Of a stretch of 32,897 bases of DNA, positions 1 through 32,897 are shown in pieces (the stretch's first letter is position 1; each line of letters begins with the position of its first letter). The stretch lies in assembly GCA_017464345.1 (NCBI GenBank), contig JAFUAH010000014.1, positions 1-32,897 on the forward strand, read 5' to 3'. This DNA comes from Bacteroidaceae bacterium (GTDB taxonomy: Bacteria; Bacteroidota; Bacteroidia; Bacteroidales; Bacteroidaceae). The translations under genes and the position numbers were made by a program. The notes under the pieces were generated by a model, which was given only the letters and a program-made list of their open reading frames with translations, did no database searches and was not told the DNA's origin.

Positions 1-1
1 G

Positions 2-30
2 AACCCTCTGGTCCGATGGACTGGAGGGTT
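2..30. terminator. Imperfect hairpin, possible terminator
   Basis: The arms AACCCTC and GAGGGTT pair over 7 bp. After a short mismatch an inner GTCC/GGAC stem closes a 3-nt loop. It lies just beyond the stop of the leftward sirtuin operon and could end that transcript, or one entering from the left edge. No clear T-tract follows on the minus strand, so the call is tentative. Confidence 0.35.
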
Positions 31-105
31 TCTGCGTGTTTGCTATAGGGTTACTTATTCTTCTTTATGTTAAGAAAACTGCGAATACTATGGCACAAGG
101 GATGG

Positions 106-954
106 TTAAGGGGCAGCGGACAGAACCTTTTGAATGTCCTCTTGAAAGACGATGTAGCGAGATAGGTCTTTGAGGAAAGGTTGTGACTCGTTGGGATTAA
201 AGCGAATGAGTGTGGTTCGTTTCCACTCTTTTGCCATACGCTCGAAGGGGAAGCGAATGATGACGGGCGTATTGAAGCCTACGCCGAATTCGAGCAGGAG
301 CAGTTGTTTGTCTGAACTTTCTGATACGAACTCTTGATAACGCTCACATTGCTCGTGCCAATGGATATCCTCTACAAAGGTATCGTCACAGCGAAGGTTC
401 ATCGACACGGGGGCATAGGTGTCAGGGACACGCGGAATCATCTCAGTGGGTATGTGGCAATCCCTGATGAGCGGCAATACCAGCTCCACCCACTCCCGAT
501 TATTCCAAGTCTCTTTCGGGTACCCAGACTTGGGCTGGAAGAGTGCGTAGTCGCCTTGCGTGGCAAAGAGGCGATTCTTGTCGAATCCTGCTTTTTCAAA
601 TTGTCCATCCACATTCGTGGTAATGACAAAGTAGTTTTTCCCCTTGACTACATCAAGCAACTGCTGATAAAGTGGCATGGCATCGGGGCGGTAACGAGCG
701 TACCAAATGTGCATGGCCCAACAGGCCCACAGTTCTTCTTCCGTCTTGAAAGGATAGAAAGAGGACGAATAGAGGTCGCTGATACCATAACGCTCAACCC
801 ACGGCCGGAAGTAGTGCATAAACTCAGGACCCGCATACTGTAAGCCTGCAGCCGTGGATAGTCCAGCCCCAGCCCCAATAATGATATTATCGGCCTCGGC
901 TATCAGTTTGTGCAACTGTTCAATTCGTCGTGAGTAATCGTCGGTAGATGTCAT
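106..954 (-). CDS. Class-M-like sirtuin (SirTM), probable protein ADP-ribosyltransferase
   Basis: This is a 282-aa Sir2-fold protein. The NAD-binding GAGAGLST motif is at residues 27-34 and the TNVDGQFEKAGF motif at 113-124. Where ordinary sirtuins have the catalytic His in an LHG motif, this protein reads TQG, with Gln133 in the His position. The usual two CxxC zinc pairs are missing; only isolated Cys166, Cys189 and Cys203 remain. As I recall the family, loss of this His and linkage to a macrodomain gene mark the class M sirtuins, which ADP-ribosylate a lipoylated GcvH-like carrier instead of deacetylating. Its start overlaps the end of the macrodomain gene by 35 nt, so the pair is probably translationally coupled. 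No GcvH-like or lipoate ligase gene lies nearby. Family assignment is firm; the substrate is unknown. Confidence 0.85.
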   Translation of the reverse strand: MTSTDDYSRRIEQLHKLIAEADNIIIGAGAGLSTAAGLQYAGPEFMHYFRPWVERYGISDLYSSSFYPFKTEEELWACWAMHIWYARYRPDAMPLYQQLLDVVKGKNYFVITTNVDGQFEKAGFDKNRLFATQGDYALFQPKSGYPKETWNNREWVELVLPLIRDCHIPTEMIPRVPDTYAPVSMNLRCDDTFVEDIHWHEQCERYQEFVSESSDKQLLLLEFGVGFNTPVIIRFPFERMAKEWKRTTLIRFNPNESQPFLKDLSRYIVFQEDIQKVLSAAP

Positions 955-1729
955 AGTCTTTATCTAGAAAAACATTGAAAACCACTTGGTTGATAGACGA
1001 TGACGGATGTGCAGAGTGCCATGCCTTCACAGTGGCAAGGGCAATATCAGCGGCACGTTTGTTCGGAAAATGGAACACCCCTGTAGAGATACAACAGAAG
1101 GCGATGCTCAGCAGATGATGCTGTTCCGCAAGGTCGAGACAGGAGTGATAGCACTGGGCCAGTTGCTCCTCTTGCTCTCGGCTGGGCAGGTCCGTCTCTA
1201 TGATGGGGCCTACGGTGTGGATGACGTGGTGGGCGGGCAGGTTGTAGCCTCGTGTCATTATGGCTTCGCCCGTCTTCAGGAGTCTGCTCTGTAGTTGGTC
1301 GTAACACTCCTGTCGCAGTTGGATGCCTGCAGCCGAATGGATGCAGTTGTCGATGCAGTTGTGTAGTGGAGCCCAGCAGCCCAGTCCCTGTGCATTGGCG
1401 GCATTTACGATGGCATCCACCTTCAGGCGGGTGATGTCGCCCTGCCAAAGGAGTATTGAAAAATTAGAAAAATGAAAAATTGAAGATTCCCATTCTTCCA
1501 TCCTTCCATCCTTCAATATTTTCACAATCCCCTTGTCCTCAGCCTGCTGTTGCAATTCTGCGTCCTGTGCTTTCAAAAAGTCGTCACTCGCAGGTATCGG
1601 TTCCCTGACGTTCATCAGGGCACGCATCATTCGCTGCTTCTCGACGAGTGAGGTAGGCAGGGCAAATCGCCTGCCATTGTCGGCCATCAGCCGATGCAGG
1701 ATGTAGTCAAGGTTGTCGTTTCTGTCCAT
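920..1729 (-). CDS. Zinc-type macrodomain protein-ADP-ribose hydrolase
   Basis: It is predicted to remove ADP-ribose from proteins, reversing the neighbouring sirtuin. From the chosen start the protein has 269 aa. An N-terminal helical part (residues 1-75, with the family-like RALMNVREP) precedes the macrodomain (about 92-269). The macrodomain contains LLWQGDITRL, DAIVNAAN and the zinc-type segment GLGCWAPLHNCIDNCIH, in which Cys118, His123 and Cys125 are the likely metal ligands. The phosphate-binding loop CCISTGVFHFP is at 212-222. The reading frame extends 13 codons further upstream, into the previous gene. The ATG at 1729 is preferred because it starts 4 nt after that gene's stop. Between GIV and LWQGD the protein carries about ten extra low-complexity residues encoded by purine/pyrimidine repeat arms (see 1452-1517). 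Confidence 0.88.
   Translation of the reverse strand: MDRNDNLDYILHRLMADNGRRFALPTSLVEKQRMMRALMNVREPIPASDDFLKAQDAELQQQAEDKGIVKILKDGRMEEWESSIFHFSNFSILLWQGDITRLKVDAIVNAANAQGLGCWAPLHNCIDNCIHSAAGIQLRQECYDQLQSRLLKTGEAIMTRGYNLPAHHVIHTVGPIIETDLPSREQEEQLAQCYHSCLDLAEQHHLLSIAFCCISTGVFHFPNKRAADIALATVKAWHSAHPSSSINQVVFNVFLDKDYDIYRRLLTTN
1452..1517. repeat. Repeat-arm element inside the macrodomain gene
   Basis: On the plus strand an A-rich arm of GAAAAATT-like units (1452-1485) faces a pyrimidine arm of CTTCCATC units (1492-1516). Both outer ends carry ATTGAA/TTCAAT, so the arms form a degenerate inverted repeat. On the minus strand it is translated in frame as a Phe/Ser/Trp/Glu-rich linker just before the macrodomain. 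It resembles the other unit-built palindromes in this window. Confidence 0.5.
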
Positions 1730-1733
1730 GTTC

Positions 1734-2186
1734 TTAGTTTTTGCTGAATCTCTCGCCCACGAAGCCATCGCCTACGTTGCCCGTAATCAGGTCGAAGTGT
1801 TTCAGCACGGGCGGTGTGGGGCGCAGGTCGTAGTAGTCCATCTCGGCAATGTTCAGCGAGAAGTAGTCTAACTTATCGTAACTGGTGTAGAGGCGAGGCA
1901 GCACCTCATTGTGCTCGTAAATCCACTGCTGGACGTCATCGGGAACGTCGAAACTGACGGTTCCTACGCAACGGACACTTACCTTGTCGGCGTAGGTCAG
2001 CAACTCCACGTTGGGATTAGCCTGCAGTTCCTTCCAGACAGCCTTCTTTCGGGAGGTGGCAAAGTAGAGCGTAGTGCCCTCCTGCTTCATAATCTGGAAT
2101 ACGCGGATTTTAGGAAAGATGCCCTCGCACGTGGCGAAGGCAATCTCGTTGTGGACATTCAAAAAGTCTAATGCCGTTTGTAACAT
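1734..2186 (-). CDS. Pyridoxamine 5'-phosphate oxidase-like flavin protein
   Basis: This 150-aa protein looks like a single split-barrel flavin-binding domain of the PNPOx-like superfamily. The opening helix ALDFLNVHNEIAFATCEG is followed by a beta-rich core with PKIRVFQIM and LYFATSRKKAVWKEL, the usual FMN-phosphate contact region, and then NPNVELLTYADKVSVRCVG. It is too short and divergent to be PdxH itself. Small members of this family bind FMN or F420 and often act as quinone or nitro reductases, or only as flavin carriers. It starts 6 nt after the cupin stop and sits four bases before the macrodomain start, so it is in the middle of one operon. The location under an HxlR regulator suggests a role in electrophile or oxidative stress; the reaction is unknown. 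Confidence 0.75.
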   Translation of the reverse strand: MLQTALDFLNVHNEIAFATCEGIFPKIRVFQIMKQEGTTLYFATSRKKAVWKELQANPNVELLTYADKVSVRCVGTVSFDVPDDVQQWIYEHNEVLPRLYTSYDKLDYFSLNIAEMDYYDLRPTPPVLKHFDLITGNVGDGFVGERFSKN

Positions 2187-2192
2187 AATCCA

Positions 2193-2648
2193 TTACCAGT
2201 TAAGCGGTTCTTGCAAAATGTTGCCGTCGGTCATGGGGCTGTCAGCCTCGGTAAAGGCATTGGCCTTATACTGGATACAGAGCATCGTGAGGTTCTCGCA
2301 GCCAGTGTTCTTCAGTGCACGCTTACCATCGGGAGCCACACGGATGATACTACCTTCGCTGACCGGGAAGATGTCACCGTCCACCTGATACTGGCCTTCA
2401 CCCTTCAGGATGATGTAAAGCTCTTCATGAGTCTTATGCGTATGGAGGAAGCCGCTGTCCTGACCCGGAACCAATGTCTGGAATGACAGTTCACTGCCCG
2501 TAGTCCCCAAGGCCTGTCCTGCGAACACCTTTCCCTGGATGGTCATGTCCGGTCCCATCGGCAGCTCGTGCTCAATAATCTCACTCATCTTACCTACGCT
2601 TACCGCGCTGTAGTTTTTCCCCGTCTTAATGGTCTCAATCTTTTTCAT
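2193..2648 (-). CDS. Cupin-domain protein
   Basis: This is a 151-aa single-domain cupin. Motif 1 is complete (HTHKTHEELYIILKGEG), with metal ligands His-x-His and Glu. In motif 2 (PDGKRALKNTG) the usual final His is replaced by Ala, so any metal site would have only three protein ligands. It is the first gene of the leftward operon, directly after a TAnnTTTG promoter that is divergent from the HxlR gene. Cupins are functionally diverse (dioxygenases, isomerases, sensors), so no substrate can be assigned. The start MKKIETIKTG is the first Met in the frame and lies about 45 nt from the promoter. Confidence 0.8.
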   Translation of the reverse strand: MKKIETIKTGKNYSAVSVGKMSEIIEHELPMGPDMTIQGKVFAGQALGTTGSELSFQTLVPGQDSGFLHTHKTHEELYIILKGEGQYQVDGDIFPVSEGSIIRVAPDGKRALKNTGCENLTMLCIQYKANAFTEADSPMTDGNILQEPLNW

Positions 2649-2695
2649 GCGTCTTTATCAATTAAAAGTGTTACTAATGTTTTGTTTTGACACTG

Positions 2696-2726
2696 CAAAG
2701 GTACGGCAAGTTCCTCATCCGTGCAA
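2696..2726 (-). promoter_or_regulatory. Promoter of the cupin-PNPOx-macrodomain-sirtuin operon
   Basis: On the minus strand a TTG (2724-2726) is followed 20 nt later by TACCTTTG (2696-2703), the Bacteroidetes -33/-7 arrangement. The cupin ATG is about 45 nt downstream. Confidence 0.7.
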
Positions 2727-2748
2727 GAGGGCACTTTCTCGTTTCATA

Positions 2749-2762
2749 GTTACCAAATGGTA
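2749..2762. promoter_or_regulatory. Dyad TACC-AAAT-GGTA, possible HxlR operator
   Basis: A GTTACC half-site (2749-2754) runs into the dyad TACCAAATGGTA (2751-2762), upstream of the -33 box of the cupin operon promoter. The same GTTACC/GGTAAC half-site recurs in the hxlR promoter dyad about 85 nt away, as expected for a regulator acting on both divergent promoters. Confidence 0.4.
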
Positions 2763-2834
2763 GGAATTGGCGAAAAGCGAGGGATGGGCCGGAATCGCTT
2801 TAACTTATATTAACACATTGCATGTCCGCCACTT

Positions 2835-2855
2835 GGTAACTTTTCGTTACCTTTG
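2835..2855 (+). promoter_or_regulatory. HxlR-gene promoter with overlapping dyad GGTAAC-N5-GTTACC
   Basis: The perfect dyad GGTAAC (2835-2840) and GTTACC (2846-2851) overlaps a TACCTTTG -7 box (2848-2855), 28 nt before the regulator's ATG. Binding there would block polymerase, so autoregulation is likely. No good TTG lies at the expected -33 position. Confidence 0.5.
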
Positions 2856-2882
2856 CGATGAAATGGCAAATAGCAAGTAACT

Positions 2883-3239
2883 ATGGCAGACATTAAGGCA
2901 GCGTATTTGGCCTGTCCCATCAGGCAAGTCATCAGCCGCTTCGGCGACAAGTGGTCATTGTTGGTGCTCTATACCCTCAACGAGAGCGATACTGGCGTGA
3001 TGCGCTTCAACGAACTTCGTCGCCAGATGTCCGACTGCTCGCAGAAGATGCTCTCCCAGACACTGAAGAATCTGGAACAGAACAATCTGGTACATCGCGA
3101 GGTCTATCCCGAAGTGCCGCCGCGCGTGGAGTACTCCCTGACCCCTATCGGCAAGTCTCTGATGCCCTCCATCACCGCCCTCATCGCCTGGGCCAAGGAA
3201 CATTTCGACGACGTCGTAATCCATCAAATCATCATTTGA
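2883..3239 (+). CDS. HxlR-family winged-helix transcriptional regulator
   Basis: This is a 118-aa single-domain winged-helix protein of the HxlR type: CPIRQVISRFGDKWSLLVLY, then MRFNELRRQM, SQKMLSQTLKNLEQ (the recognition helix region) and VPPRVEYSLTPIG. Cys11 lies just before the first helix, where thiol-sensing members such as YodB and HypR have their reactive cysteine; a second Cys is in the SDCSQKM segment. This supports a redox or electrophile sensor, by inference only. The gene is divergent from the cupin-to-sirtuin operon, with shared dyads between them, so that operon is the probable target. Its last 8 nt overlap the convergent sulfatase gene. Confidence 0.88.
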   Translation: MADIKAAYLACPIRQVISRFGDKWSLLVLYTLNESDTGVMRFNELRRQMSDCSQKMLSQTLKNLEQNNLVHREVYPEVPPRVEYSLTPIGKSLMPSITALIAWAKEHFDDVVIHQIII

Positions 3240-4719
3240 TGCGCTCGGCCTCAAGGGCAGCTTGCATCTTTTGGGCTAGTTTCTGGTGTTTACCGATGAC
3301 GTTTAGTTCCTGCATGCGGTCAGAGCGAAGATCGAAGAGGGAGAGGGTATCGACGATGCCCATCTCGTTGCCGGTGATGCTTCGCTTGGCCCCCTTGTAG
3401 GCCGGGAGCAGGGCGTACTCGTCAGTGCGATAGCCCAGACGACCAACGGCTTCGATGACCATGCCCTTGCGCCCTTTCTTTGTCTTTCCGAGGAAAGCCT
3501 TGAGGTGGTTCTCGGAGTCCAGCCCTTCGGGGATGGACTGGCCGAGCATACTGGCAAAGGAGGCCAAGAGGTCTTGCTGGGCCACCAGTGCATCGGAGGT
3601 GACGGGACGGATGTGGCCTTTCCAATAGACGAAGAAGGGCACGCGCGTACCGGCCTCGTAGAGACTGTACTTGCCACCCCGGTAACCGCCGTTCATGTCG
3701 TGATTGCCTACGAGTTCTGCCGCCTGGTCGTTGTAGCCATCGTCAAGGACGGGGCCATTGTCACTGGAGAAGATGACGATGGTGTTCTCCAGCAATCCCT
3801 TTTCCTCCAACTTGTGGATAACTTCTCCGACGCACCAATCGGCTTCGACGATAACATCGCCACGCGGTCCCATCGTTGTGCTCCCCTCGAAGCGTGGATT
3901 CGGGATGCGGGGCACGTGTGGCTCATGCAGACCATAGTAGAGGAAGAAGGGCTGTTCGCCGTTCTGCAGGTCGAGGAAGGCCTTTACTTTATCCACGAGG
4001 AAGTTTGCCATCTCATCGTCCTTCCATAGCGCAGTCTTTCCGCCTCGCATGAAACCGATGCGCGGGATGCCATTGATGACGGTGTTGTTGTGCCCGTGCG
4101 AAGGAGTGACTCTGGTCATGAGTTCAGGGTTAGTGACACCCGTCGGCTGTCCTTCGAAATTCTTCTTGTAGCTCACCTCTATGGGGTCGTTGGGGTCAAG
4201 GCCTACGACGTCGCCGTTCTCAACATAGACGCAGGGCACACGATCGACGGTGGCGGGGAGGATGCACGAATAGTCGAACCCGATTTCGTTGGGGCCGGGT
4301 TTTATGGTGTGGTTCCAATCGACTTTGCCCTGGCCGATGCCCAGATGCCACTTGCCGATGGCTCCCGTCCGATAGCCTGCGTTCTGGAACATACGGGCGA
4401 TGGTGAACTGCTCTTCGCCGATAATCAGGGGAGCATCGCCGGGCAGTATGTTGGCCTTCTTGCGCCAGGGGTAGATGCCCGTCATCAGTCCGTAACGGCT
4501 GGGGGTGGAGGTGGCCGAGGACGCATGTCCGTTGGTCAGGCATACACCGCCCCGGGCCAGGCGGTCGATGTTGGGGGTACTGATGGTTTGACTGCCGTAG
4601 GCACTGACATCACCATAGCCCAGGTCGTCGGCGATGATAAGGAGAACGTTTGGGTGCTGCTGCGCCCAAAGGGGTAGGGCAGAGAGGCTGCCGAGGGCGG
4701 TTAAGAGGAGGTTCTTCAT
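3232..4719 (-). CDS. Secreted Ser-type sulfatase (arylsulfatase family S1)
   Basis: It hydrolyses sulfate esters, probably on host or dietary glycans. The mature-form motifs are clear: metal-binding DDLGYGD at 31-37; the sulfatase signature STPSR at 71-75, where Ser71 would be oxidised to formylglycine by an anaerobic sulfatase-maturing enzyme; GAIGKWHLG with Lys123 and His125; and SSDNGP later on. The 495-aa length is normal for the family. An upstream in-frame Met adds 13 residues, but MKNLLLTALGSLSALPLWAQ is a typical signal peptide, so the ATG at 4719 was chosen. It lies 57 nt after the MscS gene on the same strand and may share its transcript. The exact substrate cannot be read from sequence, and no SusC/SusD pair is nearby. 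Confidence 0.9.
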   Translation of the reverse strand: MKNLLLTALGSLSALPLWAQQHPNVLLIIADDLGYGDVSAYGSQTISTPNIDRLARGGVCLTNGHASSATSTPSRYGLMTGIYPWRKKANILPGDAPLIIGEEQFTIARMFQNAGYRTGAIGKWHLGIGQGKVDWNHTIKPGPNEIGFDYSCILPATVDRVPCVYVENGDVVGLDPNDPIEVSYKKNFEGQPTGVTNPELMTRVTPSHGHNNTVINGIPRIGFMRGGKTALWKDDEMANFLVDKVKAFLDLQNGEQPFFLYYGLHEPHVPRIPNPRFEGSTTMGPRGDVIVEADWCVGEVIHKLEEKGLLENTIVIFSSDNGPVLDDGYNDQAAELVGNHDMNGGYRGGKYSLYEAGTRVPFFVYWKGHIRPVTSDALVAQQDLLASFASMLGQSIPEGLDSENHLKAFLGKTKKGRKGMVIEAVGRLGYRTDEYALLPAYKGAKRSITGNEMGIVDTLSLFDLRSDRMQELNVIGKHQKLAQKMQAALEAERIK

Positions 4720-4776
4720 GCTTTTTCTATTTTTGTTGCTGTGGCGAATCCTCAGCACACAGGAGTGGTGTAAGCG

Positions 4777-7398
4777 CTACTGGATGATGTGTATGTCGCT
4801 TTGTGGGAATGGAATCTCGATATGGTTCTCGTTCAATGTATTGTAGATAGCCTCTTTGACTCGGGCGGTGAGACCATACTTCTCTTCGACGAGCATCCAG
4901 ATGAACACTTTCAGATCGACGCTGCTGGCTCCGAAGTCGGCGAAGCGAACTACGATGGGGCGCTCGGGATCCGTCAGAGGTTGTTCGGCAGCGTTTTTCT
5001 CCTGGCAGATGGGTGTCAGGGCCTCGATGAGCATGCGGCGTACGGCATCCACGTTGGTACCGTAGGCAACTCCGACTGGGATGCTTATCATTTCGTAGCT
5101 GTGGTTGCGTGTCATGTTCTTGAAGTTCTTGCTGAAGAGTGCCTTGTTGAGGAAAGCAATGACACAACCGTCGCCCGTGATGACCTGTGTGCTCTGATAC
5201 GTGATGCTCTCCACCTTGCCCGTGATGCCGTCGCACTCGATGTAGTCGCCCACGCGCAGTCGGCCCGTCATGAGCGAGAGCCCGTAGAAGAAGTTTTCGA
5301 TGAGGTCCTGCATGGCGAAACCCAGACCCGTGGCCAAGCCGGCCGTGACGATGCTGATGCCCGACTTGGGGACATTGAGGATGACCAGGACGATGATGAA
5401 GTAGAGGCCCCAGGTGAGGATGGCAATGACGTTCTTGGCCAGTGTCAGGTTGAGCACATCGTCTTGTGCAGCCGTCTTTTTACGATAGCTGACGTAGAAA
5501 CTGCGAATGGCGTAGTTGAAATAGCCGAAGATGAACCACAGGGCAGCCACTTGGCACAACTTGAAGAGGGAGACCTGTATGAGGTCCTTCTGATTGATGA
5601 AGTTGGTGAAGAAAGCTTTTTGGCAGACGCTGGTCATTTCGAAAATCTCAGCGGCCCAGTATATGCTGAAGAGCACGGAACCGACAGCTAGGATGGGCAC
5701 GATGGTTCGCTTTACGAAGTCGTAGATCCAGGTCTTGGTGATGTATTCTCCCTGTTCCATTTCATGGAGCAGGGACTTTTTTATGGCCTCGTCAGTGTTA
5801 CCCGAGCCGCCAATTTTGTGCAGCATGTATCTGTGTTCAAACATCTCCATCAGGTCATAGAAGCAGGTGATGGTCGTGATGGCCGCCAACTGGAATGTCC
5901 ACCAAATCATAATCTGCACGGCCAGCAGTGTGTATCCTATCCATGCTGCCAGGCAGGAGACTACCATGACGATGTTGGTCACATAGGTATAGACCATGTC
6001 GAGCATGGGCAGGTGTTGCCGATGCCGGCGGGCCAGCCACAGCTGCCACAGGGTGAAACCGAGCAATATAGGGGGGAAGAGCAGGTTGAGCACGCTGTCG
6101 GGGATGAGCAAGATGCGGAACATGACGACGATGAAGGACAGCATGAGCAGGGGCAGGTAGATGAGCGTGGCGTGCAGCATGTCGCGCCCCTTGAGCCGGA
6201 TGTAGAGCGAGAGGAAAATGACCTCCATCAGCCATGCCGTGTTGATGATGAGCCGGGCCCCCATCTTCACGGAATCAGTGGGCATGAAGGAGCGCAGCAC
6301 CATGACGACGATGGCGAAGAGTGCTGTGCCGATGACCAGTGTGAGCATCTGGCGGCGCACCTTATTGTCCGTGCCGAGCCAGTGCTTCGGCATGAGCCAG
6401 CGCAGTACAACGTAGGTAATGAGCATGGCCAGCGAGAGATAGAGCAGGACAAAGATGGTGATGAAGAGTACGGAGGCACCACGCCATTCCGAGTACTGAC
6501 TGGTATGGCCCTCGAAGGGCTTGTATTTGTTGGAGACAGCACGCTGGGCCTGTGCGATGTATCGGGACAGGTTCGAGAGTATGGTGAAGTAGTTGCTGCC
6601 ACCATGCGTGAAGATGTTGTCCTGCAGTATCTTGTAGCGAGCCTGTGCGAATGCATTCAGGCGCTCCACCTTCTCCTGCACGCTCTTATAGTACGTGCTT
6701 TCATTCTCCATGGTCTCCAGAAACTGCTGCATGTTGTCCCGCAGTGTCTGGGCATATTCCAGACAGGCCTCCCTGTCTTCCAGCTGCTGTCCGGTCAGGT
6801 AGAGCGGTTCGTGGTTCATGTTCTCCTCAGCCTCTTGTTGGCGAGATATGGGCATGGGCGGAATCGTGTCCCCAGCCTCTGCCAGCGAGTCGATGCGTGA
6901 TGCCAGCGAGTCGATGGCCTGCAGCAGTATGCTGTCGCTCTCGGTCAGCACCTCTTCGTCCGCCTTGTCTACGGGCGGCATGCTCTTCAGCGAGGCTATG
7001 AGCGCGTCGTAGCGCTCAATGTCGCGTTGCAGCCGTGCGATGCGCTTGCCGTAAGCATGAAACTTATTCGAAGTCCCTCCCTTGGCATTCACCTCGCGAT
7101 AGAGGTTAGTGGCCTGCTGGCAGGCGTAGGCCATGTCGAAGGTGTTGTCCATTGACTGTGAGTAGAGCATCAGCCCGATTTGTTCACATCGGTTCATGTA
7201 CGACACCAGCTGTTGGTGCTGCATGGCTCCCTGCTGTTCATACATCTGCATGAACATCTGCTGCTTCTCGTAATCTGCTGCCAGTTCGGCCCGCAGAACA
7301 CCCAGTGTCCGGGCCAGGTCTTTCTCTTTCAGTACGGCGTGGCCCGGGGCGACAAACAGGAGCAACAGGGCCAGCATGAGGAATATTTTCTTCGTCAT
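4777..7398 (-). CDS. Large MscS-family mechanosensitive channel
   Basis: This is an 873-aa inner-membrane channel predicted to release solutes on hypo-osmotic shock. A signal peptide (MTKKIFLMLALLLLFVAPG) is followed by a mostly helical periplasmic region of about 300 residues, then about ten hydrophobic segments. The C-terminal MscS core has the pore helix SIVTAGLATGLGFAMQDLIE, the beta domain GRLRVGDYIECDGITGKVE and the cytoplasmic IPVGVAYGTNVDAVRRML segment. It is much longer than E. coli MscS and resembles the MscK/YbdG-like large members. The frame is open to 7431, but a minus-strand TACCTTTG box at 7429-7436 puts the transcript start downstream of that Met; the ATG at 7398 begins the signal peptide. 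Confidence 0.9.
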   Translation of the reverse strand: MTKKIFLMLALLLLFVAPGHAVLKEKDLARTLGVLRAELAADYEKQQMFMQMYEQQGAMQHQQLVSYMNRCEQIGLMLYSQSMDNTFDMAYACQQATNLYREVNAKGGTSNKFHAYGKRIARLQRDIERYDALIASLKSMPPVDKADEEVLTESDSILLQAIDSLASRIDSLAEAGDTIPPMPISRQQEAEENMNHEPLYLTGQQLEDREACLEYAQTLRDNMQQFLETMENESTYYKSVQEKVERLNAFAQARYKILQDNIFTHGGSNYFTILSNLSRYIAQAQRAVSNKYKPFEGHTSQYSEWRGASVLFITIFVLLYLSLAMLITYVVLRWLMPKHWLGTDNKVRRQMLTLVIGTALFAIVVMVLRSFMPTDSVKMGARLIINTAWLMEVIFLSLYIRLKGRDMLHATLIYLPLLMLSFIVVMFRILLIPDSVLNLLFPPILLGFTLWQLWLARRHRQHLPMLDMVYTYVTNIVMVVSCLAAWIGYTLLAVQIMIWWTFQLAAITTITCFYDLMEMFEHRYMLHKIGGSGNTDEAIKKSLLHEMEQGEYITKTWIYDFVKRTIVPILAVGSVLFSIYWAAEIFEMTSVCQKAFFTNFINQKDLIQVSLFKLCQVAALWFIFGYFNYAIRSFYVSYRKKTAAQDDVLNLTLAKNVIAILTWGLYFIIVLVILNVPKSGISIVTAGLATGLGFAMQDLIENFFYGLSLMTGRLRVGDYIECDGITGKVESITYQSTQVITGDGCVIAFLNKALFSKNFKNMTRNHSYEMISIPVGVAYGTNVDAVRRMLIEALTPICQEKNAAEQPLTDPERPIVVRFADFGASSVDLKVFIWMLVEEKYGLTARVKEAIYNTLNENHIEIPFPQSDIHIIQ

Positions 7399-7428
7399 GG
7401 AGTTATAGTAGTTTGCATAATATGTGTG

Positions 7429-7436
7429 CAAAGGTA
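7429..7436 (-). promoter_or_regulatory. -7 box of the mscS-like gene
   Basis: TACCTTTG on the minus strand, about 30 nt before the chosen start. The expected -33 position lacks a good TTG, so this is only a partial promoter match. Confidence 0.5.
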
Positions 7437-7548
7437 ATGCAAAATAATGAGATATAAAGCAGAAAAGCTGTTTTTTCGCATTTCATCGACTTTTTTTCGT
7501 CTCATGCTCATCTCCCTTGCACATCCCTTTCAGGAGGGCAAATATAAT

Positions 7549-7571
7549 AAAATTACCACTTTTATGCGAAA
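7549..7571. repeat. Left copy of a 23-bp inverted repeat
   Basis: It is the reverse complement of 7851-7873 with one mismatch in 23. The pair is separated by 279 nt. See the finding on a possible invertible promoter. Confidence 0.85.
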
Positions 7572-7693
7572 TGGTTTTCTCCATAATCGTCTGTGTATCC
7601 GTTTGAAAAGGGCTAAAATAGGAATCCTTCCCCCTATTGTTGAGGCGTACCCCTGTCTATGTCCGCCATCCTCATATTTCGCGGAGAAGTCAC

Positions 7694-7781
7694 GCACCTA
7701 ATTGAATGAGCCAATGCATCTAATTGAAAAGGCCAGCGCATTTAATTGAATGAGCCTGTTCTACTAACTGAATCAAGCAAG
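7694..7781. repeat. 22-nt tandem repeat, four units
   Basis: Units begin at 7694, 7716, 7738 and 7760. The first three share GCAYYTAATTGAA and a GGCC/GAGCC-like end; the fourth is degenerate (CTACTAACTGAA core). The spacing is exactly 22 nt, about two helical turns. A related three-unit array lies before purA. Confidence 0.8.
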
Positions 7782-7842
7782 TCGCCTGCTCACTTAAGAA
7801 GTTTTTCCATTTTCACCAATGGAGATAAAAGTCAAGCAATTG

Positions 7843-7874
7843 TTTGGCCGTTTCGCGTAAAAGTGGTAATTTTG
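7843..7874 (+). promoter_or_regulatory. Promoter of the large surface-protein gene
   Basis: TTTG (7843-7846), 20 nt, then TAATTTTG (7867-7874) is a full match to the Bacteroidetes vegetative promoter. The -7 box lies in the right copy of the 23-bp inverted repeat (7851-7873), and the -33 box lies just inside the repeat-bounded segment. Confidence 0.8.
7851..7873. repeat. Right copy of the 23-bp inverted repeat
   Basis: It pairs with 7549-7571 (22 of 23 positions). It covers most of the spacer and the -7 box of the promoter at 7843-7874. Confidence 0.85.
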
Positions 7875-7918
7875 TGGCGAATTTTGCACTAACGTACTAA
7901 CAACTTATATTAAAACAA

Positions 7919-8419
7919 ATGAAAAGAAAACTACTTTTAGTGGTGCTCCTTGCACTATTGTGTACGGCACAGTCTGTATTCGCGGATAGCGATTACACCA
8001 GCAAAGTCGGTACTACAATATCCGACTGGACTGGTGCAACTAATACTTATGGAAATGCAAAGGCTCCAGACCAAACAGCATTAGGCATTGTTGAACATTA
8101 TACCGAAGGTTTAACTGATGCCGGAACCACAATTTTCAGCCAGAGTGTCAGCGGACTTGACAATGGTACGTACATGGTCATCTTCTATGCTACAGCCAAC
8201 AATGCCAGAAATGCTAATGGTATTAAATCTGATGCATCGGATTTGGTGTATGTCTATGCTGGCAGCGACAAGTCCCATAAGACGTACGTGACTTCTCATT
8301 ACGCAGATTCATACACTTATCCTGGTGAATACATCGTGAGTGGGGCCACGGTCACACTGACGGAACTTTGGAACTCGGTATGTATGCAGAGAAGACGGGT
8401 ACGCAGTGGGAAACCATAA
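7919..8419 (+). CDS. N-terminal part of a frameshifted large secreted protein
   Basis: The signal peptide MKRKLLLVVLLALLCTAQS is followed by one beta-sandwich-like module of about 140 aa (NGTYMVIFYATANN), resembling carbohydrate-binding-type modules seen later in the same protein. After VTLTEL the frame runs into unrelated residues and stops at 8419. The missing continuation, beginning GMYAEKTGTQWETIKVKAL, lies one frame away and matches the end of a later module (LTMGMQKEGKGSNWHVLG). The two frames are therefore one gene broken near 8362-8375. The break removes the signal peptide from the rest, so the locus is a pseudogene, a phase-off allele or a sequence error. Confidence 0.75.
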   Translation: MKRKLLLVVLLALLCTAQSVFADSDYTSKVGTTISDWTGATNTYGNAKAPDQTALGIVEHYTEGLTDAGTTIFSQSVSGLDNGTYMVIFYATANNARNANGIKSDASDLVYVYAGSDKSHKTYVTSHYADSYTYPGEYIVSGATVTLTELWNSVCMQRRRVRSGKP

Positions 8420-11400
8420 AGGTCAAGGCACTTATCAGGACGGACGAAGCAACCTCCGGTAATGGGGTTGATGTGACATCGGCCATTATCAATCCAGGCA
8501 TATATAATGCCAATGCAGTATCGGTACTTCCATACGGATGGTATTCTTACGGAGAACGAAAGTCAGGAAACGGCAACTATACTGCGGCAGGTAATGCAAA
8601 CACACTCTTGGAATTGTGGAGTAACAACGCAATGCAGCAGGATATCTATCAAGAAATTCTAAATGTGCCCAACGGTGTCTATAAAGTAACAGCCAATTGC
8701 CACGACCGAAAAGGAACGAATGGATACTATGTCTATGGCTATGACCAAGGTACGGGCTTTAGGAGTACTGGATTGGTTAATGTATCAGGCGATGACAATT
8801 ATGCCGACATAACTACGGGATGGCTGCTGGTGACAAATGGGAAGATGAACGTCGGTTTCAAGGGTGAGTCGGCAGCCGTGACTGACTCATGGGTGACAGC
8901 CGACAATTTCCGACTGACGTACTATGGGGAGCCCTCGGCAGACAACGCATTTGACTTTACATCAGTGATACCTGCATTAACAGGCGCTTCAGGAAATTAT
9001 AGTTCTTATAAAGAAAAATACGAAACGACGACGGAAACCCTTGGCAACTTGATGTATTCAACGGTGTCCGACATTCCTAATGGCATCTATGAGGCCGTCT
9101 TTTATGCAGCGGCATCATATACCAATGGCCGAGGCTTCTCAACCAGTGCTGCCGATAATGACAATTACATGACGTATGTCTTTGGAAATGAGTCACAGAC
9201 GTCCATTCCCGTCGTATATAGAACGGCGGTGGCCACAGTTCCTGAGGTGACTGTCTCTAACATTCCGGTATTCGGAAATACGCTTACGATGGGTATGCAG
9301 AAGGAAGGAAAGGGCTCAAACTGGCACGTATTGGGTGTGAAAAGTCTGAAATTGATCGGTACGGACTATCTGTCGGCATATTCTTCGGCTTTGACCGCAG
9401 CCCAGACCAAGGCAACCAACTTGAAGACTCTGATTGAAGGAAAGACTGAGGCCTCACCTACAGATATCTTGACAACAGCAGCAGCCACTACCGCCGCTTC
9501 AGCATCAGTCTCTGATTATCAAACCGCCATCACGACAATCAACAACTATACTCAGAATGCCTGGACACTCTATGCATACGCCCATGATAATGGAGATTAT
9601 TATGGTAGCATGAAGAATAGTATTGAAGCCTTAAAGTCTGTTGTTGTCAGCGAAAGCACAAGTGAGAAAGTGAGCACTCTTGACGCGGCAGTTGCTGAGA
9701 TTGATAAAGATTTTATGGCAGCCACGACAACAGCGGATATGGATACGCAGATTGTCAATCTGAGAACTGCCATCTATACATATATTGATGGGCTGACTCC
9801 CACTGGAGACCCGTTCGATTTGACGTGTATTATAGTAAATCCCTCATTTACCAATAACACGACTCAAGGCTGGACATACACGAAAACGGGTGGCTCCAAT
9901 CAGGCTAGTTATACCTGCAATGAGTTCTTTAATAATACGTTTGACTTCTATCAGACACTTTCAGGACTTCCCGCTGGTAGTTATCAACTGAGTGTACAGG
10001 CCTTTAGCCGTCCTGGTGCCAACGGCGATACAACGGCTGGTGCCTATTATGACTTCTACAACGGTGTTAATAATGTAACAGCAGAACTTTACATCAATAC
10101 ACAGTCAAAGAAAGTGGGGAATATATATTCCTATAAGGACAACACTACAGGGGCTAAGGTTGCATCGGGTGACCTTGCAGACTTCCATTGTACTGGCCTT
10201 GGGGATGATGATTACTGGGTTCCCAACGGAATGCAGGGGTCAAGTCTCTATTTTGACGATGATGCCTATATCACTCAGGTGGCGTGCCTCGTAGGAGATG
10301 ATGGGAATCTGCAAATAGGATTCCGCGACAATACGCTGACTGCAAACCAATGGACAATCTTTGACAATTTCCAACTCAAATATTATGGCAGTGATAAGAC
10401 TATTTACTACAAGCAGTACCTGCCCCAGTTGGAGGCCGAAATTGCTGCCAACTACCTGAACAATGGTGCATACAGCGCACTGAAGTCGGGCCAGACGGAA
10501 CGTGCTGAGCTGGAGACTGCCAATGCCGCAGATGCTGATAAATTGGATACCGAATCAGACTTCGAAGAGACTATTGCAGCTATAGAAGAGGCTCGCGTCG
10601 CATTTATGGAGGCCAAGACCGTGTATGACAACCTCCAGACCGCCTACACCAATGCCGCCACTGACTATCCCTTCTATGAGGGCGACGGCATCTTCGAAAT
10701 GAAGACTTCACAGAAGACCACCTTCGACGTGGCTGTATCTACGGCAACAAGCACGTACACCACAGGTACGGCCAGCAAGGCCACAGCCCAGGCTGCCATT
10801 GATGCCATCGCTGCTGCCTACGTGCTGAATGCCCCCAATGCAGAGAAACACTATAAACTGACTCTTGACAACAAGGGAACCCTGACGTTCGAAACACCAG
10901 GGTCAGAAGGATATAGTATGCCCTTTAAGGATGCGGCCGACTATATGGCGCAGACCTTTATCCTAACACCTGTAGATGATGAGACTAACACTTATACACT
11001 CAGTTTCGAAGGACTGGACGGCAACACACATTATATCTGCACGCGTGCCCAGTATGGTTCTGGCGGAACCGGAACTGCTGGCATCCGGACGTTTGCTGAT
11101 GGTGATGATGCGAAGGAGGCCTTGAAGATAAAGGTTCAGGGTACAACCACCAAAGGTGTCTTCAACATGCTGAATACAGAAGACAGCAATAATAAGTTGG
11201 GTGCTGAGAATGACGGCAGTTTCTATACGAGCAATGCCAATACAGACTGGAGCATTGCCGAGGCCTCCCAGGCCAGCGTGACGGTATCGGCCAAGGCTGG
11301 TAAGTTCGGAACAGTCATCCTGCCCTTCACGCCCGACGTGAGTGAAGGCTTCGACGGTATCACGTTCTATGCCTTTAACGAAATCGCAGACGGCAAACTG

Positions 11401-11859
11401 AACATCACCAGTGTAGATGCTCCTCAGGCCAACACTCCGTATCTGGTGAAGAACACTACGGGCAGTGACTTCTCGAAGGCCCTCCTGGGCTATGGCACAG
11501 CCTCTCAGTCGGCCTACAACAGCGAGAGCCTCTATGGCGTATATACGACGGCTACCATCCCTGCCAGCGACGAGGACAATGTCCGCTACGTCCTACAGAC
11601 CCAGAGCGGTACGCAGGCCTTCTACAAGGTCACCAGCGACTTCACCGCCACGGCCTACAAGTGCTACCTGCAAGTGCCCGTTGAAAAGGCAGAGAGTGTC
11701 AAGGCCTTCTTCTTCGACGACGACCTGGAGACTGCCATCAGCAGCCTGGAGGACGGCACGGCAGAGAATGCCACCATCTACAACCTGGCCGGTCAGCGCG
11801 TCAGCCGGGCCACGAAGGGCATCTACGTCATAGGCGGCAAGAAGAAAGTGATAAAATAA
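8368..11859 (+). CDS. Main part of the frameshifted modular surface protein
   Basis: This is 1163 aa if a TTG start is used; the first ATG is at 8380. It has no signal peptide of its own and continues the frame broken after 7919-8361. By eye the order is: end of module 1; a carbohydrate-binding-like module (GIYNANAV to NFRLTYYG); module 3 (PNGIYEAVFYAAASY); an Ala/Thr-rich helical stretch like FIVAR-type spacers; a larger module (NPSFTNNTTQGW to NFQLKYYG); a second helical spacer; a region resembling a ricin-type lectin (HYKLTLDNKGTLTFE onward); a beta domain; and the tail NLAGQRVSRATKGIYVIGGK, which resembles a type IX/Por sorting signal. Carbohydrate binding at the cell surface is inferred. 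The 3' part (from about 11250) is clearly richer in G+C than the 5' part. Confidence 0.75.
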   Translation: MELGMYAEKTGTQWETIKVKALIRTDEATSGNGVDVTSAIINPGIYNANAVSVLPYGWYSYGERKSGNGNYTAAGNANTLLELWSNNAMQQDIYQEILNVPNGVYKVTANCHDRKGTNGYYVYGYDQGTGFRSTGLVNVSGDDNYADITTGWLLVTNGKMNVGFKGESAAVTDSWVTADNFRLTYYGEPSADNAFDFTSVIPALTGASGNYSSYKEKYETTTETLGNLMYSTVSDIPNGIYEAVFYAAASYTNGRGFSTSAADNDNYMTYVFGNESQTSIPVVYRTAVATVPEVTVSNIPVFGNTLTMGMQKEGKGSNWHVLGVKSLKLIGTDYLSAYSSALTAAQTKATNLKTLIEGKTEASPTDILTTAAATTAASASVSDYQTAITTINNYTQNAWTLYAYAHDNGDYYGSMKNSIEALKSVVVSESTSEKVSTLDAAVAEIDKDFMAATTTADMDTQIVNLRTAIYTYIDGLTPTGDPFDLTCIIVNPSFTNNTTQGWTYTKTGGSNQASYTCNEFFNNTFDFYQTLSGLPAGSYQLSVQAFSRPGANGDTTAGAYYDFYNGVNNVTAELYINTQSKKVGNIYSYKDNTTGAKVASGDLADFHCTGLGDDDYWVPNGMQGSSLYFDDDAYITQVACLVGDDGNLQIGFRDNTLTANQWTIFDNFQLKYYGSDKTIYYKQYLPQLEAEIAANYLNNGAYSALKSGQTERAELETANAADADKLDTESDFEETIAAIEEARVAFMEAKTVYDNLQTAYTNAATDYPFYEGDGIFEMKTSQKTTFDVAVSTATSTYTTGTASKATAQAAIDAIAAAYVLNAPNAEKHYKLTLDNKGTLTFETPGSEGYSMPFKDAADYMAQTFILTPVDDETNTYTLSFEGLDGNTHYICTRAQYGSGGTGTAGIRTFADGDDAKEALKIKVQGTTTKGVFNMLNTEDSNNKLGAENDGSFYTSNANTDWSIAEASQASVTVSAKAGKFGTVILPFTPDVSEGFDGITFYAFNEIADGKLNITSVDAPQANTPYLVKNTTGSDFSKALLGYGTASQSAYNSESLYGVYTTATIPASDEDNVRYVLQTQSGTQAFYKVTSDFTATAYKCYLQVPVEKAESVKAFFFDDDLETAISSLEDGTAENATIYNLAGQRVSRATKGIYVIGGKKKVIK

Positions 11860-11957
11860 ACGGAAAAGACGGTGAGTATGCCCCGTCCCCGTCGCGACGA
11901 CGCTCTGGCGCGGGTGACGCTCAACGTTTGTAATAAGTAAGTTAGAAGTGGTATTGG

Positions 11958-11983
11958 CCCGGAACCTCAGCGGAGGTTCCGGG
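11958..11983. promoter_or_regulatory. Perfect 11-bp hairpin before the small ORF
   Basis: CCCGGAACCTC and GAGGTTCCGGG pair perfectly around a 4-nt AGCG loop. It lies 98 nt after the large gene and 38 nt before the ATG of the 51-aa ORF. It is not followed by a T-run, so a 5'-UTR stability or processing element is as likely as a terminator. Confidence 0.55.
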
Positions 11984-12021
11984 GATACCCAAAAACAGAA
12001 ACATCTAAAAACACAGCAACA

Positions 12022-12177
12022 ATGAAACAGACATATATCAAACCTGAAACACTGGAATTCCAAATCACCGCAACTGCCTATTTGCAGGTGACTTCTCCGG
12101 TCGGAATAATCGATGATGATGCCCGTCCAGAGGATGGAATGGACACAAAGGGCGACAACGGCTGGGACATCTGGTAA
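12022..12177 (+). CDS. Small 51-aa protein of unknown function, MKxxYIKP type
   Basis: The frame runs from ATG 12022 to TAA 12175-12177. It starts MKQTYIKPETLEFQI, has a short middle with TSPVGIIDDDARP, and ends in an acidic, Gly- and Trp-rich tail (GDNGWDIW). Many Prevotella and Bacteroides genomes, as I recall, carry short proteins that begin MKxxYxKP and end acidic with aromatic residues; none that I know has an established function. It has no signal peptide or membrane segment. It follows the large surface-protein gene by 162 nt, with a strong hairpin between them. A precursor peptide, chaperone-like partner or structural peptide are all open possibilities. Confidence 0.65.
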   Translation: MKQTYIKPETLEFQITATAYLQVTSPVGIIDDDARPEDGMDTKGDNGWDIW

Positions 12178-12216
12178 ACCAGTACATAGAACCGAAGACT
12201 ATAGAATTTATTCTTT

Positions 12217-12301
12217 AACCACGAATTACACGAATTTCACGAATTTATGGCTACGCCCTTGTCTGCAAAGCCAATTCGTGAAATTCGTGTAATTCGTGGT
12301 T
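12217..12301. repeat. Perfect 29-bp palindrome built of 9-nt CACGAATTw units
   Basis: The left arm (12217-12245) and right arm (12273-12301) are exact reverse complements over 29 nt, with a 27-nt loop. Each arm is three copies of CACGAATT(A/T) after a leading AAC. It lies between the small ORF and leuA and could form a strong hairpin. It is the clearest member of the unit-built palindrome series. Confidence 0.92.
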
Positions 12302-12360
12302 TCTCATAATCCCACATAATTCGTACTTTCTCTTAATCCGTAGTTTATTTCGCCATTCGG

Positions 12361-12391
12361 TTGCGTATGAAAATAAAAAGTTGTATCTTTG
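12361..12391 (+). promoter_or_regulatory. Promoter of the leu operon
   Basis: TTG (12361-12363), 20 nt, then TATCTTTG (12384-12391). The expected transcript start near 12395 rules out the frame's first Met at 12389 and leaves the ATG at 12431 as leuA start. Confidence 0.8.
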
Positions 12392-12430
12392 TGCCCATTA
12401 TTGATTAAACATTTTAAGGTAAAGCGACGA

Positions 12431-13933
12431 ATGAGTGACAGATTGTTTATATTCGACACTACGCTGCGTGATGGCGAACAGGTGCCCGGTTGTCAGTTGA
12501 ACACCGTGGAGAAAATACAAGTGGCCCGGCAGCTGGAACTTCTGGGTGTGGATGTCATCGAGGCGGGTTTCCCCATCTCCAGTCCGGGCGACTTCAACTC
12601 CGTAGTCGAAATCTCCAAGGCCGTAACGTGGCCCACTATCTGTGCCCTGACACGTGCTGTGGAGAAGGACATCGACGTGGCCAGCGAGGCCCTACAGTAC
12701 GCCAAGCACAAACGCATACACACCGGCATCGGCACCAGCGAGAGCCACATCCGCTATAAGTTCAACAGCACGCCGGAGGAAATCATCGAGCGTGCTGTGC
12801 GTGCCGTTCAGTATGCCAAGCGCTATGTTGAGGACGTGGAGTTCTATGCCGAGGATGCAGGTCGCACGGACAACGAGTATCTGGCCCGCGTGGTGGAGGC
12901 CGTCGTCAAGGCCGGTGCCACGGTAGTTAACATCCCTGACACCACGGGCTTCCGCTTGCCGGGCGAGTTCGGTGAGAAGATAAAGTACCTCATGGAGCAC
13001 GTTGATGGACTCTCTGCCGGCAAGGCCATCCTCTCCACCCACTGCCACAACGACCTCGGTATGGCCACGGCCAATACGCTGGCTGGCGTCCTGAACGGTG
13101 CGCGACAGGTGGAGGTGACCATCAACGGCATAGGCGAACGCGCCGGCAATACCAGTCTCGAGGAGGTGGTCATGGCCCTGAAGACTCACCCCTATCTGGG
13201 CATCGACACCAACATCAACACCACCAAGATATTCCCCATCAGCCGCATGGTCTCCAGCCTGATGAACATGCCAGTCCAGCCCAACAAGGCCATCGTCGGG
13301 CGCAATGCCTTTGCCCACTCGAGCGGCATCCATCAGGACGGTGTCCTCAAGGACGTCTCCACCTACGAGATTATGAACCCCAAGGATGTGGGCATCGACG
13401 ACAATGCCATCGTGCTCACAGCCCGCAGCGGTCGTGCAGCCCTGAAGCATCGCCTGCACGTGAACGGCGTGGAGGTCGATGGTGAGCGTCTGGACACCAT
13501 CTACGAGGCCTTCCTCCGCCTGGCCGACCGCAAGAAGGAGGTCACGGACGACGACATCCTGGTTCTGGCCGGAGCCGACCGCACGGCTTCGCACGCCATC
13601 AAGCTCGACTACCTGCAGGTGACCACGGGCATGGGAGTCCGCTCCGTGGCAGCCATCGGCCTGAACATCTCGGGCGAGCGCTTCGAGGCCTCGGCCTCGG
13701 GCAACGGTCCCGTGGATGCGGCCATCAAGGCCCTGAAGGTTATCATCCGTCGGCAGATGACGCTGAAGGAGTTCACCATCCAGGCCATTTCGAAGGGCTC
13801 GGACGATGTGGGCAAGGTGCACATGCAGGTGGAGTACGACGGCCACGTCTATTACGGTTTCGGTGCCAACACCGACATCGTCACCGCCTCCGTTGAAGCC
13901 TACATCGACTGTATCAATAAGTTCAAAAATTAG
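12431..13933 (+). CDS. leuA: 2-isopropylmalate synthase
   Basis: It condenses 2-oxoisovalerate and acetyl-CoA, the first committed step of leucine synthesis in the cytoplasm. The 500-aa protein has the DRE-TIM catalytic start [13 protein letters not shown], the metal-binding [11 protein letters not shown], the [14 protein letters not shown] signature and [13 protein letters not shown]-terminal LeuA allosteric domain follows (about 390-500, with [15 protein letters not shown]), where leucine feedback would act. Length and motifs fit the standard long bacterial LeuA. The start at 12431 is set by the promoter at 12361-12391. leuC follows after 189 nt, a gap occupied by a degenerate palindrome. 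Confidence 0.95.
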
Positions 13934-13947
13934 ACCAATAAGATGTT

Positions 13948-14102
13948 TCAACACAGAGTCTTTCGTTGTATAGAGGACGCAAGAGGAGCCTACGGCTCTG
14001 CGCAGAGGCCTACGGCGAGGTGATGGACGCAGCCTCTCCGTGAAGCATCCGTGGATGTCTCTTTTGTAAGGCTCAAATACAAAATATATTCCTCTGTGTT
14101 GA
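13948..14102. repeat. Degenerate CACAGAG palindrome between leuA and leuC
   Basis: TCAACACAGAG (13948-13958) is repeated in reverse complement at 14092-14102. Between them are broken GACGCAGAG/CTCTGCG-like units and two GCCTACGGC copies. It looks like a decayed member of the unit-built palindrome series inside the operon. Confidence 0.6.
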
Positions 14103-14122
14103 GAATAAGATAAGAAGAAGCA

Positions 14123-15517
14123 ATGGGAAAGACATTATTTGACAAGATATGGGACGCACACGTCATACAGAATGTGCCGGACGGCCCTACGCAGTTGTAC
14201 ATCGACCGCCTGTATGCTCATGAGGTGACCTCCCCTCAGGCATTCGATACGCTCAGGGACAAGGGGCTTCAGGCCCTGCGGCCACAGCAAATCGTGGCCA
14301 TGCCCGACCACAATACGCCATCGGACCAGCAGGAGTGCATCCACGATGAGACGGGGCGTAAGCAGGTGGAAACATTAAAGAGAAATTGCCAGGAATTCGG
14401 CATCCGCCACTTTGCGATGGGGACGAAGGACAACGGCATCATCCACGTTGTGGGGCCGGAGAAGGGCCTGTCGCTGCCGGGCATGACCATTGTCTGCGGT
14501 GACTCCCACACCTCCACTCACGGAGCCGTCGGGGCTATAGCCATGGGCATCGGTACCAGCGAGGTGGCTCAGGTGTTGGCCTCGCAGTGCATCCTGCAGC
14601 AGAAACCCAAGACCATGCGTATCAATATCGAGGGCACTCTGCCACAGGGAACTACGGCCAAGGACGTAGCTCTCTACATCATGGCTCAGATGACTACCTC
14701 GGGTGCCACGGGCTATGCCGTGGAGTATGCAGGCTCTACCATCCGCTCGATGTCGATGGAGGGGCGTCTCACGCTGTCGAACCTCTCCATCGAGATGGGC
14801 TCGCGTGCTGGGCTCATAGCTCCCGACGAAATGACCTTTGCCTACCTGAAAGGTCGTGAATATGCTCCCAAGGGAGCCGACTGGGACAAGGCTGTCGAGG
14901 AGTGGAAGAAACTGCGCTCCGACGACGATTCTCAGTTCGACAAGGAGGTAGCCTACCGTGCTGAGGACATTGCGCCGCGCATCACCTACGGCACCAATCC
15001 CGGAGCCGGCATTCCCGTCAATGGCTGCATTCCGATGCTCGACGAGATTCCCGAGGCCGAGCGCTCGCAGTTCCTGGCTCAGCTCGAATACATGCAGTTC
15101 CAGCCCGGCCAGCGCCTGGAGGGTACGCCTGTCGATTACGTATTCCTTGGGGCCTGCACCAATGGGCGTATCGAAGACTTCCGTGCCTTCGCCTCTGTGG
15201 TGAAGGGCCGCCGGAAAGCCCCGGGCGTCGTTGCCTGGCTCGTGCCCGGTTCGTGGGCCGTGCGTCAGCAGATTATCGACGAAGGCATCGACCGCGTGCT
15301 GGAGGAGGCTGGCTTTGAGTTGCGCCTGCCCTCCTGCTCTGCCTGTCTGGCCATGAACCCAGATAAGGTGCCCGCCGGTAAGTTGGCCATCTCCACCTCG
15401 AACCGTAACTTCGTGGGCCGTCAGGGCCCAGGTGCGCGCACCATCTTGGCCAGTCCGCTCACCGTGGCCGCATCGGCCATTACAGGCAAAATAACCGACC
15501 CAAGAACATACCTATGA
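14123..15517 (+). CDS. leuC: 3-isopropylmalate dehydratase, large subunit
   Basis: With LeuD it isomerises 2-isopropylmalate to 3-isopropylmalate using a 4Fe-4S cluster. The 464-aa protein has the aconitase-family segments [21 protein letters not shown] and MGIGTSEVA. The three cluster cysteines lie in GACTNGR and SCSACLAMN. LeuCD also hydrates citraconate, so the same enzyme can serve the citramalate branch encoded two genes downstream. The length is normal. Its TGA overlaps the leuD ATG (ATGA), so the two subunits are translationally coupled. Confidence 0.96.
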
Positions 15518-16128
15518 AAGAAAAATTTGATAAGATAGTGTCTTCGTGCATCCCCATCGCGATAGACAATTGCAACACCGATCTCATCATCCCGGCCCGC
15601 TACTTGGCCTCGACGACCCGCGACCCGAAGTTCTTCGGCGACGCTTTCATGCACGACCTGCGCTACGATGCCGAGGGCAGGCCTGTCAGCGACTTTGTGA
15701 TGAACCAGCCGGCCTTCAGCGAGGCTCCCAGGAAGGGTGTCCACGAAATTATTGTGGGCGGACAGAACTGGGGATCGGGTAGCAGTCGCGAGCACGCTGC
15801 TTGGGCCATCGCAGGCTATGGCGTGCGTGTGGTCATCAGCAGTAGCTTTGCTGATATCCATCGTAACAATCTCCTGAACAACTTCGTGCTGCCCGTCATC
15901 GTCAGTCCCGCTTTTCAGCAAGAACTCTTCCAGACCATTGCCGACGACCCACAGGCACGGGTGGAGGTGAACGTACCTGAGCAGACGGTGACCAACCTCG
16001 TGACGGGGCGTACAGAGCACTTCCCCCTGAATGGCTACAAGAAGTATTGCCTGATGAACGCCTTGGACGACATCGATTTCCTGTTGGAGAACAAAGATAA
16101 GATAGAAGCATGGGAGGCGAGAGGCTGA
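15514..16128 (+). CDS. leuD: 3-isopropylmalate dehydratase, small subunit
   Basis: This is the 204-aa swivelling-domain partner of LeuC. Visible motifs are [17 protein letters not shown] near the N-terminus, [17 protein letters not shown] (the substrate-binding region) and [20 protein letters not shown]. The length matches the long bacterial LeuD. The start is fixed by the ATGA overlap with leuC. The last 19 nt overlap the start of the citramalate-synthase-like gene, so translation coupling continues along the operon. Confidence 0.95.
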
Positions 16129-17648
16129 AACGGGTGGAAATCATGGACACGACCCTGCGCGATGGTGAGCAGACCAGCGGCGTCAGTTTCATGCCTCATG
16201 AGAAATTGGTCATTGCCCGTGCTCTCTTGCAGCAACTCAATGTCGATCGCATAGAAGTGGCATCGGCCCGTGTATCCGATGGAGAGAAAGAAGCCGTGCG
16301 TCGCATTTGCGACTGGGCACGCCGCCACGACCGGCTGGGGAGTGTGGAGGTCCTGGGTTTCGTAGATGGCCATGCCTCGGTAGACTGGATATTGGAGGCT
16401 GGTGGCCGGCAGTTGAATCTGCTCTGCAAGGGCTCGCGGCGGCATTGTGAAGAACAATTAAAGAAAACTCCCGAACAGCACATAGCCGACATACAGACAG
16501 TCCTTTCCTATGCCCGTGAACGTGGGGTTGGGGTGAACCTCTACTTGGAAGACTGGAGCAACGGCATGAAGTCCTCCCCAGAGTATGTCTTTACCTTGGT
16601 GGATGCTCTGCGAGACTCAGGTATTCAGCGGTTTATGTTACCTGATACGCTCGGTATCCTGAACCCCTTAGACTTGATAAGTTACATGCGCCGCATGGTG
16701 AAGCGTTACCCCTCGCTGCATTTCGATTTCCATGCCCATAACGACTATGACTTGGCCATCTCGAATGTCCTGGCTGCTGTTTTGGCTGGTTGTCGTGGCA
16801 TCCATACCAGTGTCAATGGGCTGGGCGAGCGTGCAGGCAACGCCCCCTTGGCCAGTGTGCAGGCTATACTGAAAGATCACATGCAGGCCCAAACCAACAT
16901 AGACGAGAGCCGACTCAACGAAGTGAGTCGGTTGGTGGAGAGCTATTCCGGCATCGCCATTCCGCAGAACCAGCCCATCACGGGCGGCAACGTCTTCACT
17001 CAGGTGGCGGGTGTTCATGCCGATGGCGACAATAAGGGACGGCTCTATCAGAACGACCTTATTCCTGAGCGCTTTGGGCGCAAGCGTGAGTATGCTCTGG
17101 GCAAAAATTCAGGCAAGGCCAACATCCTCCGCAATCTGGAGGAACTGGGACTGGAACTCACCCCAGAGCAGACTCGGCGCGTGACGGAGCGTATCATCGA
17201 ATTGGGCGACAAGAAGGAACTCGTCACCCAGGAAGACCTTCCCTTCATCGTCAATGATGTACTAAAACATGCCACTATAGACGAGCGTGTGACACTGGAA
17301 AGCTATGTGGTGAACACCTCATACGGCCTGCGGCCCATAGCCAGTGTGAAACTGAACGTCAATGGCATAGTCTATGAAGAGACAGCCACGGGCGATGGAC
17401 AGTACGATGCCTTTGTGCGTTGCATTCGCCATATCTACCGGGACAAACTGGGACGCAAATTCCCTTGGCTTTCGAACTATAATGTATCCATCCCCCCCGG
17501 TGGCCGAACTGATGCCTTGGTGCAGACCATCATAGAGTGGCAGTTCGAGGGCCATACCTACCGCACCCATGCCCTCGATGCCGACCAGACGGAGGCCGCC
17601 ATCAAGGCTACGATAAAGTTATTGAACATAATAGAGGATAATTATTGA
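16110..17648 (+). CDS. cimA: (R)-citramalate synthase-like enzyme
   Basis: It is predicted to join pyruvate and acetyl-CoA to citramalate, opening a threonine-independent route to isoleucine. The 512-aa protein has the DRE-TIM motif [16 protein letters not shown] and metal-binding HAHNDYDLA. From memory, many segments match Leptospira citramalate synthase rather than LeuA: VDRIEVASARVS, LGFVDG, LNLLCKGS, LYLEDWSNG, VAGVHADGDNKG, LVTQEDLPFI and IPPGGRTDALV. The leucine and tyrosine in LNLL and LYLEDWS sit where that enzyme selects pyruvate. A C-terminal LeuA-type regulatory domain is present. Its position between leuD and leuB fits, because LeuCD and LeuB complete the path to 2-oxobutyrate. 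A second isopropylmalate synthase remains possible. Start overlaps leuD; GTG 16134 is an alternative. Confidence 0.78.
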   Translation: MGGERLKRVEIMDTTLRDGEQTSGVSFMPHEKLVIARALLQQLNVDRIEVASARVSDGEKEAVRRICDWARRHDRLGSVEVLGFVDGHASVDWILEAGGRQLNLLCKGSRRHCEEQLKKTPEQHIADIQTVLSYARERGVGVNLYLEDWSNGMKSSPEYVFTLVDALRDSGIQRFMLPDTLGILNPLDLISYMRRMVKRYPSLHFDFHAHNDYDLAISNVLAAVLAGCRGIHTSVNGLGERAGNAPLASVQAILKDHMQAQTNIDESRLNEVSRLVESYSGIAIPQNQPITGGNVFTQVAGVHADGDNKGRLYQNDLIPERFGRKREYALGKNSGKANILRNLEELGLELTPEQTRRVTERIIELGDKKELVTQEDLPFIVNDVLKHATIDERVTLESYVVNTSYGLRPIASVKLNVNGIVYEETATGDGQYDAFVRCIRHIYRDKLGRKFPWLSNYNVSIPPGGRTDALVQTIIEWQFEGHTYRTHALDADQTEAAIKATIKLLNIIEDNY

Positions 17649-17652
17649 AATA

Positions 17653-17795
17653 CGGAGTTAAAGGAATTAAAGGAATTAAAAGGGAGTTAAAGAAGTTAAA
17701 TGACGGTACATATAGCCTATGAGTATTCGCAGCGTACAAAACATTCGTCCTTTAACTTCCCAGCGAAGCGATAACTCCTTTAACTTCCTTAACTA
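17653..17795. repeat. Palindrome of 9-nt GGARTTAAA units between cimA and leuB
   Basis: The left arm (17653-17700) has about five GGAGTTAAA/GGAATTAAA copies. The right arm (17748-17795) has the reverse complement units (TTTAACTTCC, TAACTCC), with one interruption at 17760-17770. The loop is about 47 nt. It begins a few bases after the cimA stop and ends just before leuB. Confidence 0.8.
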
Positions 17796-17810
17796 CTAAT
17801 TAAGAAGATT

Positions 17811-18872
17811 ATGAAACTGAAGATTGCAGTATTGGCCGGTGACGGTATCGGCCCCGAGATTATGGAACAAGGTGTGGCCGTCATGTCGGTCGTAGCCGAG
17901 AAGTTCGGACACGAAGTGAGTTACAAGGAAGCCCTCTGTGGGGCCCATGCCATTGATGAGGTGGGCGACCCTTTCCCAGAGGAGACTTTCCAGACCTGTA
18001 TGGAGGCCGATGCCGTGCTCTTTGCCAGCGTGGGCGACCCGAAGTTCGACAATGACCCCACGGCCCGGGTGCGCCCCGAGCAGGGGCTATTGGCCATGCG
18101 CAAGCGGCTGGGCCTCTTTGCCAACATACGCCCCGTAGAGACTTTCGACTGTCTGGTGCACAAGTCGCCCCTGAAGGACGAACTCGTGCGCGGTGCCGAC
18201 TTCATCTGCATCCGTGAGCTCACGGGTGGCATGTATTTTGGCGAAAAGAAGGAAGGAACGGACGAGGCCTACGACACCAACTACTATTCGCGCCCCGAGG
18301 TGGAGCGCATCCTGCGCGTGGCCTATCAGTATGCCCGCCAGCGCAGGAAGCACCTGACCGTGGTCGATAAGGCCAACGTGCTGGCATCGAGCCGGCTGTG
18401 GCGAAAGGTGGCACAGGAGATGATGACAGAGTACCCCGATGTCACCACCGATTTCATGTATGTCGATAATGCGGCCATGCGCATGATACAGGAGCCCCGT
18501 TTCTTCGACGTAATGGTCACCGAGAACACCTTTGGCGACATCCTCACCGACGAGGGTTCGTGCATCACCGGCTCCATGGGCCTCCTGCCCAGTGCCTCTA
18601 CGGGCGAGCACACGCCTGTCTTCGAGCCCATCCACGGTTCTTGGCCCCAGGGCAAGGGGCTGAACATCGCCAATCCGCTGGCACAAATCCTTTCCGTGGC
18701 CATGCTCTATGAGTACTTTGGCCTGAAGCAGGAGGGCCGGCTCATCCGTGAGGCCGTCAATGCCTCCCTAGACCAGAACGTCCGCACGCCGGAGATACAG
18801 GTGGAGGGCGCTCCGCGCTACGGCACCCGTGAGGTCGGCCAGTGGATTGTAGATTATATAAAAGGAAAATGA
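17811..18872 (+). CDS. leuB: 3-isopropylmalate dehydrogenase
   Basis: It oxidatively decarboxylates 3-isopropylmalate with NAD, and would also act on methylmalate in the citramalate route. The 353-aa protein shows [27 protein letters not shown], the catalytic segment [24 protein letters not shown], the signature [14 protein letters not shown] and [17 protein letters not shown], where the adenine ribose of NAD binds. All expected catalytic residues appear present. It is the last leucine gene of the operon; its TGA lies inside the left arm of the repeat at 18866-18997. Confidence 0.96.
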
Positions 18873-18997
18873 GAGAATGAGAAAATGGGAGAATGAGAAA
18901 ATGAGAAAGAGGTTAAGTACATATATTGGGCGATATAAGATAAGTAAGAGACTATGGCTCGTGCTGTTTTCTCATTTTCTCATTTTCTCATTTTCTT
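18866..18997. repeat. Palindrome of 8-nt TGAGAAAA units at the TPR-gene start
   Basis: The left arm (18866-18909) is five to six copies of ATGAGAAA/ATGGGAGA. The right arm (18967-18997) is TTTTCTCA units, the reverse complement. The left arm contains the leuB stop and both candidate starts of the TPR gene; the right arm encodes the hydrophobic core of its signal peptide. Confidence 0.85.
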
Positions 18998-19803
18998 GCT
19001 CTGCAGGCTTCGCATGCGGCAAGCCGATTACTCATTCTCAGACACAGGCTTCGTATTCCGAACTGGTGATGCAGGGCATCGATGCCATGACCAGCGACAG
19101 TCTGGTGCAGGCCGACAGCCTGTTCCGCATGGCCCTGAAACTGCAGCCTTCCCATCCCTCCAGCTATCTTCTGCTTCGCTATCTGGGGCAGGTCAAGGAG
19201 CAGCAGGGCGATAACTCCAAGGCCTTGGAATACTACACTGCGGGCCTGGCATTGAAGCCTAAAGATCTGGAATTAAAGCTCTGTCGGGCAGCTCTGCACT
19301 ACCGCATGGGCAGTGATGGGAGGGCCTTGTTGGACTACTCCGACGTACTGGATATAGAACCAGAAAATCATGAAGCCCTGCTCATGCGGGCCCATATCTA
19401 TGCCTCGATGCACGATGCGCGACAGGCGCGGCGCGACTATGAGACACTCCTCCGGCTCGACCCCTGGAACCGCAAAGCCCGTGTCGGGCTCATCTTGCTC
19501 AACGACCGTACAGGACGCCCTCGCGAGGCTATGGAGCAAATCAATGCCACCATACAGGTCTTTCCGGCCGATGCCATGCTCTATGCTATCCGTGGTGGCA
19601 TGGAGCAGAAACGCAAACAATATGAAATGGCTCTGGCCGACCTGACACACGCCATCGAGCTGGAACCACAAAATGCCGACTACTATGTCAGCCGGGCTAC
19701 ACTCTATCTGGATATGGGTAAACGCAAGTTGGCTCGTCAGGATACGCAGATGGCTGTCCGCTTGGGGGCTGACGCCCGTGAGATGGCTGGTCTGCTCCAA
19801 TAG
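18877..19803 (+). CDS. TPR-repeat protein with repeat-derived N-terminus
   Basis: This is a 308-aa protein. From about residue 65 it is made of tetratricopeptide-type helix pairs (for example SDSLVQADSLFRMALKLQPS, NSKALEYYTAGLALKPKD, QYEMALADLTHAIELEPQN), about six in all, with the usual Ala/Leu/Pro pattern. TPRs bind other proteins; the partner is unknown. The N-terminus is encoded by an inverted repeat of 8-nt units and reads as a plausible signal sequence (LVLFSHFLIFSFSCSAG). Starts at 18877 or 18901 are both possible, and the true start could even be the Met at 19069 without a signal. It begins 4 nt after leuB, so it may be read from the leu transcript. Confidence 0.72.
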   Translation: MRKWENEKMRKRLSTYIGRYKISKRLWLVLFSHFLIFSFSCSAGFACGKPITHSQTQASYSELVMQGIDAMTSDSLVQADSLFRMALKLQPSHPSSYLLLRYLGQVKEQQGDNSKALEYYTAGLALKPKDLELKLCRAALHYRMGSDGRALLDYSDVLDIEPENHEALLMRAHIYASMHDARQARRDYETLLRLDPWNRKARVGLILLNDRTGRPREAMEQINATIQVFPADAMLYAIRGGMEQKRKQYEMALADLTHAIELEPQNADYYVSRATLYLDMGKRKLARQDTQMAVRLGADAREMAGLLQ

Positions 19804-19828
19804 TCTGCATTTATTTCTGTCCGAAGTG

Positions 19829-19859
19829 TTGGCGTATTCGAAAAAAATGTTTACATTTG
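19829..19859 (+). promoter_or_regulatory. Promoter of the AraC-type regulator operon
   Basis: TTG (19829-19831), 20 nt, then TACATTTG (19852-19859). The transcript should start near 19863-19866, just past the frame's first Met at 19861, which supports the ATG at 19882 as start. Confidence 0.75.
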
Positions 19860-19881
19860 TATGCCGATAAACAATTATTTC

Positions 19882-20343
19882 ATGCCAAAGTACAACATTT
19901 CGGAGAAGAAAGATCGGGAGGCAGTCTACAGAATGAAATTGCGCCCTGAGTTAGTAGAGGAGCTGTATGAAAAAATCCAACGGAAATTGATACTGGAAAA
20001 GAAATACCGCGACCCTGATTTTTCGGCCCGTAGGTTAGCCGAAGAGTTGGGTACCAACACGCGCTATGTCAGTGCGGTGGTGAATCTGCGCTATCAGCAG
20101 AACTATTCTAGTCTGGTCAATGACCTCCGCATCCGTGAAGCACTGTACTTGCTTATTGACCCTCGGTACGCGGAAAAGTCCATTGAGGACATAGCTCGCA
20201 TGGTAGGCTTTTCCAATCGGCAGTCGTTCTATGCTGCCTTCTTTCGTGTGAAAGGTCTAACTCCTCGCGAATATCGGCAACGGGGGATTGCACCAAAGGA
20301 CGAAGGGCATAAAGCAATGAAGGAGGAAATGGATAAGGACTGA
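19882..20343 (+). CDS. AraC-type helix-turn-helix DNA-binding protein
   Basis: This is a 153-aa protein with a C-terminal AraC/XylS-type double helix-turn-helix. The first helix pair is in FSARRLAEELGTNTRYVSAV. The second is in SIEDIARMVGFSNRQSFYAA, followed by the family closing motif FFRVKGLTPREYR. The N-terminal 50 residues are charged and helical and hold no recognisable ligand domain, so this is a short, effector-less member; Bacteroidetes have many, often fused to sensors. Its TGA overlaps the ATG of the dipeptidyl peptidase gene by one base (TGATG), so the regulator and peptidase are made together. The target genes are unknown. Confidence 0.82.
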   Translation: MPKYNISEKKDREAVYRMKLRPELVEELYEKIQRKLILEKKYRDPDFSARRLAEELGTNTRYVSAVVNLRYQQNYSSLVNDLRIREALYLLIDPRYAEKSIEDIARMVGFSNRQSFYAAFFRVKGLTPREYRQRGIAPKDEGHKAMKEEMDKD

Positions 20344-22385
20344 TGGCTGAAGTCTTCAAATATAACGATGAGCGATTTGCCGATATCGAGATGCTTCGAT
20401 ATCGACTAAAAGAATTTGAGACGCTGTCTCTTAATCAAAAATTGTTAGTCTATTATCTAAGTGAAGCTGCACTGACCGGGCGTGATATCCTTTGGCATCA
20501 GAACTGTCGCTACAATCTGCCTATCCGTAGGATGCTGGAAGCGGTCTATGTAGGGCTGAAGAACCTGCGTGCAGCTGAGGATACATCGTCCTTAGCAATG
20601 TCCGACGATGAGGGATGGCAAGCATTTGAGGTTTATCTGAAACGTGTGTGGTTTTCCAATGGCATCCATCATCACTATGGTATGGACAAGTTTCTTCCTG
20701 CTTTCAGCGAGGGCTTTCTCCGTCGCGCTCTGCAGACTGTTGGTTACCCTGCCGATGAGGAACTGTTGCGTGTGATATTCGACCCTGATGTGCTTCCCAA
20801 ACGAGTTAATCAGACGGAGGGTGAAGACCTGCTGCAAACCTCGGCCATGAATTACTATGCTCCAGATATCACTCAGCGCGAAGCTGAAGACTTTTATGTA
20901 TCCATGAAACAGGCTGAGCCGGAGGAGAGGAGGGCTGTACCTGCAGAGACGGAAGGGCATGTTGAAAATATTGGACAAATGGGTCCTCCCATGTACGGTA
21001 TGAACAGCCGTCTGGAGCGTGACGAGCAAGGTGCTCTGGTGGAACGGATGTGGTGCAGTGGTGGCATGTACGGTGTGACTATTGACCGCATCATCTACTG
21101 GCTGATTCAGGCCGAGAGTGTGGCTGAAAGTGAGGAACAGCGTCAGGTGATACAAACGCTGGCGGATTTCTATCGTACGGGTGACCTACGTATTTTTGAC
21201 CGCTATTGTATCCAGTGGGTACAGCAAACCTGTGGCGACGTAGACTTTACGAACGGCTTCACGGAGGTCTATGGCGATCCTCTGGGACTGAAAGCTTCGT
21301 GGGAAGGTTATGTTAATTATAAAGACCGTAAGGCTACGGAACGTACCGAACGCTTGAGCCGCCATGCACAGTGGTTTGAAGACCATAGCCCTGTGGACAG
21401 CCGGTTCAAGAAATCAAAATGTCGAGGTGTTTCGGCCTGTGTGGTGACAGTGGCTATGTTGGGCGGTGATTTATATCCCAGTAGTGCCATCGGCATTAAT
21501 TTGCCAAATAGCAACTGGATTCGCCAGATCTATGGGAGCAAGAGCGTGACGCTGGGCAATTTGACAGAGGCTTACAGCCAGGCCGGACAGGCAAGCGGAT
21601 TCCGTGAGGAGTTTGTTATCGACACTCTTACACTGGACTTGATGAAACGATATGAGGATGATCTGGACAATTTGCACACCGACCTCCATGAATGTCTTGG
21701 TCATGGCAGCGGACAATTGCTGCCCGGCACTGATCCCGATGCACTGAAAGCCTATGGCAGCACGATAGAGGAGGCACGTGCCGACCTGTTTGCACTCTAC
21801 TATATTGCCGACCCCAAGATGGTGGAACTGGGCCTAGTGCCAGATACAGAGGCCTACAAGAGTCAGTACTATAGCTATATGATGAATGGGCTATTGACCC
21901 AATTGGTTCGCATTGAGCCCGGCAAGCAGATAGAGGAAGCCCACATGCGCAACCGTGCCCTCATAGCCCGCTGGGTGATGGAACACAGCGAGGGAGCTAT
22001 GGAATTGGTTTCTTTAAGTTCTCCAAACTTTTCGAATGCTCAGGATCTTCCGAGGACTTTCCTGAAAATTAACGATTATGCGGTCGTGCGGCATGCCGTA
22101 GGACAACTCTTAGCCGAGGTGCAACGCATCAAGAGCGAGGGAGACTATGAGGCTGCCCGCTATTTGGTGGAGGGCTATGGGGTGACGGTGGATGCCGCCC
22201 TCCACACTGAAATACTACAGCGCTATAATGCGCTCCATCTGGCACCCTACAAGGGCTTCATCAATCCACTCCTTCGTCTTGTCCGGAATGCAGAAGGTAC
22301 AGTCGTAGACGTAGTGGTGGAGTATGGTGAGGCCTATGCTGACCAAATGTTGCGATACAGCAAGGATTACAGTTTTGAATGCTGA
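20343..22385 (+). CDS. Dipeptidyl peptidase III (M49 family)
   Basis: It removes dipeptides from the N-terminus of short peptides. The 680-aa protein has the M49 zinc motif HECLGH (His449, Glu450, His454) and the second motif EEARAD at 476-481, which supplies the third zinc ligand. The substrate-cleft segment FTEVYGDPLGLKASWEG is also typical. There is no signal peptide, so it is probably cytosolic, acting on peptides taken up or released by proteolysis. Length is typical of the Bacteroides enzymes. It overlaps the upstream regulator by one base and ends within or just before the AlkD-like gene, so the three form one operon. Confidence 0.92.
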   Translation: MAEVFKYNDERFADIEMLRYRLKEFETLSLNQKLLVYYLSEAALTGRDILWHQNCRYNLPIRRMLEAVYVGLKNLRAAEDTSSLAMSDDEGWQAFEVYLKRVWFSNGIHHHYGMDKFLPAFSEGFLRRALQTVGYPADEELLRVIFDPDVLPKRVNQTEGEDLLQTSAMNYYAPDITQREAEDFYVSMKQAEPEERRAVPAETEGHVENIGQMGPPMYGMNSRLERDEQGALVERMWCSGGMYGVTIDRIIYWLIQAESVAESEEQRQVIQTLADFYRTGDLRIFDRYCIQWVQQTCGDVDFTNGFTEVYGDPLGLKASWEGYVNYKDRKATERTERLSRHAQWFEDHSPVDSRFKKSKCRGVSACVVTVAMLGGDLYPSSAIGINLPNSNWIRQIYGSKSVTLGNLTEAYSQAGQASGFREEFVIDTLTLDLMKRYEDDLDNLHTDLHECLGHGSGQLLPGTDPDALKAYGSTIEEARADLFALYYIADPKMVELGLVPDTEAYKSQYYSYMMNGLLTQLVRIEPGKQIEEAHMRNRALIARWVMEHSEGAMELVSLSSPNFSNAQDLPRTFLKINDYAVVRHAVGQLLAEVQRIKSEGDYEAARYLVEGYGVTVDAALHTEILQRYNALHLAPYKGFINPLLRLVRNAEGTVVDVVVEYGEAYADQMLRYSKDYSFEC

Positions 22386-22396
22386 AGGAAAATGTG

Positions 22397-22945
22397 ATGA
22401 GTACTGAAGATACCATACGAGAGATAAAGCAGGAGTTGCGGGCCAACATGAATGGGGTGGCATCGCAACGGATGCGTGAGGCTGGATTGGCGTACCACGT
22501 GAACTTTGGGATTGAGTTACCAAGGCTCCGGCAGATAGCCAGCGAGTTTGAGCCCTGTCATGAGGTGGCACAGCAACTGTGGCACGAGAATGTGCGCGAG
22601 AGCAAGATGCTGGCCGCCATGCTCATGCCCACGGAACGCTTTTATCCCGAACTGGCCGATATCTGGGTGGAACAGATGCCCAATGCCGAGATTGCCCAGA
22701 TGACGGTGATGAACCTCTTTTCCCGTCTGCCCTACGCGGCGGAGAAGGCTTTCGAGTGGATGGCCAGCGAACAGGAGATGCAGCAACTGTGCGGCTTCCT
22801 GCTCATTGCCCGTCTGCTGATACAGGGCGGAGAACTGAACGAGCGCAGTCGGCAGGAACTCATTGACCAGGCACGGTCGGTGGAGGATTCGCCCAACCTG
22901 CACCTGCGCAAGGCGGCACAAAATGTTCTTCAAAGGCTTGAGTGA
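22397..22945 (+). CDS. AlkD-like DNA alkylation repair / HEAT-repeat protein
   Basis: This is a 182-aa all-helical protein of the AlkD/HEAT-like family, whose founding members are DNA glycosylases for N3- and N7-alkylpurines. Visible segments are IREIKQELRANMNGVASQRM, the helix pair around LPRLRQIASEF, and MLAAMLMPTERF. It is shorter than full-length AlkD (about 230 aa), and the catalytic Trp/Asp/Arg set could not be placed with certainty, so it may be a non-enzymatic relative. An in-frame ATG at 22379 overlaps the peptidase gene and would add six residues; 22397 is preferred because a purine-rich AAGGAAAA lies before it. Confidence 0.72.
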   Translation: MSTEDTIREIKQELRANMNGVASQRMREAGLAYHVNFGIELPRLRQIASEFEPCHEVAQQLWHENVRESKMLAAMLMPTERFYPELADIWVEQMPNAEIAQMTVMNLFSRLPYAAEKAFEWMASEQEMQQLCGFLLIARLLIQGGELNERSRQELIDQARSVEDSPNLHLRKAAQNVLQRLE

Positions 22946-22951
22946 CAGGAT

Positions 22952-23017
22952 GCAGTTAGTTGAAAGACGGTACGCAGTTAGTTAAAAAGTGCTTTGCAAT
23001 TAGTTGAAATAAATAAC
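22952..23017. repeat. 22-nt tandem repeat, three units, before purA
   Basis: Units start at 22952, 22974 and 22996 and share GCARTTAGTTGAAA. The array ends 17 nt before the purA ATG. Both the period and the core match the array at 7694-7781. Confidence 0.8.
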
Positions 23018-23034
23018 AAAACATACATACGATT

Positions 23035-24306
23035 ATGGCAAAAGGTAAAGTAGATGCCCTGCTGGGTATTGTTTTTGGAGATGAGGGTAAGGGAAAGGTC
23101 GTGGACGTCTTTACTCCCAAGTACGACATTGTGGCTCGTTTCGCTGGTGGCCCTAATGCTGGTCACACCATCATCTTCGAGGGCAAGAAGTTTGTCCTGC
23201 GCTCCATACCTTCAGGCATTTTTGCCGAGGACAAGCTGAACATCATCGGCAATGGCTGCGTGGTGGCACCAGACCTCTTCATGGCTGAAGCGTGCGAACT
23301 GGAGGCTGCAGGCTACGATTTGCGCAGCCGACTGCACATCAGCAAGCGGGCCCACCTCATCCTGCCTACCCATCGGGTGCTCGACCGTGCATACGAGGCT
23401 GCAAAAGGAAAGAACAAGGTGGGGACTACAGGTAAGGGCATTGGTCCGACGTACAGCGAGAAGGCTGCCCGTACGGGACTGCGTGTCGGTGACATGCTGG
23501 AAGACTTCGAGGAAAAGTACCGTACGCTGAAAGCCCGTCACGAGGAAACACTGCGTCAGTTGGGCTATACCGATTACGACATTACCGAGGAGGAACGCCT
23601 ATGGATGAAGGGCGTGGAGTACATGCGTTCCTTCCCCCTGACCGATACCGAAATAGAAATTAACCAGGCCCTGCGCGAGGGCAAGAGCGTCCTGGCCGAA
23701 GGGGCTCAGGGGACGATGCTCGACATAGATCATGGCACCTATCCCTTCGTGTCTTCATCGAACACCGTGTGCGGCGGTGTCTGCACGGGACTGGGCGTTG
23801 CCCCTAACCGCATCGGTGAGGTGTTTGGCATCTTCAAGGCATATTCCACCCGCGTCGGTTCAGGCCCCTTCCCTGTGGAGCTCTTTGACGAGACTGGCGA
23901 CAAGATTCGGGAAATCGGACACGAATATGGGGCCGTGACGGGGCGTAACCGCCGGTGCGGATGGGTCGATTTGGTGGCTCTGCGCTATGCCATCATGGTC
24001 AATGGCGTAACCCAGCTTATCATGATGAAGAGTGATGTCCTGGATGCCTTCCCGACCATCAAGGCCTGTGTGGCATATGAGAAGGACGGCGTGCGCACCA
24101 CCGACATGCCCTTTGATACCGAAGGATGGCAGGCTGTCTATGAGGAACTGCCCGGATGGCAGACCGACCTGACGGGACTGACTGTCGAGAGCCAGTTCCC
24201 CCCGGCTTTCAAAGACTATATCGCCTATTTGGAGCAGAGACTGGAGACACCAATCACCATTCTCTCCGTAGGGCCCGACCGGGCACAGACGATTGTACGA
24301 AGTTGA
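23035..24306 (+). CDS. purA: Adenylosuccinate synthetase
   Basis: It forms adenylosuccinate from IMP, aspartate and GTP in AMP synthesis. The 423-aa cytosolic protein has the GTP-binding GDEGKGKVVD near the N-terminus, with catalytic Asp. It also has GGPNAGHT, TTGKGIGPTYSEKAART, EGAQGTMLDIDHGTYPFVSS, TRVGSGPFP and GRNRRCGWVDLVALRYA. Length and motifs are complete. It has its own upstream region with a 22-nt tandem array and no obvious TAnnTTTG box. Its TGA lies in the left arm of the palindrome that separates it from the convergent coiled-coil gene. Confidence 0.97.
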   Translation: MAKGKVDALLGIVFGDEGKGKVVDVFTPKYDIVARFAGGPNAGHTIIFEGKKFVLRSIPSGIFAEDKLNIIGNGCVVAPDLFMAEACELEAAGYDLRSRLHISKRAHLILPTHRVLDRAYEAAKGKNKVGTTGKGIGPTYSEKAARTGLRVGDMLEDFEEKYRTLKARHEETLRQLGYTDYDITEEERLWMKGVEYMRSFPLTDTEIEINQALREGKSVLAEGAQGTMLDIDHGTYPFVSSSNTVCGGVCTGLGVAPNRIGEVFGIFKAYSTRVGSGPFPVELFDETGDKIREIGHEYGAVTGRNRRCGWVDLVALRYAIMVNGVTQLIMMKSDVLDAFPTIKACVAYEKDGVRTTDMPFDTEGWQAVYEELPGWQTDLTGLTVESQFPPAFKDYIAYLEQRLETPITILSVGPDRAQTIVRS

Positions 24307-24428
24307 AAATTGAAAGTTGAGAGTTGAGAGTTAAGCCTTCGGCAAGATTGATTTCGCAACAAAGGCATTGCCTAATGTTTCAACTTTCACCTCTCAACTC
24401 TCAACTTTCAACCCTTTAACTTTTCAAC
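24302..24428. repeat. Palindrome of GTTGAAAR/GTTGAGAG units between convergent genes
   Basis: The left arm (24302-24332) contains GTTGAAA and GTTGAGA units. The right arm (24381-24428) contains the complementary TCTCAACT/TTTCAACT units. The purA stop is in the left arm and the stop of the leftward coiled-coil gene is in the right arm, so it may end transcription from both sides. Confidence 0.82.
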
Positions 24429-27232
24429 CTTTCATACATTTCTTCTTCTTCAGCCTTCAGACGGGCGATGCAGGCCTTGTGTGTGGAAAGGGCTATATGC
24501 TGCTCAGCTAGTTGCATGAGCACTTCTTGGCGTTGTTTTTCCTGTTGCTTCTGCTGAGAGACGATGGAGGCTATGGCTTCGTCTATGTTTTCACTGTTGG
24601 GACGTGTCCCGTTGGCCTGTAGGGCCACGATGGCACTGCGCAGATGATCCACACGGGCCTGTTCGAGCATGGCCTCAATGCGTATGTCTCGTATCCGCTT
24701 ACGCAGGTCGTTCCAGTCATAATCAGTGGTGAAGGCTCGTTCCAGTTCTACATACTGGACGGGTGGGTGGTTGGCATTGAACTGGCGCATCCAGATGTCC
24801 AATTTGGAACGTTCGGCCACACTCTTCTCGTCCAGTTTGCGCCCCATGTTTTCCAATTCGTGTTGTCTGCCTTCCATTTCGGAAAGTTGTTCTCGGGTCT
24901 TTCTCACGGTGTCGCGTTGCTCCTCTTCTTCCTTTATGGCTTGCTCTAGCAGTTGATAGTGGATGTGGAAGAATTCCTTGGGATTGTGTTTTTCTACGAT
25001 GCGTTCCAGTGTTCGTGCATCTTCCTTCTGCATGTTGTTACGCAGGTCTCTGTTTTCTCTGATCCGCAGAATTTGAGCGTCCAAGTGAGCCATGGCGTTG
25101 CGCTTTTCTTCCAGTCCCACTTGTATTATTCCCTTTCTCTGTTCCATGCGTGCAATCTCCTGGTAGGCATTGTTCCAGTTCTCCATCATTTGCGAAATTC
25201 GCATACATAAGCTCTCATGGCTGTTTTGCCATTCGCGATACCAGTCGGGCAGGGTTATCATCCGGTCTAGTTTCTCGTACAAATGCGTGTAGTTGGCCTG
25301 CAGTATGGCTTGCTGTTGGCGATTTTGTTCTACTTGATGTGCCAGCACTTGGCACCCCGTGTTCACCTCGGTCAGGCGTGTGGTGAGGTCATTCTTCTTT
25401 TGTTCTTTCTGAGTCAGGCTCTCAGATATTTCGTTGATGCGTGTCTGGTGGAAGTTGAATTCTTCCAAGTCCTGTGCTGCAGTATCAGCATCCTTCCCTG
25501 TATTTTCTATCAACTGACGTAACATAGAGGTGCGTGCCTCGGCATTGGTGCTTGGCGAGCAGTCCTTGAAAGAACGGTCGAGTGGGGCGAAGAGTTCCCA
25601 TTCCTTTACGTCCTCCATCTGTCGCAGTTTCAATTGTCGGAGTGATTCCTCCTCAACCTCATAGCGTGCCGTTTCGGCCATCAATTCGTCTTGGCATTCT
25701 CGCAGGAGGTTTTCCTTGTTCGTAAGTTCTGCTTTCAGGAGTTCGTATTCGGTGCGTAATTCTTGTATCAGTTTGCTTTGTTCCAGCATGGTGTCGCTAT
25801 GGTAGGGGTGATGCGAAGCTCCGCAGACGATGCAACTCACGCCCTCCTTAAGATCGCTTCGCAACTGTATCACGTTTTGGCTTTTGCTCAGTGCCAGTGT
25901 GTGTGATTTTTCGCTGCACAGTTGCCGCATGGGCTCCACTTTGTTTTCCAAATCTTCGATGTCGTGGCGCAGTTTATCGATGTTCAGTCGCAGGCGGTTG
26001 ATTATACCCGCTTTTTCCTCAATCATCTGATAGCCGTACTGAATGCGGTTCCATAGCGATTGTGCGCTGAGCAGCATCTGTCTGCGGCTGCGCAATTGCA
26101 TGGCCCGCTCTTGCAGTGAATAACTGTTGCGCCCTAGGTTTTGTTGGCGGTGGAGGTAGAGCTCCTCATTCAGTGTCTTGATGTCGCTTTCTACGTCCTG
26201 ATAAGCCGCGAAAACACGATTCAGCATGTCGTTCTCTTCCTGTTGCCGTTGCAGATGTTCCTGTTGTAGGCGTTTGAGTGAGCCGATGTCGTGGCGGATG
26301 TCGTTGAGCCACTCCAGCAGGGCCAGTACGCGCAACCCATTCTCCATCAGCCACTGGTGGGGTTCCATACTCTGTCGGCGAGTACTTTGCAAAGCTATGT
26401 CCTCTTGCAACTTCTGTAATTCGTTTTCTAGTTCCTCCGTCTCCTTGGTGAGCATGGTCTTCTGCTCGGTAAGGGTTTCTGTAGCCTGCCGGAACATAGT
26501 CTCGTCCAAATCCAGCACGACGCGTGCCCCCAAAAGACGGTGGATGTCTTCCATCTGTTCGCACACTTTCAGCATCTGACGCCGTGCGTCGTCCAGATTG
26601 TCGGTCAGTCCTTTCAATCGCTTTTGCTCGTCAGTGTGTGCTTGGCGTGCCTCCTCCATATCCCGGGACAACAGGCCTTGCTGCTGTTTGTTCTCATGGC
26701 GCAACAGCTCAGCCATGGTCATGCGCTGGAATGTACCCTGTATCGTCTCGAAAGTCTCGAAGCGTGTCAGTTTCTTTTCCTCTTCAGACATGGTGGCCAA
26801 CTGTTTGTTGGCGGCATAGAGACGGTTGCGGTGCTCGGTCAGTTCGTGGCTCTTTTCGTTGAACTGGCGCACCCAATCCTGCTGATCGTGTAATCGCTGC
26901 AGGGAGTTCTCGATGTTGCGGAGTTTGGTCTCGGCCAGTCGTTGGGCATCCTCGATACGCTGAATCTGTTGTGGTGAGAGCATTTGTTGGGCGATATTTT
27001 GCCGGCGTGCTTCGGTGCGCACCAAATGTTTCATCCAACGGATCATCTCCTCCGGCATCGGTTCACCATAATGCGAGTGCCACCAGTCGCGTGCTGCCTC
27101 TTCTGCGCTTATTCCCTTTGTACTTGTTGCTGAATCTTCAACATTCACAGATGTGTTCCCCATCTCGTCCTCTGGCTTGCTCAGAGGTTCGGTAGTCACA
27201 GTTGTATGTGTCTTTTTTTGGAAAAAGTTCAT
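24416..27232 (-). CDS. Long coiled-coil protein with an SbcC/Rad50-type zinc hook but no ATPase domains
   Basis: From the start MNFFQKKTHT the protein has 938 aa, nearly all Glu/Gln/Arg/Leu-rich coiled coil. Almost exactly in the middle is CIVCGASHHP (Cys467 and Cys470), a match to the CxxC zinc hook of SbcC/Rad50 proteins, flanked by two coiled-coil arms of about equal length. A normal SbcC has a Walker A motif in its first 50 residues and a signature plus Walker B near its end. None of these is visible here, and the N-terminus instead has a Thr/Glu-rich tail and a small helical region (about 40-75). It could dimerise through zinc and bridge partners or membranes; function is unknown. An upstream Met at 27322 is unlikely, as it lies past the divergent GH20 promoter region. 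Confidence 0.8.
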   Translation of the reverse strand: MNFFQKKTHTTVTTEPLSKPEDEMGNTSVNVEDSATSTKGISAEEAARDWWHSHYGEPMPEEMIRWMKHLVRTEARRQNIAQQMLSPQQIQRIEDAQRLAETKLRNIENSLQRLHDQQDWVRQFNEKSHELTEHRNRLYAANKQLATMSEEEKKLTRFETFETIQGTFQRMTMAELLRHENKQQQGLLSRDMEEARQAHTDEQKRLKGLTDNLDDARRQMLKVCEQMEDIHRLLGARVVLDLDETMFRQATETLTEQKTMLTKETEELENELQKLQEDIALQSTRRQSMEPHQWLMENGLRVLALLEWLNDIRHDIGSLKRLQQEHLQRQQEENDMLNRVFAAYQDVESDIKTLNEELYLHRQQNLGRNSYSLQERAMQLRSRRQMLLSAQSLWNRIQYGYQMIEEKAGIINRLRLNIDKLRHDIEDLENKVEPMRQLCSEKSHTLALSKSQNVIQLRSDLKEGVSCIVCGASHHPYHSDTMLEQSKLIQELRTEYELLKAELTNKENLLRECQDELMAETARYEVEEESLRQLKLRQMEDVKEWELFAPLDRSFKDCSPSTNAEARTSMLRQLIENTGKDADTAAQDLEEFNFHQTRINEISESLTQKEQKKNDLTTRLTEVNTGCQVLAHQVEQNRQQQAILQANYTHLYEKLDRMITLPDWYREWQNSHESLCMRISQMMENWNNAYQEIARMEQRKGIIQVGLEEKRNAMAHLDAQILRIRENRDLRNNMQKEDARTLERIVEKHNPKEFFHIHYQLLEQAIKEEEEQRDTVRKTREQLSEMEGRQHELENMGRKLDEKSVAERSKLDIWMRQFNANHPPVQYVELERAFTTDYDWNDLRKRIRDIRIEAMLEQARVDHLRSAIVALQANGTRPNSENIDEAIASIVSQQKQQEKQRQEVLMQLAEQHIALSTHKACIARLKAEEEEMYERLKS

Positions 27233-27330
27233 AGCATTTTGCTTTCTTTTCTGCAAAATTAAGTAAAATAATTGATATATGGCTTCAGTGCAGGGAATAT
27301 TATTTTGTGTATATTCTCCCATCTTAAAAT

Positions 27331-27361
27331 TTGCCAGTGCAAAGAGTTTTCACTATCTTTG
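27331..27361 (+). promoter_or_regulatory. Promoter of the GH20-GH105-DUF4861 operon
   Basis: TTG (27331-27333), 20 nt, then TATCTTTG (27354-27361). The position excludes the frame's upstream Met at 27279 and points to the ATGs from 27381 onward. Confidence 0.8.
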
Positions 27362-27380
27362 CCCAAACAATGTGTATTAT

Positions 27381-30020
27381 ATGATGTACAAAATGCTTCG
27401 AAACATCGTGTGGTTGGCATTTCTGATACAAGTTTTTCCAGTAAATGCCAAAGTCCAACATCTATTGCCCACGCCAAAAGTTGTGGAGATGGTAGGGACG
27501 GGGGAGACCCTCACTCTGAGTGGGACATTATCATGTACCGAATTGCCCTCTGCTCGTGTGCAAGCCCTGCTGAAGGAACTGATTGGGCAGGACGTACAGT
27601 TGGGCGGGATGGGGCCTCGGCTGAACATCGTCCTTGGCCCGGCAGTCAGTGGAGCCTACGACTACCAGTTGGCAGGCTATGAAAACGAGGCTTACCAACT
27701 GACGGTGGGCGACGGGGAAATCCGCATCGAGGCACCGACGGAGACTGGCATTCTGCGAGCCATCCAGACGTTGGCCCAGATGGCCGAAGGGTGGGACGGA
27801 GAGCCACAACTGGAGGCTTGTACTGTGCGCGACTGGCCTGCCTTCAAGTTGCGTGGATGGATGCACGATGTGGGGCGCAGTTTCATCTCTGTGAATGAAC
27901 TGAAACGGCAAATCCGTTTGCTGGCACGTTTCAAGGTGAATACCTTCCACTGGCATCTGACCGAGAATCAGGCCTGGCGCTTCGAAGTGAAGCAATATCC
28001 GCAACTGACGGCCGCCTCCTCGATGACGCGTTTTGCTGGGAAATATTATTCGCAGGAGGATTGTCGGGAAGTTGTGCAGTTGGCCGCCCAATACGGCATT
28101 GCGGTCATTCCGGAGATTGACATGCCTGGTCACAGTGCCGCATTCGAGCGGGCTATGGGCCACTCGATGCAGACGGATGAGGGCATGGCGGAACTGAAAA
28201 ATATCCTGGACGAGGTCGTGGAGGTCTTTTCTGATGCACCCTATATCCACATTGGGGCAGACGAACGGAGCATCACCTATCCTAATTTCCTGAAGACAAT
28301 CACTGGCCATCTGCATGACCGAGGGCAGCGTGTAGTCGTGTGGAACCCCATCAGTGGTGTGACCATCACCAGCTCAACGGGAGCCGACATGACCCAGATG
28401 TGGAGCACGGCAGGAAAAGCCATCAGCGGACTGCCTAACATCGATTGTCGTTACAACTATGTGAACCATTTCGACGTCTTTGCAGACCTCGTGGGCATTT
28501 ACAAGAGCAATGTCTATTATGCCCAGCAAGGCTCGGCCAACGTGGCGGGTGAAATCACCGCCATCTGGAACGACCGATATGTTACGACGGAAGAGGGTAT
28601 CATCCGACAAAACAACCTCTATGCCAATGTGCTGGCAGCCTCGGAACGAGCATGGAAAGGCGGAGGAAAACAATACATCGAATCGGGCGGAACCAAACTC
28701 CCCAACAGTGGTGAAGAGTACGACGAGTTTGCCGATTGGGAGGAGCGTTTCCTCTTTCATAAGTCCCATACGCTGAGTGGTGCTTCTATTCCCTATGTGC
28801 GCCAGGCCAATGTCCGTTGGCAAATCACTGAAGCCTTCCCCAACGGAGGCAGTTCGTCGAAAGTCTTTCCTCCGGAAACCGAGGGTACAAAAGACCGTTA
28901 CGAATATGATGGCAAAATCTATGGTACGGGGCGTGCTACGGGAGCGGGAATCTATTTGCGCCATACATGGGGGACAACGGTACCATCCTATTATCCAACT
29001 CCCCAAAGCAATGCCACGGCATACGCTTGGACATACGTCTATTCGCCTGTGGCACAGAAGGCAGGAGCACTTATTGAGTTCCAAAACTATGGACGTTCGG
29101 AGAATGACAAGGCCCCGAACAATGGACAATGGGATCGCAAGGGCTCACGCATCTGGTTGAACGACGTGGAGATAAAGGCTCCGACCTGGACTAATGCAGG
29201 CAAGAGCATCAATAGTGAGGTGGCACTGGGAAATGAGAACTTCACAGCTCGCAAGCCCGTGGAGGTGCAACTGGAGCAGGGCTGGAACAAGGTCTTCCTG
29301 AAACTACCCTACGTCAGTGCCGATGGTGTGCGGCTGAACAAGTGGATGTTCACCTTTGTCCTGACCGATACAGAAGGACAGAATGCACTGGACGGACTGG
29401 TGTATTCGCCCCATCAGTTGTTTGACGAAGACTACAGCGAAGATGATTCTTCCCAGTTGCCGCAAGTGAGCGACGACCGATACTCCTATTGGTACACATT
29501 GTCCACACCCCTCAGAGACGGGCGCTATGTGCAGAGCAATGGGGTGGGGGCCGGACTGACGGGTGGCACCGACGGGAATGTCCTGAAGGCTATGTGGAAA
29601 TTTTCCGAGCGCGAGGACGGCAGTTGGGACATCATCAACCGCAACGATGCTTCCTATATCTCGCCCACTGCAGCCAACAATACGCAAGTGAAGACATCCA
29701 AGGCACAGCCGGCAAGCGGATGGGCGCTGAAGGCAGCCAATACGTTAGGCTATTTCATTATTACGTCAGGCACTGCCCAGCTGAATCAGACCAATCCCGG
29801 ACTGAACTATAAGATATATAATTGGGGGGATGGAACCAATACCACGGACACGGGATGCCAGTTCCTTATCCACGAGGCCGACATCACGGACGACATTCGC
29901 CAGGCGACTTACAATGGTAGTACGACGAGCCCAGCCTATGATTTGCAGGGACGACACATACGTACTCCCCAACATACGGGCCTATATATTACCGAAGGAA
30001 AGAAATATCTGAAAAAATAA
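27381..30020 (+). CDS. Secreted beta-N-acetylhexosaminidase (GH20) with C-terminal sorting-type tail
   Basis: It removes terminal N-acetylhexosamine from glycans. With the start at 27381 (ATGs at 27384 and 27393 are alternatives) it has 879 aa. A signal peptide ends about VNA (residue 23). A GH20b-like domain covers about 27-155, and the catalytic barrel starts at LRGWMHDVGRSF. Further barrel motifs are FHWHLTENQAWR, PEIDMPGH and IHIGADERS, with the Asp294-Glu295 catalytic pair of substrate-assisted GH20 enzymes. A beta-sandwich region follows (to about 690), then a ricin-like segment (SYWYTLSTPLRDGRYVQ). The final tail DLQGRHIRTPQHTGLYITEG resembles the tail of the large surface protein at 8368-11859. 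The family motif is usually HxGGDE; here it reads HIGADE. Confidence 0.9.
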   Translation: MMYKMLRNIVWLAFLIQVFPVNAKVQHLLPTPKVVEMVGTGETLTLSGTLSCTELPSARVQALLKELIGQDVQLGGMGPRLNIVLGPAVSGAYDYQLAGYENEAYQLTVGDGEIRIEAPTETGILRAIQTLAQMAEGWDGEPQLEACTVRDWPAFKLRGWMHDVGRSFISVNELKRQIRLLARFKVNTFHWHLTENQAWRFEVKQYPQLTAASSMTRFAGKYYSQEDCREVVQLAAQYGIAVIPEIDMPGHSAAFERAMGHSMQTDEGMAELKNILDEVVEVFSDAPYIHIGADERSITYPNFLKTITGHLHDRGQRVVVWNPISGVTITSSTGADMTQMWSTAGKAISGLPNIDCRYNYVNHFDVFADLVGIYKSNVYYAQQGSANVAGEITAIWNDRYVTTEEGIIRQNNLYANVLAASERAWKGGGKQYIESGGTKLPNSGEEYDEFADWEERFLFHKSHTLSGASIPYVRQANVRWQITEAFPNGGSSSKVFPPETEGTKDRYEYDGKIYGTGRATGAGIYLRHTWGTTVPSYYPTPQSNATAYAWTYVYSPVAQKAGALIEFQNYGRSENDKAPNNGQWDRKGSRIWLNDVEIKAPTWTNAGKSINSEVALGNENFTARKPVEVQLEQGWNKVFLKLPYVSADGVRLNKWMFTFVLTDTEGQNALDGLVYSPHQLFDEDYSEDDSSQLPQVSDDRYSYWYTLSTPLRDGRYVQSNGVGAGLTGGTDGNVLKAMWKFSEREDGSWDIINRNDASYISPTAANNTQVKTSKAQPASGWALKAANTLGYFIITSGTAQLNQTNPGLNYKIYNWGDGTNTTDTGCQFLIHEADITDDIRQATYNGSTTSPAYDLQGRHIRTPQHTGLYITEGKKYLKK

Positions 30021-30028
30021 TAAGCATA

Positions 30029-31444
30029 ATGAAGACAAAACACGCAGCCTTGCTGCTTTTAGCCTTGCTCAGTGTGCAGTGCACACAGCAGAAGACACAG
30101 GAAGAGGAAGTGAACGACATGACTACGCCGCTCCATCTCTTAACACCCGATTACAAGACTCCCTATGGAGAAGTGAATAAGGAAGACATACGTGCTGCGC
30201 TCGACCGTATCTTCCAGTACGTTGATGTTCAGACACCCCATGCCCTGAAGGATGACGGAACGCTGGAGCGCGGAGCTTTCCGCATTGGCTCCTACGAGTG
30301 GGGCATCACTTATCAGGCCCTGTTGACAGCTGCTGAAGTGACTGGTGAACAGAAGTATAGCGACTACGTGAAGACCCGCTTCCAGTTCATTGCCGAAGTG
30401 GCACCGAAATTTCGTGAACAGGAGACATGCGAGGATGCACAGATGGAACAAATTCTCCATCCTCGTGCCCTGGATGACTGCGGCACAATGTGCACGGCCA
30501 TGATGAAGTTTAAAGTTGGAAGTTCGGCCTCCGAAGAGACTCAAGCAAATGATGAAGCGAAGCAACTCTCAACTTTCAACGCTCAACTTTCAATTCTCAT
30601 AGAGAACTATTTCGACTTTGTGGAGAATCAGCAGTACCGTTTGCCAGACCGGACCTTTGCCCGTCATCGCCCTCAGCGTAACACCATTTGGCTCGACGAC
30701 ATGTATATGGGCATACCCACTATCGCATACCGCGGAATCTACACAGGCGATACGAAGTACTTCGACGAAGCCGCCACGATGTACAAAAATTTTGTACGCC
30801 GTATGTGGGTTCCCGAAAAAGGAATCTATCGTCATGGTTATGTGGAAGGTCTGGAAGAAGAACCCACCTATCACTGGGCACGCGCCAACGGATGGGCTGT
30901 GCTGACCACCGTTGAGCTGCTGGATATACTGCCAGAGAACCATCCCGACCGCCCCTTCATCATGGAACAACTTAAGAAACATGTTGCCGGGCTGGCCTCC
31001 TATCAGTCCAGCGAGGGCTTCTGGCATCAGTTGCTTGACCGCTCGGATTCTTACCTAGAGACTAGTGCCACCGCCATCTACACCTATTGCATAGCCCGTG
31101 CCATCAACCAGGGTTGGCTCGACGGCATCACATACGGGCCAGTGGCTCAGCTCGGTTGGCATGCTTTGGCCACACAGATTACGGAAGAAGGACTGGTGAA
31201 GGGAACCTGTGTCGGTACGGGCATGGCCTTCGACCCAGCTTTCTACTACTATCGTCCTGTTTCCGCTGCTGCTGCCCATGGCTATGGACCTGCCATCTGG
31301 GCTGCTGCTGAGATGCTGCGTCTGCTGGATAACTGGTACCCACGCACCAACGACTCTGGTCTCCATTATTACGACCAGGAGCAGACCAACGAAAGTCCTC
31401 TCTTCTACCTGACAGAGGACGGCAAGGGCGAAGCGGTGAAGTAA
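30029..31444 (+). CDS. GH105-type unsaturated uronyl hydrolase, lipoprotein
   Basis: This is a 471-aa (alpha/alpha)6-barrel hydrolase of the GH105/GH88 type, which cleaves unsaturated uronic acid left by polysaccharide lyases (for example YteR on rhamnogalacturonan). Family motifs are DDCGTMC, the active-site segment TIWLDDMYMGIPT, GIYRHGYVEG, YHWARANGWAV and GFWHQLLDR. The N-terminus MKTKHAALLLLALLSVQC looks like a lipoprotein signal, though the -1 Gln is unusual. Residues from about 160 to 190 are a low-complexity insertion (SSASEETQANDEAKQLSTFN) encoded by a repeat element at 30506-30599, just before the conserved NYFDFV helix. The gene starts 8 nt after GH20, so they are cotranscribed. 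Confidence 0.88.
   Translation: MKTKHAALLLLALLSVQCTQQKTQEEEVNDMTTPLHLLTPDYKTPYGEVNKEDIRAALDRIFQYVDVQTPHALKDDGTLERGAFRIGSYEWGITYQALLTAAEVTGEQKYSDYVKTRFQFIAEVAPKFREQETCEDAQMEQILHPRALDDCGTMCTAMMKFKVGSSASEETQANDEAKQLSTFNAQLSILIENYFDFVENQQYRLPDRTFARHRPQRNTIWLDDMYMGIPTIAYRGIYTGDTKYFDEAATMYKNFVRRMWVPEKGIYRHGYVEGLEEEPTYHWARANGWAVLTTVELLDILPENHPDRPFIMEQLKKHVAGLASYQSSEGFWHQLLDRSDSYLETSATAIYTYCIARAINQGWLDGITYGPVAQLGWHALATQITEEGLVKGTCVGTGMAFDPAFYYYRPVSAAAAHGYGPAIWAAAEMLRLLDNWYPRTNDSGLHYYDQEQTNESPLFYLTEDGKGEAVK
30506..30599. repeat. Repeat-arm element inside the GH105 gene
   Basis: The right arm (30563-30599) consists of CAACTCTC/AACTTTCA units, the same unit type as at 24302-24428. The left arm (30506-30524) has the complementary AAAGTTGGAAGTT. 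It is translated in frame as an extra loop of about 30 residues. Confidence 0.65.
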
Positions 31445-31565
31445 AGACCCACTCCAGCCCTTCCTGTCAGGGAGAGGGCAAATGAATTTACGGCAATGAA
31501 AAGAATACTGGTATTCGCTTTATGTGTATTGTTCCTTCCCTCGCAGGGAAGGTTAGGATGGGTCT
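31445..31565. repeat. Inverted repeat across the GH105/DUF4861 junction
   Basis: The left arm (31445-31474) starts one base after the GH105 stop with AGACCCACTCC. The right arm (31534-31565) ends in GGATGGGTCT. Both also contain an inner CCTTCC/GGGAGA-type segment, so the arms pair over about 30 nt with some mismatches. The right arm lies within the signal-peptide coding region of the next gene. Confidence 0.75.
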
Positions 31566-32470
31566 CAGCTCAGGTCGCTGCCCACATGAAGTTGTGGGAC
31601 AGGAAGTACAGGTATCCCCGGGTGAATCAAGTGGAATTCCAGGGCGATGTCCCTCAACTGGCCATGTACGATGCCATCTATGGTCACGGAGCTATGTGGG
31701 AAAATGAGTGGATAGGCTTCCGTGTGTATATGGACCATCGCCAGAGCATCGACCTTTATGGTAAGAAAAAAATGCAGTTGGAACTGGATTCCACAAATTT
31801 CTATACCACCCCTGCACAGTGGCAATCAGGATATGGCGAGGACATTCTTTTCGTTGGGGCTAGTATCGGTGCTGGGTCGTTCCGGGCCTACGATGAGCAA
31901 GGCGGACTTGCCTTTGTTTCACCAGTAAAGGCTCGTGGGCAACGGGTGCTTAGCGAAGGACCGGATACAGCAGTGGTGGAAATATATGCCACCGACTGGC
32001 AGCATCAGGGACGGACGCTTCAGTTCCGCCAGTGCTTCACAGCCCTGCGTGGTCATCGTGAAGTGCAAGTGGACGTCTGGCTGGAAGACACCCCCTCACC
32101 CCTCACCTCTCACCTCTCACTTCTCCCCCCCCTTGACAGTCTCACCTTTGCCACTGGGGTACAGAAGTTTGAGTTCAACACATCAGGCTTCATGCGTAGC
32201 GACGGGCTAGTGGCCTCATGGGGCTCCAATGTTCCCGATAAGGAGGGACATCCCGACCGTGTACATACGCTAGGTATGGCAGTTCGTGTGGATGAAGCCA
32301 ATCTTGTGGATGTCAAGGAGGATGACCTTAATTACCTTTGTTTGATACATCCCGTTGCTGGGCACATGCGCTATTGGCTGTCCGCAGCCTCCGACATGCA
32401 GCAGGAGGGCATAGCCTTCCATTCGGCTGAAGAGTGGTTCCGTTGGGTAAAGTACGATTCCTTCAAGTAG
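31496..32470 (+). CDS. Secreted DUF4861-like protein
   Basis: This is a 324-aa protein with a signal peptide (MKRILVFALCVLFLPSQ) and a beta-rich body. Segments recalled from DUF4861 proteins of Bacteroidetes polysaccharide loci are MWENEWIGFRVYMDHRQSID, YGEDILFVGASIGAGSF and LTFATGVQKFEF. I know of no firmly established activity; proximity to GH105 suggests a role in glycan breakdown. A low-complexity insertion rich in Pro, Leu and Ser near residues 200-212 is encoded by an 8-nt CTCACCTC repeat (32093-32125), and the signal peptide is partly encoded by the right arm of another repeat. It is the third gene of the GH20 operon, 51 nt after GH105, and is followed by a strong terminator hairpin. 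Confidence 0.7.
   Translation: MKRILVFALCVLFLPSQGRLGWVSAQVAAHMKLWDRKYRYPRVNQVEFQGDVPQLAMYDAIYGHGAMWENEWIGFRVYMDHRQSIDLYGKKKMQLELDSTNFYTTPAQWQSGYGEDILFVGASIGAGSFRAYDEQGGLAFVSPVKARGQRVLSEGPDTAVVEIYATDWQHQGRTLQFRQCFTALRGHREVQVDVWLEDTPSPLTSHLSLLPPLDSLTFATGVQKFEFNTSGFMRSDGLVASWGSNVPDKEGHPDRVHTLGMAVRVDEANLVDVKEDDLNYLCLIHPVAGHMRYWLSAASDMQQEGIAFHSAEEWFRWVKYDSFK
32093..32125. repeat. Single-arm 8-nt CTCACCTC repeat inside the DUF4861-like gene
   Basis: About four imperfect CTCACCYC units run in a row, with no complementary arm visible nearby. They are translated in frame as a Pro/Ser/Leu-rich loop. Confidence 0.7.
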
Positions 32471-32487
32471 GCTTTTTTACTGAAATA

Positions 32488-32541
32488 ATAACAAATGCGG
32501 GCGGTGTATATCTTTGTGTATGCACCGCCCGCATTTGTTAT
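32488..32541. terminator. Strong 19-bp hairpin, bidirectional terminator
   Basis: The arms 32488-32506 and 32523-32541 are perfect reverse complements over 19 nt, with a GC-rich GCGGGCGGTG core, a 16-nt loop and a following TTGACTTTTTA. It lies 17 nt after the DUF4861-like stop and should end the GH20 operon. The loop contains TATCTTTG, a -7-like word, without a -33 partner. Confidence 0.85.
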
Positions 32542-32561
32542 TTGACTTTTTAGAATAGAAA

Positions 32562-32592
32562 TCCATCTCTTCCTAAGAGATGGACATGGTAC
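32562..32592. repeat. Left copy of a 31-bp inverted repeat
   Basis: It is the reverse complement of 32729-32759 with one mismatch in 31. Each copy also contains its own small hairpin (CCATCTCTT/AAGAGATGG), perfect in this copy. Confidence 0.85.
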
Positions 32593-32897
32593 TGCAAAGG
32601 TACGTAAAATATTGAAAATAGCCATTCTTTTGAACGTCTTTTTTTACTGATACCTGTTTTTCGTATCATTCTTATGAGACAAAGCTCTATACCATTCGTT
32701 TGTAAACACTTTGCTCATAGTACTTCAGGTACCATGTCCATCTCTTAGGAAGAGACGGACATGGGGCCGCTTCATAGAAGCTGCTGGAAATCAGCGCGAA
32801 TACATGGAACGAGCAACAGCGTTTACCTCCATCCCTGTCCACTGCACCCCGTTGTGCGGTGTCCCCCTCCATTGGTTTCCGATGCGTGTCACCTACA
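32593..32897. other. Non-coding end of the window
   Basis: No convincing gene. It contains a minus-strand TACCTTTG word (32595-32602), the right inverted-repeat copy and a 3' edge of ordinary mixed composition. A gene entering from the right edge cannot be excluded. Confidence 0.5.
32729..32759. repeat. Right copy of the 31-bp inverted repeat
   Basis: It pairs with 32562-32592. The 136-nt interval between them has no gene. Confidence 0.85.

Follow-up and report, generated by a model that had tools for sequence, protein, structure and literature searches.

What makes two facing arms of short tandem repeats, such as those at position 12217, complementary to each other, and why do palindromes of the same build recur with other repeat units along the same DNA? 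The window analysed here is the whole stretch of 32,897 nucleotides, which is all of contig 2 of G000, a 61%-complete metagenome-assembled genome (MAG). Among the named records listed, the one closest to its leuA product (96% at the amino acid level) is from a Bacteroidaceae MAG of roe-deer omasum. A first-pass annotation had listed seven palindromic loci in the window, each with a repeat unit of its own that is shared by its two arms, and had suggested that one arm is copied into the other locally. Facing arms built of a common unit are indeed found, and several units exist. Four of the seven loci are clear palindromes (12217, 17653, 18865, and 24300) and two are decayed members of palindrome families (13948 and 30506), but the one at 1452 is unsupported (Table 1).

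Table 1. Positions in the window of the palindromic elements and of the repeats proposed as such.
Feature	Positions	Strand	Remark
Short repeats proposed in the first-pass annotation	1452..1516		unsupported as palindrome by array match, fold, and alignment
Gene-less palindromic element, CACGAATTW family	12217..12301		about three 9-nt units per arm; GGCTACGCC in core
Left arm of 12217 element	12217..12245	+	29 nt
Right arm of 12217 element	12273..12301	-	29/29 complementary to left arm
Decayed gene-less member of AACACAGAG family, dispersed element of about 155 nt	13948..14102		between leuA and leuC
Palindromic element, GGARTTAAA units of 9-11 nt, gapped arms	17653..17800		between two leu-operon genes
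Palindromic element, 8-nt GAAAATGA units	18865..18996		overlaps leuB stop codon
Palindromic element, GTTGARA 7-nt units	24300..24412		between convergent genes (end of purA)
Decayed GTTGARA element, in frame within GH88-family gene	30506..30600	+	open frame through element

At 12217 the arms are 100% complementary with a spacing of 27 nt (RNA fold z -13.3). Copies that correspond to it along both arms and core occur in L059, L067, L053, and L048, L033 has most of the element, and arms with the same unit enclose a GxxExxY gene at G000:C37:16346-16681. The element at 17653 (fold z -3.3) matches L029 at 70% over 141 columns and is absent from the orthologous gap in G016 and G001. For the element at 18865 (fold z -7.7), matches to other copies in its own genome cover the arms only, with the core excluded, and no gene-bearing relative was found among the loci examined. 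That at 24300 (z -6.7, folded from 24302) matches L034 at 82% over 109 columns, and a unit like its own is found in the arms around a PF05635 gene (L006:11299-11770). The decayed member at 13948 retains only 11-nt outer arms (TCAACACAGAG/CTCTGTGTTGA; full-length fold z -2.6) and matches L013 at 76% over 170 columns, with more copies in L067, L010, L033, L016, and L064. The one at 30506 (fold z -0.05) matches L052 at 75% over 91 columns and appears as extra residues when the GH88-family protein is aligned with PDB 3k11. At 1452 the array match is 5.5, the fold z is -0.3, and elsewhere in the genome only short weak matches are found. Other repeats in the window are a 22-nt tandem repeat in three copies upstream of a gene (7692-7756) and, near the contig end, a 24-nt hairpin (32487-32542) and a 31-nt inverted repeat with a spacing of 136 nt (32562-32759), neither of which is of the tandem-unit type.

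Palindromes of this type are common in the genome. In a sample of 1.19 Mb of its 1.90 Mb, TRF lists 376 arrays with periods of 6-12 nt, which form 72 pairs at most 300 nt apart. Half of these pairs (36/72) match as inverted repeats and 2/72 as direct repeats; random pairs of arrays give 1.7% inverted and 1.5% direct matches. The sample contains 98 inverted repeats of any kind scoring at least 18, of which 29 are periodic, and a block-shuffled copy of it contains none. The 9-nt CACGAATT pair pattern occurs 118 times in the genome and a control pattern once (at most two mismatches, overlapping matches included). Arms and core of five of the seven window loci (12217, 13948, 17653, 24302, and 30506) align with other copies in their own genome, so that they have dispersed copies with common ends and core, as miniature inverted-repeat elements (MITEs) do; several dispersed families are therefore present. 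The units are thus specific to families and not, as annotated, to loci, and the accompanying statement that one fixed sequence cannot explain all of the palindromes stands. Many element cores contain small GGC-NNN-GCC hairpins (by eye). Another dispersed palindrome of G000, with near-fixed CTTGTGGGTCAATTGTCCGTCAAG-type arms and a GC-rich core (L005:15121, L014:15358, L020:13660), has many copies in the sample.

Counts of the unit types differ sharply among genomes of one genus, as expected for recent expansions. G017 has 167 ACAGATT matches, and the GxxExxY gene at its C52 sits between ACAGATT arms. G014 also has an ACAGATT-flanked gene, but this gene has few gene-less kin (five ACAGATT matches in all). 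G013 has the highest ACGAATT count (78), yet both of its GxxExxY genes are in or beside other units, and among the 72 ACGGATT matches of G014 no GxxExxY gene is seen within such arms, these MAGs being incomplete.

A search for arms lying far apart finds small genes between them. Genes for four-helix intervening-sequence proteins (IVP) occur between ATTCACA arms and between GTTGAAA arms, GxxExxY genes also occur within arms, and in the leuA-leuC gap of several relatives DUF559-like ORFs lie between C-rich palindromes. An associated nuclease-family gene, one of the partners suggested in the first-pass annotation, is thus present in the form of GxxExxY. The enclosed genes belong to PF13366, PF05635, or PF04480, which are not known transposase families; Pfam assignment was run for two IVP genes and two DUF559-like ORFs. 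The member of the 13948 family in L067, which has no gene, aligns with the DNA on either side of the GxxExxY gene at G000:C18:17939-18286, the order of the two flanks being kept (E 8e-8 and 3e-6); in sequence it amounts to the gene-bearing copy minus the gene. The 13948 copy itself has no significant match to this C18 locus (best E 0.019).

The enclosed position is not confined to these examples. When 270 ORFs of 90-180 amino acids in 89 long loci of G000, G016, G020, and G001 were scanned blind, a flanking inverted repeat scoring at least 18 was found at only three: one IVP, one GxxExxY, and one DUF559. In family searches of 31 genomes, arms scoring at least 18 flank 14/26 IVP, 9/22 GxxExxY, and 15/24 DUF559 testable loci, leaving 12, 13, and 9 loci, respectively, without arms at this threshold; 4, 8, and 6 of 30 loci had been dropped for short flanks or partial matches. 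Random intervals have such arms in 5 of 3000 cases. Among the best-scoring loci of a Bacteroidota-wide draw, arms are present at 8/30 IVP and 7/29 GxxExxY loci and missing at 22 of each, with 28/870 and 25/812 (about 3%) in cross-locus pairings as the control. On plasmids, arms scoring at least 18 are found at 9/12 loci (12 of the 18 matches listed; 33 records matched) and then at 6/6 in a further set. The plasmid positives come from Cyanobacteriota, Gemmatimonadota, Pseudomonadota, Spirochaetota, and Bacteroidota, several of the Nostoc loci being related to each other, and the three loci without such arms are a Treponema, a Persicobacter, and a Fusobacteriota locus. A search of viral contigs with one GxxExxY protein of the genome found no relative. 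Among the plasmid loci, in L402 of Anabaena cylindrica an IVP gene flanked by inverted arms separates cas2 from cas1, and L385 of Sphingomonas has a GxxExxY gene between fabD and fabG. IVP genes in cas loci are already on record (PMC3936711).

The length of the unit follows the enclosed gene, 7-8 nt with IVP and 9-10 nt with GxxExxY. Among loci with arms and a clear periodicity, the period is 7 nt at 15, 8 nt at seven, and 11 nt at one of the IVP loci, and 9 nt at 12, 10 nt at two, and 8 nt at one of the GxxExxY loci (Fisher p 2.5e-9 for period against gene family). No clear period is seen at 7/30 IVP and 17/32 GxxExxY loci with arms, and none of the 22 DUF559 arms is periodic. Similar proteins also tend to have similar arms, although the correlation is weak and uncorrected for kinship (Mantel rho 0.25 for IVP, 0.18 for GxxExxY, and 0.37 for DUF559, reached by 4, 182, and 7 of 5000 permutations, respectively). 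Because unit length goes with the gene and arm similarity with protein similarity, the unit may be read as the predicted binding site of the enclosed protein.

We propose that the palindromes are probably gene-less (MITE-like) or decayed copies of very small selfish mobile elements with inverted-iteron ends. Such an element would, in its complete form, have one gene of about 120-140 codons between inverted arrays of short iterons, encoding a GxxExxY protein of the PD-(D/E)XK superfamily, a DUF559 protein, or an S23/IVP four-helix-bundle protein. The ends would consist of about three 9-nt units in the GxxExxY type and often of four or five 7-8-nt units in the IVP type, and would be C-rich and hairpin-like in the DUF559 type. 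Binding of the encoded protein to its own iterons would explain why the unit is common to both arms and why its length is gene-specific. The same protein may promote copying or insertion of gene-bearing and gene-less forms alike, and insertions would persist chiefly between genes or, in frame, in protein loops that tolerate them. Against this reading count the many genes of the three families without arms at the threshold, the loci with arms of no clear period, the unit counts of G013 and G014 that do not agree with their genes, the weakness of the correlation between arms and proteins, and the element at 18865 with its lack of a gene-bearing relative.

It is also conceivable, if rather unlikely, that the palindromes are mobile and the small genes are only passengers, the mover being an unrelated host or trans-acting enzyme such as a tyrosine recombinase, a reverse transcriptase, or another transposase. 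The four-helix bundle is not a known transposase, which also counts against our proposal, and no catalytic function of IVP proteins in mobility is known, which counts for a separate mover. So does L055:5313-6935, where a 387-aa ORF of the phage-integrase family (PF00589) lies between perfect inverted repeats of 55-62 nt, a nearly identical form of which adjoins the GxxExxY gene at G000:C20:25099 (by eye). However, passengers require neither a unit length specific to the gene nor arms whose similarity tracks that of the protein, and three unrelated small genes are each found repeatedly in the enclosed position.

Local templating, in which one arm of a locus would be the template for the other in fold-back or template-switch synthesis, was suggested in the first-pass annotation and now seems quite improbable. 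Some observations do couple the arms. Each arm has its own partner as best match at 27/32 GxxExxY, 28/30 IVP, and 18/22 DUF559 loci, and the number of units in one arm tends to rise with that in the other (rho 0.72, n = 43; for IVP alone, rho 0.50, n = 30), both results being inflated because the loci were chosen for matching arms. The CACGAATT arms of the genome are slightly more alike within a locus (0.907) than across loci (0.874; 13 loci, with 63 of 20,000 permutations as high). An orthologous Nostoc element has 4/4, 4/4, and 3/3 7-nt units per arm in three strains, a symmetric difference of one unit. In Nostoc UHCC 0870 (L397), both arms of an IVP element have the same extra piece at the same place; this was considered as proof of templating and rejected, since the composite is itself dispersed in Nostoc plasmids.

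The ACAGATT elements of G017, the most abundant unit family counted, contradict copying at each locus. Among 100 arms listed of the 167, 42 typed arms are unpaired and were omitted, leaving 29 paired loci. One A-type and one B-type end are combined at 24 of the 29, in both orders (14 and 10), a number reached in 13 of 20,000 random pairings, and arm identity within a locus (0.868) is lower than that of random pairs (0.894). The left end of the ACAGATT element is therefore distinct from its right end, and the element occurs in both orientations; on this ground templating as the main cause was rejected. The families are also dispersed together with their cores. As the elements turn out to be dispersed copies of several families, the outcome on which the first-pass annotation itself had said that local templating fails has largely come about; what stands is that the arms evolve in a coupled way over long times, but not through obligatory templating at each locus.

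Comparison of orthologous sites indicates that the elements come and go between species. Of 150 palindromes or elements queried, 25 have both flanks in a relative, and 19 remain after six plain hairpins are dropped; for two of them (13948 and 17653), only some of the relatives are displayed. In the relatives displayed, the palindrome is found at none of the 19 sites, and one relative retains a single similar array. At five sites a relative carries another, C-rich palindrome or a DUF559 gene. The flanks of the relatives are 68-94% identical, and the turnover is therefore at the level of species. In uvrA, in-frame palindromes of two different families are found at the same position in two species (L036:4301-4394 and L214), and at one position of a MATE-family gene, too, two species have different palindromes in frame. 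In Nostoc plasmids, a cytosine-methyltransferase gene lacks 329 bp where an IVP element lies instead; three other plasmids have the gene intact, so that this event is a replacement rather than a simple insertion. No clear target-site duplication is seen at the junctions read by eye, which, like the replacement in Nostoc, counts against our reading.

The first-pass annotation had also placed many palindromes at a stop codon. A stop codon is overlapped or at most 25 nt away at 16/20 elements with a measurable neighbouring stop, but a start codon is equally near or overlapped at 14/19, and the elements therefore mostly fill short gaps. Eight of 36 are inside ORFs and six of 36 are in divergent gaps. 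The position in short gaps beside stop codons, together with very stable predicted hairpins at four loci, would suit a role in RNA, that is, mRNA 3'-end protection, termination, or RNase III processing, with selection on pairing keeping the arms complementary. This role is nevertheless very improbable, as orthologous sites are seen without conservation, elements inside ORFs and in divergent gaps do not fit it, decayed copies exist, and an Rfam search of the window gives no match.

A gene flanked by palindromic repeats, with solo repeats dispersed elsewhere, is also the general build of REPtrons and TIRtrons, in which RAYT genes are flanked by REPs or long terminal inverted repeats (PMC3733652), but the reading of our palindromes as REP/BIME or TIR repeats that a RAYT, a Y1 transposase, would mobilise is hardly credible and was rejected, because the enclosed genes found belong to other families, no Y1_Tnp match is found in the incomplete genome G000, and in the genus, itself represented by incomplete MAGs, a match with E <= 0.001 is found in 22/61 genomes, of which 17 are over the cut-off and only six have E < 1e-15. 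As in that account, the palindromic repeats are small and mostly intergenic, sometimes lie in genes including repair genes, and flank copies of a gene. In comparison with it, our elements enclose PF13366, PF05635, or PF04480 genes instead of Y1 transposases, and they end in iterons of 7-9 nt, arrayed in inverted orientation. The outer ends of the four clear palindromes of the window, inspected by eye, show neither a GTAG nor a CGTC tag. Integron-like cassettes were set aside as well, since by eye the tandem 9-mer arms do not look like the consensus of attC sites.

Mobile elements of other kinds share one or another feature with those proposed here. Rickettsia palindromic elements are palindromic insertions kept in frame inside protein genes, as are some of ours; unlike them, related elements here also have a small gene and iteron arms. 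MITEs are likewise short, non-coding, and dispersed, with inverted ends and relatives that have a gene between similar ends (PMC10969869, PMC2229807, as far as these describe them), but no DDE transposase partner is seen here. TAACTGA heptamer repeats, 7-nt repeats of intergenic DNA with a similarly patchy phylogenetic spread, are reported from Beggiatoaceae, Cyanobacteria, and some Bacteroidetes in direct sets and one inverted set (PMC4679880); the available part of that report does not tie them to enclosed small genes.

IVP genes with inverted repeats are already known as the intervening sequences (IVS) of 23S rRNA. In one description, an IVP gene lies within terminal inverted repeats with a 28-bp stem in an IVS of 428 nt, which is called a selfish element, and mobility is among the hypotheses cited (PMC4990558). 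The IVP-type elements found here, and only these, are similar in that terminal inverted repeats enclose an S23/IVP ORF. They differ from the IVS so described in that the units occur in intergenic gaps and protein genes and also without a gene, and in that many arms are tandem arrays of 7-8 nt. The elements of the window lie between or in protein genes, with no rRNA match in the window and no insertion into a 23S rRNA helix. Beyond the IVS, searches of the open-access literature brought up no description of palindromes like these around GxxExxY, DUF559, or IVP genes.

The palindromes are thus real, but their first reading has to be changed: they are best read as copies, without the gene, of minimal elements whose iteron ends are gene-specific. 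A wider claim is possible, and we make it only tentatively: the GxxExxY, DUF559, and S23/IVP genes, although unrelated, may together define a single class of minimal selfish elements that has gone unrecognised and extends from Bacteroidota to Cyanobacteriota, in which each protein would read its own inverted iteron array and move gene-bearing and gene-less copies, the classical 23S rRNA IVS being members that landed in rRNA genes.

With this proposal, a large class of palindromes that lacked an explanation acquires an identity that can be tested, and GxxExxY, DUF559, and the four-helix-bundle IVP, families that are common but obscure, acquire a possible function. The gene-specific unit length is a direct handle on binding. 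If the proposal is true, intergenic DNA is shaped by minimal elements that consist of one gene and iteron ends; these elements also insert in frame in UvrA and other proteins, and the IVS of rRNA genes may have originated from them.
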